DNA of 64,000 nt from Isoptericola halotolerans (GTDB lineage: Bacteria; Actinomycetota; Actinomycetes; Actinomycetales; Cellulomonadaceae): assembly GCF_003003075.1 (NCBI RefSeq), contig NZ_PVTX01000009.1:1-64000 (forward strand), read 5' to 3'. The notes below the pieces were generated by a model, which was not told the origin of the DNA, ran no database searches, and was given only the letters and a program-made list of their open reading frames with translations. A program made the translations under genes and the position numbers. This document shows, piece after piece, positions 1 through 64,000 of the stretch. Position 1 is the stretch's first letter. Every line of letters begins with the position of its first letter.

Positions 1-143
1 CCCGAAGTGGAGGGCAGGTTGCTCACGTGTTACTCACCCGTTCGCCACTGATCCACCCAGCAAGCTGGGCTTCACCGTTCGACTTGCATGTGTTAAGCAC
101 GCCGCCAGCGTTCGTCCTGAGCCAGGATCAAACTCTCCGTAAA
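1..143 (-). rRNA. rrs: 16S ribosomal RNA, 5' end (truncated by window edge)
   Basis: The minus strand carries the universal 16S start (AGAGTTTGATCCTGGCTCAG, complement near 117-136). It is followed by the usual GACGAACGCTGGCGGCGTGC and AACACATGCAAGTCGAACGG stretches. Counting back from the conserved AGAGTTTGATC (position 8 of E. coli 16S) puts the mature 5' end near 143. Only about 143 nt are present; the rest lies left of the window. The V1 loop (GCCCAGCTTGCTGGGT) resembles Micrococcales. Confidence 0.97.
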
Positions 144-536
144 AGAGAGAAAACAACCAACGACCCCCGAAGGAGCCACCAGTCGCCTATCGATACTGGC
201 CAGACCAAACAGACTAGCTGTTCAATCCAGTCCAAAGGAACCAAAAAGGTTCAAAATTTGGCATTGACTATCAAGCACACTGTTGAGTTCTCAAACAACC
301 GACGCACACCATCCACGACCGGAACACCGTCCCGACCCCGTCCGGGGCAACCCTTCAACCTTACCCGATCTTCCGGCCTGGTCAAACCGCCGTGGCGATC
401 CGCACCCAGCCGCTTCCCGCGGCAAGACCCCTCGATGCTGGTTCGGAGCGCACGAAGCTACCCGAGACCTTCAGTGAGAGTTTCAACCCCGGCGGCCACC
501 TCGCGGTGTCCGTTCCCTGTCGGGCTGACTTCGAGA
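144..536 (-). other. rRNA operon leader region
   Basis: This stretch has no convincing protein gene. It lies between the rrn promoter and the 16S 5' end and has lower GC than the surroundings, as usual for rRNA leaders. It contains the conserved leader motif at 275-298. Open frames on both strands here show no family resemblance. A second -10-like TAGCTT occurs around 455-460 on the minus strand, but its spacing to the nearest TTGAAA is 20 bp, so a P2 promoter is not claimed. Confidence 0.75.
275..298 (-). promoter_or_regulatory. rrn leader processing/antitermination motif
   Basis: Read on the minus strand this is TTGTTTGAGAACTCAACAGT followed by GTGC. This is the strongly conserved element of actinobacterial 16S leaders, associated with pre-rRNA processing and the boxA/boxB-type antitermination region. 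Assignment rests on recognition of the motif and its position about 130 nt before the 16S start. Confidence 0.8.
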
Positions 537-565
537 ACATTACACGTCCTGCCGCCTGACGCCAA
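537..565 (-). promoter_or_regulatory. rrn promoter P1
   Basis: On the minus strand a TTGGCG -35 (560-565) and a TAATGT -10 (537-542) are separated by exactly 17 bp. It reads toward the 16S gene and would start transcription near 530, about 390 nt ahead of the mature 16S end. It is the best sigma-70-type promoter in the leader. Confidence 0.75.
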
Positions 566-674
566 CTTCGCAGGACGGTGATGCCCGGCACACCCCGCTC
601 GGACGCGTCGACGCAGGTCAGGGAGCCGGCGTCCGGCCACGCGGTGACCGCCGGGCCGCGCTAGGTTCGAGGTC

Positions 675-1262
675 GTGACTGCAGAACCCGTCGTCGTACG
701 CACAGCCCGTCCTCAGGAGGCGGCCGAGATCGCCTGGCTCGCCGCTCTGACGTTTCCTCTCGCGTGCCCCGAAGGGACCCCGGTGGCCACGATGGCGGCC
801 CACGTCGGGGCGCACCTGACGCCCGCGCACTTCGCGGCGTGGAGCGGCTCTGCCGAGCACGTGCTGCTGGTCGCCGAGAGCGGCGACGACTCCGGGAGCC
901 CCGTGAGCCCCGTGAGCCTCGTGGGCTACACGCTGCTCGCCGTGGGCGAGCCCGCCGGGCCCGACGAGCTCGCGGCCCTGCGCTCCGCCGTCGGGCCGGG
1001 GCCGTACGTGGAGCTGTCCAAGATCTACGTGCATCCCGACCACCTCGGCCACGGCACCGCCGGTCGGATGCTCACGACCGCGACCTCCGAGGCGCAGCGT
1101 CTGGCTCCCGGCCGACCGTTCTGGCTCGGCACCAACGGTCAGAACGCGCGGGCCCAGTCGTTCTACCGCCGGCACGGGTTCACGGTGATCGGGCGGCGCA
1201 CCTACGACGTCGGCGGGGTGCAGCACGACGACGTGGTCATGCTGCAGGCCCCCGCCGAGTAG
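675..1262 (+). CDS. GNAT family N-acetyltransferase
   Basis: A 195-residue single-domain protein of the Gcn5-related acetyltransferase fold. It transfers an acetyl group from acetyl-CoA to an unidentified amine. The acetyl-CoA loop appears as VHPDHLGHGTAGRML (about residues 117-131), followed by an FYRRHGF segment typical of the family's last helix-strand. The GTG start has no Shine-Dalgarno sequence. A -10-like TAGGTT at 662-667 ends 7 nt before it, so the mRNA is probably leaderless. The gene is divergent from the rRNA operon. A short 9-bp tandem (encoding SPV/SPV/SLV) lies mid-gene. The substrate cannot be told. Confidence 0.88.
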   Translation: MTAEPVVVRTARPQEAAEIAWLAALTFPLACPEGTPVATMAAHVGAHLTPAHFAAWSGSAEHVLLVAESGDDSGSPVSPVSLVGYTLLAVGEPAGPDELAALRSAVGPGPYVELSKIYVHPDHLGHGTAGRMLTTATSEAQRLAPGRPFWLGTNGQNARAQSFYRRHGFTVIGRRTYDVGGVQHDDVVMLQAPAE

Positions 1263-1277
1263 CTCACGAGCAGAACG

Positions 1278-2276
1278 TCACTGCGACGAGAAGGCCGCGT
1301 CGAACGCCGCGTCGGGCGCGTCGAACGCGTACCGGCGCACGAACTGCACCGCCTCGGACGCCCCGACCAGCCGGTCCATGCCGGCGTCCTCCCACTCCAC
1401 GGAGAGCGGGCCGTCGTAGCCGATCGCGTTGAGCATGCGGAAGGCGTCCTCCCAGGGGACGTCGCCGTGCCCCGTGGAGATGAAGTCCCATCCACGGCGC
1501 GGGTCCGCCCACGCGAGGTGGGACGAGAGCCGGCCGTTGCGGCCGTTCAGACGCTTCTTCGTGTCCTTGCAGTGCACGTGGTAGATCCGGTCGGCGAAGT
1601 CCCAGAGGAACGCCACCGGGTCGATGTCCTGCCACACCATGTGGCTGGGGTCCCAGTTCAGGCCGAACGACTCCCGGTGGCCGATCGCCTCGAGCGTGCG
1701 CTTCGCCGTCCAGTAGTCGTAGGCGATCTCGCTGGGGTGCACCTCGAGGGCGAACCGGACCCCGACCTCCTCGAAGACGTCGAGGATCGGGTTCCACCGG
1801 TCCGCGAAGTCCTGGTAGCCCGCCTCCACCATGTCGGCCGGCACCGGCGGGAACATCGCCACGGTCTTCCAGATCGACGAGCCCGAGAACCCGACGACCG
1901 TCTTCACGCCGAGCTTGGCGGCCATGCGCGCCGTGTCCTTCATCGCCTCTGCGGCCCGCTGCCGGACCCCCTCGGGGTCTCCGTCGCCCCAGACGTGCGG
2001 CGGCAGGATCTCCTCGTGGCGTCGATCGATGGGGTCGTCGCACACCGCCTGGCCCGTGAGGTGGTTCGAGATCGCGACGATGCGCAGACCGTGCCGCTCC
2101 ATGAGATCCAGGCGTCCCTGGACGTACTCGGCGTCGTCCCACCGCGTCACGTCCATGTGGTCGCCCCAGCAGCACAGCTCGAGGCCGTCGTAGCCCCAGC
2201 CCGCAGCCAGACCGGCGACCTCCTCGAGCGGCAGGTCGGCCCACTGGCCGGTGAAGAGAGAGATCGGTCGGGTCAT
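1278..2276 (-). CDS. Sugar phosphate isomerase/epimerase-like TIM barrel
   Basis: A 332-residue member of the xylose isomerase-like/AP endonuclease 2 TIM-barrel family. Metal-ligand motifs are visible: EVHPSE (about residue 178), NWDPSH (about 210), HVHCKD (about 246) and VEWED (about 302). Enzymes of this family isomerise or epimerise sugars, inositols or their keto derivatives in the cytoplasm with a divalent metal. It is the last gene of the minus-strand carbohydrate run, after the ThuA-dehydrogenase and Gfo/Idh/MocA genes, so a role in processing an oxidised sugar is inferred. GGAAGGAA precedes the ATG. No signal peptide is seen. Confidence 0.88.
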
Positions 2277-2328
2277 GTCGGTTCCTTCCTTCGGTCGCCT
2301 CCGGCCGGAGACGAGTTCGTGACAGCGG

Positions 2329-2970
2329 TCAGGCGGAGCGTCGTCGCCGGACCAGGATCAACGCAGCGACGCCCACGGCGGCGAGCCCCAGGACGATCCA
2401 GACCCAGGGCGCCGGCCCGGCAGGGGCCGTGCTCGCGGTGTCGGTGGCGTCGGCCGAGTCGGCGGCAGGTTCCGTGCCGGCCTCGTCGCCACCGGCCGGC
2501 TCTCCGCTCTCGTCCCCGGCGGGCTCGGCAGAGGGCTCGGCAGTCGGCGTCGGCGGCGCGACGACGTCGAGCTCTGTCTTCGACTTGTGCTTCGAGGGCT
2601 CCGTCGCCCGCACGGTGAGCGTCCAGTGCCCCTCACCCAGCAGGCCGGGCTCGGACCGGTACCAGCCCACCCCCTCCGAGGCCGACGTCAGCTGCACCGG
2701 CCCGACCTCCTCCCCCGTGTCGGAGACGGCCTTGATGGTGACGTCGACCGTCTCCTCGACAGGATGCCCGTCCGCCGCCCAGACGACGACGGCGTCGACG
2801 CCACCGGCACCGTCGGTCCCGACGTCGATCTTCAGCTCACCGCCGTGAGCCGCGGCCTGCGGCACGGCGGCCACCCATGCCACGACGGAGAGGACGAGTG
2901 CCGCGAGCACGGCGAGCGTCGCCGTCGTCCGCCGGCCTCGCCGGTGCTGCACCACGTGCTGGGTGATCAT
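2329..2970 (-). CDS. Secreted, C-terminally membrane-anchored hypothetical protein
   Basis: 213 residues. The start at 2970 (MITQHVVQ) is chosen because GAAGGAG lies about 10 nt upstream; longer in-frame extensions lack this. There is an N-terminal signal sequence ending near AAAHGG, then an Ig-like beta domain of about 100 residues. A low-complexity Pro/Glu/Ala/Asp stretch follows (about 130-180), then a single transmembrane helix ([19 protein letters not shown]) and a basic RRRR tail. This is an anchored surface protein with a stalk. The N-terminal domain after HGG resembles copper-resistance/YtkA-like beta folds, but no metal site is evident. It lies just downstream of the giant ThuA protein and is probably co-transcribed. 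Function unknown. Confidence 0.8.
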
Positions 2971-3193
2971 CTGCCGTGCTCCTTCGAGTTCGTGACACCG
3001 AGGCCCCTCGGCACAGGAGCGGAGCGCACCGTCCTGTGCCGAGGGTCTGCCGGCTCGAGGCCGGCGTACCGCTGGGTGGCCACCGGCCGCCGGCACCGTC
3101 CCCGGGCCGGGACCGCGCCGTACGGACGTCCGGCGTCCCGCCCAGCGGCGATCGTGGCGGGGGGCCGCACACCGGCGGCCCCCCGCGACCGGA

Positions 3194-6100
3194 TCAGAGG
3201 CAGTCCACCTCCCCCACGGTGAGGATCACCTTGGCCTTGCCCGACGGGCTCAGCTCCCAGTCACCCTCGACCTCGAGGTCGGTACGCGCCTCCGGGCTCG
3301 CGATGACGCGGTAGCTGCCCGCGTCCAGCGCCGACAGGTCCTTCGGCTTGCCCTTGGCCTTGCCGTCGACCCAGTTGTGCACCACGTACCCCTTGACCCC
3401 GACGACGTCGAGCGGCGTCAGCGAGGCCGGCACGGTGGTGCCGTCGGTGCAGGTCGCCTGCACCAGCTCCACGGCAGGGACGCGGTCGCAGCCGTAGCTC
3501 TCCATCGTGACGACCAGGGTGGCCTTGCCCGACGGGCTCAGCTCCCAGTCACCCTCGACGTCGAGCACGTAGCCGGGTTCCGGCGTCGCGATGACGTGGT
3601 ACTGGCCGGGTGCCAGGTCCCCGAGGTCCGACGGCTTGCCGTCGTTCAGGTCGCCGTCCACCCAGTTGTGCACCACGTAGCCCTTGACACCGTCGACCTC
3701 CACGCCGGTGAGCGAGCCACCGGTGCGGACGTTCTCACCGTCGGCGTCGACCTCGCAGCTGGGCTGCGTGAGCGACACGGCCGGCGTCGCCGGGACCGGG
3801 TCCGGGCACTCCGGCTCGTCGATGGTGAACCGCAGGACGCCGAAGCCGTTCGCGTTCACCCTCCAGCCGTCGCCCGGCTCGATGACGAAGCCGTCGCCAG
3901 GACGCGCGGCCACCCGGTACGTGCCCGGGTCGAGGTCGGCCAGGTCGTCCACGACCGGGCCGGCACCGTCCTCGGTGACGGGCCGCACGACGTACCGCAC
4001 GCCCTCCACCTCGGTCGTGACCACGGCGCCACCGGTGATCTCGTGGCTGCCGTCGGCGCCCCACGTGCACGAGGCCTGGACGACCTCGACGGCCGGAGTC
4101 ACCGGCGTCGCGTCCGGTGCCGCGATGGTGAACGTCAGGGTCTCGCCCACGACGTCCTCACCACCGGCGGAAGCGCGCACCTCGACCGTGTGGTCACCCG
4201 GCTCGGACACCTCGACCGGAGCCGTGTACTCGGCCCAGCCGGCGCCGTCGACGTTCACCTCGCGGTAGACCGTCGCGCCGTCGGGACCACCCGTGGTCTC
4301 CACGGTGACCGTCACCGGTCCCGTGTAGGTGCCGTCGGCACGATCCGGCTCGGCCGGGTCGAGCGAACCGACCACCGCGAGCGGCTCCACGTCGTCCCCG
4401 ACCACCCGGAAGTAGTCGAAGGACGCCGTCGCCGACGTGGTCTGCGACGCACCCAGCGCGTACAGCCCGATGCCGGCATCGGCGAGACCCGCGTGCTCGA
4501 CGGGTTCCGCGATCGTCTGCCACGTCTCACCGTCGGTCGAGTACGACCCCGTGAAGGTCGTGCCCTCCTTGGTCAGGCGCAGGTGCCAGACGCCGTCCGC
4601 GAGGTCGGAGACGTTCGGCTGCGGGTCCACGACCGTGGCGTCCACCTCCGAGCGGAGCTCCAGACGTGCGGAGAGCGCGCTGCCCGCGGTGTTGTCCGCG
4701 ACGTAGTCCAGCTTGACGTAGTTGTCGTCGTCCCCGTAGAGGATCAGACCGCCCTGCTGGTACTGCTCCGTGAACTCGGAGGCGTCGACCTTGGTCTCCA
4801 CCGTCCAGTCACCCTCCGGCTGGTCCTGGAGGACGATGTTCGGCACCGCGGTGTTGTTGCCGGTGTAGATGTCGGTCGCCGTGGTGTCGATCTCCAGCGA
4901 CCCATCGGCCACCCGGTAGCCCGACTCGTCCTCGCGGACGATCCGGTCCCACCGGCAGGTGTCCAGCTCCGACCCGTCGAACTCGTCGTCCGGCACGGTC
5001 GAGACCGAGTCGTCCGGCGTCAGGTGGAACCAGTCGAACTCGGCGTCCACCACCGGCGCCGCCGACCCCGTGCCCGCGAGGGACACGAGACCGATCTGCG
5101 GGTCGGCCAGGCCGTCGAGCGACTTCGTCTGCGGCATCTGCGTGAACTCCACGCCGTCCGCCGAGTACGAGGCCCGCAGGTCCGAACCGTCGGTGCTGGT
5201 GAAGCGCACGTACACCGTGTCCGGGTACGCCGCGCCGAGTGCCGCCGTGTTGGACTCGCCGACCTCGTTCGGCGCCCCGCCCTCCTCACGGATGAACTGG
5301 AAGATGCGCGTGGCCGGGTCGGCAGGCGCCGAACGGCCCTGCAGCACCATCTTGGCGTAGTTGTCCGCGTCGTCGTAGATGACGAGGCCGGCCTGCTGGT
5401 ACTGCGCGTGAGCCGGGATCGTCACCTTCGCCGTCGCGGTGAACGGACCGTCCGGGAGGTCCTGCAGGACGACGTTCGGCACCGTCACGTTGTTCGTGCC
5501 GTAGAAGTCCGTGACCGTCGCCGGGATGGTCAGCGTCCCGTCGGCGACCTGCAGGTCCTGGTTCCGGTCGAGCACCGTCCAGCGGTCCGTGTCGAGCTCC
5601 TCGCCGAGGAAGTCGTCCGACCGACCCTGGAAGCAGAGCACCGGCTCGGTGGCCTCCTGGGTCACGGTGATCGTCACGTACTCCTGGACGTAGGCACCGC
5701 CGCCGTCCGTCACTCTCGCCTGGAGGCGATACGTGCCGGGCTCGGTGTACGTGTGCTCCAGCGTCGGGTCGCCGTCGGTGAACCCGTCGCCGAGACCGAG
5801 GTCCCACGCGTGCACGAGCTCGCCGTCGTCGCCGTCCGGATCGGTGGCCGTGGCCGTGGCGGTCACGGTCAGCGGCGCCACGCCCTCCAGCGGTGACACC
5901 TCGAGATCGAGCTCGGGGCGCTCGTTGGCGGTCACGCCACGGCCGTCGATCTCGAACCAGTTGACGTTGATGCCGCCGGACTCGAGCACGAAGTACAGCG
6001 TGCCCGACCCGGTCGGTACGTCGGTCAGCGTCGCCGCGACGTCCTCGTAGGCCTGCCAGTCACCGGTCGACGGGATCGACAGGCGCCCGATCTCCGGACC

Positions 6101-9100
6101 GTCCGGGGCGTCCCAGCGCAGCGAGACCTCGCCGCCGTCGGGGGACGCGACCCGCAGGGAGAGCCCCTCGACGTTGCCCATGCTGATCGGGTCGTAGGCC
6201 CACCAGTCGTCGGGCTCGATGTAGCCGATGTTCTGGCCACCGCCGGCGGTGTCCCCCGTGTCCTCCCGCTGGACCCCGGCGTCGCCGGGGCTCGTGGAGC
6301 CGTCGAGCCGGCCCGTCGACGTGAAGAACTCCGCCTGGACGAGCTTGGGCTGCAGCACCTGCAGGTCGTTGCCCGTGAGCGGGACGCCCGCGGAGCCGCC
6401 GTCGTCGGAGTACGTCGCCTCGATCACCCAGAAGATGTTCGACTCGATGCCGTGGCCCTCGTCGCGGGCCGTCTGGATGACGCCCTCGCAGCCGGTCAGC
6501 TCGTCGAACGGGTGGGCGTGCGAGTCGTGGCCGAGCGAGGTGAACAGCCGCACGTCGGCGCAGTCGACCTCACCGTCCGGGTCGTCGACGGCGATCTCGT
6601 AGGCGACCTGGTCGCCCCACTCGAAGAAGCCGCCGTTCTCCGGGAACGTGATCGACACGGTCGGGGCCTCGTTGCCCACCACGATCGTGACGTTCGCGAC
6701 GCCGGTCTGGCCGTTGTCGTCGGTCACCGTGAGCTGGGCGGTGTACGAGCCCTCCTCGGTGTACGTGTGCGTCGGGTTCGCCTCGGTGCTCGGCTCCGAA
6801 CCGTCGCCGAACGTCCACTGCAGGGTGATCGGGTCACCGTCCGGGTGCCGTGAGCCCTCCGAGGAGAACTGCACCGTCAGCGGGGACGGACCGCTCGTCA
6901 CGTCGGCGGAAGCACGCGCGATCGGCGCCGGGTCGCCCTGGACGTAGTTGACCTTGAAGATGCCCGACGAGTCGTTGTTTCCGCCGAAGCCGGAGCCCCA
7001 GTCGACCATGTACAGGGCGCCGTCCGGACCGAACTCGAAGTCCATCGGCCGGTCGAAGCCTGCGCTCGGGTCGAAGATCTGCGGGAGCACGCGGTTGATG
7101 TCGACCAGGTCGTCGCGGTCCTCGCCGGCGAGCTGGAACGAGTACATGCGTCCCTGGTTCCACTCGCCGAACAGGGCCTTGCCGTCCCAGTACTCCGGCC
7201 ACTTGACGTCGGAGTCGAGCTCGGCGTCGTACTCGTAGACCGGCCCGCCCATGGGGGCACCGCCGCCGCCGATCTCGGGGAACAGCGGGTTGGTGGAGTA
7301 CCCGTACCAGACCTCCGCCTCGAGGGCCCCGGGGAGCTGCTCGATGCCGGTGTTGTGCGGGGAGTCGTTGACGACGCCGCCGGCGCAGTCGAACGCCTCG
7401 CCGGACTGGCCGGTGGCGAAGTCGTAGTCGACGTAGGCGTTGTTCGAGCCCGTGCAGTACGGCCAGCCGTAGAAGCCCGGCTCGCTCACCACGTTCCACT
7501 CGACGGTGCCCGCCGGGCCCCTCGTGGCGCTGGCGCTGCCCGCGTCGGGACCGTAGTCCGCGACGTGCACGTTCCCCGACGTCGGGTCGAGCCCGATCCG
7601 GAACGGGTTGCGGAAGCCCATCGCGTAGATCTCGGGCAGGGTGTCCGCCGTGCCGGGTGCGAACATGTTGCCGTCCGGCACGGTGTAGGAGCCGTCCTCC
7701 TGGGGGGTGATCCGCAGGATCTTGCCCCGCAGGTCGTTCGAGTTCGCCGACGTGCGCTGCGAGTCGTAGTTCTCGCGACCGGACCGCTCGTCGATGGGCG
7801 CGTAGCCCGCCGACTCGAACGGGTTGGTGTTGTCCCCGGTCGCGATGTACAGGTGGCCCTCGGCGTCGAAGACCATGTCGCCGCCCGCGTGGCAGCAGGT
7901 CTGCCGCTGGGTCGGGATCACCAGCACCTTCTGCTCGGTGGACAGGTCGATCGAGCCGTCGGCGTAGGTGAAGCGGGAGACCCGGTTGTGCGGACCGTCG
8001 TCACCGACGTCGGTCGGCGACCAGAACAGGTACACCCAGCCGTTGGTGGCGAAGTCCGGGTCGAGCACGATGCCCGTCAGGCCGTCCTCGTTCGACTGCG
8101 TGACGTCCAGCGTCGCCGCCGTCGTCGTGACGTTGGTGTCCGGGTCGATGACACGGACCCGGCCGTCCCGCTCGACGTAGAACACGGTGCCGTCCGGCGC
8201 CACCTCGAGCATCATGGGGTTCGACGTGTCGTCGTCCAGCGGCACCGCCTCGAAGCTCTCGCTCTGCGTCGCCGCACAGTCCGAGTCCACGACGCCGGCC
8301 GCCGTCTGGATACCGCCCAGCAGGTGCTGGAGGAACTCCGGCTCGGCGTACGACGCGTCGGTGTGGCCACCGCCGGTGTACCAGGACCGGCCGCCGTCGT
8401 AGGCCTGGCACCACGCGATCGGGTGCTCGGCGCCCATCGCGCCCGAGCCGGGCGAGTAGCTCGACTCGTCGAGGCTCGCCAGCACGTGGACCTCGTCCCG
8501 CGGGTTCTCGCGGAAGTTGTACCACTCGTCGAACCGGTCCCAGCGCGCGGGCAGGTGCGCGGTCGACTCGTGGACGTGGTCCTCCACCTTGATCGTGGCG
8601 TCCTGGTTCTGCGGGTGGCTGTTGAAGTAGGCGCCGACCAGCTCGCCGTACCAGGGCCAGTCGTACTCCGTGTCGGAGGCGGCGTGGACACCGGCGTAGC
8701 CGCCGCCACCCTGGATGTACGCCTCGAACGCGGCCTGCTGGTCGGCGTCGAGGACGTCACCCGTCGTCGACAGGAACAGCACGGCCTCGTACTGCTCGAG
8801 GTTCTCCGACGTGAACGCCCCGGCGTCCTCGGTCGCCGTGACCGAGAAACCGTTGTCGGTGCCGAGCTGTTGGATGGCCGCGATGCCGGCCGGGATCGAT
8901 CCGTGGCGGAAGCCCGCCGTCTTGGAGAAGACGAGGAGGTCGAACTCCTCGGCCGCGGCCTCGACCGCCGCCTCGACGGGCGGCGGTTCGTCGGCCTCGG
9001 CGGCTTGGGCGCCGGCGGCGCCGGCCCACGAGAGCGGCAGGACGACGGCGGCCGACACGGCGGCCCCGACACCTCGTCTCACGGCTCGCGAACGTGCGCT

Positions 9101-9115
9101 GAGCACTGTACTCAC
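3194..9115 (-). CDS. Giant secreted ThuA / glucose-sorbosone dehydrogenase-like modular protein
   Basis: 1973 residues from a GTG preceded by GAAGGAG. In order: signal peptide (1-40); ThuA-like domain (about 58-275, starting LLVFSKTAGFRHGS); six-bladed glucose/sorbosone dehydrogenase-like propeller (about 290-720, with TCCHAGGDMVFD and GFRNPFRIGLDP); PKD (725-815); Ig-like (816-925); CBM6-like (925-1060); PKD (1065-1150); two concanavalin-A-like modules (about 1158-1365 and 1375-1575, each with VPNVVLQD); Ig/FN3-like (1578-1668); three homologous C-terminal repeats (1673-1973). ThuA-propeller-PKD proteins are known in Actinobacteria and Bacteroidetes, but their substrates are mostly unproven. 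It probably oxidises or binds a polysaccharide or sugar outside the cell, feeding the adjacent transporter. Confidence 0.9.
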   Translation of the reverse strand: MSTVLSARSRAVRRGVGAAVSAAVVLPLSWAGAAGAQAAEADEPPPVEAAVEAAAEEFDLLVFSKTAGFRHGSIPAGIAAIQQLGTDNGFSVTATEDAGAFTSENLEQYEAVLFLSTTGDVLDADQQAAFEAYIQGGGGYAGVHAASDTEYDWPWYGELVGAYFNSHPQNQDATIKVEDHVHESTAHLPARWDRFDEWYNFRENPRDEVHVLASLDESSYSPGSGAMGAEHPIAWCQAYDGGRSWYTGGGHTDASYAEPEFLQHLLGGIQTAAGVVDSDCAATQSESFEAVPLDDDTSNPMMLEVAPDGTVFYVERDGRVRVIDPDTNVTTTAATLDVTQSNEDGLTGIVLDPDFATNGWVYLFWSPTDVGDDGPHNRVSRFTYADGSIDLSTEQKVLVIPTQRQTCCHAGGDMVFDAEGHLYIATGDNTNPFESAGYAPIDERSGRENYDSQRTSANSNDLRGKILRITPQEDGSYTVPDGNMFAPGTADTLPEIYAMGFRNPFRIGLDPTSGNVHVADYGPDAGSASATRGPAGTVEWNVVSEPGFYGWPYCTGSNNAYVDYDFATGQSGEAFDCAGGVVNDSPHNTGIEQLPGALEAEVWYGYSTNPLFPEIGGGGAPMGGPVYEYDAELDSDVKWPEYWDGKALFGEWNQGRMYSFQLAGEDRDDLVDINRVLPQIFDPSAGFDRPMDFEFGPDGALYMVDWGSGFGGNNDSSGIFKVNYVQGDPAPIARASADVTSGPSPLTVQFSSEGSRHPDGDPITLQWTFGDGSEPSTEANPTHTYTEEGSYTAQLTVTDDNGQTGVANVTIVVGNEAPTVSITFPENGGFFEWGDQVAYEIAVDDPDGEVDCADVRLFTSLGHDSHAHPFDELTGCEGVIQTARDEGHGIESNIFWVIEATYSDDGGSAGVPLTGNDLQVLQPKLVQAEFFTSTGRLDGSTSPGDAGVQREDTGDTAGGGQNIGYIEPDDWWAYDPISMGNVEGLSLRVASPDGGEVSLRWDAPDGPEIGRLSIPSTGDWQAYEDVAATLTDVPTGSGTLYFVLESGGINVNWFEIDGRGVTANERPELDLEVSPLEGVAPLTVTATATATDPDGDDGELVHAWDLGLGDGFTDGDPTLEHTYTEPGTYRLQARVTDGGGAYVQEYVTITVTQEATEPVLCFQGRSDDFLGEELDTDRWTVLDRNQDLQVADGTLTIPATVTDFYGTNNVTVPNVVLQDLPDGPFTATAKVTIPAHAQYQQAGLVIYDDADNYAKMVLQGRSAPADPATRIFQFIREEGGAPNEVGESNTAALGAAYPDTVYVRFTSTDGSDLRASYSADGVEFTQMPQTKSLDGLADPQIGLVSLAGTGSAAPVVDAEFDWFHLTPDDSVSTVPDDEFDGSELDTCRWDRIVREDESGYRVADGSLEIDTTATDIYTGNNTAVPNIVLQDQPEGDWTVETKVDASEFTEQYQQGGLILYGDDDNYVKLDYVADNTAGSALSARLELRSEVDATVVDPQPNVSDLADGVWHLRLTKEGTTFTGSYSTDGETWQTIAEPVEHAGLADAGIGLYALGASQTTSATASFDYFRVVGDDVEPLAVVGSLDPAEPDRADGTYTGPVTVTVETTGGPDGATVYREVNVDGAGWAEYTAPVEVSEPGDHTVEVRASAGGEDVVGETLTFTIAAPDATPVTPAVEVVQASCTWGADGSHEITGGAVVTTEVEGVRYVVRPVTEDGAGPVVDDLADLDPGTYRVAARPGDGFVIEPGDGWRVNANGFGVLRFTIDEPECPDPVPATPAVSLTQPSCEVDADGENVRTGGSLTGVEVDGVKGYVVHNWVDGDLNDGKPSDLGDLAPGQYHVIATPEPGYVLDVEGDWELSPSGKATLVVTMESYGCDRVPAVELVQATCTDGTTVPASLTPLDVVGVKGYVVHNWVDGKAKGKPKDLSALDAGSYRVIASPEARTDLEVEGDWELSPSGKAKVILTVGEVDCL
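3197..4095 (-). repeat. Three C-terminal protein repeats of about 100 residues
   Basis: The last third of the giant ThuA protein encodes three related modules (about 4095-3795, 3795-3490, 3490-3197). Each starts with P-A-V-x-x-x-Q-x-x-C and ends with a second Cys. The last two share YVVHNWVDG and GDWELSPSGKA. At DNA level 3234-3278 and 3514-3558 are almost identical, which points to recent duplication. The Cys pairing suggests a disulfide at the ends of a beta domain. Confidence 0.85.
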
Positions 9116-9256
9116 CAGGAACTCCTTCGGTCTGGATCAGTGGTGCTGCTGAGAAGAGCGCTCCGCGGTACCCGCTCACGTCGGCCCGGACGTGGTGGAA
9201 CCGGTCGATGCTGGTGCTGCCTGGGGCGTGCCTCCTTCCTCGGTCCGTGCAGGAGG

Positions 9257-10432
9257 TCAGACGTCGAGCCAGATGCCCTTCTCGGCACTGCGCTCGACGG
9301 CGTCCAGCACCCGCTGGACGCCCAGCCCGTCGGCGAACGACGGCGCCGGGTCGTCGCCCGCCGCGATCGCCGAGACGAGGTCGACGACCTGGTGCGTGAA
9401 CGCGTGCTCGTAGCCGAGCCCGTGCCCGGGGGGCCACCAGGCGGCGACGTAGGCGTGGTGGTCGGACTCGGTGACGACGATCCTGCGGAAGCCCGCGGTC
9501 GCCCCCGACTCGTCGGCGTCGTAGAAGTGCAGGACGTTCATGTCCTCGAAGTCGAAGGCCAGGGAGCCCCGGGAGCCGTTGATCTCGAGGCGGATGGCGT
9601 TCTTCCGTCCCTGCGCGTACCGCGTCGCCTCGAAGACACCGAGCCCTCCGCCGGACATCGTCGCGAGGAAGCAGGCGGCGTCGTCGACGCTCACGGGGCC
9701 GGTCTCGTCGCCCCCGGTGCCGGACAGCCCGGCGAACTCGGTGGCCACCGGCCGCTCGGTCACGAAGGTCTCGAGCACTCCGGTGACCCCGGTGATCTGC
9801 TCGCCGGTGATGAACTGCGTCAGGTCGACGATGTGGGCGCCGATGTCACCGAGGGCGCCCGAGCCGGCCTTCTTCTTGTCCATCCGCCACGACAGCGGTG
9901 TCGCGGGGTCCGAGAGCCAGTCCTGCAGGTACTGGGCCCGCACGTGACGCACCTGCCCGATCCGGCCGTCGGCGACGAGCTGCCGCGCGAGCTGGATCGC
10001 CGGCACGCGTCGGTAGGTGAAGCCGACCATCGCGCGGACGCCACGGGCAGCGGCGCGGTCGGCCGCGGCCACCATCTCCTCGGCCTCGGCGACCGTGTTC
10101 GCGAGGGGCTTCTCGCAGAGCACGTGCTTGCCGGCGTCGAGCGCCGCGATCGCGATCTCGGCGTGCGTGTCCCCCGGCGTGCAGATGTCGACGAGGTCGA
10201 CGTCGTCGCGCTCCAGCAGGCGGTGCCAGTCCGTCTCGGTCGAGTCCCAGCCGAGGCGTGCCGCAGCCTCGGCGACCCGCTCGGGGTCGCGGCCGACGAC
10301 GGCGGTCATCTCCGTGCGCAGCGGCAGGTCGAAGAATCGGGGGGCGGTGCGCCAGGCCTGGGAGTGCGCGGCGCCCATGAACGAGTAGCCGACCATCCCG
10401 ACGCCGAGACGTGCGCGATCTGCGTCACCCAT
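9257..10432 (-). CDS. Gfo/Idh/MocA family oxidoreductase
   Basis: 391 residues from ATG at 10432 (MGDADRAR), preceded by GGAAGGA with good spacing; an 11-residue longer start is less likely. An N-terminal Rossmann fold (LGVGMVGYSFMGAAHS, a GxGxxG-like variant) is followed by VDICTPGDTHAEIA and CEKPLANT. The EKP lysine of the family is present near residue 109. The C-terminal beta-sheet domain completes it. Such enzymes oxidise or reduce hydroxyls of sugars, inositols and keto-sugars with NAD(P). It sits between the ABC sugar-binding protein gene and the secreted ThuA dehydrogenase gene, fitting intracellular processing of the imported product. Substrate not identifiable. Confidence 0.92.
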   Translation of the reverse strand: MGDADRARLGVGMVGYSFMGAAHSQAWRTAPRFFDLPLRTEMTAVVGRDPERVAEAAARLGWDSTETDWHRLLERDDVDLVDICTPGDTHAEIAIAALDAGKHVLCEKPLANTVAEAEEMVAAADRAAARGVRAMVGFTYRRVPAIQLARQLVADGRIGQVRHVRAQYLQDWLSDPATPLSWRMDKKKAGSGALGDIGAHIVDLTQFITGEQITGVTGVLETFVTERPVATEFAGLSGTGGDETGPVSVDDAACFLATMSGGGLGVFEATRYAQGRKNAIRLEINGSRGSLAFDFEDMNVLHFYDADESGATAGFRRIVVTESDHHAYVAAWWPPGHGLGYEHAFTHQVVDLVSAIAAGDDPAPSFADGLGVQRVLDAVERSAEKGIWLDV

Positions 10433-10534
10433 GTGAGTGGTCCTTCCGTGGTGTGGCACGGCCACCGCCCGCTCGGGGCAGGCAGGGCCGCGGCGGCGGG
10501 GACAGGGCCCCGCCGCCGGGTCAGGTCGCGTCGG

Positions 10535-11602
10535 TCAGGACTCGAACGCGCTGGACAGGTACTGGTCGACGTTGTCCGTCGTCACGACGGGCGCGTAGAG
10601 CTGGACGGTGCGCGGCACGTTCGACGACGCGAGGTCGCTCATGCTGGCCTCGTGCGCGACCAGGCGGGCGAGCTTGATGCCGTCCGCCGCCTGCGTCGAC
10701 GGGTAGATGACGGTGGCCTGGACGACGGAGTCGCCGCTCTGGATCTCCCGCATCATGTTGGCCGAGCCCGCCCCGCCGACGAGGAAGAACTCGTCACGGC
10801 CGGCGTTCTCGATCGCCTGGAGCACGCCGACGCCCTGGTCGTCGTCGTGGTTCCAGATGGCGTCGATCTCGGGCGCCGCCTGCAGCAGGCTCGCCGTCAC
10901 CGACTCACCGCTCTGCACGGTGAAGTCGGCCGACACCTGGTTGTCGACGTCCAGCCCGCACTCGCCGAGCGCGTCCTCGAAGCCCTGGCTGCGGTCCTGG
11001 GTGAGCGGCAGCGACGCGATGCCCTGGATCTCGGCCACGACGGCGTCCGGCTGGTCGCCGAGCTGCTCGCAGATGTACTGGCCGGCAGAGACGCCCATGC
11101 CGTAGTTGTCGCCCAGCACGGTCGTGCGGGCGGCGAACGGGTCGGAGAACTCGCGGTCGACGTTGATGACCGGGATACCGGCCTCCATGGCCTGGATGGC
11201 GACGTCCGTGAGCGCGGCGCCGTCGAACGGCAGGAGCACGATGGCGTCCACGCCGTCGGCGATGAAGCCCTCGATCTGGCTGATCTGCACGTTGACGTCG
11301 TTGGTGCCCTCCGCGACACGGAGCTCGACGTCCTCGTAGTTCTCGGCCTCGGCCTCCGCGGCCGAGGTGATCGCGCCCATCCAGCCGTGGTCGGCCGCCG
11401 GGGCGGAGAAGCCGATGACGACCTCCTCGCCCGGTGCGTCGTTGTCGGAGGCCGGAGCCGCGCCCTCCTCGCTCATGGAGTCGGACTCGGTCTCCTCCTC
11501 GGCCGGCTCGTTGCTGACGCAGCCGGTCAGCAGCAGCGCCGAGGCGGCGAGAGCTGCGGGGACGGCGAGCATACGGCGACGGTTCTTCATCCGTGCGGAC
11601 AT
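10535..11602 (-). CDS. Sugar ABC transporter substrate-binding lipoprotein
   Basis: 355 residues. ATG at 11602 is preceded by GAGGAAG. It has a lipoprotein signal with lipobox LLTGC (Cys near residue 27), then an acidic linker and a periplasmic-binding-protein type 1 domain (VVIGFSAPAADHGWMGAI, IVLLPFDGAALTDV, VINVDREF), as in the ribose/galactose-binding RbsB family. Anchored outside the membrane, it captures the sugar for the permease and ATPase encoded directly upstream in the operon. The specificity is unknown. Confidence 0.93.
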   Translation of the reverse strand: MSARMKNRRRMLAVPAALAASALLLTGCVSNEPAEEETESDSMSEEGAAPASDNDAPGEEVVIGFSAPAADHGWMGAITSAAEAEAENYEDVELRVAEGTNDVNVQISQIEGFIADGVDAIVLLPFDGAALTDVAIQAMEAGIPVINVDREFSDPFAARTTVLGDNYGMGVSAGQYICEQLGDQPDAVVAEIQGIASLPLTQDRSQGFEDALGECGLDVDNQVSADFTVQSGESVTASLLQAAPEIDAIWNHDDDQGVGVLQAIENAGRDEFFLVGGAGSANMMREIQSGDSVVQATVIYPSTQAADGIKLARLVAHEASMSDLASSNVPRTVQLYAPVVTTDNVDQYLSSAFES

Positions 11603-11664
11603 AGGATCTTCCTCGATTCGGTCCGGTCGTGCAGGGTCTGGATTCTGGTGGGACGGCTGGTGTG

Positions 11665-12696
11665 TCAGGTGGATCTCGGTGCCGAGATCCGCTGCTGGAG
11701 CAGCACGGCGCCGACGATGATCGCGCCCTTGGCGATCTGCTGCACCGAGCTGTCGAGGTTGTTGATGATGAAGACGTTCGAGAGTGTCGCGAAGATGAGC
11801 ACGCCGATGACGGTGCCGACGATGGTGCCGCGTCCGCCGGCGAGCAGCGTGCCACCCACGACGACCGCGGCGATCACGTCGAGCTCGTAGAGCAGCCCGT
11901 TGGTGGACGAACCGGCGCCGGTGCGAGCGAGCATCATGACGCCGGCGATGCCCACCGTGAGGCCGGAGAGCCCGTAGACGTACATCAGGTGCCGCTTGAC
12001 CTTGATGCCAGCCAGGCGTGCCGCCTCCGGGTTGCCGCCCACGGCGACCGTGCGACGGCCGAACGTGGTGCGGGTGAGCAGGAACCAGCCGGCGACCACG
12101 ACGAAGACGAAGATCCACACGATCTTCGGCACGCCCAGGAGGTTGCCCTCGAACGTCCCCTCGAACGACGACGACTGGACGAGCTGCGTGCGGCGGTTCG
12201 CGATGAGCTCGGCGAGGCCACGCGCCGCGACGAGCATCGCCAGGGTCGCGATGAATGCGACCACGTTCCCGTAGGCGATGATGACGCCGTTGACGAGCCC
12301 GGCGGCGAGGCCGACCAGGAGCGCACAGGTCACCATGACGATCCAGCCGTACTGGTCGGCCAGGTTCTGGGTGGCCAGGGTCGTGGCCCACACGGTCGTC
12401 AGGCCGAGCACGGAGCCGACCGACAGGTCGATGCCGCCCGTCGTGATGACGAAGGTCATCCCGACGGCCATGACACCGATCACCGAGGCGAGGCTCAGCA
12501 CGATCATCAGGTTCGACAGGCTGGCGAACCGCTCGCCGCCGGTGAGGAACCCGACCAGGCACAGCAGGAGGAGGGCGGCGACCAGCCCGAGGTTGCGGGC
12601 CGTGCCGCCGGACAGGGCACTGAACCCGCGACGCCGTCCTGCCGTTGTCTTGGGGCTGTCCACCGCCGGGTTCGGCGACGTCTGCTGCTCGCTCAC
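11665..12696 (-). CDS. Sugar ABC transporter permease (RbsC-type)
   Basis: 343 residues, with about eight to ten hydrophobic segments and the characteristic GMTFVITTGGIDLSVGSVLGL and GINxxR-like region (TNGLLYELDVIAAVVVGGTLLAGGRGTIVGTVIG). This is the membrane component of a ribose-type ABC importer. The GTG start overlaps the ATPase stop by 4 bp (GTGA), so translation is coupled. GGAAGG lies upstream within the end of the ATPase gene. Confidence 0.94.
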   Translation of the reverse strand: MSEQQTSPNPAVDSPKTTAGRRRGFSALSGGTARNLGLVAALLLLCLVGFLTGGERFASLSNLMIVLSLASVIGVMAVGMTFVITTGGIDLSVGSVLGLTTVWATTLATQNLADQYGWIVMVTCALLVGLAAGLVNGVIIAYGNVVAFIATLAMLVAARGLAELIANRRTQLVQSSSFEGTFEGNLLGVPKIVWIFVFVVVAGWFLLTRTTFGRRTVAVGGNPEAARLAGIKVKRHLMYVYGLSGLTVGIAGVMMLARTGAGSSTNGLLYELDVIAAVVVGGTLLAGGRGTIVGTVIGVLIFATLSNVFIINNLDSSVQQIAKGAIIVGAVLLQQRISAPRST

Positions 12697-14213
12697 GCGG
12701 CACTTCCTTCCATGACCATGTCGAGCACCTGGTGCTCGTCGATCGACTCGGCGGGCCCGGAGTGCACGACCTGTCCCTCGGAGATCACGAGGACACGGTC
12801 GGCCAGGCCCAGGACTTCGGGGATCTCGCTGGAGACGACGACGACGGCGGTCCCGGCGTCGGCGAGACGGCGCACGAGGGCATAGATCTCGGACCGGGCA
12901 CCGACGTCGACGCCACGGGTGGGTTCGTCGAGCAGCAGCACCTCGCAGCCGTGCACGAGCCAGCGGGCGAGCATGGCCTTCTGCTGGTTGCCGCCCGAGA
13001 GCGTGCGGATGGACCGCTCGACGTCTGCGGGGCGGAGGTCGAGCGCCGTCGCCTGTTCCTGGGCGGCCTTCTTCTCGGCGCGCTCGTCGAGCCAGCCGCC
13101 CCGCGCCGTCCGGGCGAACGACGACAGCGTGATGTTCCGGTAGACGGGCTCGTCGAGCACCAGGCCCTGGCTCTTGCGCTCCTCGGGAGCCAGGCCGATG
13201 CCCGCGCCGACGGCCGTGGGCACGGAGCCGTTGTGGAGGCGCCGGCCGTCGAGCCTGACGGTCCCCCCGGTCGCCCGGCGTGCGCCGTAGACGGTCTCGA
13301 GGATCTCCGAGCGCCCGGAGCCGACGAGCCCGGCGAGCCCGACGATCTCACCGGCGCGCACGGTCAGCGACACGTCCGAGAAGACACCGGCCAGCGAGAG
13401 GTCCTCGACCTGCAGCCGGACGGCGGCGTCGGCGGGGACCCCGGGACGCTCCGGGAAGGAGTACTCGACGTCCTTGCCGGTCATCAGCCGGATGAGCTCG
13501 TCGGTGGAGGTCGACGCCACGTCCAGGTTGCGGCCGACGGTGCGGCCGTCCTTGATGACGGTGATGCGGTCGCCGATCCGGCGGATCTCCTCGAGACGGT
13601 GGGAGATGTAGATGATCGCGATGCCCTGGGCGACCAGCTCCTCGACCACGCGGAAGAGGTTGTCGACCTCCCCGGAGTCGAGCACCGCCGAGGGCTCGTC
13701 CATGACGATCACCCGGGCGTCACGCGAGAGGGCGCGAGCCATCGAGACCACCTGCTTGCCGGCCGCCGACAGCGTGCCGACCTCGCGGTGCGGCGAGATC
13801 TCCGGGTGCCCGAGCCGCTCCATGAGCTGGCGCGTCCGGTTCGCGACCTCACGCCGCTGGGTCACGCCGACGTTGGCGAGCTCGTGGCCGAGGTAGATGT
13901 TCTCCGCGACGGTGAGCCCGTCGACGACGTCGAGCTCCTGGTACATGGTGGCGACCCCGTGCTCCAGCGCCGCCACCGGGTGGGGGATCTCGATCTTCTC
14001 GCCGTCCATGAGGATCGTGCCCTCGGTCGGCTGGTGGGCACCGGCGAGGACCTTGATCAGCGTGGACTTGCCCGCTCCGTTCTGGCCGAGGAGGCAGTGC
14101 ACCTCGCCGGGACGGACGTCGAGGTCCACTCCGTCGAGGGCGCGCGCTCCGGGGAACGTCTTCACGATGCCTTGCATCTGCAGCAGCAGTGCTGGGGGGT
14201 CTTCTGTGACCAT
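12693..14213 (-). CDS. Sugar ABC transporter ATP-binding protein (RbsA/MglA-type)
   Basis: 506 residues with two nucleotide-binding domains. Domain 1 has Walker A GQNGAGKST and a signature LSAAGKQ. Domain 2 has GLVGSGRSE in the degenerate Walker A place and signature LSGGNQQKAMLARW, with Walker B VLLLDEPTRGVD. This double-domain form is typical of ribose/xylose importers. ATG at 14213 is preferred because a -10 (TACGTT) ends 7 nt upstream and there is no Shine-Dalgarno sequence, implying a leaderless transcript. It is the first gene of the minus-strand run and is divergent from the ROK regulator. Confidence 0.93.
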   Translation of the reverse strand: MVTEDPPALLLQMQGIVKTFPGARALDGVDLDVRPGEVHCLLGQNGAGKSTLIKVLAGAHQPTEGTILMDGEKIEIPHPVAALEHGVATMYQELDVVDGLTVAENIYLGHELANVGVTQRREVANRTRQLMERLGHPEISPHREVGTLSAAGKQVVSMARALSRDARVIVMDEPSAVLDSGEVDNLFRVVEELVAQGIAIIYISHRLEEIRRIGDRITVIKDGRTVGRNLDVASTSTDELIRLMTGKDVEYSFPERPGVPADAAVRLQVEDLSLAGVFSDVSLTVRAGEIVGLAGLVGSGRSEILETVYGARRATGGTVRLDGRRLHNGSVPTAVGAGIGLAPEERKSQGLVLDEPVYRNITLSSFARTARGGWLDERAEKKAAQEQATALDLRPADVERSIRTLSGGNQQKAMLARWLVHGCEVLLLDEPTRGVDVGARSEIYALVRRLADAGTAVVVVSSEIPEVLGLADRVLVISEGQVVHSGPAESIDEHQVLDMVMEGSAA

Positions 14214-14220
14214 GTGATGA

Positions 14221-14249
14221 AACGTAGACGGACTTATGTTGTCCGTCAA
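14221..14249 (-). promoter_or_regulatory. Promoter and operator of the sugar ABC operon
   Basis: A minus-strand -35 TTGACG (14244-14249) and -10 TACGTT (14221-14226) are separated by 17 bp. The spacer is occupied by a perfect inverted repeat, GACGGAC-N7-GTCCGTC (14227-14247), which overlaps the -35. A repressor bound here would block RNA polymerase. The adjacent ROK protein is the obvious candidate. Predicted start at about 14214, next to the ATG at 14213. Confidence 0.78.
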
Positions 14250-14266
14250 GCAAAAGTGCGGGTACT

Positions 14267-14295
14267 TTGTGATCGTTACCCGCTCGTGATAGACA
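14267..14295 (+). promoter_or_regulatory. Candidate promoter of the ROK regulator gene
   Basis: TTGTGA (14267-14272) and TAGACA (14290-14295) are separated by 17 bp and read toward the ROK gene, leaving a leader of about 35 nt. The -10 is poor. It lies about 20 bp from the operator, so autoregulation is possible. Confidence 0.4.
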
Positions 14296-14335
14296 CCCAG
14301 CGACACAACGCGAGGCCGGAAAGGCGTGGTTCACT

Positions 14336-15538
14336 GTGCTCATGGAAGGGCTGCAGAAGTTTCCTCCACGTCCCACCGGGGCGGGGGAGATGTTCCAGCT
14401 GTTCCGGGACGGCACGCCGCACACCCGGGCCTCGCTCGTCTCCGAGACCGGCCAGTCCCGATCCACCGTCGCCGCGCGGATCGAGGCGCTGACCGCCGTG
14501 GGTCTGCTCACACCCGCCGGCGAGGCCTCCAGCACCGGCGGGCGGCCGCCGTCGACCTTCGCGTTCGACCCCTCGAACCGCATCGTGCTCGGCGTGGACC
14601 TCGGCGCCACGCATGCGCGCCTCGCCATCACCGACCTCGCAGCCAACCCTCTCGCCTCGACGCAGGAACCGCTCGCCATCGCCGACGGCCCGGAACCCGT
14701 GCTCTCGTGGGTCGCCGAGACGGGCGCCTCGCTCGTGGCCCAGGCCGGCCGCAAGGTCGAGGAGCTCGCCGGCATCGGCATCGGGCTGCCCGGTCCCGTC
14801 GACCACGCCGACGGCCGACCGGTCAACCCGCCGATCATGCCGGGCTGGGACGGGACCGACGTCCCCGGCATCCTGCACCGGCTCCTCGGGGCCCCCGTGG
14901 TGGTGGACAACGACGTCAACGTCATGGCGCTCGGCGAGCACCGCACCGTGTGCCCCGACGAGCAGGACCTCCTCTTCGTCAAGGTCGCCACCGGCATCGG
15001 GGCGGGCGTGGTCATGGACGGCGAGCTCCGCCGCGGGGCGCAGGGCGCTGCCGGTGACCTCGGGCACGTCGCGGTCTCCGGCGCCGCCGAGATCCCCTGC
15101 CGCTGCGGCAATGTCGGGTGCCTCGAAGCCGTCGCGGGCGGGCTGGCGATCGCGGGCGCGCTGCAGGAGTCCGGCGCACGCATCCGGACCACCCAGGACA
15201 TCGTCGACCTGGTCCGCGCCGGGGACGTGGCGGCCGGCCAGGCCGTGCGCCAGGCGGGCCGCGACATCGGGACCGTGCTGGCCGCCTCGGTGAGCCTGCT
15301 CAACCCGTCGCGCATCATCATCGGCGGCATCCTCGCCGGCGCCGGGGAGCACCTCGTGGCAGGCATCCGCGAGGTCGTCTACCAGCGCTCGCTGCCCCTG
15401 GCCACCCAGCACCTGCGGATCGTCACGTCGCGAGCAGGTGCGCAGGCGGGCGTCGTCGGTGCGGCCACACTGGTCACCGACCGCTTCCTGGCACCACACT
15501 CGATCGACGCGCTCATCACCGTCAAGGAGGACTCTTGA
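14336..15538 (+). CDS. ROK family transcriptional regulator
   Basis: 400 residues. An N-terminal winged helix-turn-helix (about 15-75: HTRASLVSETGQSRSTVAARIEALTAVGLL) precedes a sugar-kinase-like ROK domain, with the ATP-loop-like GVDLGATHARLAI and zinc-type motif CRCGNVGCLE (about 255-264). ROK repressors (XylR, NagC, Mlc) bind a sugar or sugar phosphate and leave their operator. A 21-bp palindrome overlaps the promoter of the divergent ABC operon 90 bp away. GTG at 14336 is used, with GGAAAGG upstream; ATG at 14342 is a possible alternative. Its stop overlaps the next gene's TTG start. Confidence 0.92.
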   Translation: MLMEGLQKFPPRPTGAGEMFQLFRDGTPHTRASLVSETGQSRSTVAARIEALTAVGLLTPAGEASSTGGRPPSTFAFDPSNRIVLGVDLGATHARLAITDLAANPLASTQEPLAIADGPEPVLSWVAETGASLVAQAGRKVEELAGIGIGLPGPVDHADGRPVNPPIMPGWDGTDVPGILHRLLGAPVVVDNDVNVMALGEHRTVCPDEQDLLFVKVATGIGAGVVMDGELRRGAQGAAGDLGHVAVSGAAEIPCRCGNVGCLEAVAGGLAIAGALQESGARIRTTQDIVDLVRAGDVAAGQAVRQAGRDIGTVLAASVSLLNPSRIIIGGILAGAGEHLVAGIREVVYQRSLPLATQHLRIVTSRAGAQAGVVGAATLVTDRFLAPHSIDALITVKEDS

Positions 15539-16206
15539 GCAACCGTCAGGCCCTCGTCGTCCGCGGAGGCTGGCAGGGCCACGACCCCGTCGCCACCACC
15601 GACCTGTTCCTTCCCATGCTCGCCGTCGCCGGGTTCGACGTCACCGTCGAGGACTCGCTCGAGGTGTACGCCGACGAGTCGGTGATGTCCGAGGTCGACC
15701 TGATCGTGCAGAGCTGGACCATGGGCGAGATCCTCGCCGACGAGATGCACGGGTTGCGCCTCGCCGTGGAGAACGGCACGGGCCTCGCCGGCTGGCACGG
15801 CGGGCTGCTCGACGCGTTCCGTGGCGCCACCGACTACCAGCACATCGTCGGTGGACAGTTCGTCGCGCACCCGGACGACATGGTCGACCACGAGGTCGTC
15901 GTGCGCCCGGACCGGGCGGACCATCCCGTCGTCGCCGGCATCGGCCCCACGATCCGGCTCACCACCGAGCAGTACTGGCTCCAGACCGACCCGCTCTGCG
16001 ACGTGCTCGCGACGACCACGCACGCCGTCCGCGACGGAGCACCGTGGCGCGAGCCCGTGACCGTCCCGGTCGTCTGGACCCGCCACTGGGGCCGCGGCAA
16101 GGTGTTCGCGTGCGCCGTCGGGCACACCGTCGCAGACCTCAAGATCCCCGAGATCCGCACCATGATCGAACGAGGCATCCTCTGGGCGGCCCGGGACCAC
16201 CGCTGA
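15535..16206 (+). CDS. ThuA domain protein (trehalose utilisation-like)
   Basis: 223 residues, essentially a lone ThuA-like domain of class I glutamine amidotransferase-like fold (ALVVRGGWQGHDPVATTD, TGLAGWHGGLLDAF, PVVWTRHWGRGKVFACAVGHT). The TTG start is set by a strong AGGAGG 5 nt upstream and a 4-bp TTGA overlap with the ROK stop. No signal peptide is present, so it is cytoplasmic, unlike the secreted ThuA domain of the giant protein nearby. ThuA of Sinorhizobium belongs to a pathway acting on 3-keto sugars derived from trehalose; a similar keto-sugar role is inferred here. Confidence 0.87.
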   Translation: MSNRQALVVRGGWQGHDPVATTDLFLPMLAVAGFDVTVEDSLEVYADESVMSEVDLIVQSWTMGEILADEMHGLRLAVENGTGLAGWHGGLLDAFRGATDYQHIVGGQFVAHPDDMVDHEVVVRPDRADHPVVAGIGPTIRLTTEQYWLQTDPLCDVLATTTHAVRDGAPWREPVTVPVVWTRHWGRGKVFACAVGHTVADLKIPEIRTMIERGILWAARDHR

Positions 16207-16227
16207 GCCATCCGAGGTGGCGGGCTG

Positions 16228-18714
<2,487 letters not shown>

Positions 18715-18785
18715 CTATCGCCCGGTCTGTCCGGACCGCTACGATCCTTGCGATCACCACCGCCCGACCGAAAGCAAGGACGCCC

Positions 18786-20273
18786 ATGAAGATCGCCGTC
18801 GTCGGCGCTGGATTCGCCGGTCTGGCCAGCGCCAAGGTCCTGACCGAGTTCGGCCACCAGGTCGTCGTGTTCGACAAGACCCCCGACGTGGGGGGCGTCT
18901 GGAGCGCGACCCGTCGCTACACCGGTCTCTACACGCAGAACAACAAGGGCTCGTACTCCTTCTCCGACCTGCCCATGCCGAAGCACTACCCGGAGTGGCC
19001 CAGCGGCGAGCAGGTCCAGGCCTACCTCGAGCAGTACGTCGAGAAGCACGGCCTCTCGGACGCGTTGCGCCTGTCCACGGAGGTGGTGCGCGCCGAGCTC
19101 ACCGACACCGAGGACGGCTGGCTGGTCACCTCACGGCACGTCGGCGAGGCCGTCGGCGACCCGGAGCCGTTCGACCACCTGATCGTCGCGAACGGCATCT
19201 TCTCCGACCCCGTCATCCCGGCCTTCGACGGGCTCGCGGAACTCATGCGCGCGGGCGGGAAGGTCGTGGCCGCGAGCCAGCTCCCCTCCGTGGAGGAGGC
19301 GCGCGGCAAGCACGTCGTCGTCGTCGGGTACGGCAAGTCGGCGTGCGACGTCGCCGCGGAGGTCGGACCCGTCGCTGCCGGCACCCACCTCGTGGCCCGC
19401 GAGCTGCTGTGGAAGGTCCCCAAGAAGCTCGGCCACGCCGTCAACATGAAGTACCTGCTGCTCACGCGGATGGGCGAGGCCCTCTTCCGCTACCAGTCGC
19501 TCACCGGCGTGGAGAAGTTCCTCCACGGGCCGGGCAACACCGTGCGCAAGTCGTTGCTCGCCTCCGTCGCCGCGGTCACCACGAAGCAGCTCCGGCTCAA
19601 GGAGCTCGGGCTCGTGCCGCGCGGTGAGTTCGAGGACATCGCGCGGTCGACCGTCTCGCTGGCCTCCGACGCCCTCTACGACCAGGTCGCCGACGGCGCC
19701 GTCGTGGTCCACCGCGACACCGAGATCGAACGGTTCACCACGGACGACGACGGTGCCCCGGTCGCGGTCCTCAGCGACGGCAGCACGGTCCGCGCCGACC
19801 TCGTGGTGTGCGGCACCGGGTTCCACCAGCGGGTCCCGTTCCTCGACCAGGACGTCACCGACCGGCTGCTGGACGCTCGCGGCAACTTCCAGCTCTACCG
19901 CCAGATGCTGCCGCACGACGTGCCCCACCTGACGTTCGCCGGCTACAACTCGTCGCTCTTCAGCCCGCTCTCCGCGGAGATCGGCGCCGTGTGGACCGCG
20001 GGCTACCTCGCCGGCGCGCTGGAGCTGCCGCCCCTCGAGGTCCGGCGGGAGCACGTGCGGGACCGGGTGGACTGGATGGAGAAGCGGACCGAGGGCAAGC
20101 ACGCGCGGGGCACCAACGTGATCCCGTTCTCGATGCACCAGGTCGACGAGCTGCTCGGCGACCTGGACCTCAACCTCTCGGCCCCGGCACGGGCGACGCA
20201 GTGGCTGGTGCCCATCGACCCGAAGGCCTACCGCGGCGTCGCAGGGAAGCTGCGCGCCCGCGTCGGCGCCTGA
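18786..20273 (+). CDS. FAD-dependent monooxygenase (FMO/BVMO-like)
   Basis: 495 residues. An N-terminal FAD-binding GxGxxG (VVGAGFAGLAS, residues 5-15) and a second NADPH-binding Rossmann motif (VVVGYGKSACDVA, about 179) are present. DHLIVANGIFSDP and a C-terminal CGTGFHQ (ATG motif variant) match flavin-containing monooxygenases. Such enzymes insert one oxygen into small nucleophiles or ketones, or oxidise side chains. AAGGAC precedes the ATG, and a TACGAT -10 near 18730 gives a leader of about 45 nt. It stands alone, divergent from ligA. The substrate is unknown. Confidence 0.85.
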   Translation: MKIAVVGAGFAGLASAKVLTEFGHQVVVFDKTPDVGGVWSATRRYTGLYTQNNKGSYSFSDLPMPKHYPEWPSGEQVQAYLEQYVEKHGLSDALRLSTEVVRAELTDTEDGWLVTSRHVGEAVGDPEPFDHLIVANGIFSDPVIPAFDGLAELMRAGGKVVAASQLPSVEEARGKHVVVVGYGKSACDVAAEVGPVAAGTHLVARELLWKVPKKLGHAVNMKYLLLTRMGEALFRYQSLTGVEKFLHGPGNTVRKSLLASVAAVTTKQLRLKELGLVPRGEFEDIARSTVSLASDALYDQVADGAVVVHRDTEIERFTTDDDGAPVAVLSDGSTVRADLVVCGTGFHQRVPFLDQDVTDRLLDARGNFQLYRQMLPHDVPHLTFAGYNSSLFSPLSAEIGAVWTAGYLAGALELPPLEVRREHVRDRVDWMEKRTEGKHARGTNVIPFSMHQVDELLGDLDLNLSAPARATQWLVPIDPKAYRGVAGKLRARVGA

Positions 20274-20316
20274 CGGCAGGCGCCACCACCCGGCGCGAGC
20301 TGCCGGTCCCGCCGCC

Positions 20317-21546
20317 TCAGCGGAAGCGGACCGGGAGCTCGCGCGGGTAACGGCTCCACGCCGACCGCGCGAGCTCGATGTCGCCGGGCTCGACCGACAG
20401 CTCGATGTCGGCGACCCTGCCCACGAAGTGGCCCACCACGAGCCGGGTGATCAGCGGAGCGGTGCGGTGGGCCGGGCAGGCGTGCGCACCCAGGCCCCAC
20501 GTCAGGTGGAAGCGGGAGTCGACCTGCTCCCACGGGTCCGCGGACTGCACCGCGGCGTCGGCGTTGGCCGCCGCCACGGCGGGGACGACGGCGTCCCCCG
20601 CCGCGATCGGCTGCCCACCGAGCTCGCTGTCGGTCAGCGCGTAGCGCGGCAGCAGGTGCGGGATCGGCGGCGTGCCCCGGGCGATCTCGTCGAGCGCGTC
20701 GTCGAGGGAGAGCCTTCCGCCGTGCACCTTCGCGCCGAACCCGGGGTCGGCGAGCATCCGCTGCATCGCGGTGGCGATCCAGGCGACCTCGGCGTCGTGG
20801 GCCGTCCGGAAGAGCAGCCCGACCGCGCCCATCACCTCGAGGTCGTTGGCGTGCTGGTCGTGGGCCAGCAGCTGCGAGGTCAGGTCGTCGCCCGGCTCGG
20901 CCCGCCGGCCGGCCACGAACGTCGCGAGCAGGTTCTCCATCGCGGCGACGGCCGGATACGCGGCGTCGGTCCCCGAGCGCTGCTCCACGGTGAGCTCGTG
21001 CATGCGGCGCGCGTCGGCCAGCGTCATCCCGAGCAGGTCGGCCAGGACCCGGACCGGGACGTCGACCGCGTAGTCGGCCACCAGGTCGGCCTCGCCGCGG
21101 GCGGCGAGGCGTTCGAGCGCCGAGGTGCACGCGACGCTGACCGTCCGCGTGAGCCGCTTCTCGTCGACGCCCGCCAGGACGTCCGCGACGGGAGCACGCA
21201 GCCGGCGGTGCTCGGCGCCGTCGCGGTCGTGCACGCTGTCCCGCTGGGCCAGCACCGCCCGCGACGGTGACCTCCAGGCCACCAGCCGCTCGGCCTCGTA
21301 GCGCCAGGCGCGGGAGTCACGGGAGAACAGCACCTCGTTGCGCAGCACCGTGCGGACCTCGTCGTAGCCCAGGGCCAGCCATGCCGGCACCCCGGGCTCC
21401 AGGTCCACCGGGGCGACGGCGCCCCACCGGGAGCGCAGCGCCGCGTAGCCGGCCCGGGGATCACGGGCCCCGGCCAGGTCGGCGAGCAGCGGACGGTCGG
21501 CGACCTCCTCGAGCCGCACGACGCGACCGGCGGCGGTGAGGCTCAT
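20317..21546 (-). CDS. Conservon cytochrome P450
   Basis: 409 residues, a soluble actinobacterial P450. The ExxR of helix K reads EIAR (about residue 284). The heme-ligand loop is WGLGAHACPAH (Cys about 356), the WGxGxHxCPA style found in conservon P450s. The usual acid-alcohol pair of helix I is replaced (LLFRTAHDAEVAWIA), so normal oxygen activation is uncertain. The start overlaps the GTPase stop by 4 bp. In Streptomyces, P450s are the E component of some cvn operons and may act in signalling rather than biosynthesis. Confidence 0.9.
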   Translation of the reverse strand: MSLTAAGRVVRLEEVADRPLLADLAGARDPRAGYAALRSRWGAVAPVDLEPGVPAWLALGYDEVRTVLRNEVLFSRDSRAWRYEAERLVAWRSPSRAVLAQRDSVHDRDGAEHRRLRAPVADVLAGVDEKRLTRTVSVACTSALERLAARGEADLVADYAVDVPVRVLADLLGMTLADARRMHELTVEQRSGTDAAYPAVAAMENLLATFVAGRRAEPGDDLTSQLLAHDQHANDLEVMGAVGLLFRTAHDAEVAWIATAMQRMLADPGFGAKVHGGRLSLDDALDEIARGTPPIPHLLPRYALTDSELGGQPIAAGDAVVPAVAAANADAAVQSADPWEQVDSRFHLTWGLGAHACPAHRTAPLITRLVVGHFVGRVADIELSVEPGDIELARSAWSRYPRELPVRFR

Positions 21547-22151
21547 GCGGCGACGCCCTCGGCCCGTCGGAGCTCCAGCGCGTGGGCGACCAGCGTCGTC
21601 AGCGCCTCGACCGCCCGGGGGCGACCACGCACGTCACCGGAGACGACAGGAGTGCCCTTCGGCAGGTCCAGCGCGGCCCGGACCTCGTCGAGCGCGTGAC
21701 GCGGGGAGTCGGGGAACTCGTTGACGACCACCGCGACCGGCAGCCGGGTGTGCTCCTCCAGCTGGTCGAGGACCTCGAAGCTCTGGGCCAGGTCCCGCGT
21801 GTCGACCATCACCAGGGCGCCGACCGCGCCGTCCGCGAGTCCCGACCAGAGGTCCCAGAACCTGCGCTGACCGGGCGTGCCGAACAGGTAGAGGGCGGTG
21901 TCGGAGCCGACGGTGACGCGGCCGAAGTCCATCGCGACCGTCGTCGTCCGCTTCTCGTCACGCCGCGGGTCGACCCCCACGCTCGCCGTCGTGATCGACT
22001 CCTCCGTGCTGAGCATGGGGATCTCGCTCACCGCCCGGATGAGCGTCGTCTTGCCGACGCCGAACGCGCCGACCACCAGCACCTTGACCGACCGGTCGAC
22101 GGTCGGCGCCAGGTGCTGTGCCGTGCGGGGCTCAGAGGCCGCGGAGCCCAT
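21543..22151 (-). CDS. cvnD: Conservon small GTPase (CvnD-like)
   Basis: 202 residues, MglA/Ras-like ATP/GTP-binding protein. The P-loop is GAFGVGKTTLIRAV (about 29-42), the G3-like region LYLFGTPGQRRFWDLW, and the G4-like VVVNEFPD. It overlaps the DUF742 gene by 20 bp and the P450 gene by 4 bp. In S. coelicolor Cvn9, the D protein forms a membrane-associated complex with the A, B and C proteins, analogous to a G-protein switch. Confidence 0.93.
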   Translation of the reverse strand: MGSAASEPRTAQHLAPTVDRSVKVLVVGAFGVGKTTLIRAVSEIPMLSTEESITTASVGVDPRRDEKRTTTVAMDFGRVTVGSDTALYLFGTPGQRRFWDLWSGLADGAVGALVMVDTRDLAQSFEVLDQLEEHTRLPVAVVVNEFPDSPRHALDEVRAALDLPKGTPVVSGDVRGRPRAVEALTTLVAHALELRRAEGVAA

Positions 22152-22485
22152 CGAGCACCTCCTCGAGCAGGTCCGTGTCGGGCAGGTCGTGCACCGGGGT
22201 GGACAGGACGGCGAGGTAGCCGCCGTCGACGAGGTCCGAGACCAGCACGGCCACGAGGCTCACCGGCAGGTGCAGGTAGGCGGCGAGCTCGGCGAGCGCG
22301 AGCGTGCCGCGGCAGGTCTGCAGGAGCGCGCGTTCGTGCCGGCCGGCCGTCCCGGGCAGCTCGCGACCGTCGTCGACGGCACGCAGCAGCGTCTCCGGCC
22401 GCAGCGTGTTCCTGGTCGGGTGCGCCCGTCCGCCGGTCAGGACGTAGGAACGTACCGGGTGGTCGCGGTATCCGTCCGAGTGCAT
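22132..22485 (-). CDS. cvnC: DUF742 protein (CvnC-like)
   Basis: 117 residues. ATG at 22485 (MHSDGYRD) is chosen, with GAGGGA upstream and an 11-bp gap after the roadblock gene; in-frame sequence further upstream is not homologous. The DUF742 core is visible: VRSYVLTGGRAHPTRN, RALLQTCRGTLALAELAAYLHLPVSLVAVLVSDLVDGGYL. The last segment looks like a winged helix. It is a cytoplasmic partner of the conservon GTPase. Confidence 0.92.
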   Translation of the reverse strand: MHSDGYRDHPVRSYVLTGGRAHPTRNTLRPETLLRAVDDGRELPGTAGRHERALLQTCRGTLALAELAAYLHLPVSLVAVLVSDLVDGGYLAVLSTPVHDLPDTDLLEEVLDGLRGL

Positions 22486-22496
22486 GCCGCCATCCC

Positions 22497-22916
22497 TCAG
22501 CTGGCCGGGTCCGTGCCGAGCGCGTGCTCGCCGATCATGAGGACCTGCGCCTGCATCTGCTGCGCGACGAGCCCGGGGTCGACGGTCGCGTCCGTCACGA
22601 CCGCGAGCCGCGAGCCGTCGCCGGCGCCGCGCACGAACAGGAACCCGCCCTCGAACTCCACGACGACCTGCCGGAGCCGGTCGCCCGCCCCGAACTCCCG
22701 GCCCATGCTCATGCCGAGCGCGACGAGCCCCGCGCACGCCGCCGCCACCTTGTCGGCGGTGTCCGGGTCCGTGTCGTCGGTCCGGACCTTGACGAGGCCG
22801 TCCGAGCTCAGCACGACGGCATGCTGCACGCCACGCACCTGAGCCACGAGGTCGAGCATCCAGCTGTCCGGGTGCTCGGTCCCGGGTGGCGTCGTTCCGG
22901 TGGTCTGGGTGGTCAT
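22497..22916 (-). CDS. cvnB: Roadblock/LC7 domain protein (CvnB-like)
   Basis: 139 residues with a roadblock/LC7 fold (about 18-110: WMLDLVAQVRGVQHAVVLSSDGLVKVRT). It is the B component of conservons, homologous to MglB, which acts as a GTPase-activating partner of MglA-type GTPases. The start overlaps the stop of the sensor-like gene by 4 bp (ATGA). Confidence 0.93.
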   Translation of the reverse strand: MTTQTTGTTPPGTEHPDSWMLDLVAQVRGVQHAVVLSSDGLVKVRTDDTDPDTADKVAAACAGLVALGMSMGREFGAGDRLRQVVVEFEGGFLFVRGAGDGSRLAVVTDATVDPGLVAQQMQAQVLMIGEHALGTDPAS

Positions 22917-24274
22917 CTGTCCTCCGAGGTCCCGTCCGTCGCGACGGACGGCTCATGGGTGTCAGGGTCGTCCTGCGAGGGTGCGTCCGCCGTCGCGGCG
23001 AAGAATGCGCCGATCCAGGCTCCCGCCTCCTCCGCGGTCTGGTCATGGGTCGGGCGTTCCGGGCGATTCGTCTGGGGCTGACCACGCCCCACCGTGAGCG
23101 GGCCGTCCGCCGCCCCGCGCCGCGACCGTCGCTGCGGCAGCACGGGGGGTCCGGCCGGCGGCCGGTCCGCGGCGACCGGCGGCACCGCTCCGGTCGACGC
23201 CGGTTCCCGGGCCGGGGTCGCCGCCCAGGCGTCGTCGACGCTCGGTGCCAGCACCGTCGGAGCCGTGGCCGCCACCTCGGTGAGGTCGCCGGGGACCATC
23301 ACGACCGCGCGCATCCCGCCGTACACCGACTCGGTGAGGTCCACCCGCAGATCGAGGAAGCGTGCGTAGGTGCCGACGACGGCGAGGCCCGTCTGCGGCA
23401 CCTCGCCCAGCTCGGCGATGCCCACCGACCGCTCGCCGGCGGCGATCGCCCGGACCCGTCCCAGCTCGCGCGGGTCCATGCCCACGCCGCAGTCGTCGAT
23501 CTCGATGACGGCGCCACGCTGGACCTGCCGGATCACGACGAGCACCTGCGTGTTCGGCGGGGAGCACTGGGTGGCGTTGGCGAGCAGCTCGGCGACGACG
23601 TGCACCAGCGGCTCGGCAGCACGCCCGACGACCGCCAGACCCGGGTCGCCGGAGACCTCGACCCGCTGGAACGCGGTGATCCGCCCGGCGGCAGCCTTGA
23701 CCACGTCGGGCAGCGGCAGGGCGTCCTCCCACGTCTGCCCCGGGCGGCGACCGCACAGCGCCACCAGGCTCTGCGCCTGCCGGGCGTGCTGCGCCGCCGC
23801 ATGGTCGATGCGCATCGACGTCTGCAGCACGTCCGGGTCCGCCGCGTGCCGCTGGACCATCCGGGCCGCCTCCTCCTGGATGCGGTGCGCCGACGCCTGC
23901 ACCTTGCGGCTGAGGGCGACGACGGCCGTCTCGACGGCCGCCCGCTGGTCGGCGCGCGCCTCCTGCTCGGCGGTGAGCGCCGCCGTCGTCTCCCGCAAGG
24001 CCTGCGTGGTCTCGTGCAGACCGGCGGCGAGGCCGTCGCGCTCGACGGACAGGGCGCGGAAGGCGGCGGCGTCGCGTCGGGAGGCGCGGGACAGCAGGAC
24101 CGCCGCGGTGACGGGCAGGACGACAGCAGCGACGCCGAGCACCCCGACGCCCCACGGCGGAGCGGAGGCACCCACCAGAGGGAGCGCCGCCACGCACAGG
24201 ACCATGCCGGCGACGCAGAGCCACGGCAGGACGCGCCCCGTCGCAGGGGGCCGTGCCGGGGTCGTGGTGCTCAC
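22913..24274 (-). CDS. cvnA: Conservon sensor histidine kinase-like ATPase (CvnA-like)
   Basis: 453 residues from a GTG with GGAGGTG upstream; an earlier in-frame start would add an unlikely Cys/Arg-rich leader. Two transmembrane helices lie near the N terminus (about 13-60), then a coiled-coil-like Ala/Arg/Glu-rich segment and a HATPase_c domain (about 200-345; ELLANATQCSP N-box, DCGVGM G1). A disordered Pro/Ala-rich tail follows. No clear H-box is seen in the expected place, as in other conservon A proteins. It probably senses a membrane or extracellular cue and signals to the roadblock/GTPase pair. Confidence 0.92.
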   Translation of the reverse strand: MSTTTPARPPATGRVLPWLCVAGMVLCVAALPLVGASAPPWGVGVLGVAAVVLPVTAAVLLSRASRRDAAAFRALSVERDGLAAGLHETTQALRETTAALTAEQEARADQRAAVETAVVALSRKVQASAHRIQEEAARMVQRHAADPDVLQTSMRIDHAAAQHARQAQSLVALCGRRPGQTWEDALPLPDVVKAAAGRITAFQRVEVSGDPGLAVVGRAAEPLVHVVAELLANATQCSPPNTQVLVVIRQVQRGAVIEIDDCGVGMDPRELGRVRAIAAGERSVGIAELGEVPQTGLAVVGTYARFLDLRVDLTESVYGGMRAVVMVPGDLTEVAATAPTVLAPSVDDAWAATPAREPASTGAVPPVAADRPPAGPPVLPQRRSRRGAADGPLTVGRGQPQTNRPERPTHDQTAEEAGAWIGAFFAATADAPSQDDPDTHEPSVATDGTSEDR

Positions 24275-24497
24275 CGCACCTCCGTCGGTGTGAGGCCGGG
24301 TCCGACGGCACCGTGCACAGGTCGCGCGAACGCGACCTTCTCCGCGAACCCGTAGGAAGGTCTGAAGCGGGCACAATGCCCTGACCAGGAGTTTCTACCA
24401 CAGGGATCACCCGGGTGAAAGAGGACGACGGCGTCCTGGCCGGCCCCTCGACACCTTCGCGGCACCTGCGTGGGAGCCTCGGGTTAAGGTCCTGGCC

Positions 24498-26672
24498 ATG
24501 AGTGCCGACCCCCTGCTGCGCACGGACGCCTCGCCCTCCGGCGAGCGTTCCGTCCCCGACCCGCACCGCTGGCTCGAGGAGGTCTCGGGCGACGAAGCGC
24601 TCGCGTGGGTGCGGGCACGCAACGACGAGGCGCACGCCGCGCTCGGCGGCGGCGACCTCGATGCGACCGAGGCCGCTCTGCGAGAGGTCCTCGACTCGGA
24701 CGACCGCATCCCCGACGTCTCGCGCATCGGGGACCACCTGTACAACTTCTGGCGCGACACCGAGCACGAGCGCGGCCTGTGGCGGCGGACCAGCCTCGAC
24801 TCCTACCGCACCGACGACCCGCGGTGGGAGACGGTGCTGGACCTCGACGAGCTCGCCGCGGCGGAGGACGAGTCGTGGGTGTGGCACGGGGCCTCGGTGC
24901 TGCGCCCCGCACCCGAGCAGCTCGCCGCGGGCGAGCCCTGGCGCCGTGCGCTGGTGGACCTGTCCCCCGGGGGCTCGGACGCCGACGTCACGCGCGAGTT
25001 CGACCTCGTCGAGAAGCGGTTCGTCCCGGCGTCCGAGGGCGGCTTCCACCGCCCGCTGGCCAAGGGCGGGCTGTCCTGGGCCGACGAGGACACCGTCTAC
25101 GTGTTCACCGACTTCGGCCCGGGCACGACCACTCCGTCCGGCTACCCGCGGATCGTCAAGCTGTGGCGCCGGGGCACCCCGCTCGAGGACGCCCGCACCG
25201 TCTACGAGGGCACCGACGAGGACATGTACATCATGGGACGGCGGTCCCGTACGCCCGGTTTCGAGCGGGACGTCGTCCGCCGGTCGATCGCCTTCTACCG
25301 CTCCGAGACCTACCTGGTGAACGCCGTCGGCACGCCGGAGCAGGAGCTGGTGCGCATCGACGCGCCCGAGTCGGCCGAGGTCGGGCTGCACCGCGAGTGG
25401 CTCCTGGTCGAGCTGCGCGAGGACTGGACCGTGGCGGGTCGCACCTACGCAGGGGGCTCGCTGCTCGCGGCAGCCGCGGACGACTTCCTCGCCGGGTCGC
25501 GCGACCTGACCGTCCTCTTCGCCCCGACACCCTCCACCTCCCTCGTCGGGGCCACCTGGACGCGGCACCACCTGGTGCTCAACGTCCTCGACGACGTGAA
25601 GAACGAACTGCACGTCCTCACGCCGCCCGACCTCGAGGCAGGGGCGGACACGGCCGACGGGTGGGTGCGGTCCGAGCTCCCCGTCGACGGCGAGCTCCTG
25701 ACCGTCGGCGTGCGCGCCGTCTCCCCCGTGGACAGCGACGACGTGTGGGTGACCAGCAGCGGCTACCTCTCCCCGTCCACCCTCGCGCTCGCCACCGTCG
25801 TCGGCCCCGGGACGGACCCGGCCGCACCGGAGCCGCTGAAGTCCGCGCCCGCCTTCTTCGACGCGTCCGGGATGGTCGCCGAGCAGCACTTCGCGACGTC
25901 CGACGACGGCACCCGCGTGCCCTACTTCGTGGTGGGTGCCGCGGAGCTCGTCCGGCCGAGCGACCCGGCGGCGCCCGGGGCCGCCCCGACGCTGCTGTAC
26001 GGCTACGGCGGTTTCGAGATCCCGCTCCTGCCCGGCTACTCCGGGACCGCCGGCCGGGCCTGGCTCGCACGGGGCGGGGTCCACGTCGTGGCGAACATCC
26101 GCGGCGGCGGGGAGTACGGCCCGCGCTGGCACCAGGCCGCCCTGCGGGAGAACCGGCACCGGGCCTACGAGGACCTCGCCGCCGTCGCCCGGGACCTGGT
26201 GGCCCGCGGCATCACCACGCACGAGCACCTCGGTGTGCAGGGCGGGTCCAACGGCGGGCTGCTCGCCGGCAACATGCTCACGCAGTACCCCGACCTGTTC
26301 GGCGCCGTCGTGATCCAGGTGCCGCTGCTCGACATGCAGCGGTACTCCCACCTGCTCGCCGGCGCCTCGTGGGTGGCCGAGTACGGCGACCCCGACGTCC
26401 CCGAGGACTGGGAGTTCCTGCAGACCTTCTCGCCGTACCACCTGTTCGACGCGGACCGCGAGTACCCGCCGGTGCTGCTCACCACCTCGACCAAGGACGA
26501 CCGCGTCCACCCGGGGCACGCGCGCAAGATGGCGGCGAAGATGCTGGCCGCCGGCCAGGACGTCACCTACTACGAGAACATCGAGGGCGGTCACGGCGGC
26601 GCGGCCAACAACGCCCAGGCCGCGCACATGTCGGCGCTCGCCTGGACGTTCCTGCGTGCGCGGCTCGCCTGA
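24498..26672 (+). CDS. Prolyl oligopeptidase family serine peptidase
   Basis: 724 residues. An N-terminal seven-bladed propeller is followed by an alpha/beta-hydrolase domain. The catalytic triad is visible: Ser in QGGSNGG (about 582), Asp in TKDDRVHPG (about 666) and His in EGGHGG (about 698). It cleaves short peptides, usually after proline. No signal peptide, so it is cytoplasmic. TAAGGT (24485-24490) ends 7 nt before the ATG and there is no Shine-Dalgarno sequence, suggesting a leaderless message. It is divergent from the conservon. Confidence 0.93.
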   Translation: MSADPLLRTDASPSGERSVPDPHRWLEEVSGDEALAWVRARNDEAHAALGGGDLDATEAALREVLDSDDRIPDVSRIGDHLYNFWRDTEHERGLWRRTSLDSYRTDDPRWETVLDLDELAAAEDESWVWHGASVLRPAPEQLAAGEPWRRALVDLSPGGSDADVTREFDLVEKRFVPASEGGFHRPLAKGGLSWADEDTVYVFTDFGPGTTTPSGYPRIVKLWRRGTPLEDARTVYEGTDEDMYIMGRRSRTPGFERDVVRRSIAFYRSETYLVNAVGTPEQELVRIDAPESAEVGLHREWLLVELREDWTVAGRTYAGGSLLAAAADDFLAGSRDLTVLFAPTPSTSLVGATWTRHHLVLNVLDDVKNELHVLTPPDLEAGADTADGWVRSELPVDGELLTVGVRAVSPVDSDDVWVTSSGYLSPSTLALATVVGPGTDPAAPEPLKSAPAFFDASGMVAEQHFATSDDGTRVPYFVVGAAELVRPSDPAAPGAAPTLLYGYGGFEIPLLPGYSGTAGRAWLARGGVHVVANIRGGGEYGPRWHQAALRENRHRAYEDLAAVARDLVARGITTHEHLGVQGGSNGGLLAGNMLTQYPDLFGAVVIQVPLLDMQRYSHLLAGASWVAEYGDPDVPEDWEFLQTFSPYHLFDADREYPPVLLTTSTKDDRVHPGHARKMAAKMLAAGQDVTYYENIEGGHGGAANNAQAAHMSALAWTFLRARLA

Positions 26673-26720
26673 CGGGACCGACGGCCGAGGGCCGGGCCGA
26701 CGACCGCCGGCACGACGGGC

Positions 26721-27758
26721 TCACACCGCGGCGCGCTCCGCCAAGGACTCCGCGACCCGGCCCAGGTTGGCCAGTCCCGCCCGGTGGTCGTCGACGGCCG
26801 CCGGCGTCGAACGCGGGGCCGTGAGCAGCGTGAGCGACTCCAGCCCGGCGGCAGGCAGCCCGACCCGACGCCACGGCTCGGCGACGAGCCGGACCAGCTC
26901 GCCGAGCTGCGGGCCCGCGCACTGGGACACGGCAGCCGGCGGCAGACCGGCCCACAGCGCCACCTCGCGCTCCGTCGCGCGGGCGACGAGCTCCCACGCG
27001 CGTTCGTTCCAGCCGTCAGGACCCACCTGCGCCAGGTCCAGGCCGATCGCGTCGGCGCCGGCCAGCACCGCCGGCGGGATGCCCACCCAGGTGCCGCCGA
27101 GGTGCACCACGACCGTGGCGCCGGCGTCGTGCAGGGCCTCGATCACGGGACGCAGGCCCTCGACGACGCCGGGCCCGTCCACGCCGCGGATCCTCGAGTA
27201 GCCGGAGAAGGTGGGCAGCACGCCCGCGTGCACCTGTCCCAGCAGCGGCTCGGAGAGCTGCACGACGACCTCCGCGCCGGGCACCTGGTCACGGACGTCG
27301 GCCACGTGCTCCGCCAGGCCGGTCGCCAGCCCGAGCGCGAGATCCGCGCGTGCGCCGGTGTCGGCGAGGACCCGGTCACCGCGCGCCGACCACAGCTCCG
27401 CGGCCAGCGTCCAGGGCCCCGTCACCTCGACCGTCAGCGGGCCCGCGTAGCCGTGGGCCGCGACGGCGAGCGCACCCAGGTCCTCGCGGAGCAGGGCACG
27501 GGCACGTCGCTCGTCCACCCCCGGACGGTCGGCGAGCTTCCAGCCGTGCGGTCCCAGCTCGATCGCCGTCTCGGCCAGGAGGATCGCGGTACGTCCCGTG
27601 GACCCGGCACCCGGCCCGCGCTCCGTGAGCTGAGCGAGGAACGGCACGGCGCCGACGCCGGTCGGCAGCTCCGCCAGGTCGTCGACGACCGTCTGCTGGG
27701 CCACCAGCACGTCGCGCTCGCCACCCGGCCACGGCCCGTGGCCGCTGACGGCGGTCAT
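26721..27758 (-). CDS. MetE C-terminal domain-like protein
   Basis: 345 residues related to the C-terminal catalytic barrel of cobalamin-independent methionine synthase (UROD/MetE-like superfamily): [41 protein letters not shown]. The zinc-site HxC motif of MetE is not intact (VVHLGG), although a Cys occurs in SQCAGP. True methionine synthase activity is therefore doubtful. The start ATG overlaps the mnmA stop by 4 bp. The pairing with mnmA recurs in Actinobacteria and hints at a tRNA-thiolation or sulfur-related role. Confidence 0.82.
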
Positions 27759-28909
27759 GCGGGCACCGTCCCGCCCGGCACACCGGTCGTGACCGGCGCG
27801 TCGCGCCATGCCCGCGACACGGTCGCCTGGCCCAGCACCCGGGTCCCGCGGTAGGCCACGACGGACTGCCCCGCCGCGATGCCGCGGAGCTCCTCGCCGA
27901 GCCGGAGCTCGAGACCGTCCGCGCCGCCGTCGGCCCCCGGGACCGCCCGTACCTGCGCCGGGACGGCCCGGCCGTGCGCCCGCACCTGGACCTCGCAGTC
28001 CGTCCAGTCCGTCGCCGCCGGGGCGAACCAGACCGCCCGGTCCCCCGCGATCCGGTCCACGCTCAGGAGCTCCGCCGGACCGACGACGACGGTGTTCGAG
28101 CCGGTGTCGACGTCGACGACGTAGCGTGCTCGTCCGTCCGGGGCCGGTCGGCCCAGCCCGAGACCCTTGCGCTGCCCGACCGTGTACGCGTAGGCGCCCT
28201 GGTGCTCGCCCACCACGTTGCCGTCGGTGTCGCGCACCTCGCCCGGCTGCGCGCCGAGGCGCGAGCGCAGGAAGCCGCGGGTGTCGCCGTCGGCGACGAA
28301 GCAGATGTCGTAGGAGTCGGGCTTGGCGCTCACGGAGAGGCCACGGCGCTCCGCCTCGGCACGTACCTCGTCCTTCGAGGCGAAACCACCGAGCGGGAAC
28401 ATCGCCCGGTCCAGGCGCTCCGGGCCCATCACGGCCAGCACGTAGGACTGGTCCTTGGCGTCGTTCGGCGACCGGTGCAGCTCACGCGTCACGGTCCCGT
28501 CGGGAGCCTCCTGGGCCTCCACGCGGGCGTAGTGGCCGGTCGCGACGGCGTCGAAGCCCAGCGCGGTGGCTTTGTCCAGCAACGCCTCGAACTTGATGTG
28601 CTCGTTGCAGCGCACGCACGGGTTCGGGGTGCGGCCCGCCGAGTACTCCGACAGGAAGTCGGCGACCACCGTCTCCTCGAACGTCTCGGACAGGTCCCAC
28701 ACGTAGTAGGGGATGCCGAGCACGTCCGCGGCGCGGCGCGCGTCGCCCGCGTCCTCGATGGAGCAGCAGCCGCGCGAACCGGTGCGGAACTGGTCACGGT
28801 TGCGGCTCAGGGCCATGTGCACCCCGACGACGTCGTGCCCCGCCTCGACGGCGAGCGCCGCGGCGACGGCGGAGTCCACCCCGCCGGACATGGCAGCGAG
28901 CACCCTCAT
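27755..28909 (-). CDS. mnmA: tRNA 2-thiouridine(34) synthase MnmA
   Basis: 384 residues. A PP-loop ([12 protein letters not shown], residues 6-17) adenylates U34 of tRNA; two catalytic cysteines lie in [10 protein letters not shown] (about 97) and SYDICFV (about 199). The C-terminal beta-barrel ends in a QSVVAYRG segment. It uses persulfide sulfur, here supplied by the cysteine desulfurase whose gene overlaps by 4 bp upstream. Confidence 0.96.
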
Positions 28910-30147
28910 GCGACACCTCCGGACAGCGGGCGGGCGGCGACCAGACCGGCGGCCCTCGCGCGATCGGCCACCTGGGGCAGCGCCGCCAGGAGCCGGGTGA
29001 CGTCGTCGTGCGTCGACGTGGCACCGAGGGAGAAGCGCAGCGCGCCGCGGGCGTCCGTCTCGCTGACGCCCATGGCCAGCAGCACATGACTCGGCTGCGG
29101 TACCCCCGCCTGGCAGGCCGACCCCGTGGAGGCCTGGACGCCGGCGGAGTCCAGCAGGTACAGCAGGGAGTCCCCCTCGGCGCCCGGGAACGTGAAGTGC
29201 GCGTTGGCGGGCAGCCGGGCCGGAGCGCCCGACGGTGTTGTGGCGTGCGGGTCGGGCCCCCGCAGGACGGCGTCGGGCACCACGCGGCGGACCCCCGCCA
29301 CGAGCTCGTCGCGCAGCGCGCCCAGGGTGGCGGCGCGCTCCTCGCGCGCGGCGGCCGCCTCGCCGAGGGCGACGGCGAAAGCACGGATCGCCGCCGCGTC
29401 GAGCGTCCCGGAACGGACGCCGCGTTCCTGCCCGCCACCGTGGGACACGGCCTCGAGGGGCAGGTCGCGCCGGGCGAGCAGCGCCCCGACGCCGACCGGT
29501 CCGCCGAGCTTGTGGCCGGTCACGGTCAGCGCGTCGACACCCGAGGCGGCGAAGTCGACCTCGACCTGACCCACCGCCTGGACGGCGTCCGTGTGCACCG
29601 GCACGCCGTACCGGTGCGCGATCCGGACCACCTCACGGACGGGCTGGACCGTCCCGACCTCGTTGTTCGCCCACATCACGGAGACCAGCGCGACCTCGTC
29701 CGCGTGCGCGGCCAGCTCGGCGCGCAGGGCCTCCAGGTCGACCAGGCCCTCGCCGTCCACCGGCAGGAGGGTGATCTCGGCACCCGCGTGGCCGGCCAGC
29801 CAGAAGGCCGGGTCGAGCACCGCGTGGTGCTCCACGGCGGAGACCAGCACGCGGGTGCGCCGAGCGTCCTGGCTGCGCCGACCCCAGAAGATGCCCTTGA
29901 TCGCCAGGTTGTCGGACTCGGTGCCGCCACCGGTGAAGATCACCTCGCTGGGCCGGGCGCCGAGCGCCGCGGCGACCGACTCCCGCGACTCCTCGACCGT
30001 GCGGCGGGCGGCACGGCCAGCCGAGTGCAGGGACGAGGCGTTGCCGGTCCGCCCCGCCTCGGCGACGAAGGCCTCGAGCGCCGCCGCGGACATAGGTGTC
30101 GTGGCGGCGTGGTCGAGGTAGGCAGCCGGGGCCTCGGAGGATGTCAC
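28906..30147 (-). CDS. Cysteine desulfurase (IscS/NifS type)
   Basis: 413 residues, PLP-dependent class V aminotransferase fold. PLP lysine in [11 protein letters not shown] (about 213) and catalytic Cys in TGSACQAG (about 344). It removes sulfur from cysteine as a persulfide for MnmA and other acceptors. GTG at 30147 is chosen: a TAGACT -10 at 30156-30161 overlaps the possible earlier TTG start and lies 8 nt before this GTG, so the message is probably leaderless. It is the first gene of the desulfurase-mnmA-MetE-like operon. Confidence 0.94.
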
Positions 30148-30155
30148 GGTCACCA

Positions 30156-30161
30156 AGTCTA
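30156..30161 (-). promoter_or_regulatory. -10 element of the desulfurase-mnmA operon
   Basis: Minus-strand TAGACT, 8 nt before the GTG at 30147. No good -35 is seen. It lies next to the first unit of the 20-bp repeat array, so the array sits where activator or repressor sites would. Confidence 0.5.
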
Positions 30162-30170
30162 CGAACCACG

Positions 30171-30530
30171 GCGCGGTGGTTTCTCATCCCGCCGAGGTAG
30201 TGCGGGGTTGCGCGAGGTAGTAGCGCTCGCGCCGAGGTAGTAGGGCTTGTGCCGAGGTAGCGCGGGGCGGTTCGTGTGCCGCCGGGTGGCGGGTCCCGTG
30301 CACGGTCGCGTTCACGGGCGCAGGGCGCCCTCCACTTCGGGACTGACGACCGTGCACGGGACCCGACACCCGGCTTCGACGTTCCCGCCCGGCGCGACCT
30401 CACGCAAGGCGGCCCTACCTCGCGCGGCGCGCTACTACGTCGGCGGGTGGGGCACTACCTCGGCGGACGACCCACTACCTCGGTGCGAGCGGCACTACCT
30501 CGGCGGGTGGGGCACTTCCTCGGCGGGGGT
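30171..30530. repeat. Convergent 20-bp-period repeat array
   Basis: The non-coding 30157-30577 interval holds a regular array. Four direct units with core GCCGAGGTAG begin at 30191, 30211, 30231 and 30251. Six inverted units with core CACTACCTCGGC begin in blocks 30411, 30431, 30451, 30471, 30491 and 30511, with a degenerate one at 30391. Spacing is exactly 20 bp on both sides. The two half-arrays face each other across the inverted repeat at 30281-30374. No open frame here resembles a protein. Confidence 0.9.
30281..30374. repeat. 28-bp inverted repeat at the centre of the array
   Basis: Arms at 30281-30308 and 30347-30374 are complementary over 28 bp with one mismatch; the inner 19 bp (30290-30308 with 30347-30365, CGGGTCCCGTGCACGGTCG) are perfect. 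The loop is 38 bp. RNA or extruded single-stranded DNA would form a very stable hairpin nested inside the pairing of the flanking 20-bp units. Confidence 0.9.
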
Positions 30531-30577
30531 ACGACCCCCGGGTCCGGGGGTCGTACCGCGTCGGGGTTTCCCGACGG

Positions 30578-32854
30578 TCAGTCTCGCCCGCCGCGGAACT
30601 GCTCGCCGGCGCGGGGGTTGTAGGACGCCCGGTTGTCCGAGCCCTTGCCCCGGCCGCCACGACCGCCCGGGAAGGGACCCGGCCCGTCGTGCCGGTCGCG
30701 CCCGTTCCCGCGACCCTTGCCCTTGCCGTGGCCCTTGCCCGGGTGCTCGTCCGCGACGTCGCTCCGGTAGACCTGGATCGTCGACGGCCGGGGGCCGCGC
30801 CAGGCACCGGCCGGCACCTCCTCGCCCTCCTCCAGGTAGTCCGGGAAGTACGACGTCTGCGCCCCCCAGGTGCCGTCGTCGCCCGGGTGCTGGACGTTGA
30901 CGTACGCCATGGAGTCGCGGACGTCCACCAGCGGGCCGCAGGTCTCGGCGCGGCGCGGCACGGAGAGGAACTGCTCCACGCGCCCCCGACGACGCCCGTC
31001 CAGGGTGACCTTGAACAGCCCGTCGGCCTTCTGGATCGACGACGGCTGACCGTCGGTGGAGATCCACAGGTTCCCGTCGGTGTCGAACGCGAGGTTGTCC
31101 GGGCAGGAGATCGGCGAGACCTTCTCGGCCGGGTAGCCCGAGAAGTAGGTCGAGTCGTCGACCTCCGGGTCGCCGGCGACGAGGAGCAGGTTCCAGGTGA
31201 ACGTGGTGGCCGTCTGGTCGCCGCCGTCCTCGATGATCTCCACCACGTGCCCGTGGCGGTTGGAGCTGCGCGGGTTCGCCTCGTCGGCCGGCGCGTTCGA
31301 CCCGACCCCACGGTTCGAGTTGTTGGTGCAGGCGACGTAGACCCGACCGGTGAACGGGTTGGGCTCGACGTCCTCCGGCCGGTCCATCTTCGTCGCGCCG
31401 AGCGCGTCGGCCGCGACGCGCGTGAAGACCAGCACCTCGGCGAGCGACATGCCGTCCACCTGCGACTCGCCGTCGAGCACCAGCGGGAGCCACTCACCGG
31501 TGCCGTCGAAGGAGCCGTCGGAGGGCACCGCGCCGGTGCCGTCGATCTCGGAGGCCGGCGAGTCGCCCGTGAAGCGGGCCACGTAGAGGTCGCCCTCGCT
31601 GAGCAGCGTCTTGTTGTGCTCGCGTGCCCAGCGGCTGTTGCCCTTGCGCATGCGCTCGGCGGAGACGAACTTGTAGACGTAGTCGAACCGCTCGTCGTCG
31701 CCCATGTAGACCACCGCGCGGTCGTCGTCGGACATGATGACGTTCGCGCCCTCGTGCTTGAGGCGGCCCAGCGCGGTGTGCTTGACGGGCGCGGCGTCCG
31801 GGTCGTACGGGTCGAGCTCGACGACCCAGCCGAAGCGGCGGTTCTCGTTCTCGTAGCCGGCGTTGTTGCCGTCGAACCGCGGCTCGTCGAGCTCCCAGCC
31901 GTAACCGGTCGGGGCGTTGCGCAGGCCGTAGCGGGCGTCGCGCGGGTCGGCGCCGTCCACCCGCAGGTAGCCGTGGAAGTTCTCCTCGCCCGAGACGACG
32001 GTGCCCCACGGGGTGGTCCCGCCGGCGCAGTTGTTCAGCGTGCCGAGGACACGCGTCCCGGTCGGGTCCGCGACCGTCCTCAGCAGGTCGTCACCGGCCG
32101 CGGGACCGTCGATCTCGAACTCGGTACCGATGTGGATCCGGCGGTTCAGCCGTGCGATGCGGTCGTACTCCCAGGGCGTGCCCTCCCGGTCGCGCCGCAG
32201 CTCGACCACCGACATGCCGTGGGCGGCGCGCTCGATCGCACGGCGCGTGGCGGCGTCGTACGACGCGTCGAACATGATGTCGGGGTTCGTGTACTCGTGG
32301 TTGGACACGAGCACGCCGCGCCGACCACGACGGGTCTCGACCATGGACCGGATGTGCTTCGGGTCCTCGGGCAGGATGTCGAGGTAGTCGCAGTTGTAGC
32401 CGAACTGTCGCGCCTGCTGCTCCGGGCTCTGGCGGGCCGGGTCGAACGCGCGGCCGCCGGGCAGGATCGGGTCGCCCCAGCGGATGATCGGCGACCACTC
32501 GTAGCCCTCCGGCACGACGAACTGGTCGTTCTCCATCGGCTGCGCGGCGATGGCACCGAAGGCGAGGCCCTTGCCGCGTCCTCGACCGCCGGCCGCGGCC
32601 GGCTCGGCACCGAGGACCTCGGCACCCACGACGACGGCGGCCGCGGCGGCCGCGACACCGCCCAGCATGACGCGACGGCTCAGGGCCCGGGACGCGACGT
32701 CGCGGAAGTACTCGTTGGCGCTGCGGTTCGGCGCGGGGTGCGCGCAGGCGTCGGCGCACTTGTAGCGGCACGTCGCGGCGGCGCGCTTGCCGCGCGCGTA
32801 GTGCGGGGCCACCGTGACGGGCAGCTGGGGGCGGGACTCGGGGGCGATCGTCAT
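30578..32854 (-). CDS. PhoX/DUF839 family phosphatase-like protein
   Basis: 758 residues with a twin-arginine type signal well inside the N terminus (SRRVMLGGVAAAAAAVVVG, about 55-75), preceded by a Cys-containing leader found in actinobacterial PhoX relatives. The body is a beta-propeller of the DUF839/PhoX family (GYEWSPIIRWGDPI, GVLVSNHEYTNPD, NNCAGGTTPWGT), which in known members binds Ca/Fe and hydrolyses phosphate esters outside the cell. The C-terminal 70 residues are Gly/Arg/Lys-rich and probably disordered. GGAG precedes the ATG. No pho box was identified. Confidence 0.9.
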   Translation of the reverse strand: MTIAPESRPQLPVTVAPHYARGKRAAATCRYKCADACAHPAPNRSANEYFRDVASRALSRRVMLGGVAAAAAAVVVGAEVLGAEPAAAGGRGRGKGLAFGAIAAQPMENDQFVVPEGYEWSPIIRWGDPILPGGRAFDPARQSPEQQARQFGYNCDYLDILPEDPKHIRSMVETRRGRRGVLVSNHEYTNPDIMFDASYDAATRRAIERAAHGMSVVELRRDREGTPWEYDRIARLNRRIHIGTEFEIDGPAAGDDLLRTVADPTGTRVLGTLNNCAGGTTPWGTVVSGEENFHGYLRVDGADPRDARYGLRNAPTGYGWELDEPRFDGNNAGYENENRRFGWVVELDPYDPDAAPVKHTALGRLKHEGANVIMSDDDRAVVYMGDDERFDYVYKFVSAERMRKGNSRWAREHNKTLLSEGDLYVARFTGDSPASEIDGTGAVPSDGSFDGTGEWLPLVLDGESQVDGMSLAEVLVFTRVAADALGATKMDRPEDVEPNPFTGRVYVACTNNSNRGVGSNAPADEANPRSSNRHGHVVEIIEDGGDQTATTFTWNLLLVAGDPEVDDSTYFSGYPAEKVSPISCPDNLAFDTDGNLWISTDGQPSSIQKADGLFKVTLDGRRRGRVEQFLSVPRRAETCGPLVDVRDSMAYVNVQHPGDDGTWGAQTSYFPDYLEEGEEVPAGAWRGPRPSTIQVYRSDVADEHPGKGHGKGKGRGNGRDRHDGPGPFPGGRGGRGKGSDNRASYNPRAGEQFRGGRD

Positions 32855-32976
32855 CGGGCACTCCAGGATCGGGACCGGGGGGTCGTGCCCGACGCTAGGA
32901 ACGGTCCGTGGCGCGACGGCATCACCCGGCCGACCGCACGGTGAACAACCGATGACCTGCAGGTGGGGCGCGGCAG

Positions 32977-32995
32977 GACGCTCCTGTGGAGCGTC
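32977..32995. terminator. Hairpin at the end of the mog-moaE operon
   Basis: GACGCTCC-TGT-GGAGCGTC, an 8-bp perfect stem with 3-nt loop, overlapping the moaE stop region. There is no T-tract. Probable terminator or mRNA 3'-end stabiliser. Confidence 0.5.
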
Positions 32996-33974
32996 AGCCG
33001 AGCGACCCGACCCACTCGCTGGAGCCGTCGGTGAAGCCCTGCTCCTTCCAGATCGGCACCTCGGCCTTGAGCTCCTCGATCAGGTCGCTCGCGCAGGTGA
33101 ACGCGGCCTGCCGGTGGCCCGAGGCGACGGCCACGACGACGGCGACGTCCCCGATCGCGAGGTCGCCCACCCGGTGCACGACGGCGGCACGCACGGTGTC
33201 CCCGGTCGACGCGGCGGTGCGCCGGGCCACCCGGTCGGCGACCGCGGCCAGCACGGCGGCGGCGTCGGGGTGGGACTCGTAGTGCAGCGCGGTCACGCCG
33301 CGCCCGTCGTCGTGGTCGCGCACGTGGCCGGCGAACGTCGCGACGGCCCCGCACGCGTCGTCGCGCACCAGCACCGCCAACCGGGCCAGGGCGTCCTCGA
33401 TCGGGCCGTCGACCACGTCGGCCGCCAGCACGGTCGCCTCGCCTCCCGGGGCACGGTCGGGGTGGGCGTCCCGGCGGGTGTGATCACCCCCGTGGAGCTG
33501 GTCGACGGCGTGCGGCAGGACGTCCGCGAGCGCGTCGAGCCCGTCGACGACGCCTCCGACGGAACCGGGCAGGTTGACGATCAGCGTGGATCCGGCGACG
33601 CCCGCGGTCGCCCGGGACAGCGCCGCGCCGGGCACGGTGCGCTTCGTGGGGTCGGTGGGCGTCAGGGACCGGGCCCGGACCAGCTCGGCGATACCGGCCA
33701 CCTCGCGCTCGAGGACGGCGCGCGTCGCCTCGGGAGTGGCGTCCGACGGCGCGAGCCCCGTCCCACCCGAGGTGACGATCACGTCCGGGGCGCCGTCGGA
33801 CGCCGCGAGCAGGTCGAGCAGCGCCGCACGGACGGGCTCGCCGTCGGGCACCACGCGGACCGGGAGGACCTCCCAGCCGCGGTCGGCGAACCACGCGGTG
33901 GCCGCCGGGCCGGAGCGGTCCGCGTAGGCCCCGGCAGCCGCACGGTCGGAGGCGACGACGACGGCGGCCCTCAC
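32994..33974 (-). CDS. Molybdopterin adenylyltransferase-MPT synthase large subunit fusion (Mog/MoaB-MoaE)
   Basis: 326 residues. The N-terminal half (1-155) is the MoaB/Mog fold (VVVASDRAAAGAYADRSGP, VIVTSGGTGLAPSDATPEAT, NLPGSVGGV), which adenylylates molybdopterin. The C-terminal half (about 175-326) is MoaE (FAGHVRDHDDGRGVTALHYESHP, PIWKEQGF), the MPT synthase subunit that works with MoaD. GTG start overlaps the moaC stop by 4 bp. Fusion of these two steps is known in actinobacteria. Confidence 0.93.
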   Translation of the reverse strand: MRAAVVVASDRAAAGAYADRSGPAATAWFADRGWEVLPVRVVPDGEPVRAALLDLLAASDGAPDVIVTSGGTGLAPSDATPEATRAVLEREVAGIAELVRARSLTPTDPTKRTVPGAALSRATAGVAGSTLIVNLPGSVGGVVDGLDALADVLPHAVDQLHGGDHTRRDAHPDRAPGGEATVLAADVVDGPIEDALARLAVLVRDDACGAVATFAGHVRDHDDGRGVTALHYESHPDAAAVLAAVADRVARRTAASTGDTVRAAVVHRVGDLAIGDVAVVVAVASGHRQAAFTCASDLIEELKAEVPIWKEQGFTDGSSEWVGSLG

Positions 33975-34462
33975 GGGCGTTCCTCGTCCCGCACCCAGTC
34001 GCCGGACTTCCCGCCGGACTTGGCGACCACCTCGATGTCGGTGAGGACGGCGGCCTTGTCGACCGCCTTGATCATGTCGTAGAGCGTCAGGCCCGCGACG
34101 GTGACAGCGGTGAGCGCTTCCATCTCGACGCCGGTGCGTCCGGTGGTGCGGACGGTCGCGGTGACCTCGACGGTGCCCGAGCCGGCGCCGTCGGGCGTGA
34201 CGTCGATCTCGACGCCGGACAGCGGCAGCGGGTGGCACAGCGGTACGAGGTCCGGCGTGCGCTTGGCGCCCATGATCCCGGCGATGCGGGCGGTGGCGAT
34301 CGCCTCGCCCTTGGGCAGGTCGCCGGACGCGATCTGCTCGACGACGTCGGGCCGGGTGCGCAGCACGCCGCGGGCGGTGGCCTGGCGCTTCGTGACGTCC
34401 TTGGCGGTGACGTCGACCATGTGGGCGGCGCCGTCGTCGCGGTAGTGGGACAGGTCGCTCAT
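33971..34462 (-). CDS. moaC: Cyclic pyranopterin monophosphate synthase MoaC
   Basis: 163 residues. Contains MVDVTAKDVTKRQATARG, LCHPLPLSGVEID and GRTGVEMEALTAV with the family catalytic Lys/His region. It turns the MoaA product into cPMP. The ATG overlaps the moeA stop by 4 bp and the stop overlaps the fusion gene's GTG, so the three genes form a tightly coupled operon. Confidence 0.96.
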   Translation of the reverse strand: MSDLSHYRDDGAAHMVDVTAKDVTKRQATARGVLRTRPDVVEQIASGDLPKGEAIATARIAGIMGAKRTPDLVPLCHPLPLSGVEIDVTPDGAGSGTVEVTATVRTTGRTGVEMEALTAVTVAGLTLYDMIKAVDKAAVLTDIEVVAKSGGKSGDWVRDEERP

Positions 34463-35745
34463 CGGATCTCCCAGTAGTCGACGTCGTCGCCCTCGTCGAG
34501 GTGCGCGACGCCGGGTGGTACGTGCACGAGGAGCGTAGCCGCCGCGAGGTGGGCCAGGAGGTGCGATCCCGGGCCGCCGACCATCTCGACGCGGCCGTCG
34601 GCGTCGAGTCGGCCGCGGCGCACCTGGTGCAGGTGCGCGGGCGAGTCCACGGGCTCCGCCAGCGGGCCACGGCCGCGTGGCCGGAGCGTGGGCCCGGCCC
34701 CGGTGGCCGTGGCGAGGACCGGCCGCAGGAACAGCTCGAAGGACACCAGCGCGCTGACGGGGTTGCCGGGGAACGCGACGAGCGGCACCTCGCGGCGGGC
34801 CTCGACGGGCCCGACGGCGATCGTGCCCAGGCCCTGCGGCCCCCCGGGCTGGACGGCGACGTGCCCGAACCACGCGTCCGTGAGGGTCTGGCGGACCACC
34901 TCGTACGCTCCGGCGGAGACCCCGCCGCTGGTGACCACGAGCGCGACGTCCTCGGGCGCGTCCATCAGGACGGCGCGCAGCGCTGCCGGGTCGTCCGGCA
35001 CGACGCGGTGCGTGGTGCGCACCCCCACCTGCGCGAGCGCCGCCGTGAGCATGGCCCCGTTGGCGTCGTAGAGCTGCGCCGGGCCGAGGGGCTCGCCGGC
35101 GGCGACGAGCTCGGACCCCGTGGAGATCAGCAGCACGTGCGGCGGTTCGGCGACGTCGACCTCGGTGACGCCCGCCGCGACGAGGACCCCGAGCTGGGCC
35201 GGCCCGAGCGGGGTGCCCGCGGGGACGACGACGTCCCCGGCGGCGACGTCGGACCCCGCGCGGCGCACGAAGGCGCCGGGCGCGACAGGCGTGCTGAACC
35301 GGACCGTCGCGTCGGCACCCGGCTCGGGGAAGGCGGGCGGGTCGGCGTCCTCGATCTTCACGACGGCGTCGGCGCCGTCGGGGATCGGGGCGCCGGTCAT
35401 CACCGGTGCCGCAGCCCCCGGTCCGAGCGGCGAGGGCTGCGTGCCGGCCGGGACCGGCGCCGTGACGGGCAGCTCGACCGGGTCCGACGGCGTCGCCCCG
35501 GCGAGGTCCGCGGCCCGGACCGCGTAGCCGTCCATCTGGGAGTTGTCGAAACCGGGCAGGTGGGTGGCCGCAGCCGCGTCGGTCACCAGGACCCGAGGCC
35601 CGGAGGCAGCGTCTCGCGCCGCGGACAGCACCGCCGACGGGGCGACGCTCAGCGTGCGCCGCGCCGACGCCAGCGCTGGTCCGACGAGCGTGGCCAGCGC
35701 TCGCGCATGGTCGGCCAGGGGGCGTCGGCTCGACTCGTGGTCCAC
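34459..35745 (-). CDS. moeA: Molybdopterin molybdenumtransferase MoeA (copy 1)
   Basis: 428 residues. FDNSQMDGYAVRAADL, VMTGAPIPDGADAVVKIED, LLISTGSELV, VVTSGGVSAGAYE and FPGNPVSALVSFELFLRP are the MoeA signatures; it inserts molybdate into adenylylated molybdopterin. GTG at 35745 is chosen because TAGGCT (35753-35758) ends 7 nt upstream with no Shine-Dalgarno, which fits a leaderless start. A second moeA lies at 57693. Confidence 0.95.
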   Translation of the reverse strand: MDHESSRRPLADHARALATLVGPALASARRTLSVAPSAVLSAARDAASGPRVLVTDAAAATHLPGFDNSQMDGYAVRAADLAGATPSDPVELPVTAPVPAGTQPSPLGPGAAAPVMTGAPIPDGADAVVKIEDADPPAFPEPGADATVRFSTPVAPGAFVRRAGSDVAAGDVVVPAGTPLGPAQLGVLVAAGVTEVDVAEPPHVLLISTGSELVAAGEPLGPAQLYDANGAMLTAALAQVGVRTTHRVVPDDPAALRAVLMDAPEDVALVVTSGGVSAGAYEVVRQTLTDAWFGHVAVQPGGPQGLGTIAVGPVEARREVPLVAFPGNPVSALVSFELFLRPVLATATGAGPTLRPRGRGPLAEPVDSPAHLHQVRRGRLDADGRVEMVGGPGSHLLAHLAAATLLVHVPPGVAHLDEGDDVDYWEIR

Positions 35746-35842
35746 ACCGGGCAGCCTACGTCCGTCCCCGACCGCATCGGGCCACGATGATCGGGTCGTG
35801 GCCGCCCGTCCTGCCTCAGGCTGGGTGCTGAAGGGAGACACC

Positions 35843-36709
35843 GTGATCACCGAGCTCAACCGCCTGGTCGACGCCGTCGAGGACAGCCTGTCCGACGGCC
35901 TCGACGTCGCGCGGCTCGCCGCGTCGCTCGGCACCACCGAGTACCACCTGCGCCGGATGTTCTCGTCGTTGGCGGGCATGCCGCTGTCCGAGTACGTGCG
36001 CCGTCGCCGGATGACACGCGCGGCGACCGACGTCGTCGCCGGTGACCCGATCCTCGACGTGGCGGTGCGCTACGGGTACGGCTCGGCCGAGGCGTTCGGG
36101 CGGGCGTTCCGCAGCGTGCACGGCACCCGCCCCGCCGACGTGCGCCGGCACGGTGGCCCCCTTCGGTCACAACCACAGCTCAGGTTCCGCCTGACCGTCG
36201 AAGGGAGCTCCGCCATGGACACCCGCCTCACCGATCGTCCCGCCCTCCGCCTCGTGGGACACGCGACACGTGTCCCGCTCGTCCACCACGGGGTGAACCC
36301 GCACATCCAGGCGCACATCGCCTCCCTGCCCCCGTCCGAGCACGCTCGCCTCACGTCGCTCGGGAACGGCGAGCCGGCGGGCCTGCTGCAGGTCAGCGCC
36401 GACGTCGACCCGGACTACACCGAGGGCAGCGAGCTCACCTACCTGCACGGCGTCGCGCTCGACGCCGCCACCACGCCGCCGGACGACCTCGACGTCATCG
36501 AGGTGCCGGCCGGCACCTGGGTCGTCTTCCGCAGCTCCGGCCCGTACCCGGCAGCCCTCCAGGAGACGTACGCGGCGTCGGCGACGGAGTGGTTCCCGTC
36601 CAACCCGTGGCGGCTGCGCCCGGGTCCGTCGATCGTGGCGGTGCTCGACCGCGCGGAGGACTTCAGCACGGCGACGACCGAGGTCTGGATGCCCGTCGAA
36701 CGCGCCTGA
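35843..36709 (+). CDS. AraC-type regulator with GyrI-like effector domain
   Basis: 288 residues from GTG with AAGGGAG upstream. An N-terminal AraC/XylS double helix-turn-helix (about 5-105: LDVARLAASLGTTEYHLRRMF, ILDVAVRYGYGSAEAFGRAFR) is joined to a C-terminal GyrI/effector-binding domain (about 130-288). Similar proteins sense cationic or hydrophobic drugs and act in redox or drug responses. It stands alone between the moco and mod operons. The ligand is unknown. Confidence 0.9.
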   Translation: MITELNRLVDAVEDSLSDGLDVARLAASLGTTEYHLRRMFSSLAGMPLSEYVRRRRMTRAATDVVAGDPILDVAVRYGYGSAEAFGRAFRSVHGTRPADVRRHGGPLRSQPQLRFRLTVEGSSAMDTRLTDRPALRLVGHATRVPLVHHGVNPHIQAHIASLPPSEHARLTSLGNGEPAGLLQVSADVDPDYTEGSELTYLHGVALDAATTPPDDLDVIEVPAGTWVVFRSSGPYPAALQETYAASATEWFPSNPWRLRPGPSIVAVLDRAEDFSTATTEVWMPVERA

Positions 36710-36720
36710 CGCGCTACACC

Positions 36721-36768
36721 TTCCCATGCCGCATCTGCGCGCCTAGTATCGACTGCATGCCGCAGATG
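36721..36768 (+). promoter_or_regulatory. Promoter with inverted repeat for the TOBE regulator-modABC operon
   Basis: TTCCCA (36721-36726) and TAGTAT (36744-36749) are 17 bp apart; transcription would start at about 36756, adjoining the ATG at 36757. An 8-bp inverted repeat, CATCTGCG (36732-36739) and CGCAGATG (36761-36768), brackets the -10 and start codon, so a bound protein would cover the promoter. The regulator's own product is the likeliest binder. Confidence 0.55.
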
Positions 36769-37164
36769 AGGATCAGTGAGGCCGCGGTCTACCTCGGCGT
36801 CAGCGACGACACCGTCCGACGCTGGGTGGACCGCGGGCTGCTGACGGCCGACCGCGACGACTCCGGCCGCCAGGTCGTCGACGGCTACGAGGTGGCGATG
36901 GTCGCCCGCGAGCACGCCACCCCGCCCGGCCTCCCCCACGGCATGAGGAGCTCGGCCCGCAACCGGTTCGTCGGGCTGGTCACCGACCTCACGGTCGACA
37001 CCGTGATGGCGCAGGTCGAGCTGCAGTGCGGGCCGTTCCGGGTCGTGTCGCTCATGAGCAGCGAGGCCGTCCGGGACCTGGGGCTCGAGCGCGGCTCGGT
37101 GGCGGTCGCCACCATCAAGTCGACGAACGTCGTCGTCGAGGCACCGGAGCGGGGCGAGCGATGA
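36757..37164 (+). CDS. HTH-TOBE molybdate-responsive regulator
   Basis: 135 residues. N-terminal MerR/excisionase-type helix-turn-helix ([26 protein letters not shown]) and a C-terminal TOBE/Mop domain (about 65-130: [25 protein letters not shown]) that binds molybdate. It functionally replaces ModE, linking molybdate level to modABC expression. ATG at 36757 fits the -10 spacing. Its stop overlaps modA by 4 bp. Confidence 0.9.
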
Positions 37165-37940
37165 CGGCACGCGCCCGCCGCACGGCCCGGGTCACCGCCG
37201 CGCTGCTCGCGGCGACGAGCGTCGCTGCCGGGCTGGCCGGCTGCGGCCCGGGCCCCGTGGCGGCGGACGGCACCACCCTGACCGTCTTCGCCGCGGCGTC
37301 CCTGACCGAGGCCTTCGAGCAGGTCGCCGACGACTTCGAGGCGGACCACCCCGGCGTCGACGTCCGGCTCAGCCTCGCGGGCTCGTCCAGCCTGGTCGCG
37401 CAGATCCAGCAGGGCGCTCCGGCGGACGTGTTCGCGTCCGCGGACACGACGACCATGGACGAGCTCGTCGCCGACGACCTCGTGGGCACCCCGCAGGACT
37501 TCGCGACCAACACCCTGCAGATCGCCGTCCCGCCCGGCAACCCTGCCGGCGTCGCCTCCCTGCAGGACCTGGCCGCACCCGGCCTCCGACTGGTCGTGTG
37601 CGCCCCGCAGGTGCCCTGCGGCGCCGCCACGGCCGCCACCGTCGACGGTGCGGGAATCGCGCTCCAGCCCGTCAGCGAGGAGCAGAGCGTCACCGACGTC
37701 CTGGGCAAGGTGACCGCCGGCGAGGCCGACGCCGGGCTCGTCTACGTCACCGACGTCGCCCGCGCCGGCGACCAGGTCGACGGCATCCCGTTCGCCGAGT
37801 CCGACGCCGCGGTGAACACCTATCCGATCGCCACCGTGACCGACACCGACCAGCCCGAGCTGGCCCGGGAGTTCGTCGACGCCGTCCTCTCCCCCGAGGG
37901 GCAGGCCGTGCTCGCCGGTCTCGGGTTCGCCGCGCCATGA
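37161..37940 (+). CDS. modA: Molybdate ABC transporter substrate-binding lipoprotein ModA
   Basis: 259 residues. Lipobox GLAGC (Cys about 31), then [35 protein letters not shown] and [10 protein letters not shown], the ModA motifs that contact the oxyanion. Membrane-anchored capture of molybdate for ModBC. Confidence 0.96.
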
Positions 37941-38779
37941 CCACCTGGACCAGCACCCCCGCCCTCGGCACGAGTCGCCGCACCGGCCGCGACCCGGCCG
38001 TGGTCCCCGGCGGGCTCCCCCGCTGGGCGTTCGTGCCCGCTGCCCTCGGCGGCCTGTTCGTGGTGCTGCCGCTGGTCGCGATGGGCACCCGCGTCGACTG
38101 GACGAACTACTGGGGGCTGATCACCAGCGAGTCCGCGCGCGCCGCCCTGGCCCTCAGCCTGCAGACCGCCGCGACGAGCACCGTCGTGTGCCTGGTCCTC
38201 GGCATCCCCCTGGCCCTCGTGCTGGCGCGCGGCCGGCTCCCCGGTCAGAGCCTGCTGCGCTCCCTGGTGCTGGTGCCGCTGGTGCTGCCGCCCGTGGTCG
38301 GCGGTGTCGCGCTGCTGTCCACGTTCGGTCGCCGCGGCCTGCTCGGGGAGTCGATGGAGGTGCTCGGCCTCCAGATCGCGTTCTCCACGACGGCGGTGGT
38401 GCTGGCGCAGAGCTTCGTCGCGCTGCCGTTCCTCGTCGTCAGCCTCGAGGGAGCGTTGCGCACGGCCGGCGAGCGCTACGAGGTCGTCGCTGCCGGGCTC
38501 GGCGCCGGCCCCACCACGGTGCTGCGCCGGGTCACCCTGCCGTTGGTGTGGCCGGGCCTGCTCTCCGGCACCGTCCTGTCCTTCGCGCGGGCGCTCGGCG
38601 AGTTCGGGGCCACCATCACCTTCGCGGGCAGCCTGCAGGGTGTCACCCGGACGCTGCCGCTGGAGGTCTACCTGCAGCGGGAGTCCGACCCCGACGCCGC
38701 CGTGGCGCTGTCCCTGCTGCTGGTGGCCGTCGCCGTCGTCGTGATCGCCGCGACGCACCACCGGGGCCCGTCGCGATGA
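37937..38779 (+). CDS. modB: Molybdate ABC transporter permease ModB
   Basis: 280 residues. About five to six transmembrane helices and the EAA-type cytoplasmic loop ([31 protein letters not shown]). ATGA overlap with modA and modC. Confidence 0.95.
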
Positions 38780-39831
38780 CGTTCGAGCTGACCGCGACCG
38801 TGCCGTCACGCGGCGTCGACGTCCGCCTCGACGTCGCCGCGGGCCGCACCCTGGCGCTGCTCGGCCCGAACGGCGCCGGCAAGTCCACCGCGCTGGGGCT
38901 CGCTGCCGGGACGTTGCGCCCGCACGACGGCGACATCACGCTGGACGGCCGCACCCTCGCCCGGGCACGGGGCGGGCGACGCACGGCATGGGTCGCCGCG
39001 CACCGCCGGCGGGTGGCGCTGCTGGCCCAGGACCCGATGCTGTTCCCGCACCTGAGCGTCCGCGACAACGTCGCCTTCGGACCGCGCGCGCAGGGCCGTT
39101 CGCGGCGGGCGGCCGCCACCGCGGCCAAGGGGTGGCTGGACGCGACCGGGCTGGGTGACCTCGCCGACCGTCGTCCGGCCGCGCTGTCCGGCGGCCAGGC
39201 CCAGCGCATCGCGATCGCGCGCGCCCTGGCGGCCCGGCCGCGGCTCCTGCTCCTCGACGAGCCGATGGCGGCACTCGACGTCGACGTCACGCCCCAGCTG
39301 CGCCAGACGCTCCAGCACCTCCTCGCCGAGCAGACCACCGTCCTCGCCACCCACGACGTCCTGGACGCGCTGCTGCTCGCGGACGAGGTCGCCGTCGTCG
39401 ACGGCGGTCGCGTCGTCGAGCGGGGGCCGACGGCGGAGGTCCTGTCCCGGCCGCGCAGCGCGTTCGCGGCGTCGATCGCGGGCCTCAACCTCCTGACCGG
39501 GACGTGGACCGGAGACGGTGTCGCCACCGCGACCGGCGAGGTGGTGCACGGGCACGCCACGCACCCCGAGGTGCCGCTCGGCACCGCGATGACCGCCGTC
39601 TTCCGCCCCGCCGCCGTCGCGCTGCACCTGGCCGACCCGCACGGGTCCCCGCGGAACACCTTCCGCGGGACGGTGCGGACCGTCGAGCCGCGCGGTGACC
39701 TGCTGCGGGTGCGCACCGAGCGCCTCGCCGCCGACGTCACCCCGCAGGCCGTCGCCGAGCTGTCCCTCGTGCCCGGGCGTTCCGTCGTCGCCACCGTCAA
39801 GGCCGCCGAGGTCGACGTGTACCGTCGCTGA
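38776..39831 (+). CDS. modC: Molybdate ABC transporter ATP-binding protein ModC
   Basis: 351 residues. Walker [10 protein letters not shown] (about 30), signature [15 protein letters not shown], Walker [13 protein letters not shown], and a C-terminal TOBE domain (about 285-350) for molybdate-dependent regulation of transport. Last gene of the operon. Confidence 0.95.
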
Positions 39832-39863
39832 CGACAGCGAGCAACCAGGAACGAGGCACCCGC

Positions 39864-40289
39864 ATGACGTCGGCAGCCGACCACGACGCCTACCTCGCTG
39901 CGGCGCCCGAGCACTTCCAGCCTGCTCTGCGACGGCTGCGCACGCTGTTGTCCCGCACCCTGCCGGAGGCGGACGAGATCGTGGCGTACCAGATGCCGGG
40001 GTTCAGGATCGACGGCACGGTCGTCGCGAGCTATGCGGCGTTCAGCAAGCAGTGCGGGCTCTACCTGCTCCCCGGCGCCCTGACCGCGCACTCCGAGGAG
40101 ATCGCGGCCGCCGGCTTCCGGGCGACCAAGACCGGCATCACCTTCTCGCCGCGGAGACCGATCCCGGACGACCTCGTCGAACGGCTGGCGCGGGCGTCGC
40201 GAGGGGAGGCCCCGGGGGGGGGTGAGGACGAGATGACCTCGCACGCACGGCGGAGACCTCGCCCTAGCTGGAGACGTCCGCCGTGGTGA
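39864..40289 (+). CDS. DUF1801-like protein with suspect C terminus
   Basis: 141 residues as read. The first 115 or so match the DUF1801/YdhG fold (EADEIVAYQMPGFRIDG, FSKQCGLYLLPGA, TKTGITFSPRRPIPDDLVERLA). This family is small and cytoplasmic, with no settled function. After residue about 117 the frame runs through nine consecutive Gs (40214-40222) into an Arg/Pro-rich tail that overlaps the convergent permease gene. One extra G would place TGA (40223-40225) in frame and give a normal-length protein of about 120 residues. Frameshift or sequencing error is suspected. Confidence 0.72.
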   Translation: MTSAADHDAYLAAAPEHFQPALRRLRTLLSRTLPEADEIVAYQMPGFRIDGTVVASYAAFSKQCGLYLLPGALTAHSEEIAAAGFRATKTGITFSPRRPIPDDLVERLARASRGEAPGGGEDEMTSHARRRPRPSWRRPPW

Positions 40290-41130
40290 ACCGGCTCCAC
40301 GCGAGGGCACCGAAGACCGCGACCCAGGCGGCCTGCACGGCGAGGCCCGCGAACAGGGTCGAGGCGTCGACCTCCAGCCGGAGGAACTCGCCGAAGTCCA
40401 ACCAGTGGTGGGTGAGCAGCGCGGGGTGGATCGCGGAGAGCTGCGGCAGCGCGTCGAGCACCCCGCTGACGATGGCCACGACCACGGTCGCCGCCATCGC
40501 CGCGACGGGGACCTCGGTCAGCGTCGAGAGGAAGAGCCCGACCGCCACGAGACCCGTGAGCGACGCGACGACGTAGCCGACCACGCCGAGGGTGCGCAGC
40601 ATCCCCTCGGCGAGCGGGATCGTGTCCCCGGACAGCAGGACCACGTCCCCCACGCCGAAGAACGCCGCCCCGGCCACCAGGCCCACCCCGGCGATGGCGG
40701 TGACGGCGGCCGCGGCGTACGCCAGGGCGGCCACCGCCTTGACGAGCAGCAGGCGCGTCCGCGGGACGGGCACCACCAGCAGGTAGCGCAGGGTGCCCGC
40801 CGACGCCTCCCCCGCCACGGCGTCACCGGAGACGATCGAGACGCACAGCGGTAGCAGGAAAGGCAGGCAGCTCACCAGGGCCGCGAACACGAGGAACACG
40901 CCGTTGCCTGTCACGCGGTCCAGGAACGGCGGTCCCTGCCCGGCCACGGGCGTGTCCTGGGTGACGAAGAGGACGGTGCCGATCAGCAGCGGGACGGCAG
41001 CCAGGCCCACGAGGAGCACGATGTTGCGCACGCGGCCGAACACCAGGCGCAGCTCGCTGCCCAGCAGCCGCGCCGTCGCCCGTGCGGACGACACCGGCGG
41101 GCCGGCCGGCGGGGAGTCAACGAGCGACAT
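40264..41130 (-). CDS. ABC-2 type transporter permease
   Basis: 288 residues with six hydrophobic segments (IVLLVGLAAVPLLIGTVLF, LVSCLPFLLPLCVSIVSG, GYVVASLTGLVAVGLFLS, among others) and the ABC-2 loop GDAVAGEASAGTLRYLLVVPVPRTRLLLVK. It forms an exporter with the ATPase upstream; the genes overlap by 14 bp. The cargo is unknown. Confidence 0.92.
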   Translation of the reverse strand: MSLVDSPPAGPPVSSARATARLLGSELRLVFGRVRNIVLLVGLAAVPLLIGTVLFVTQDTPVAGQGPPFLDRVTGNGVFLVFAALVSCLPFLLPLCVSIVSGDAVAGEASAGTLRYLLVVPVPRTRLLLVKAVAALAYAAAAVTAIAGVGLVAGAAFFGVGDVVLLSGDTIPLAEGMLRTLGVVGYVVASLTGLVAVGLFLSTLTEVPVAAMAATVVVAIVSGVLDALPQLSAIHPALLTHHWLDFGEFLRLEVDASTLFAGLAVQAAWVAVFGALAWSRFTTADVSS

Positions 41131-42106
41131 CGAAACCCTCCCCCGTCAGGCGGACGAACACGTCCTCCAGCGTAGGCCGACGGACCTCCAGGCCGAGCAG
41201 GTCGATGCCGTCGCCGACCACCGCCTGGGCGACCTTCTCGACCGCCACGCTGCCCAGCGGGGCGGCGACGACCTCCCCGTCGGCCCGCGCGCCGTCCAGA
41301 CCGAGGCCCGACAGCACGCGCACGGCATGCGCGCGCTGGTCCGGGCGTGTCATGACCCGCACCTCGGTGGTCCCCTCGTCGGCGATCTCCTCCCGCGGGC
41401 CCTGGGCGAGCAGCGTGCCGCGGCTCATGATCCCGACGTGCGAGCACACCTGCTCGATCTCGCTCAGCAGGTGCGACGAGACGAGGACGGTGGCGCCGGC
41501 GTCGGCGACCTCGCGCACCAGGGCCCGCACCTCGCGCGTGCCCTGCGGGTCGAGCCCGTTGGTGGGTTCGTCGAGCAGCAGCAGGTCGCGCGGACGCAGG
41601 AGCGCCGCCGCGAGCCCCAGGCGCTGCTTCATGCCCAACGAGTACTGCCGGTAGCGCTTGCCCGCGGCAGCTGTGAGGCCGACCCGCTCGAGCGCGGCGC
41701 CGATCCGCCGGGTGCGCGAGCCGGGGGCGGAGGTCGGGTCCGCGGCGTCCAGGCGCCGCAGGTTCGCCTCCCCGGAGAGGTAGGGATGGAAGGCCGGGCC
41801 TTCCACGAGCGCCCCGACCCGGGGCAGCACCTCCGCGCCTCCACCGGGCATCGCCGTGCCGAGCAGCTCGACCGACCCTGCCGTGGGCGACACGAGCCCG
41901 AGGAGCATCCGGATCGTCGTCGTCTTGCCCGAGCCGTTCGGCCCGAGGAACCCGTAGACCGCGCCCCGCGGGACAAGCAGGTCGACGCCGTCGACGCCGA
42001 CCTGCCCGGACCGGAAGCGCTTCGTCAGACCACGGGTGCGGACCGCGGCGCCCTCGGCATCGCCGGCGCCCTCAGCATCCCCGGCGTCGCCCTCGGCACC
42101 GCTCAT
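41117..42106 (-). CDS. ABC transporter ATP-binding protein
   Basis: 329 residues. A short N-terminal repeat of Gly-Asp-Ala-Glu units (from DNA tandems near 42055-42100) precedes the ATPase: Walker A GPNGSGKTT, signature YSLGMKQRLGLAAAL, Walker B LLLLDEPTNGLD. CcmA/drug-exporter type with a C-terminal extension. ATG overlaps the LolA-like gene's stop by 4 bp. Confidence 0.94.
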   Translation of the reverse strand: MSGAEGDAGDAEGAGDAEGAAVRTRGLTKRFRSGQVGVDGVDLLVPRGAVYGFLGPNGSGKTTTIRMLLGLVSPTAGSVELLGTAMPGGGAEVLPRVGALVEGPAFHPYLSGEANLRRLDAADPTSAPGSRTRRIGAALERVGLTAAAGKRYRQYSLGMKQRLGLAAALLRPRDLLLLDEPTNGLDPQGTREVRALVREVADAGATVLVSSHLLSEIEQVCSHVGIMSRGTLLAQGPREEIADEGTTEVRVMTRPDQRAHAVRVLSGLGLDGARADGEVVAAPLGSVAVEKVAQAVVGDGIDLLGLEVRRPTLEDVFVRLTGEGFDVAR

Positions 42107-43323
42107 CCGGCGAGCTCCTCGAGCGTGGCCGGCGGCACCGCACCCGCCAGGACCCGGCCGTCGTCGGTCACCAGCACGGACAGCAGCGCGGAGGTGAGGA
42201 GCCGGCCGCCGTCGACCTCGGTGGTGAGCTGCTCGTAGAGGGCCTGCGTGTCGAGCTCCGGCAGGCCCGGCAGCTCGCCGTCCTCGGACTCCGTGAGCTC
42301 CTCGAACAGGTCGTCGGCGCCGCTCGACCCGGTGCTGCCCTCGGGCAGCCGGCCCTCGGACGTCGCGCCGAGGATCTCGTCCACGTCGACGTCGGAGAGC
42401 TCGACGACGGTCTCCCAGCCGGTGCCGGAGACCGCGACCCCCGCGTCCTTGCCGAGCGCGTCGCTGCTCGGCTGCTCGAGGGTCCCCGGCTCCGGGAGGG
42501 GAACCTCGACCTCGCGCACGTCGGCACCCGCCGGGGCGGAGAAGTCGAACACGCTGAGGTCGGGGGCGTCGAACGAGACGTCGGTGAAGCCGACCTCGAT
42601 CGCCGGGGACTCGGCGTCCTGGACGCTCCAGACCTGGGTGCGCAGCGGCACGGAGGTCTCGGCGTCGACCGCGACCAGCACCCGGTCCACCAGGGTGCCG
42701 TCCGTCTGCGGGCGCATCTCGAGCTGGTAGGCCGCGCGCCCGGCCACCTCGACCGGCTCCGTCGTGGTGACGTCCGTCGTGGTGCGGGCGTAGGCGAGAG
42801 CCAGCCCCGCCGCCTCGGAGGGCGTCGGCACGTCGCCGTCCACCGGCGGCTCGGCACCCTCCTGGGCCAGCGCCTCGTAGCGCTCCAGGTCCGCAGGGTC
42901 GACGACGTAGTGCACCGCCTCGTCGTCGGCGCTCGAGTAGGTCCACGCCTCCGGGCCGTCCCGGACCACCGAGTACTCCGAGACCTCGCCGAGCAGGGCG
43001 GCCCGCGACGAGTCCTCGCCGTCGGACCAGACGCGGACCGTCGAGCTGCCCCCGAGCAGGTCGAGCGGGCCGGCCCCCTGGATCTCGGAGACGGTGACGT
43101 CCGGCAGGCCGAGTCGAGCCGTGTAGACGACGGTCCCGGAGACAGGGACCTTCTCGGCGACGGCGAGCCGCTCGACGAGCTCGTCGGCGGTGACGGCGGG
43201 GAGCTCGTCGCTCGCCACGGCCCCCATCGTGGCGGGGACGGCGAACGCGGCGGCGACGGCGCCGGCGACGACGGCGGGGACCGCCCACCGGGCCCGGGGA
43301 GAGAGACTGCGCGTGGTGTCCAT
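42103..43323 (-). CDS. LolA-like/DUF2092 secreted sorting-type protein
   Basis: 406 residues. N-terminal membrane helix (VPAVVAGAVAAAFAVPATMGAVAS), then an outer-membrane-lipoprotein-carrier-like fold (VPVSGTVVYTARLGLPDV, AWTYSSADDEAVHYVVDPAD, LVDRVLVAVDAETSVPLRTQVWS). Gram-positive relatives sit outside the membrane beside ABC exporters and two-component systems, and may carry or sense lipids. Acidic C-terminal half. It is first in the operon with the ABC genes and divergent from the two-component genes. Confidence 0.85.
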   Translation of the reverse strand: MDTTRSLSPRARWAVPAVVAGAVAAAFAVPATMGAVASDELPAVTADELVERLAVAEKVPVSGTVVYTARLGLPDVTVSEIQGAGPLDLLGGSSTVRVWSDGEDSSRAALLGEVSEYSVVRDGPEAWTYSSADDEAVHYVVDPADLERYEALAQEGAEPPVDGDVPTPSEAAGLALAYARTTTDVTTTEPVEVAGRAAYQLEMRPQTDGTLVDRVLVAVDAETSVPLRTQVWSVQDAESPAIEVGFTDVSFDAPDLSVFDFSAPAGADVREVEVPLPEPGTLEQPSSDALGKDAGVAVSGTGWETVVELSDVDVDEILGATSEGRLPEGSTGSSGADDLFEELTESEDGELPGLPELDTQALYEQLTTEVDGGRLLTSALLSVLVTDDGRVLAGAVPPATLEELAG

Positions 43324-43345
43324 GGGATCACTGTGGCCGACCACA

Positions 43346-43363
43346 CCTGAGACGAGCCTGAGA
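43346..43363. promoter_or_regulatory. Direct repeats, probable response-regulator binding site
   Basis: CCTGAGA occurs at 43346-43352 and 43357-43363, an 11-bp offset (one helical turn), between divergent operons encoding the LolA-like/ABC proteins and the OmpR-type two-component system. Tandem heptamers 11 bp apart are the typical target of OmpR/PhoB-family dimers. Confidence 0.6.
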
Positions 43364-43414
43364 AAGTGCGGGGCCGAGCACGCACGCCGTGCGCACGGGT
43401 GCCATGCTGCGGTG

Positions 43415-44071
43415 GTGCGCATCCTGGTGGTGGAGGACGAGGCCGTGCTCGCGCGTGCGCTGCGTCGCGGGCTGCAGGCCGAGGGCTTCGCGGTCGACGT
43501 GGCGCCCGACGGCGAGACCGGCCTCCGGCTCGCCCTCGAGGGCGACCACGACGTCGTCGTCCTCGACCTGATGCTCCCGCGGCGGTCCGGGATCGACGTG
43601 CTGCGCACGATGCGCCACGAGGAGGTCTGGACGCCGGTGCTCGTCCTCAGCGCCCGGGGCACGGACGACGACGTCACCCACGGCCTGGACGTCGGGGCCG
43701 ACGACTACCTGCCGAAGCCCTTCGCGTTCAGCGTGCTCGTCGCCCGGCTGCGGGCGCTGCTGCGCCGCGGCGCGCCGCCGCGACCCGCCGTGCTGCAGGT
43801 CGGGACCCTGACCCTCGACCCGGCGAGCCGCGAGGTGCGGCAGGACGGCCGCGACGTCGAGCTCACCACCCGCGAGACGGCGCTGCTCGAGCAGCTCATG
43901 CGCCGGCCGGGCGAGGTGCTGACGAAGATCGAGCTCCGCGACCACGTGTGGGACGCGGTCGGGGACGACCTCAACGTCGTGGAGGTCTACGTCAGCTACC
44001 TGCGCCGCAAGCTCGGTCGGGAGGCCATCGAGACGGTCCGCGGCGTCGGCTACCGGGTCGTGGGGCGGTGA
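43415..44071 (+). CDS. OmpR/PhoB-family response regulator
   Basis: 218 residues from GTG (VRILVVEDE). Receiver domain with acidic pocket ED, phospho-acceptor Asp in VVVLDLMLP (about 50) and Lys in LPKPFAF; winged-helix effector (about 125-215, ETALLEQLMRRPGEVLTKIELRDHVW, VVEVYVSYLRRKLG). The stop overlaps the kinase GTG by 4 bp. It likely binds the direct repeats just upstream, controlling itself and the divergent ABC operon. Confidence 0.95.
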   Translation: MRILVVEDEAVLARALRRGLQAEGFAVDVAPDGETGLRLALEGDHDVVVLDLMLPRRSGIDVLRTMRHEEVWTPVLVLSARGTDDDVTHGLDVGADDYLPKPFAFSVLVARLRALLRRGAPPRPAVLQVGTLTLDPASREVRQDGRDVELTTRETALLEQLMRRPGEVLTKIELRDHVWDAVGDDLNVVEVYVSYLRRKLGREAIETVRGVGYRVVGR

Positions 44072-45369
44072 GGGGCGGCTGGTCGCTGCGCCTGCGCCTG
44101 ACCCTCGCGGCGGCGGGCCTGACCGGGATCGCCCTGGTGGTCGGCGCGCTCCTGCTCACCACGGTCGTGTCGCAGAGCCGGATCGCGGCGACCGACGCCG
44201 TGCTGAGCGGCACCGCCGAGCAGGTGTCGGCGCTCGTCGCCGAGGACCGCGTGCCGCCCGTGCTGGCCGCCGACGAGCCGGGCGAGGTCGTCCAGCTCGT
44301 CGACGCGTCGGGGCGTGTCGTCGCCACCTCGCCCAACGCCAGCCGCACGCTGCCCGTCCTGGCTCCCGCCGCCCTCCGCGAGACGCCCGACGGCGCCGCC
44401 ACCCGCGACGACGCGGCCTACGGCTCCGGGCCGGTGCGCGTGCTCGTCGACACCGTGCCCACCGGTGAGCGGGTCGTGACCGCCCTGCCCCTGGACACGA
44501 TCGAGGGTGCGCTCGACGCGCTGCGCCTCTCGCTCGGGGTCGTGGTCCCGCTGCTGACGCTGGCTCTCGGCCTGGTGACCTGGGTGGTGCTGGGGCGGGC
44601 GCTGCGCCCCGTCGAGGAGCTGCGCGCCGGCGCCGCCCGGGTGAGCGACGTGGGCGGTCCCGGCACGCTGCCGGTCCCGGCGGCCCAGGAGATCGCCGCA
44701 CTGGCCCGGACCCTCAACGCGATGCTGGACCGGCTGGACGCGTCGGCGCAGCGGCAGAGCAGCTTCGTGGCCGACGCCGCCCACGAGCTGCGCTCGCCGA
44801 TCGCGGCGCTGCGGACCAGCCTCGAAGTGGCCCGTGCCCACCCCGAGGCGTACGAGGACGCCGAGCTGACGGCGGACCTCGAGCACGAGGTGATCCGCCT
44901 GCAGGAGCTCGTCGACGACCTGCTCGTCCTCGCCCGCGTCGGGGCCGCACCGCTCGAGGTGCGGGACGTCGACCTGGCCGGCGTCGCCCGGGCCGCTGCG
45001 GGGGAGGTCGAGGTCCGCGGCGAGGGCCGTGCGGTGGTCGATCCCTCCGCCGTCGGACGCGTGGTGCGCAACCTGGTGGACAACGCACGGCGGTTCGCGC
45101 GCGACCGGGTGGTGGTCGAGGTGCGCGACGGCGTCGTGACGGTCGACGACGACGGCCCGGGGATCGCCGCGCCGGACCGTGAGCGCGTGTTCGAGCGGTT
45201 CACGCGGCTCGGGTCGGCACGCGGGCGCGACTCGGGGGGCACCGGGCTGGGCCTGGCCATCGCCCGCGAGATCGCGCGGGAGCACGGGGGCGACGTCACG
45301 CTGGGCGACAGCGAGCTCGGCGGGCTGCGCGCCACGGTCACCCTGCCCGTGCCGGGCAGCGGCGGGTGA
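44068..45369 (+). CDS. Sensor histidine kinase
   Basis: 433 residues. Two transmembrane helices (about 10-33 and 150-175) flank an extracellular sensor of about 115 residues; HAMP; H-box with phospho-His in FVADAAHELRSPIAALR (about 237); N-box NLVDNARRFA; G boxes DDDGPGIAAPDRERVFERF and GGTGLGLAI. Partner of the overlapping response regulator. Confidence 0.95.
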   Translation: MRGGWSLRLRLTLAAAGLTGIALVVGALLLTTVVSQSRIAATDAVLSGTAEQVSALVAEDRVPPVLAADEPGEVVQLVDASGRVVATSPNASRTLPVLAPAALRETPDGAATRDDAAYGSGPVRVLVDTVPTGERVVTALPLDTIEGALDALRLSLGVVVPLLTLALGLVTWVVLGRALRPVEELRAGAARVSDVGGPGTLPVPAAQEIAALARTLNAMLDRLDASAQRQSSFVADAAHELRSPIAALRTSLEVARAHPEAYEDAELTADLEHEVIRLQELVDDLLVLARVGAAPLEVRDVDLAGVARAAAGEVEVRGEGRAVVDPSAVGRVVRNLVDNARRFARDRVVVEVRDGVVTVDDDGPGIAAPDRERVFERFTRLGSARGRDSGGTGLGLAIAREIAREHGGDVTLGDSELGGLRATVTLPVPGSGG

Positions 45370-45378
45370 GCGCTGCGG

Positions 45379-46542
45379 TCAGTCGTGCGCGAGCTCGAGC
45401 CGGTACCCCCGCTTGACCACCGTCTTGATGAGGTCGCGCCGGCCGGCGGCCTCGCGCAGGCGCGCCACGGCCACCTCGACGGCGTGCCCGTCGCGGGACA
45501 CGCCCGGCAGGACGTCGAGCACCTGGTCGCGCGGGACGACGTCGCCGCCCGCCGACGCCAGGAGCCGCAGCACCTCGACGCCCGTGGGCGACAGCGGGAG
45601 GACCTGGCCGTCCAGCACCGCCACGCGCGCTCGGATGACGAGCGGTCCCGCGACGGTGCTCAGCGCGACCGACTCGATGTGCTCGTAGTGCCCGACCAGC
45701 GCACGCACCAGGGCGCCCAGCCGGCCGCGCTCCGGCTCGAGCGGGGTGATGCCGCGGGCCGCCAGCGGGCGCGACGTCACCGGGCCCACGGACGCCACCA
45801 CCATCTCGCCGGTGGTGCAGCGCGAGACGACCTGGTCGCGCAGGCCGGCGGACTCGACGGCCTCCATCCAGGCCTCGGCGCCGGGAGCCGAGGTGAAGAC
45901 GACGGCGTCGATCTCGCCGTCGGCCGCGGCCCGCACGGAGGCCTGCACCGCGTCCGGGTCGGGCGCCGGGCCCCAGCGGTAGACGACCAGGGGCGAGACC
46001 TGGGCGCCGGCCTTGGCGAAGACCTCGTCGAGCCCGTCGGCGCCCGCGCCGTGGTGCTGGATCGCCACGTGCAGACCACCCACGCCCTCGCTGAGCAGCA
46101 CCTCGGCCACCTCGGCCGAGGTCTCGGACTCCGCGACCCAGTCGGCGGCCAGCCCGGCCGCCTGCACCGCGCCACGGGCCTTGGGGCCCCGGGCCACGAT
46201 GCGTGCGTCGCCGAGCACCCGCAGCAGGTCGTCGGCGAGCCCGTGGGCGTCGGCCGCCTCGACCCACGCCCGGAACCCGACCCCGGTCGTGGCGACGACG
46301 ACGTCGGGCGGGTCGGCGATCAGCGCGGCGGTCGCGGCGACGAGGGCGTCGTCGTCCACGTGCGGGATCATGCTCAGCGCCGGGGCGTGCCGGACCGCCG
46401 CCCCTCGCCGCTCGAGGGCGGCGGCCAGCTCGCCGGAGCGACGGTCGGCGGTGACCAGCACGGTGCACCCCGCCATGACCTGCCCCAGGGCAGGCCGCGT
46501 CGAGGTCTCAGCCACGCGGGTCCCCCACGTCTCCTCGGTCAC
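45379..46542 (-). CDS. Uroporphyrinogen-III synthase-winged helix regulator fusion
   Basis: 387 residues. The N-terminal about 265 residues are a HemD fold (VLVTADRRSGELAAALERRGAAVRHAPALS, AVVFTSAPGAEAWMEAVESAG, VASVGPVTSRPLAARGI), which closes and inverts the tetrapyrrole ring. The C-terminal about 100 residues are an OmpR-type DNA-binding domain (LPLSPTGVEVLRLLASAGGDVVPRDQVLDVLPG, HAVEVAVARLREAAG) without a receiver. Such fusions occur next to nitrite reductase genes in actinobacteria and probably regulate them, with the HemD part possibly sensing a tetrapyrrole. Its start overlaps cobA by 35 bp. Confidence 0.9.
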   Translation of the reverse strand: MTEETWGTRVAETSTRPALGQVMAGCTVLVTADRRSGELAAALERRGAAVRHAPALSMIPHVDDDALVAATAALIADPPDVVVATTGVGFRAWVEAADAHGLADDLLRVLGDARIVARGPKARGAVQAAGLAADWVAESETSAEVAEVLLSEGVGGLHVAIQHHGAGADGLDEVFAKAGAQVSPLVVYRWGPAPDPDAVQASVRAAADGEIDAVVFTSAPGAEAWMEAVESAGLRDQVVSRCTTGEMVVASVGPVTSRPLAARGITPLEPERGRLGALVRALVGHYEHIESVALSTVAGPLVIRARVAVLDGQVLPLSPTGVEVLRLLASAGGDVVPRDQVLDVLPGVSRDGHAVEVAVARLREAAGRRDLIKTVVKRGYRLELAHD

Positions 46543-47290
46543 TCACACCCTCCAGCAGGCCTGGCGCCGCCACGTCTCCGACCACGATCACGGCGGGGGC
46601 ACGGACCCCGAGCTCGTCGGCGCGCTTGGCCGCCAGGTCCAGCCCGACGCGCGTCACCCGCTGCTCCGGCGTCGACCCCCGCTCCACGATCGCCACGGGG
46701 GTGTCCGGGGCCGCGCCGGCGTCGAGCAACCGGGTCACGATCGCCGGCAGCGACGACACCCCCATGAGGATCACCAGCGTAGCCGCCCGCTCGGTGACGC
46801 AGGCCACGGCGACGTCGTCGAGCTCCCGCTCGCCGCTGCGGGTGTGCGCGGTGACGACGTGAAACGCCGTCGTCGTGCCGCGGTGCGTCAGGGGGATGCC
46901 CGCGAGCGCCGGCACCGACAGGGCGGACGAGACGCCGGGCACGACGTCGACGGCGACCCCCGCGGTCGTGCAGGCCGCGTACTCCTCGCCGCCGCGCCCG
47001 AACACGAACGGGTCGCCGCCCTTGAGCCGGACCACACGCCGGCCGGCGAGCCCACGGCGCACCAGCAGCGCGTTGATCTCGTCCTGCGGCACCTTGTGCC
47101 GGCCGGGCGCCTTGCCGACGTCGATCACCTCGACGTGCTCGCCCAGGTCCTCCAGGATCTCCAGCGGCACCAGCCGGTCGTGGACGACGACGTCGGCCCG
47201 CGCGATCGCCCGCCAGGCCCGGTAGGTGAGCAGGTCGGCCGCTCCGGGGCCGGCGCCGACCAGCGTGACGTGCCCGGCCTGTGCGGTCAT
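46508..47290 (-). CDS. cobA: Uroporphyrinogen-III C-methyltransferase (CobA/SUMT)
   Basis: 260 residues. SAM-dependent methyltransferase; VGAGPGAADLLTYRAWRAI, VVHDRLV and VRLKGGDPFVFGRGGEE are diagnostic. It makes precorrin-2, the precursor of siroheme needed by NirB. No CysG-type dehydrogenase/ferrochelatase domain is attached, so those steps are encoded elsewhere. It follows nirD after 1 bp. Confidence 0.95.
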   Translation of the reverse strand: MTAQAGHVTLVGAGPGAADLLTYRAWRAIARADVVVHDRLVPLEILEDLGEHVEVIDVGKAPGRHKVPQDEINALLVRRGLAGRRVVRLKGGDPFVFGRGGEEYAACTTAGVAVDVVPGVSSALSVPALAGIPLTHRGTTTAFHVVTAHTRSGERELDDVAVACVTERAATLVILMGVSSLPAIVTRLLDAGAAPDTPVAIVERGSTPEQRVTRVGLDLAAKRADELGVRAPAVIVVGDVAAPGLLEGVSDRGDVGDPRG

Positions 47291-47291
47291 G

Positions 47292-47699
47292 TCAGGCCGG
47301 TCCTGCGACGTCGACGTGCACGACGCCGTCGCGCACCTCGGCAGCGAACGGCTCCAGGTGAGCGCCCAGCCCGGGCCTCGGCGTCTTGCCGCCCGCCTCC
47401 AGGCACCGGCCGGTGGCCAGCGCGAACACCTGCTTGTAGACCGGGGAGGCGACCGTGGGCTCCTCGCCCCGGCTGCCGACGATGCCGCGGGACATGACGT
47501 GGGCGCCCGAGTACGGGTCGAGCTGCTGGACCGCGCGGACGGAGTCGTCGAGCAGCCGGAAGATCGCGACCTGGACCGCGGTGCCGTCGCTGCGTTCGAG
47601 CAGCGCGGCGACCCCGCGCTCGGGCACCAGGTCGTCGAGCCGGCACACGGCGGTCCAGCGATCGACGGTGGGGTCGGTGTGGGCGTCGGTGACGGTCAT
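47292..47699 (-). CDS. nirD: Nitrite reductase small subunit NirD
   Basis: 135 residues with the Rieske-like NirD fold (WTAVCRLDDLVPERGVAALL, VYKQVFALATGRCLEAGG). As usual for NirD, the Rieske Cys/His ligands are absent. It partners NirB in reducing nitrite to ammonium. The ATG overlaps the nirB stop by 4 bp. Confidence 0.94.
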   Translation of the reverse strand: MTVTDAHTDPTVDRWTAVCRLDDLVPERGVAALLERSDGTAVQVAIFRLLDDSVRAVQQLDPYSGAHVMSRGIVGSRGEEPTVASPVYKQVFALATGRCLEAGGKTPRPGLGAHLEPFAAEVRDGVVHVDVAGPA

Positions 47700-50437
47700 G
47701 CGCGGACCTCCAGGGTGGCGCCGGCCACGAGGACCGGACCGGTGAGCGAGGGGTCGACCGGACCGTCGGGTCCGGCGGCGATCTCCTCCGGGGTGGCCGG
47801 ACGCTTCTGCCCGCGCTCGGCGACGTACGCGAGCGTCGGGTCCGGCGTCGTCGGCGCGTTGACGAACGAGCCGAACCGGGCGAGCTTCTCGGGGTCCTCG
47901 AGGACGGCCTTCCACTCGTCCTCGTAGCCCTCGACGTGGGCGGCCATCGCGGCGTCCAGGTCGTCGGCGATCCCGAGGGAGTCGGCCAGGATGACCTCGC
48001 GGATGGCGTCGAGGCCGCCCTCGTACTCCTCCACCCAGGGCGCAGTGCGCTGCAGGCGGTCCGCGGTGCGGATGTAGAGCATGAGGAACCGGTCGATGGC
48101 GCGCAGCATCTCGTCGGACGTGAGGTCCTCGGCGAGGAGCTGGGCGTGCTTGGGCGTCTGGCCGCCGTTGCCACCGACGTAGACGTTCCAGCCCTTGTCG
48201 GTCGCGATCACGCCGACGTCCTTGCCACGGGCCTCGGCGCACTCGCGGGCGCAGCCCGAGACGCCCATCTTCAGCTTGTGCGGCGAGCGCAGGCCGCGGT
48301 ACCGCAGCTCCAGCTCGACGGCCATGCCGACCGAGTCCTGGACGCCGTAGCGGCACCACGTGGAACCCACGCAGGACTTCACCGTGCGCAGCGACTTGCC
48401 GTACGCGTGCCCGGACTCGAACCCGGCGTCGACGAGCCGCTTCCAGATCTCGGGGAGCTGCTCGACCCGGGCGCCGAACATGTCGATGCGCTGCCCCCCG
48501 GTGATCTTCGTGTAGAGCCCGAAGTCCTTGGCGACCTGCCCGACGACGATGAGCCCCTCGGGCGTGACCTCGCCGCCGGGCATGCGCGGCACCACGGAGT
48601 AGGTGCCGTCCTTCTGCATGTTGGCGAGCATGTGGTCGTTGGTGTCCTGCAGCGCGGCCTGCTCGCCGGACAGGATGTGGCCGTTGCCGAGGCTGGCGAG
48701 GATCGAGCCGACGACGGGCTTGCAGATGTCGCAGCCGCGATGGAGGAGTGGGCTTGCGAGCCCCGCAGAATCGCGGCCGGCAGCAGAGCCGCGGCCCGGG
48801 CTCGCGGACGGCTCGGCGCGGACGCCGAACCGCTCGATGATCTCGCTGAAGGAGTGCAGGTCCGCGACGCGCACGGCGTCGAAGAGCTGCGCCCGGGACA
48901 GCGCGAAGTGCTCGCACAGCGCGGTGGAGACCTCGATGCCGGCCTTGGCCATCTCGGTCTCGGTGATCTTCTTGACCAGCGGCAGGCAGGCGCCGCACGT
49001 GGTGCCGGCCCTGGTGCAGCTCTTGACGTCCCCGACGGAGGTGCAGTCGTGGTCCGTCACGGCGCCACGGATGGTGCCGGCCGAGACGTTGTTGCAGGAG
49101 CAGACGTTCGCCTCGTCGGGCAGTTCGAGGTCCGGCGCTCCCCCGCCCTCGGGCAGGAGGAACGCCGCCGGGTCGCCCGGGAGCTCGGCGCCGAGCATGG
49201 GGCGCAGCGAGGCGTAGGGCGCGGCGTCGCCGACGAACACGCCGCCGAGCAGCGTCCGCGCGTCGTCGGACATGACGAGCTTCTTGTACACGCCCGCGGT
49301 GGGGTCGGCCCACACGATCTCGATGCAGTCCTCGGTGCGGCCGTGCGCGTCGCCGAAGGACGCGACGTCGACGCCGGAGAGCTTGAGCTTGGTCGCGGTG
49401 TCCGCGCCGGGGAACTCGGCGTCGCCACCCAGGAGCCGGTCGACGACGACCTCCGCCATGGTGTTGCCGGGCGCCACCAGGCCGAGGCAGCGGCCCTCGA
49501 TGCAGGCGACCTCACCGATCGCCCAGACGTGCGGGTCCTCCGTGCGGCAGGTGAGGTCGACGACGGCGCCGCCTCGCTCGCCGATCGGCAGCCCGGCGGA
49601 GCGGGCGAGCTCGTCGCGCGGCCGCACCCCGGTGGCCATGACGACGACGTCGACGTCGAGGCGGCCGCCGTCGGCGAAGTCCATGCGCCCGACGTGCCCG
49701 GTGCGACGGTGCGGCTTCATCTCCTTCGTGGCGGTCTCGGCGCGCACCGCGATGCCCTTGTCGTTGATGAGCCGCTTGAGCGCCTGCCCGCCCCCGAGGT
49801 CGACCTGGACGCCCATGAGGTGGGTGCCGAACTCGATGACGGTCGCCTGGGCACCGAGCGCCTTGAGCGCGCCGGCGGCCTCGAGACCGAGGAGGCCGCC
49901 GCCGATCACGGCGCCCCGGACCGGCTTCTCGACGACGCCGCCGCGGGTCGTGACCTTGTTGGCCTCCCGCTTGGCCTCGACCCAGCCGCGCAGCTCGGCC
50001 ACGTCGTCGATGGTGCGGTAGACGAACACGCCCGGCAGCTCGTTGCCCGGGATGGGGGGACGCGCCGCGTTCGAGCCGGTGGCCAGCACCAGCTCGTCGT
50101 ACGCGTGGACGGTGCCGAGGCGGTCGGTGACGGTCCTGGCCTCGCGGTCGATGGCGACGACCTTGCAGTCGCGGTGCAGGTCCACCAGCGGGTCGTCCCA
50201 GAGCGCCGGGTCGCCGAGCGTGAGCTCCTCGGCGTCGCGGACCTCGAAGTAGCGGGTCAGGCCGACACGGTCGTACGGCTTGCGCGGCTCCTCGGCGAAG
50301 AGGCTGACGCGCCACTCGCCGGCGGTGTCGCGGGCGCGCAGGGCCTCGACGAAGCGCTGCGCGACCATGCCGCCGCCGACGACGACCACGTGACGACGGC
50401 CGTCCGGCTGGGCTGAGGTGAGGGGCTCGCTGGTCAT
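47696..50437 (-). CDS. nirB: NAD(P)H-nitrite reductase large subunit NirB
   Basis: 913 residues. FAD domain (VVVGGGMVAQRFVEAL, VWAIGEVACIEGR), BFD-type [2Fe-2S] (CSCNNVSAGTIRGAV...CGACLP), and siroheme/[4Fe-4S] site (CVGSTWC and SGCAREC). Assimilatory six-electron reduction of nitrite to ammonium. It is longer than typical because of about 25 extra residues (about 542-566) just before GCDICKP, encoded by a palindromic DNA segment. The ATG has no Shine-Dalgarno; a -10 ends 6 nt upstream. Confidence 0.95.
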   Translation of the reverse strand: MTSEPLTSAQPDGRRHVVVVGGGMVAQRFVEALRARDTAGEWRVSLFAEEPRKPYDRVGLTRYFEVRDAEELTLGDPALWDDPLVDLHRDCKVVAIDREARTVTDRLGTVHAYDELVLATGSNAARPPIPGNELPGVFVYRTIDDVAELRGWVEAKREANKVTTRGGVVEKPVRGAVIGGGLLGLEAAGALKALGAQATVIEFGTHLMGVQVDLGGGQALKRLINDKGIAVRAETATKEMKPHRRTGHVGRMDFADGGRLDVDVVVMATGVRPRDELARSAGLPIGERGGAVVDLTCRTEDPHVWAIGEVACIEGRCLGLVAPGNTMAEVVVDRLLGGDAEFPGADTATKLKLSGVDVASFGDAHGRTEDCIEIVWADPTAGVYKKLVMSDDARTLLGGVFVGDAAPYASLRPMLGAELPGDPAAFLLPEGGGAPDLELPDEANVCSCNNVSAGTIRGAVTDHDCTSVGDVKSCTRAGTTCGACLPLVKKITETEMAKAGIEVSTALCEHFALSRAQLFDAVRVADLHSFSEIIERFGVRAEPSASPGRGSAAGRDSAGLASPLLHRGCDICKPVVGSILASLGNGHILSGEQAALQDTNDHMLANMQKDGTYSVVPRMPGGEVTPEGLIVVGQVAKDFGLYTKITGGQRIDMFGARVEQLPEIWKRLVDAGFESGHAYGKSLRTVKSCVGSTWCRYGVQDSVGMAVELELRYRGLRSPHKLKMGVSGCARECAEARGKDVGVIATDKGWNVYVGGNGGQTPKHAQLLAEDLTSDEMLRAIDRFLMLYIRTADRLQRTAPWVEEYEGGLDAIREVILADSLGIADDLDAAMAAHVEGYEDEWKAVLEDPEKLARFGSFVNAPTTPDPTLAYVAERGQKRPATPEEIAAGPDGPVDPSLTGPVLVAGATLEVRA
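48756..48805. repeat. Nested palindrome inside nirB
   Basis: Outer arms GCGAGCCC (48756-48763) and GGGCTCGC (48798-48805) enclose inner arms CGCGGC (48772-48777) and GCCGCG (48788-48793). The segment falls exactly on the extra Ser/Gly/Ala/Arg-rich peptide not expected in NirB. The reading frame is kept. Confidence 0.7.
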
Positions 50438-50443
50438 GCCCCG

Positions 50444-50486
50444 AACCTAGGCAGCCACCGTGACCGCACCGTCAGGACGTGGTTAC
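50444..50486 (-). promoter_or_regulatory. nirB promoter with GlnR-like sites
   Basis: Minus-strand TAGGTT -10 (50444-50449) lies 6 nt before the nirB ATG; no convincing -35. Just upstream (50460-50486) the minus strand reads GTAAC, then AC dinucleotides each 9 nt apart (AC-n9-AC-n9-AC), the spacing of GlnR boxes that activate nitrogen assimilation genes in actinobacteria. Motif-level evidence only. Confidence 0.5.
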
Positions 50487-50574
50487 CCCGCGGGAACATC
50501 TTGCTCACGCGCCCCGCGGTGCCCGTGAGAGGAGCCGGACACAGTGCCGCGGGCGTCCCGCTCCACACCCCTCG

Positions 50575-50590
50575 ACTTAAACGCTTAAGT
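50575..50590. promoter_or_regulatory. Candidate LacI-family operator before the GH5 gene
   Basis: ACTTAA-ACGC-TTAAGT, perfect 6-bp arms around a 4-bp centre, about 67 bp ahead of the GH5 start in an otherwise GC-rich stretch. LacI-type glycoside regulators use AT-rich half-sites around a central CG like this. Confidence 0.55.
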
Positions 50591-50656
50591 GCCTTTCCTC
50601 GCGCGCCGCCGTCGGGCACGGTGACCGTGCCAGGGACCCGACCGGAAGGACCCACC

Positions 50657-52024
50657 ATGACCCGCCTCCGCACCCGCACCGTCGCGGGCGTCGCGGCCGC
50701 GACGCTCGCCGCCGCCGGCCTGAGCGCGCTCGCCGCCCACGGCGCCGTCGCCGACGACGACGCATCCGGCATCCACGTCGCCGACGGCCGCATCGTCGAG
50801 GCCGACGGCACCGACCTGGTGCTGCGCGGCGTCAACCACCCGCACGCCTGGTACACCGGGACGACGACGCAGGCGCTGGCCGACATCAAGGCGGTCGACG
50901 CCAACGCCGTGCGCGTCGTCCTCGCCAGCGGCGACCGCTGGACCCGGACCAGCGCCGCCGAGGTCGCGGCCATCGTCGACGGGTGCGAGGCGAACCGGCT
51001 GATCTGCCAGCTCGAGGTGCACGACACCACGGGCTACGGCGAGCAGGCCGGAGCCGCCACGCTCGACCAGGCCGCGGACTACTGGGAGTACCTCTACCCG
51101 ACCCTCGCCGGCACCGAGGACCACGTGCTGGTCAACATCGGCAACGAGCCGTACGGCAACGACGCCGCCACCAACGCCGGCTGGGCGGACGACACCTCCG
51201 CCGCCGTCCAGCGGCTGCGCGACGTCGGCTACGACCACGCGCTCGTCGTGGACGCCCCGAGCTGGGGCCAGGACTGGGCCCACATCATGCGTGACCAGGC
51301 GCCCGCCGTCGCGGCCGCGGACCCCGACGGCAACACGATCTTCTCCGTGCACATGTACGGCGTGTACAGCCAGGGCTCCACGGTCACCCAGTACCTCGAG
51401 CACTTCGTCGACGCCGGGCTGCCCCTGATGATCGGTGAGTTCGGCTACACGCACTCCGACGGCTCGGTCGCCTACGACACGATCCTCGCCGAGACCGAAC
51501 GGCTGGGCATCGGCTGGCTCGCCTGGTCCTGGAGCGGCAACGGCGGCGGCGTCGAGTACCTCGACCTGGTGGAGAACTTCGACGTCGGTTCCCCGTCGTC
51601 GTGGGGCGAACGCATCTTCACCGGGCCCGACGGGCTCTCGGAGACCTCGGTCGAGGCCTCCGTGTTCGGCGGCGCACCCGACCCCGACTCGACGCCGGAC
51701 CCCACCCCGGACCCCGACCCGACGGGCCCCCCGGCGGGCGCCGCCTGCACGGCCGAGCTCACCGTGGCCAACGCGTGGCAGGGCGGCTACCAGGCCCAGG
51801 TCACCGTCACCGCCGGGGACACCGCCGTCGACGGCTGGATCACCACCCTGCCCACGGGCGTCGCGGTCGCCCAGCTCTGGGGCGGCACGCTGGGCGACGA
51901 CGGCGCGACCGTCACCCCCGCCGCCTGGAACGGCAGCCTGGCCGCCGGGGCGTCGACGTCGTACGGGTTCATCGGCTCCGGTGCTGCGCCGTCGGACGCC
52001 GACGTCACCTGCGCCGCCGGCTGA
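50657..52024 (+). CDS. Secreted GH5 glycosidase (mannanase/cellulase-like) with CBM2-like module
   Basis: 455 residues from ATG with GGAAGGA upstream. Signal peptide (1-32), catalytic GH5 domain (about 38-335) with acid/base Glu in NIGNEPYG (about 164) and nucleophile Glu in MIGEFGYTHSD (about 261), a Pro/Asp/Thr linker (PDPDSTPDPTPDPDPTGPP), and a C-terminal carbohydrate-binding module of CBM2 type (about 362-455) with Cys near both ends. VHMYGVY and the short GH5 domain resemble subfamily 8 beta-mannanases. It is extracellular, hydrolysing plant polysaccharide. A palindromic operator upstream suggests sugar induction. Confidence 0.92.
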   Translation: MTRLRTRTVAGVAAATLAAAGLSALAAHGAVADDDASGIHVADGRIVEADGTDLVLRGVNHPHAWYTGTTTQALADIKAVDANAVRVVLASGDRWTRTSAAEVAAIVDGCEANRLICQLEVHDTTGYGEQAGAATLDQAADYWEYLYPTLAGTEDHVLVNIGNEPYGNDAATNAGWADDTSAAVQRLRDVGYDHALVVDAPSWGQDWAHIMRDQAPAVAAADPDGNTIFSVHMYGVYSQGSTVTQYLEHFVDAGLPLMIGEFGYTHSDGSVAYDTILAETERLGIGWLAWSWSGNGGGVEYLDLVENFDVGSPSSWGERIFTGPDGLSETSVEASVFGGAPDPDSTPDPTPDPDPTGPPAGAACTAELTVANAWQGGYQAQVTVTAGDTAVDGWITTLPTGVAVAQLWGGTLGDDGATVTPAAWNGSLAAGASTSYGFIGSGAAPSDADVTCAAG

Positions 52025-52037
52025 CGGCAGCCGACGG

Positions 52038-52080
52038 AGCGCTGGTTCACCCTTCACCGGCTGACGCGTGAACCAGCGCT
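52038..52080. terminator. Palindrome between GH5 and nasB genes
   Basis: AGCGCTGGTTCAC (52038-52050) and GTGAACCAGCGCT (52068-52080) are perfectly complementary over 13 bp with a 17-nt loop. It lies at the junction of convergent genes and partly covers the nasB stop codon, so it probably serves as a bidirectional terminator. No T-tract. Confidence 0.6.
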
Positions 52081-53750
52081 GCGCCGGGCTCGACCGGCGC
52101 CCCGCCGTCGCGCGTCGCGGCCAGCCAGTCGGCCAGACCGCAGACGGCCTCGCGGCAGCTGCCGCACCCGGTCGTGGCGCGCGTCGCCGCGGCGATGTCG
52201 TCGGCCGACCGGGCGCCGTCGTCCCAGCAGGCCGTGATGTCGTGCTTGGTGACGCCGTTGCACCGGCAGACCGTGGCGTCGTCGGGCATGTGCTCCGGCG
52301 ACGACGCCGGCTCCGCGCTCGGCATCACCGGCGTCAGGAGCAGGAACGCCGGGTCCACCGGCACCGGGGTGCGGCGGGTGTAGGCCGCCGTCAGGTCCGC
52401 CGCGACCCGCGGGTCGCCGACGCACGTGGCACCCACCAGGATCCCGTCCGCGACGACCGCCTCGACGTAGCGGCCCGCCGCGGCGTCGTGGAGCGCGACC
52501 GCGCGGTGCCCGGGTGCCGGCTCGCGCGGGCCGCTCACGCCCATCGACACGATGCTCAGCGCACCCGCCTTGACCTTGACGACGTCCGTGCCGCGGGTGT
52601 CCACGCCCTGGTCCGTCGCCGCCCGGGAGGCGAGCAGCGTGCCGAGGCGCACGGCCATCGACGGACGCTCGCCCTCGTGCGGGAACCGCAGGTGCTCGCG
52701 AGGCGCCGCCGCGCGCTGGGCCTCCTGGGCACGGACCGCCACCAGCGAGGCGAGATGGTCCGCCAGCCGCCGCGCCTGGTCCCAACCCTCGGCGACCAGC
52801 CCACGCGACCCCTGCGGAGGCTGCGCGCAGTCGCCGATCGCGAAGACCCGCGGGTCGTCCGGGCAGGCCAGGTCGTGCCCGACGACGATCCCCCGGTCCG
52901 TGGACAGGCCCGCCTCGCGCGCGATCCCGGTCTCCGGGACCGTGCCGGCGGTGAGCACGACGAGGCCGGCGGCGACCACGTCACCCGCGTCACCGCCGTC
53001 GTGCCCGGTACCGCCGTGGCCGGTCCCGCCGTCACCACCGCGGCCGGGGCCGAGGCGCACGCCCACCGCGCGACCGCCAGCCACGAGCACCTCGCTGGGC
53101 CGCGCGCCGAGGCGCAGCGTCACCCCGGCGTCCCGCAGGCCGGCCGCCAGGACGGCGCCCGCGGCGGTGTCGAGCTGCCGGGACATCGGCGCCGGCGAGG
53201 GGTCGACCAGGGTGACCTGCAACCCGCGCCCCGCCAGCCCGTAGGCCGCCTCGACACCGAGGACCCCGCCGCCGACCACGACCGCGCGGGGCGTGTTGAC
53301 GCTCGCGGCCACGATCTCGCGGGCGTCGTCGAGGGTGCGCAGCGCGTGCACCCCGGCGGGCAGGTTTACCGTGCCGTCGTCGGCGACGAGGCCCGGCAGG
53401 GGCAGGACGCGGGCGCGAGAGCCGGTCGCGAGCACCAGGCGGTCGTAGGCGTGCACCGCCCCGGCCGCGTCGGTGACCGTCCGGGCCCGGCGGTCGACCG
53501 ACACCGCGGCCACGCCGCGCAAGGTGGTGACGTGGTCGCCGCCCGGGTCCGGCATGGTGATCGCCGCGACGTCGGTGCGGCCGGCGACGACGTCGCTCAG
53601 CAGCACCCGGTTGTACGGCTCGTACGGCTCGGCGCCCAGCACGGTGATGTCGAACGACTCGGCGCTGCGGCGGACCAGCTCGTCCACCAGGCGGGAGCCG
53701 ACCATGCCGTGACCGACGACGACGACCTTCAGCGGCACGTGGAGAGTCAT
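52047..53750 (-). CDS. nasB: Nitrate reductase electron-transfer subunit, FAD/[2Fe-2S] (NasB-like)
   Basis: 567 residues. FAD/NAD(P)H oxidoreductase (VVVGHGMVGSRLVDEL, VVGGGVLGVEAAYGLAG, VFAIGDCAQPP), ending in a BFD-type [2Fe-2S] domain (VCRCNGVTKHDITACW...TGCGSCREAV, about 490-550). It lacks siroheme-binding motifs, so it is not a nitrite reductase. By analogy with Bacillus NasB it would pass electrons from NADH to the catalytic subunit encoded by the overlapping upstream gene. A Gly/His/Asp-rich linker (about 230-250) is probably flexible. Confidence 0.87.
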   Translation of the reverse strand: MTLHVPLKVVVVGHGMVGSRLVDELVRRSAESFDITVLGAEPYEPYNRVLLSDVVAGRTDVAAITMPDPGGDHVTTLRGVAAVSVDRRARTVTDAAGAVHAYDRLVLATGSRARVLPLPGLVADDGTVNLPAGVHALRTLDDAREIVAASVNTPRAVVVGGGVLGVEAAYGLAGRGLQVTLVDPSPAPMSRQLDTAAGAVLAAGLRDAGVTLRLGARPSEVLVAGGRAVGVRLGPGRGGDGGTGHGGTGHDGGDAGDVVAAGLVVLTAGTVPETGIAREAGLSTDRGIVVGHDLACPDDPRVFAIGDCAQPPQGSRGLVAEGWDQARRLADHLASLVAVRAQEAQRAAAPREHLRFPHEGERPSMAVRLGTLLASRAATDQGVDTRGTDVVKVKAGALSIVSMGVSGPREPAPGHRAVALHDAAAGRYVEAVVADGILVGATCVGDPRVAADLTAAYTRRTPVPVDPAFLLLTPVMPSAEPASSPEHMPDDATVCRCNGVTKHDITACWDDGARSADDIAAATRATTGCGSCREAVCGLADWLAATRDGGAPVEPGAALVHASAGEG

Positions 53751-55996
53751 GCGGGTACCTCCTGAGCGTCGTGCGCGTCGTGCGCGTCGTGCGCGTCGTG
53801 CGCGCCGACGTCGTCCGCCATCTGTGGGACGGGAGCGACGCTGACCGCGCACACCTTGAACTCGGGCATCGAGGAGATCGGGTCGACGGCGTCGCTCGTG
53901 ATGCGGTTGACGCTGCCGGCCCCGCTCCAGTGGAAGGGCATGAAGACGGTGTCGGGGCGGACCGTGTCCGTCCAGCGCGCGACGGCCTCGACGGCACCGC
54001 GGGCCGAGGTGACGCGCACCCGAGCGCCGTCGGCCACGCCCGTGCGCAGCCCGAGCTGCGGGTGCAGCTCCACGTACGGCTCGGGCACGATCCGGTCCAG
54101 CTCGGGCACCCGGCGGGTCTGCGCCCCGGACTGGTAGTGCTGCAGGACCCGACCGGTCACCAGGTACGTCGGGGCGTCGTCGCGCACGTCGTCGGTGGGC
54201 CCGGCGTGGTCCACCGGGACCATGCGCGCGCGCCCGTCCGGCGTCGCGAACTCCTCCAGGAACATCCGTGGCGTCCCGGGATGGGCGGGCTCCCCCGGCG
54301 GCTCTGCCGGGCAGGGCCAGAACAGGCCGGGGGCGCCGGCCTCCTCCGCGACGTCCAGGCGGGCGTGGGACAGCCCCGAGTAGTCCGCGACGCCGCCGGC
54401 CGACGCCCGGGCCAGCTCGTCGAACACCACGGCCGGGTCCGTGGGGAAGGCGACGTCCGACCCCAGCCGGCGGGCGAGCTCCGCGAGGAGCCACAGCTCG
54501 GAGCGTGCCTCCCCCGGTGGGTCCACCGCCTGCCGGCGCCGGATGACGCGCCCCTCGAGCGACGTCATCGTGCCCTCCTCCTCCGCCCACTGCGTCACGG
54601 GGAGCACGACGTCCGCCATCCGCGCCGTCTCGGACGGCACGACGTCACAGACCACGAGCAGCTCGAGCGCGGCGAGGCGCTCGCGGACCCGGTCGGCGTT
54701 CGGTGCCGAGACGAGCACGTTCGAGCCGTGCACGAACAGCGCGTGCGGGCCGCCAGGCGTCCCGAGCGAGCCCAGCAGCGCGACGGCGGGCAGGCCCGGG
54801 CCGGGGATCGTGGCGGGGTCCACGCCCCACACGCCGGCGACGTGCGCGCGGGCGGCCGGGTCGTCGATCTTGCGGTACCCGGGCAGCTGGTCGTTCTTCT
54901 GGCCGTGCTCCCGGCCGCCCTGGCCGTTGCCCTGGCCCGTCAGGCAGCCGTACCCGGACCCCTCGCGGCCCACGAGGCCGAGCGCGAGGGACAGGTTGAT
55001 CGCCGCCGTGACGGTCGCGGTGCCCTGCGCCGACTGCTCGACGCCCCGGCCGGTGAGCACGTAGGCGCCCCGGCCGCCTCGCGCGGGCGCAGCGGCCGCG
55101 AGCCGGCGCGCCGTGGCCCGCAGCTCCTCGGCGGGGATGCCGCACACGGTCTCCGCGCGCTCCGGCCACCACGCCGCGACCGACCGGACGACGTCGTCCC
55201 ACCCGGTGGTGCGCGCCGCCAGGTAGTCGCGGTCGGCGAGCCCTTCCGCGACGACGACGTGCAGCAGGGCCAGGAGGACCACCATGTCCGTGCCCGGGAC
55301 CGGCTGCAGGTGCACGCCCTGGCCGTCGTCGGCGAGCCGCGCCGTCGCCGAGCGCCGCGGGTCCACGACCATCAGCCCGCCGCGACCCCGGGCACCGGCG
55401 AGGTGCTGGACGAACGGCGGCATCGTCTCGGCGGGGTTGGACCCGAGCAGGAGCACGACGTCCGCGCCGCCCAGGTCGGTGAGCGGGAACGGGAGGCCGC
55501 GGTCGGCCCCGAACGCCCGGTTGCCGGCCGCGGCCGCGGACGACATGCAGAACCGGCCGTTGTAGTCGATGTTCGGGGTCCGCAGCACCGTCCGCGCGAA
55601 CTTGCCCAGCGCGTAGGCCTTCTCGTTGGTCAGCCCGCCGCCACCGAAGATCGCCACGCCGTGGCGGCCGTGCTCGGCCTGGACGGCGCGCACCCGTGAC
55701 ACGACCAGGTCGAGCGCCGCGTCCCACGTCACCGCGGTCAGCCCGCCGTCCGCGCCCCGGACCAGCGGCGTGGTGAGGCGGTCCGGCACACCCAGCACCG
55801 TCGCGCTCGTCCAGCCCTTCTGGCACAGCCCGCCCGCGTTCGTGGGGAAGTCGCGCGGGGCGACGGTCACGGGCAGGGGCGCACGCCCGTCGGGACCCGG
55901 GGTCCCGGCGGGCGTGAGCTCCATGCCGCACTGCAGGGCGCAGTAGGGGCAGTGCGTCTTCTGCGGCGCCGCGGGCGCGGCCACGGTGGTGCTCAT
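53747..55996 (-). CDS. nasC: Assimilatory nitrate reductase catalytic subunit (NasC/NasA type)
   Basis: 749 residues. N-terminal [4Fe-4S] ligands CPYCALQCG...GGLCQKGW, molybdopterin oxidoreductase domains (LLLGSNPAETMPPFVQHLAGAR, DVVLPVTQWAEEEGTMTSLEGRVIRR) and C-terminal MPT-binding domain (YLVTGRVLQHYQSGAQTRR). It reduces nitrate to nitrite in the cytoplasm with Mo-bis-MGD made by the surrounding moco genes. The last 20 residues contain four DAH repeats. Coupled by ATGA overlaps to the transporter and to nasB. Confidence 0.94.
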   Translation of the reverse strand: MSTTVAAPAAPQKTHCPYCALQCGMELTPAGTPGPDGRAPLPVTVAPRDFPTNAGGLCQKGWTSATVLGVPDRLTTPLVRGADGGLTAVTWDAALDLVVSRVRAVQAEHGRHGVAIFGGGGLTNEKAYALGKFARTVLRTPNIDYNGRFCMSSAAAAGNRAFGADRGLPFPLTDLGGADVVLLLGSNPAETMPPFVQHLAGARGRGGLMVVDPRRSATARLADDGQGVHLQPVPGTDMVVLLALLHVVVAEGLADRDYLAARTTGWDDVVRSVAAWWPERAETVCGIPAEELRATARRLAAAAPARGGRGAYVLTGRGVEQSAQGTATVTAAINLSLALGLVGREGSGYGCLTGQGNGQGGREHGQKNDQLPGYRKIDDPAARAHVAGVWGVDPATIPGPGLPAVALLGSLGTPGGPHALFVHGSNVLVSAPNADRVRERLAALELLVVCDVVPSETARMADVVLPVTQWAEEEGTMTSLEGRVIRRRQAVDPPGEARSELWLLAELARRLGSDVAFPTDPAVVFDELARASAGGVADYSGLSHARLDVAEEAGAPGLFWPCPAEPPGEPAHPGTPRMFLEEFATPDGRARMVPVDHAGPTDDVRDDAPTYLVTGRVLQHYQSGAQTRRVPELDRIVPEPYVELHPQLGLRTGVADGARVRVTSARGAVEAVARWTDTVRPDTVFMPFHWSGAGSVNRITSDAVDPISSMPEFKVCAVSVAPVPQMADDVGAHDAHDAHDAHDAQEVPA
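53766..53802. repeat. 9-bp tandem repeat at the nasC 3' end
   Basis: GCGTCGTGC repeated four times, encoding (Asp-Ala-His) units at the C terminus. The period is a multiple of three, so changes in copy number keep the frame. Confidence 0.85.
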
Positions 55997-57408
55997 ACGC
56001 GGGCAGCCCCCATGGCGCTCCCCCGGCGCCCGTAGACGAGCCACGTGACCAGCGCCATGACCACGTAGGCGCCGATGATCGCCCACAGGGCGGGCACGAG
56101 CGAGCCCGTCAGGGAGTCCGACATCGCGAACCCGCGCGGGATGAGGAACCCGCCGAAGGCGCCCACCGCGCCGGCGATCCCGATGCAGCCGGCCGCCGCC
56201 TTCGCCGTCGCGGCCCCGCCGCCGCCCACGTTCGCGACCCGGAAGGTCGCCGGGATCATCCGGTACACCGACCCGTTGCCGACGCCGGTGGCCACGAAGA
56301 GCAGCATGAACGAGCCGAAGAACAGGGCGAACGAGCCGGTGCCGAGGGCCTGGATCGCGCCGAGCGCGCCCAGGATCATGACGGCGAAGCTCGCGACGCT
56401 CACCACGGCCCCGCCGAGCCGGTCGGCGATCCAGCCGCCGAGGGGGCGGGTCAGCGACCCGACCAGCGCCCCCATGAACGCCAGCGACAGCGTCACCTCC
56501 GGGAACTCCCGCGACAACAGGGTCGGGAACGCACCGGCGAAGCCGACGAAGCTGCCGAAGGTCCCGATGTACACGAACGAGATGACCCAGGTGTGCTTCT
56601 CGCGGGCGGCGACCCCGAACGAGCGGGGGTCGGCCTTGGCGGTGCCCAGGTTGTCCATCAGCCGCCACGCCAGGATCACGGCGAGCAGGATGAACGGGAT
56701 GAAGACGAGGCCGGCGCGCTGCAGCGACACCCCGGCCGCGGTGACGATGACCAGCGGCACGACGAACTGCACGGCGGCGGTGCCGATGTTGCCGCCGGCG
56801 GCGTTCCAGCCGAGCGCGGCACCCTTCTCCTTCTCGGGGAAGAAGAACGAGATGTTCGCCATGGAGGAGGCGAAGTTGCCGCCGCCGAAGCCCGCGAGCG
56901 CCGCGACGAGCAGCAGGACGCCGAACGAGGTCTCGGGCCGCTGCACCACCCATACCAGGGCGAGCGCGGGGACCAGCAGCAGCGCCGCAGAGATCATCGT
57001 CCAGTTGCGCCCACCGAAGACCGGCACGGCCAGGGTGTAGGGCACCCGCAGCGCGGCGCCGACGAGCGCCGGCAGGCCGATGAGCCAGAACGTCTGGTCG
57101 GCGGTGAGCGCGAACCCGGCCTCGGGCAGCTGCGGGACCACGATCGACCAGATCGCCCAGACGCAGAAGCCCAGGAACTCGGCGAAGATCGAGACGACGA
57201 GGTTGCGTCGGGCGATGCGGCGACCGCCGTCGCGCCAGAAGACGGGGTCCTCAGGGTCCCAGTGGTCGATCCACCGGCCGGAGCGATGTACCGGGCGGCG
57301 GGGCGGGGCGTCGGCCTCGACCGTCCCCCCCGTCCCGGCCGTGGCGGTGGTGGTGGTGCCTGCCGGCACCGCCTCGGACGAGGTGGTCCCGCTGGTCGGA
57401 GCAACCAT
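55993..57408 (-). CDS. narK: Nitrate/nitrite MFS transporter (NarK/NasA type)
   Basis: 471 residues from ATG 57408, with GGGAG upstream; longer in-frame starts lie in non-coding DNA. Soluble Ala/Thr-rich N terminus (about 1-60), then 12 transmembrane helices. NNP-family nitrate signature motifs are GWNAAGGNIGTAAVQ and GVGNGSVYRMIPA. It imports nitrate and can export nitrite. First gene of the transporter-nasC-nasB operon. Confidence 0.94.
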   Translation of the reverse strand: MVAPTSGTTSSEAVPAGTTTTATAGTGGTVEADAPPRRPVHRSGRWIDHWDPEDPVFWRDGGRRIARRNLVVSIFAEFLGFCVWAIWSIVVPQLPEAGFALTADQTFWLIGLPALVGAALRVPYTLAVPVFGGRNWTMISAALLLVPALALVWVVQRPETSFGVLLLVAALAGFGGGNFASSMANISFFFPEKEKGAALGWNAAGGNIGTAAVQFVVPLVIVTAAGVSLQRAGLVFIPFILLAVILAWRLMDNLGTAKADPRSFGVAAREKHTWVISFVYIGTFGSFVGFAGAFPTLLSREFPEVTLSLAFMGALVGSLTRPLGGWIADRLGGAVVSVASFAVMILGALGAIQALGTGSFALFFGSFMLLFVATGVGNGSVYRMIPATFRVANVGGGGAATAKAAAGCIGIAGAVGAFGGFLIPRGFAMSDSLTGSLVPALWAIIGAYVVMALVTWLVYGRRGSAMGAARV

Positions 57409-57593
57409 CGTCGTTCTCCCCTCCGTGCTCGTGCCCGACGACGTCGGGCGGGTCACGGCGCCCGCCGGGTGACGGGTGCCGGACCGGCTCGACGTCGGGC
57501 CGGTGCTGACGACAGTAGGAACCGGGTGTTTCGCCGTGCGGCGTGGGGGCGTGAATTCTCGATGAGGCGAATCTCTCAGACCTCGGGCCCCCG

Positions 57594-57626
57594 CTGTGAG
57601 TTCCGGACGCTGCCGATTCCTCACAG
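57594..57626. promoter_or_regulatory. Inverted repeat in the narK-moeA2 intergenic region
   Basis: CTGTGAG (57594-57600) and CTCACAG (57620-57626), 7-bp arms with a 19-bp spacer, midway between divergent nitrate-transporter and moeA genes. Possible regulator site. The 57409-57692 interval also has a -10-like TACTGT on the minus strand (57512-57517) that could drive the transporter operon. Confidence 0.4.
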
Positions 57627-57679
57627 TGCAGGACCACCGGTGGTGAGGACATTGCTTCGCCGACGACACATCCGCCGCC

Positions 57680-57685
57680 TACGGT
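57680..57685 (+). promoter_or_regulatory. -10 element of the moeA2 operon
   Basis: TACGGT ends 7 nt before the ATG at 57693; no Shine-Dalgarno and no clear -35. Consistent with a leaderless mRNA. Confidence 0.5.
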
Positions 57686-57692
57686 GGCGGGC

Positions 57693-59018
57693 ATGACCGG
57701 ACCGACGCCACGCACCATCGCCGCGCACCTCTCGGCGACGCTGGCCCGCGTGCAACCGCTCGGGACGGTCCACGTGCCGCTCGACGCCGGCGACGTGCTC
57801 GGGCTGGTGCTCGCCCGCGACGTCCTGGCGGCCGCGCCCGTGCCGGCCTTCGACAACTCCGCGATGGACGGCTACGCCGTCCGCCGGGCCGACCTGCCCG
57901 ACGACGGCAGGGAGGTCACCCTGCCGGTGCTGGCCGACGTCCGCCCCGGCTCCCCCACGGTTGTGGGCGCGATCTCTGGCCCGAATCGTCCCGGTTCGGA
58001 CCGTGAATCGGGCCAGAAATCGCGCCCACAACCGGCCGGGGTGGTGCGACGACCGGCCGGGGTGGTGCGGATCATGACCGGAGCCCCCCTGCCCGACGGG
58101 TTCGACGCCGTCGTGCCCGTCGAGCGAACCTCGACCGGCAGGTTCGTCGCGGGCCGCCCGACGACGGAACGCACCGTCACGCTCGCCCGGCAGCCGCGCG
58201 ACCACGTCCGGCGCGCCGGGACGGACTTGGCCGCCGGCGACCTGGTGGCCGCCGCCGGCACGGTCGTCACGCCCGGGACGATCGCCACCGCCGCCGCCGC
58301 GGGCCGCACCACGCTGCCCGTGCACCGGCGTCCCCGCGTCGCGGTGATCTCCACGGGCTCCGAGCTGGCGGGGCTCGGCACGGCCTCCCCCGGCACGATC
58401 CCCGACTCGAACTCGCTCATGCTGGCCGCCCTCGCCCGCGCGGCAGGTGCCGACGTCGTGCGGGTGGGTGCCGTGCCGGACGATGCCGGCGCGCTGGCCG
58501 CCGCCCTCGACGGCGTCGTGGGGACCGGGACGGGCGGCGCGGACCTGGTCGTCACCTCCGGAGGCGTCTCGGCGGGCGCGAGCGACGTGGTCCGCGAGGT
58601 GCTCGCGGCAGGGTCCGCGCAGGACGTCGACGTCGCCGCGGTCGCCATGCGGCCCGGCCGCCCGCAGGCGCTGGCCACCTGGCGCGGTGTCCCGTGGGTC
58701 GCGGTGCCCGGCAACCCGGTCAGCGCCCTCGTGTCGTTCACGCTCTTCGCCCGCCCGGCGGTGCGGCGTCTCGCCGGTCACGACGGCCCGCCGCCGGACC
58801 GCACCGTACGGGTGGCCCGCGGCTGGGCCAGCCCGCCGGGCGCCGAGCAGGTGCTGCCCGTCGTCACCGGGCCCGACGGCGTCGCGCCGGCCGCGCGCGA
58901 CGGCCACCACCTGTCCGCCCTGCCCGCCGCCGACGCCCTGGCGATCGTGCCCGCGGAGGTCACGCAGGTCGCCCCGGGCGACGAGGTCACGGTCCGGGCC
59001 CTCGGGGACCCGACATGA
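57693..59018 (+). CDS. moeA: Molybdopterin molybdenumtransferase MoeA (copy 2)
   Basis: 441 residues. MoeA signatures: FDNSAMDGYAVRRADL, VRIMTGAPLPDGFDAVVPVE, AVISTGSELAGL, VVTSGGVSAGASDV, VPGNPVSALVSFTLFARP. Between the first two (about residues 89-126) lies an extra, low-complexity peptide encoded by a long palindrome plus a 21-bp tandem duplication. MoeA paralogues usually have a short loop there. First gene of a moeA-mobA-DUF6457-moaA-moaD run serving the adjacent nitrate reductase. Confidence 0.94.
   Translation: MTGPTPRTIAAHLSATLARVQPLGTVHVPLDAGDVLGLVLARDVLAAAPVPAFDNSAMDGYAVRRADLPDDGREVTLPVLADVRPGSPTVVGAISGPNRPGSDRESGQKSRPQPAGVVRRPAGVVRIMTGAPLPDGFDAVVPVERTSTGRFVAGRPTTERTVTLARQPRDHVRRAGTDLAAGDLVAAAGTVVTPGTIATAAAAGRTTLPVHRRPRVAVISTGSELAGLGTASPGTIPDSNSLMLAALARAAGADVVRVGAVPDDAGALAAALDGVVGTGTGGADLVVTSGGVSAGASDVVREVLAAGSAQDVDVAAVAMRPGRPQALATWRGVPWVAVPGNPVSALVSFTLFARPAVRRLAGHDGPPPDRTVRVARGWASPPGAEQVLPVVTGPDGVAPAARDGHHLSALPAADALAIVPAEVTQVAPGDEVTVRALGDPT
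57958..58034. repeat. Long palindrome inserted in frame in moeA
   Basis: Arms 57958-57984 and 58008-58034 are complementary over 27 bp with one mismatch (arm begins CGGTTGTGGGCGCGAT). The 23-nt loop itself contains CGGT-TCGG-ACCG, a small stem with a stable tetraloop-like sequence. The frame stays open across it. Confidence 0.9.
58031..58072. repeat. 21-bp tandem duplication in moeA
   Basis: ACCGGCCGGGGTGGTGCG occurs at 58031-58048 and 58052-58069, period 21 bp, encoding two RPAGVVR-like units just before the conserved RIMTGAP motif. It directly abuts the palindrome. Confidence 0.85.
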
Positions 59019-59623
59019 GGTACGACGCCGTCGTCCTCGCCGGGGGCCGCGCCACCCGGCTGGGCGGCACACCCAAGCCGGGCATCCGCATCGGGGACGC
59101 CTCGCTGCTCGACCGAGCCCTGGCCGCCACGGCCGAGGCCGGGCTGACCGCCGTCGTCGGACCCGAGGACACCGTCGGGGAGACCGGCCACCCGGTCGTC
59201 GTCACCCGCGAGGACCCGCCGTTCGGCGGTCCGGTCGCGGGGCTGGACGCGGGCCTGCGTGCGCTCGCCCGCCCCGGCGCCCCGGACTGGGTCCTGCTGC
59301 TCGCCGTCGACGTGCCCGGGGCCGGAGCCGCCGTCCCCGCCCTGCGCGCCGCCGTCGCCGCGGAGCCCGACGCCGACGGCGCCCACCTGGTCCGCGGGGA
59401 CCGTGCCCAGTGGCTCGTCGGGCTGTACCGACGGACCGCGCTGACGGGAGCGTTGGCGGAGATCGAGCCGCACGGCGCCGCCGTCCGTCGCCTCGTGGCG
59501 CCGCTCCGGCTGGTCGCCGTCCCGGACGACGCCGGGACGAGCGACGACGTGGACACCTGGGAGGATGTGAGCAGGCTCGCCGCACGCCACGCGGCGGGCG
59601 ACGCCGAGGAGGGAGAAGGATGA
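59015..59623 (+). CDS. mobA: Molybdenum cofactor guanylyltransferase-like (MobA)
   Basis: 202 residues. NTP-transferase fold starting VVLAGGRATRLGGTPKPGI, with PFGGPVAGLDAGLRAL and VLLLAVDVPG. It adds GMP to Moco, giving the MGD form used by nitrate reductase. ATGA overlap with moeA. Confidence 0.9.
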   Translation: MRYDAVVLAGGRATRLGGTPKPGIRIGDASLLDRALAATAEAGLTAVVGPEDTVGETGHPVVVTREDPPFGGPVAGLDAGLRALARPGAPDWVLLLAVDVPGAGAAVPALRAAVAAEPDADGAHLVRGDRAQWLVGLYRRTALTGALAEIEPHGAAVRRLVAPLRLVAVPDDAGTSDDVDTWEDVSRLAARHAAGDAEEGEG

Positions 59624-59892
59624 CTCAGGACACCCCGGCCGTGCTCGCCCGCTGGGTCGAGGCCGTCGAGGCCGAGCTCGCGCTGCCCGCCGGCAGCATC
59701 GACGTCGACGAGGTCCTCGACCTCGCGCGCGACGCCGCGCACCACGTCGCCCGGCCCGCCGCGCCGGTGACCACCTACCTCGTCGGCTACGCGCGCGGGC
59801 TCGCGGCGTCCTCGGGCCGCCCCACGCCGGACGACGCCGTCGCCGAGCGCGCCTCCCGCCTCGCCCTGGGCTGGCAGCCCGACCGGACCTGA
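59620..59892 (+). CDS. DUF6457 small protein
   Basis: 90 residues, all-helical and acidic (VLARWVEAVEAELALP, VLDLARDAAHHVARPAAPVTTYLVGYARG). Proteins of this family are found directly after mobA in many actinobacteria and are sometimes fused to it. This suggests an accessory role in cofactor maturation, not experimentally defined. ATGA overlap with mobA, with GGGAGAAGG upstream. Confidence 0.85.
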   Translation: MTQDTPAVLARWVEAVEAELALPAGSIDVDEVLDLARDAAHHVARPAAPVTTYLVGYARGLAASSGRPTPDDAVAERASRLALGWQPDRT

Positions 59893-59901
59893 GGAGCTAC
59901 C

Positions 59902-60984
59902 GTGCCACCCGTCGACCTCGGGATCCCGTCGATCCCCACCCCCTGGCAGGACGCCACGCTGCCCCCCGACCGACCCGCCACGGCCGGTCTGGTGGACCGG
60001 TACGGGCGCGTGGCCACGGACCTGCGCGTCTCCCTGACCGACCGCTGCAACCTGCGCTGCACCTACTGCATGCCTGCCGAGGGCCTGCCCGCGCTGCCGA
60101 AGGACTCGGTCATGACCCGGGCGGAGATCGCCCGGCTCGTCGGGGTCGCGACCCGCGAGCTCGGGGTGCGCCAGGTGCGGTTCACCGGCGGGGAGCCGCT
60201 GCTGCGCCGCGACCTGGTCGAGATCGTCCAGGACGTGGCGGCCCTGGAGCACCGGCCCGAGATCAGCCTGACCACCAACGCCGTCGGGCTCGACGCGCGG
60301 GCCGACGCCTTGCGCGACGCGGGGCTGGACCGCGTCAACGTCTCCCTCGACACCCTCGACCCGGACACGTTCGCCACCCTGGCCCGGCGCCCGTTCCTCG
60401 AGCGCACCCTCGCCGGGATCGACGCCGCCGCACGCGTGTTCGACCTCGTCAAGATCAACGCCGTCCTGGTGCGCGGGGTCAACCTCGACCACGCCGCCGA
60501 CCTGCTGGCCTGGTCGCTGGAGCGTGGGTTCGAGCTGCGCTTCATCGAGCAGATGCCCCTGGACGCGGACCACTCGTGGGACCGGTCCGCCATGGTGACC
60601 GCGGCCGAGGTGCGCGAGCTGCTGGGCCGCCGTTTCGCGCTGGCGCCCGACGACGAGCCGCGTGACGGCGCCCCTGCCGAACGGTTCGCGGTCCGCTCGC
60701 TCGCGACCGGCGAGCGGCTCGGCCGGGTCGGCATCATCGCCTCGGTCACCGAGCCGTTCTGCGCCGACTGCCGCCGCACCCGCCTCACGGCCGAGGGTGG
60801 CGTGCGCGACTGCCTGTTCGCGCACGACGAGTCGGACCTCCTCGGCCCGCTGCGTGCCGGCGCCTCCGACGCCGAGCTGGCCGACCTGTGGCGCACCGCC
60901 ATGTGGGGCAAGGGCGCCGGGCACGGCATGGACGACCCGTCGTTCACCCAGCCCGAGCGGACCATGAGCGCGATCGGAGGCTAG
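59902..60984 (+). CDS. moaA: GTP 3',8-cyclase MoaA
   Basis: 360 residues from GTG. Radical SAM cluster CNLRCTYC (about 50-57), RFTGGEPLLRRDL, second [4Fe-4S] CADCRRTRLTAEGGVRDCLF (about 285-304), and a C-terminal Gly-Gly as needed for activity. First step of Moco synthesis from GTP. Confidence 0.97.
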   Translation: MPPVDLGIPSIPTPWQDATLPPDRPATAGLVDRYGRVATDLRVSLTDRCNLRCTYCMPAEGLPALPKDSVMTRAEIARLVGVATRELGVRQVRFTGGEPLLRRDLVEIVQDVAALEHRPEISLTTNAVGLDARADALRDAGLDRVNVSLDTLDPDTFATLARRPFLERTLAGIDAAARVFDLVKINAVLVRGVNLDHAADLLAWSLERGFELRFIEQMPLDADHSWDRSAMVTAAEVRELLGRRFALAPDDEPRDGAPAERFAVRSLATGERLGRVGIIASVTEPFCADCRRTRLTAEGGVRDCLFAHDESDLLGPLRAGASDAELADLWRTAMWGKGAGHGMDDPSFTQPERTMSAIGG

Positions 60985-60987
60985 GCC

Positions 60988-61230
60988 GTGGTGGAGCTGC
61001 GCTACTTCGCCGCCGCGCGGGCGGCCCTGGGACGCTCGCAGGACGCGCTGGCCGTGCCCGACGGCGCCACCGTCGGCGACGTCGTCGGCCTCGTCGCGCA
61101 GGGCTCGCCAGAGGCGGGGCCGGTGCTCGCCCGCTGCGCGGTGCTGCTGGACGGACGCCGGGCCGCGCCGACCGACGTCGTCCCCGACGGGTCACGGATC
61201 GACCTGCTGCCGCCCTTCGCGGGCGGCTGA
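60988..61230 (+). CDS. moaD: MoaD/ThiS-type sulfur carrier
   Basis: 80 residues, ubiquitin-like fold (VELRYFAAARAALGRS) ending in Gly-Gly, which is thiocarboxylated by the MoeB-type enzyme encoded convergently downstream. Small subunit of MPT synthase with the MoaE half of the 32994-33974 fusion. Confidence 0.93.
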   Translation: MVELRYFAAARAALGRSQDALAVPDGATVGDVVGLVAQGSPEAGPVLARCAVLLDGRRAAPTDVVPDGSRIDLLPPFAGG

Positions 61231-61249
61231 CCCGTCCAAGGATCCGAGG

Positions 61250-61321
61250 GATCGGTTCGGCACGAGGTGACCAGTTCGGCACTCCTTCGTGCCGAACCGG
61301 TCACGTCCTGCCGAACCGATC
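61250..61321. terminator. Long palindrome between moaD and moeB-rhodanese
   Basis: Arms 61250-61282 and 61289-61321 pair over 33 bp with about three mismatches around a 6-nt loop. Each arm contains TTCGGCAC twice or its near copy. It lies between convergent genes and covers the stop codon of the minus-strand gene. Probably a bidirectional terminator, though far longer than needed and without a T-tract. Confidence 0.75.
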
Positions 61322-62447
61322 ATGCGTCGGGCGAGCGGTCCGCGACGCCGGGACGCAGCGGCCGGGACTCGACGGCCGTCCAGCCGTCGCCCGCGAGCAG
61401 CGTCGCCGCGCCGCGCGACCGCAGGCCGTAGGGGCACACCACGACGACGGGGGCGTCCTTCGGGTGGGCCGCCAGCTCCGGCGGGTACTCGCCCCCGGCC
61501 AGGTCCTCCAACCGCACCCACACGGAACCCTCAGGCCCATCCCCGGCCACGAGCGACACGTCCACCACCAGCGCCCCCTCCGCGCCCTCGCCGGCGCCGC
61601 CGGAAGCGCCCCGCGCCCGTGAACGCGACGAGGAACGGGATGCGGCCGCGTCCGACTCCTCCACCGACGCCCCCGCGGCCGGCGCCAGCGGCACCTCGTC
61701 CCACGTCGACGTCCGCGCGTCGTACGACAGCAACCGCCCCAGCGCCGGCTCGCCCGTGCCGGTGAGCAGCTTGACGGCCTCCACCGCCAGGGTGGCGCCG
61801 ACGACGCCGCACGCCGGGGACAGCACCCCGACCGTCGCGCAGGACTCGCCCTCGGCGGCGGGCTGCGGACCGAAGACGTCCGGGTAGGTGATCGACCGAC
61901 CGTCGGGCGCCGCCGACCACCACACGGCGACCTGACCGTCCCAGCCGAGCACCGTCCCCCACACGACGGGCAGGCCCAGCGCGGCCGCGGCGTCGGAGAC
62001 GGCGTAGCGGGTGGCGAACGTGTCGCAGCCGTCCACGACGACGTCGTAGCCGGCCAGGACCCGGCGCGCGTTCGACGCGTCGAGGCGTTCGCGGTGCTCG
62101 ACGACCTCCACCTCGGGCGCCAGGCGTCGCAGGGCACGCGCCGCGGACGCCGTCTTGGGCGTGCCGACGGTGTCCTCGCCGTGGAGGACCTGTCGCTGCA
62201 GGTTCGACAGCTCGACGACGTCGTCGTCGACCACGCCCATCGTGCCGACACCGGCGGCGGCCAGGTACTGCAGCGCCGGCGAGCCGAGCCCGCCGGCGCC
62301 GACCACCAGCACCCGCGCCGCGGCGAGCCGCTCCTGCGCCGCGCGGCCGAAACCCTCGAGCAGCAGGTGGCGTGCGGCCCTCCGCCGTTCCTCGGGCGGC
62401 AGCGGGCCGGCCGACCGGTCCTGCGGCACCACCGGGTCGAGCGGCAC
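61320..62447 (-). CDS. MoeB/ThiF adenylyltransferase-rhodanese fusion
   Basis: 375 residues from GTG. The N-terminal E1-like domain (VLVVGAGGLGSPALQYLAAAGVG, VVDDDVVELSNLQRQ, VDGCDTFATRYAVSDAA) adenylates the MoaD C terminus. A Ser/Arg/Gly-rich linker (about 265-290) leads to a rhodanese domain with active Cys in VVVCPYGLRS (about 343) that supplies sulfur. The start shares one base with the etfA stop. The cysteine desulfurase at 28906 could be the sulfur donor. Confidence 0.92.
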   Translation of the reverse strand: MPLDPVVPQDRSAGPLPPEERRRAARHLLLEGFGRAAQERLAAARVLVVGAGGLGSPALQYLAAAGVGTMGVVDDDVVELSNLQRQVLHGEDTVGTPKTASAARALRRLAPEVEVVEHRERLDASNARRVLAGYDVVVDGCDTFATRYAVSDAAAALGLPVVWGTVLGWDGQVAVWWSAAPDGRSITYPDVFGPQPAAEGESCATVGVLSPACGVVGATLAVEAVKLLTGTGEPALGRLLSYDARTSTWDEVPLAPAAGASVEESDAAASRSSSRSRARGASGGAGEGAEGALVVDVSLVAGDGPEGSVWVRLEDLAGGEYPPELAAHPKDAPVVVVCPYGLRSRGAATLLAGDGWTAVESRPLRPGVADRSPDA

Positions 62448-63433
62448 TACTGCTCCTTGTGCGCCCGGATGATCTCGGCGGCCTGCGGGAGCACCTCGGC
62501 GAGGTCGCCGACGACGGCGAAGTCGCAGATCTCGAAGATCGGCGCCTCGGGGTCGTTGTTGACCGCGACGACCACCTGCGAGGCCTGCATGCCGCCCCGG
62601 TGGTGCGGGGCACCGGAGATCCCCGCACCGATGTACAGGCGGGGCGCGACGGTGACTCCTGTCTGGCCGACGTAGCGGTCGAACCACCCCTCGAACACGG
62701 CGTCGCGGGACGCACCGACGGCCGCACCGAGGGCGTCGGCCAGCTCGGTGACGGGCCCGAAGTCGCCCCCGGTCCCGCGGCCGCCGGCCACGACGACCGC
62801 CGCCTCCTCGAGGGTGGGCCGGGCGGCGTCGCGCTCGGTGGGCGTGCGCTCCACGACCGTCGGCAGGGCGCCGTCGACCGCCACGGCGAACCCCTCGACG
62901 TCGGTGCTGACCGCGGTGTCGGCGGGCTGGGGGACCACGGAGTTGGCCCGGACCGTCACCACGGCCACGGCGGTGCGGACCACGCTGGTGGTGTCCCACG
63001 ACCCGGCGAAGACGCGCTTGCCGGCGACGACGCGGCCCTCGTCGTCCTGGCTGACGCTCGCCGCGTCGATGACGACGCCGGCCCCGAGCTCGCGGGCGGC
63101 CAGCGCGGCCGCCTCTTTGGCGGCGAACGACGACGGTGCCAGCACGACGTCGGCGTCGGTCAGCCGGACGGCGGCCGCGAGGGTCGCCGCGACCACGGCG
63201 GGCAGGTGGCGGGCCTGCCCCTGCGCGGACGGCGGGAGCTCGGCCTGGTGGACGGTCTCGACGCCGTAGGCACCGAGCTGCGCGAGCGCCTCGACGGTGG
63301 GGGCCTCGAGCGTGACCGCCTCGACGCGGCCCAGCGACCGGGCGACGGTCAGCAGCTCGAGGACGCTCGAGCGGACCTCGGTGGCGGGGTCGAGCAGGAC
63401 CAGCACGGTGCGGTTGTGCGTGGGCGCAGACAT
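62447..63433 (-). CDS. etfA: Electron transfer flavoprotein alpha subunit
   Basis: 328 residues. C-terminal FAD-binding domain with WFDRYVGQTGVTVAPRLYIGAGISG, MQASQVVVAVNNDPEAPIFEICDFAVVGD, the ETF alpha signature. With EtfB it carries electrons from acyl-CoA dehydrogenases and similar flavoenzymes to the quinone pool. It follows etfB by 14 bp. Confidence 0.96.
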   Translation of the reverse strand: MSAPTHNRTVLVLLDPATEVRSSVLELLTVARSLGRVEAVTLEAPTVEALAQLGAYGVETVHQAELPPSAQGQARHLPAVVAATLAAAVRLTDADVVLAPSSFAAKEAAALAARELGAGVVIDAASVSQDDEGRVVAGKRVFAGSWDTTSVVRTAVAVVTVRANSVVPQPADTAVSTDVEGFAVAVDGALPTVVERTPTERDAARPTLEEAAVVVAGGRGTGGDFGPVTELADALGAAVGASRDAVFEGWFDRYVGQTGVTVAPRLYIGAGISGAPHHRGGMQASQVVVAVNNDPEAPIFEICDFAVVGDLAEVLPQAAEIIRAHKEQ

Positions 63434-63447
63434 GTCGGGGTCTCCGT

Positions 63448-64000
63448 TCAGACCAGGTCGTTGCGGATGAGGAACTCGGCCAGGGCCTGGCCGCCCGAGC
63501 CCTTGTCCTGGACGAGCTCCACCTCGGGCTTCTCCGGGCGTGGGGCGGCCTGCGTCGTCTCGGTGCGGGCACCGGCGGCGCCGACCGCGGCGAGGTCCAG
63601 GTCCAGGTCGGCGGCGGACCAGGTCTCGATCTGCTTGGTCCGCGCGGCCATGATGAGCTTGAAGTTCGGGAACCGCGGCGTGTTCGCGGTGTCCGCGACC
63701 GACAGCACGGCGGGCAGGGGCGCCGACAGCGTCTCGGTCGCCTCGTCCGTCTCGCGGGTGATCTCGAGGGTCCCGCCCTCGACGGCGACCTTCTTCGCGA
63801 AGGTGAGCGCCGGTCGGCCCAGCTCGGCGGCGAGCAGCGCGGGCACCACGGAGCCGAGCCCGTCGAGGGCCGCCATCCCGGTCACGACCAGGTCGACCGG
63901 GCCGTCGGCCTCCAGCCGGCGGACCGCGGCCGCCAGGGCCGCCGTCGTGCCGAAGTAGTCGGAGCCGGCCAGGGCGTCGTCGGAGACGCGGACGCCGCGG
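63448..64000 (-). CDS. etfB: Electron transfer flavoprotein beta subunit (partial)
   Basis: The C-terminal about 183 residues are present; the N terminus is beyond the right edge, and the frame is open to 64000. Visible: GSDYFGTTAALAAAVRRLEADGPVDLVVTGM, GLGSVVPALLAAELGRP and PRFPNFKLIMAARTKQIETWSAADL, typical of EtfB. An internal ATG at 63885 is not the start. Confidence 0.95.
   Translation of the reverse strand, partial: RGVRVSDDALAGSDYFGTTAALAAAVRRLEADGPVDLVVTGMAALDGLGSVVPALLAAELGRPALTFAKKVAVEGGTLEITRETDEATETLSAPLPAVLSVADTANTPRFPNFKLIMAARTKQIETWSAADLDLDLAAVGAAGARTETTQAAPRPEKPEVELVQDKGSGGQALAEFLIRNDLV

Follow-up and report, generated by a model that had tools for sequence, protein, structure and literature searches.

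Phased arrays of an 11-nucleotide word at gene 3' ends in Isoptericola and its relatives, with a putative role in termination or insulation

The uptake sequences of the Neisseriaceae and Pasteurellaceae are short words with species dialects that form inverted pairs at gene ends. Eukaryotic rDNA terminators (TTF-I Sal boxes, Reb1) are orientation-specific protein sites that stand in rows just past the transcribed unit. GTAG REPs are dispersed repeats that lie 3' of genes, whether the neighbours are convergent or unidirectional, and the TAG of the repeat is used as a stop codon, as the accessible part of the source sets out (PMC3733652). Intrinsic terminators often lack the T-run in other bacteria too, according to the available portion of a further paper (PMC8355165). 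Here we describe rows of a short phased word at the 3' ends of genes in Isoptericola and its relatives. In the literature available for searching, no description of these arrays was found; a paper on the AK164 genome gives a total of 566 tandem repeats and, in its available part, does not describe these arrays (PMC10425560). To all appearance they form a class of intergenic DNA that has gone unrecognised in this group.

The window, the whole 64,000-nucleotide stretch of the Isoptericola halotolerans genome that was analysed, has a gap of 421 nt between phoX and a cysteine-desulfurase-like gene, both on the minus strand (Table 1). In this gap a 28-bp inverted repeat is flanked by seven minus-strand words on one side and four plus-strand words on the other, each row stepping by exactly 20 nt. 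On the plus strand GAGGTAG starts at 30194, 30214, 30234 and 30254; three of these four copies match the 10-mer GCCGAGGTAG exactly, and the one at 30211 reads CGCGAGGTAG. The high coordinates of the minus-strand words are 30521, 30501, 30481, 30461, 30441, 30421 and 30401 (all steps exactly 20), with four of the seven exact and three carrying one mismatch. The arms of the inverted repeat (30281-30308 and 30347-30374) are 96% complementary. The convergent phased 20-bp array around a 28-bp palindrome, which had been described in a sequence-only reading of this DNA, is real. A perfect 14-bp inverted repeat between the minus-strand array and phoX (30528-30541 and 30544-30557) was absent from that reading's list. 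Along the phoX 3' UTR the order is a small hairpin, the perfect 14-bp hairpin, seven sense words, the central hairpin, four antisense words and the desulfurase start. As a control, six rearranged heptamers gave no array in the window. No intrinsic terminator (a G+C-rich hairpin followed by a T-run) was found in 30100-30620, where hairpins without a T-run do occur. The block TTCGTAGACT at the desulfurase start is common to 17 of the 18 genomes read, G005 having TTCGTAGGAT instead; a sigma-70 search gave no match at this block, which by inspection may be the -10 region of the desulfurase promoter.

Table 1. Features of the phoX-desulfurase interval and its neighbours, in window coordinates
Feature	Coordinates	Strand	Description
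mnmA-like ORF	27755-28909	-	follows the desulfurase gene; named by inspection
cysteine-desulfurase-like gene	28906..30156	-	Aminotran_5; downstream of the array; codon-score caller starts at 30153
conserved block TTCGTAGACT	30155..30166	-	at the desulfurase start; promoter-like by inspection only
array of 4 words (GAGGTAG)	30191..30263	+	antisense arm adjoining the desulfurase gene; opposed to both flanking genes
central hairpin, second dispersed family	30278..30377	-	variable self-complementary stem (28-bp palindrome) and conserved head
array of 7 words	30392..30522	-	oriented with phoX, whose stop lies 56 nt from the first word
perfect 14-bp inverted repeat, 2-nt loop	30528..30557	-	hairpin without T-run, between phoX and the sense array
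phoX	30578..32854	-	Pfam PhoX; 3' end bears the sense array

The word recurs with 20-bp periodicity in the genome and its relatives, where the sequence-only reading had proposed to look for it. The I. halotolerans genome contains 144+92 = 236 exact GAGGTAG pairs at a spacing of 20, and the reversed motif gives 0+0. Widening the permitted spacing to 7-37 raises the count to 147+96 (reversed control 0+2), and 236 of these 243 pairs lie at exactly 20. Such spacing-20 pairs occur in 12 of 18 genomes of Isoptericola/Krasilnikoviella (just three pairs in G012) and in none of 20 other genomes from the same draw. With three words required and a second core, CGAGTCAG, admitted, 14 of the 18 genomes match, G002, G009 and G012 mainly through CGAGTCAG. 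This search found no three-word array in G003, G005, G008 or G013, so any function of the arrays is dispensable; G008 shows that the array system can be missing. Most genes have no array, a point against the 3'-end reading proposed below: on contig C1 of I. halotolerans (720 kb), 642 genes were called and 13 array places found. CRISPR is unlikely given the 11-nt word, the 9-nt spacer and the many loci.

A family-wide scan for three words with the core relaxed to CGAGnnAG matched 27 of 221 genomes and 7 of 25 genera. Several of the matches outside the genus amount to one to a few places each. G229, from another genus, gave 68+51 matches, spelled mainly CGAGATAG or CGAGTTAG, with a control of 6+16 that makes this count less clean. 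Organisms among the matches listed are Isoptericola, Krasilnikoviella flava, Oerskovia flava, a Cellulosimicrobium and one record labelled Sphaerisporangium cinnabarinum. A four-word pattern matched only one of 361 genomes from other families of the order, and that match is a 10-bp repeat. Ten viral contigs with matches were rejected, nine as 10-bp simple repeats and one (L123) as a perfect 20-bp repeat. Matches in at least six off-family genomes (Halorubrum, Marseilla, a cyanobacterium, Nonomuraea, an alphaproteobacterium and Anaerolineales), judged by inspection only, are mostly simple or near-perfect repeats. Sixteen loci (10 viral contigs and 6 off-family genomes) were excluded from the array counts. 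In Halorubrum salinum, three GAGGTAG words with differing spacers stand at 20-bp steps directly after a TGA (L023:4540-4586), a single locus and perhaps chance.

Across 12 genome sets, each unit consists of an 11-nt word, CGAGnnAGnnC, and nine free nucleotides. It is spelled CGAGGTAG (or CGAGTCAG) with three genome-typical letters, and these variable letters are characteristic within each genome and differ between genomes ("dialects"). The dialect is TGC in I. halotolerans (81/69/62%), GCA in AK164 and I. chiayiensis, TTC in K. flava, TAC in QY 916, and CGC in two MAGs and G001, with CGC again after TCAG in G009; it is mixed in I. halalbus and 3-1667. Core columns are 89-100% uniform per genome under a word detection that tolerates one mismatch in seven, the exceptions being a single column each in G001 (74%) and G002 (67%, like all G002 figures from 9 units). 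Steps in this set were limited to 19-21 and 39-41; the unlimited figure is the 236 of 243 given above. On a tree of eight concatenated proteins (G005 and G015 placed by one protein each), TCAG appears in {G009, G012} and separately in G002, the sister of GTAG-bearing G017.

The 9-nt spacers follow no such rule. Between arrays of one genome they agree at 0.35-0.46, against 0.37-0.47 from column composition (11 sets), and this is barely higher than the 0.33-0.35 seen between genomes. Identical nonamers in more than one array exceed expectation in 10 of 12 sets (11 vs 0.7 expected in K. flava, 6 vs 0.25 in bin12, 9 vs 2.6 in I. halotolerans), with the arms of one locus counted as separate arrays; some copying between arrays is therefore implied. 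Paired arms of a locus contribute to this recurrence, as do three related I. halotolerans loci around the central hairpin. A spacer common to both arms (at least 8 of 9 letters) is found in 51% of 47 same-locus pairs vs 5% between loci. Type IIL (MmeI-like) enzymes cut about 20 nt away; they were considered as makers of the 20-nt period and are disfavoured, since genomes usually avoid a restriction target rather than conserve it.

Where do the arrays lie? We placed 144 of them, from contig C1, the window and 97 named loci picked for holding three exact words, relative to genes called with our own codon-score script. Of these, 119 follow a same-strand gene and so are sense-oriented at a gene 3' end; 17 of the remaining 25 are the second arm of a convergent pair whose arms lie within 500 nt. 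The first word of the sense arrays lies at -7 from the stop in 41 cases, -27 in 9, +4 in 15 and +5 in 8. At -7 the TAG of the first word is the stop codon, and TAG ends only 79 of the 642 genes on C1. The next gene is opposing after 71 sense arrays and on the same strand after 48, where C1 as a whole has 117 convergent and 251 tandem gene gaps. Sense arrays also make up 14 of 16 in further stretches of G001, 4 of 5 in G011 and 5 of 6 on contig C2 of I. halotolerans. In the TCAG genome G009 the bias is weaker and the stops are farther (15 of 22 sense, stop distances 1-207), which counts against reading these as 3'-end arrays. The idea of a single locus tied to the desulfurase promoter fits less well; the family is dispersed, and the larger arm runs in the sense of phoX. 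A replichore polarity, hinted at by an incomplete match list, was abandoned once G009 had been listed more fully. On the G009 contig C1 (4.04 Mb), no exact three-word TCAG array occurs between about 1.51 and 2.58 Mb, perhaps the terminus half.

Plus- and minus-strand arrays 0.5-2 kb apart bracket single genes, including those for a glyoxalase, a NUDIX protein and a TsnR-like methylase. We rejected a mobile cassette or transposon with array ends, since sense arrays of the genes themselves account for the general pattern. At five loci (L020:3952-4499, L202:10963-11488, L204:11374-13322, L045:1763-3109 and L107:1412-2738) single genes sit between inward-facing arrays, as if in the loop of an array pair; the genes of such loops encode a glyoxalase, a small membrane-like protein, a DUF4190 protein and a DUF559/REase-like protein (below the Pfam cut-off). 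At L020, L202 and L204 the gene still looks inserted in the loop. At L039:1904-4668, nadB-like and nadC-like genes (named by inspection) face each other with arrays at both nadC ends, possibly through an inversion between arrays.

These positions recall the GTAG REP/BIME elements with their RAYT transposases. A selfish mobile repeat of that kind, spread among gene 3' ends by a transposase, would likewise be dispersed and extragenic, lie at 3' ends and in convergent pairs, and carry a GTAG that supplies TAG stops (PMC3733652, in the part available), and the recurrent identical spacers, somewhat above expectation, also fit. However, the array unit is not palindromic, single units folding like mononucleotide shuffles (mean z -0.95 to +0.48, 12 sets), and the strict 20-nt tandem phase and genome-typical letters set it apart. 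Moreover, the Y1 transposase PF01797 is found in 0 of 18 genomes, against 5 of 14 control genomes, and overall spacer similarity between arrays is at the column expectation. The arrays are unlikely to be plain copies of a single mobile element, and we consider a REP/BIME-like origin quite improbable.

Comparison of orthologous gene ends bears on conservation. Upstream of the desulfurase gene, convergent GTAG arrays are present in G017, G016, G004 and G014. Because these separate assemblies bear arrays at the same gene, an assembly artefact, which had been a concern together with uniqueness, is unlikely; nor is the array unique. At the same place G007 has three words on one side, G011 two words, G002 and G009 TCAG rows, and G006 a two-word GAGATAG hairpin, while other genomes have hairpins or neither. 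Four aligned orthologous stretches (two close species pairs) are identical at 139 of 143 core positions (97%, a figure inflated by a word detection that allows at most one mismatch), 38 of 50 dialect letters, 907 of 1039 flank positions (87%) and 59 of 108 spacer positions (55%). The spacers diverge faster than the flanks, for which selection on the words alone is insufficient; we assume a turnover of units, and this weighs against the 3'-end-array reading. Elsewhere, menD is followed by seven words in I. halotolerans, by one word at the stop in G011 and by none in G008. PAP2-like and dehydrogenase-like genes have arrays with differing spacers in I. halotolerans and G011, and a hydrolase-like gene has a degenerate word row in G011 (all three genes named by inspection).

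Functionless tandem-repeat slippage at gene ends would produce clean recent duplications, and some exist: one at C1:471273, and L076 with six units where L058 has two. In the latter pair the adjoining spacer is unchanged and one dialect letter is not, which speaks for the 3'-end-array reading. Moreover, words are conserved and spacers are not, the spacing is maintained despite diverged spacers, and a single period with closely related cores extends over many loci and species. Neutral slippage is improbable.

Gene ends were also compared by folding, against 60 shuffles, the 100 nt that follow the stop codon of rex, ccsB, menD and the small gene that lies opposite ccsB. At rex and ccsB the long sense arrays (I. 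halotolerans and G017; G016 at ccsB) form no local hairpin (z 1.4 to -0.6), whereas two-word forms in G010 and G006 are near-perfect hairpins (z -11.9 to -16.0). Hairpins with z of -4 or lower occur at 7 of 10 word-less ends of rex and ccsB (all -4.2 or lower), at 3 of 8 for the small gene on the other side of the ccsB junction, and at 0 of 8 for menD (three truncated copies excluded). Arrays thus occupy ends where relatives keep a hairpin often, not always, which gives no more than partial support to a role in termination. Intrinsic terminators and hairpin clusters share the position of the arrays, and the short array forms are hairpins; the long forms differ in being sense-only word rows without local hairpins at the ends tested.

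The words might instead act in mRNA, with an RNA-binding protein or the ribosome meeting GAGnnAG in the 3' UTR and setting mRNA stability or the end of translation, with no binding to DNA. Sense bias and nearness to the stop suit this, as do the fold of the whole phoX-desulfurase intergenic RNA (z = -15.9, 100 shuffles) and the spacers common to the arms of a locus, which pairing would favour. There is also a precedent, in that E. coli REPs no more than 15 nt from the stop are reported to stall ribosomes, in the part of the source available (PMC12306157). But the long sense arrays are little structured locally in their first 100 nt, the same phased words also stand in opposite-strand arms, and an RNA ligand has no obvious need for strict 20-nt spacing. 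We regard an mRNA role as unlikely, though a contender.

The sequence-only reading had also offered a DNA-uptake element. As DUS/USS-like sequences partly within terminators, the arrays would explain their species dialects and inverted pairs at gene ends (cf. Neisseriaceae DUS, in the available part of PMC3630211). In I. halotolerans C1 with arrays masked, CGAGGTAG is moreover in surplus antisense in genes (75 vs 45 +/- 5 in synonymous shuffles); outside arrays it is almost all antisense in genes, with 2 sense copies vs 1.2 expected, and in the Markov comparisons a count of 83 stands against 84 at maximal order and 44 at order 3. The same antisense surplus is found without GTAG arrays in G008 (48 vs 28), G013 (25 vs 15) and TCAG-type G009 (32 vs 21), so it is not linked to dialect or arrays. 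Furthermore, G009's own word CGAGTCAG occurs 0+0 times in its sampled genes, and all 33 copies of GAGGTAGTGC on C1 lie inside arrays, 0 outside. Unlike uptake sequences, then, the arrays are tandem phased rows without dialect-linked copies in genes, and we drop uptake as very improbable.

The 28-bp palindrome is a member of a second dispersed, covarying hairpin family. Its head, GTCGTCAG..CCCGAAGTGGAGG..GTGAACGCGAC, is conserved while the stems covary, with or without arrays nearby. There are six exact heads in the I. halotolerans genome. Allowing as many as three mismatches gives matches in 17 of 18 genomes, some of them due to chance, as the control had two hits; no head was found in the sampled stretches of G001, G008 and G013. 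In 21 copies, 25 of 37 pairs are changed on both sides, and covariation is 0.562 vs 0.144 when shuffled and at most 0.105 when slid. Further copies include L182:12408-12507, L226:7192-7291 and L246:1453-1552. In sampled sequence, heads lie within 300 nt of an array in 3 of 3 cases in I. halotolerans and 6 of 10 in G009. A structured RNA, another earlier suggestion, fits this palindrome (as an RNA or DNA hairpin); for the rows a repeated binding word fits best. An Rfam search of 29800-30900 gave nothing above the gathering score and two sub-threshold hits only, leaving this structured, covarying hairpin with no counterpart in Rfam.

Placement, orientation, conservation and phasing of the arrays are established by the counts above. 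Repeated binding sites for one factor per genome predict what is seen: words that are kept while the spacers vary freely, a constant step, sense orientation at gene ends and genome-typical letters. The likeness to an iteron-like protein-binding site holds to this extent; a plasmid-type iteron role does not, because there are hundreds of word pairs per genome and they lie at gene 3' ends. That same placement makes termination or insulation the likeliest job. We infer a word-specific factor with an effect on termination, and tentatively, with confidence a little short of even, read the rows as 3'-end elements for termination or insulation to which such a putative factor would bind; the one described here lies between phoX and the genes for the desulfurase and mnmA. 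At the level of mechanism only, it compares with rDNA terminator arrays, where oriented site rows likewise follow the transcribed unit, at one locus there and at many genes here.

On this termination-or-insulation reading, a putative dedicated sequence-specific factor (a DNA-binding protein, or a binder of nascent RNA) would occupy the word row cooperatively, on one face, and the bound factor would stop or insulate transcription at the array. The opposing arm would handle traffic from the other side and may pair with the sense arm. Arrays would grow and shrink by whole 20-nt units, selection would preserve the words, and the dialect would drift along with the factor. In the window, the unit would close phoX and shield the desulfurase-mnmA genes, with a structured hairpin of the second family at its centre; hairpins already precede the array after phoX, which counts against the reading.

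More broadly, and more doubtfully, these arrays could be a new gene-end code, in which 11-nt words at a 20-nt phase, in a genome-typical dialect, let a dedicated, fast-evolving factor end or insulate transcription in part of one actinobacterial family, with a core that switches (GTAG, TCAG, ATAG) even between sister species. If a word-specific factor does read the arrays, they would be a bacterial sequence-specific 3'-end system unlike hairpin or Rho termination, and the natural dialects would offer a direct test of recognition and co-evolution, through the exchange of arrays from one sister species to another.
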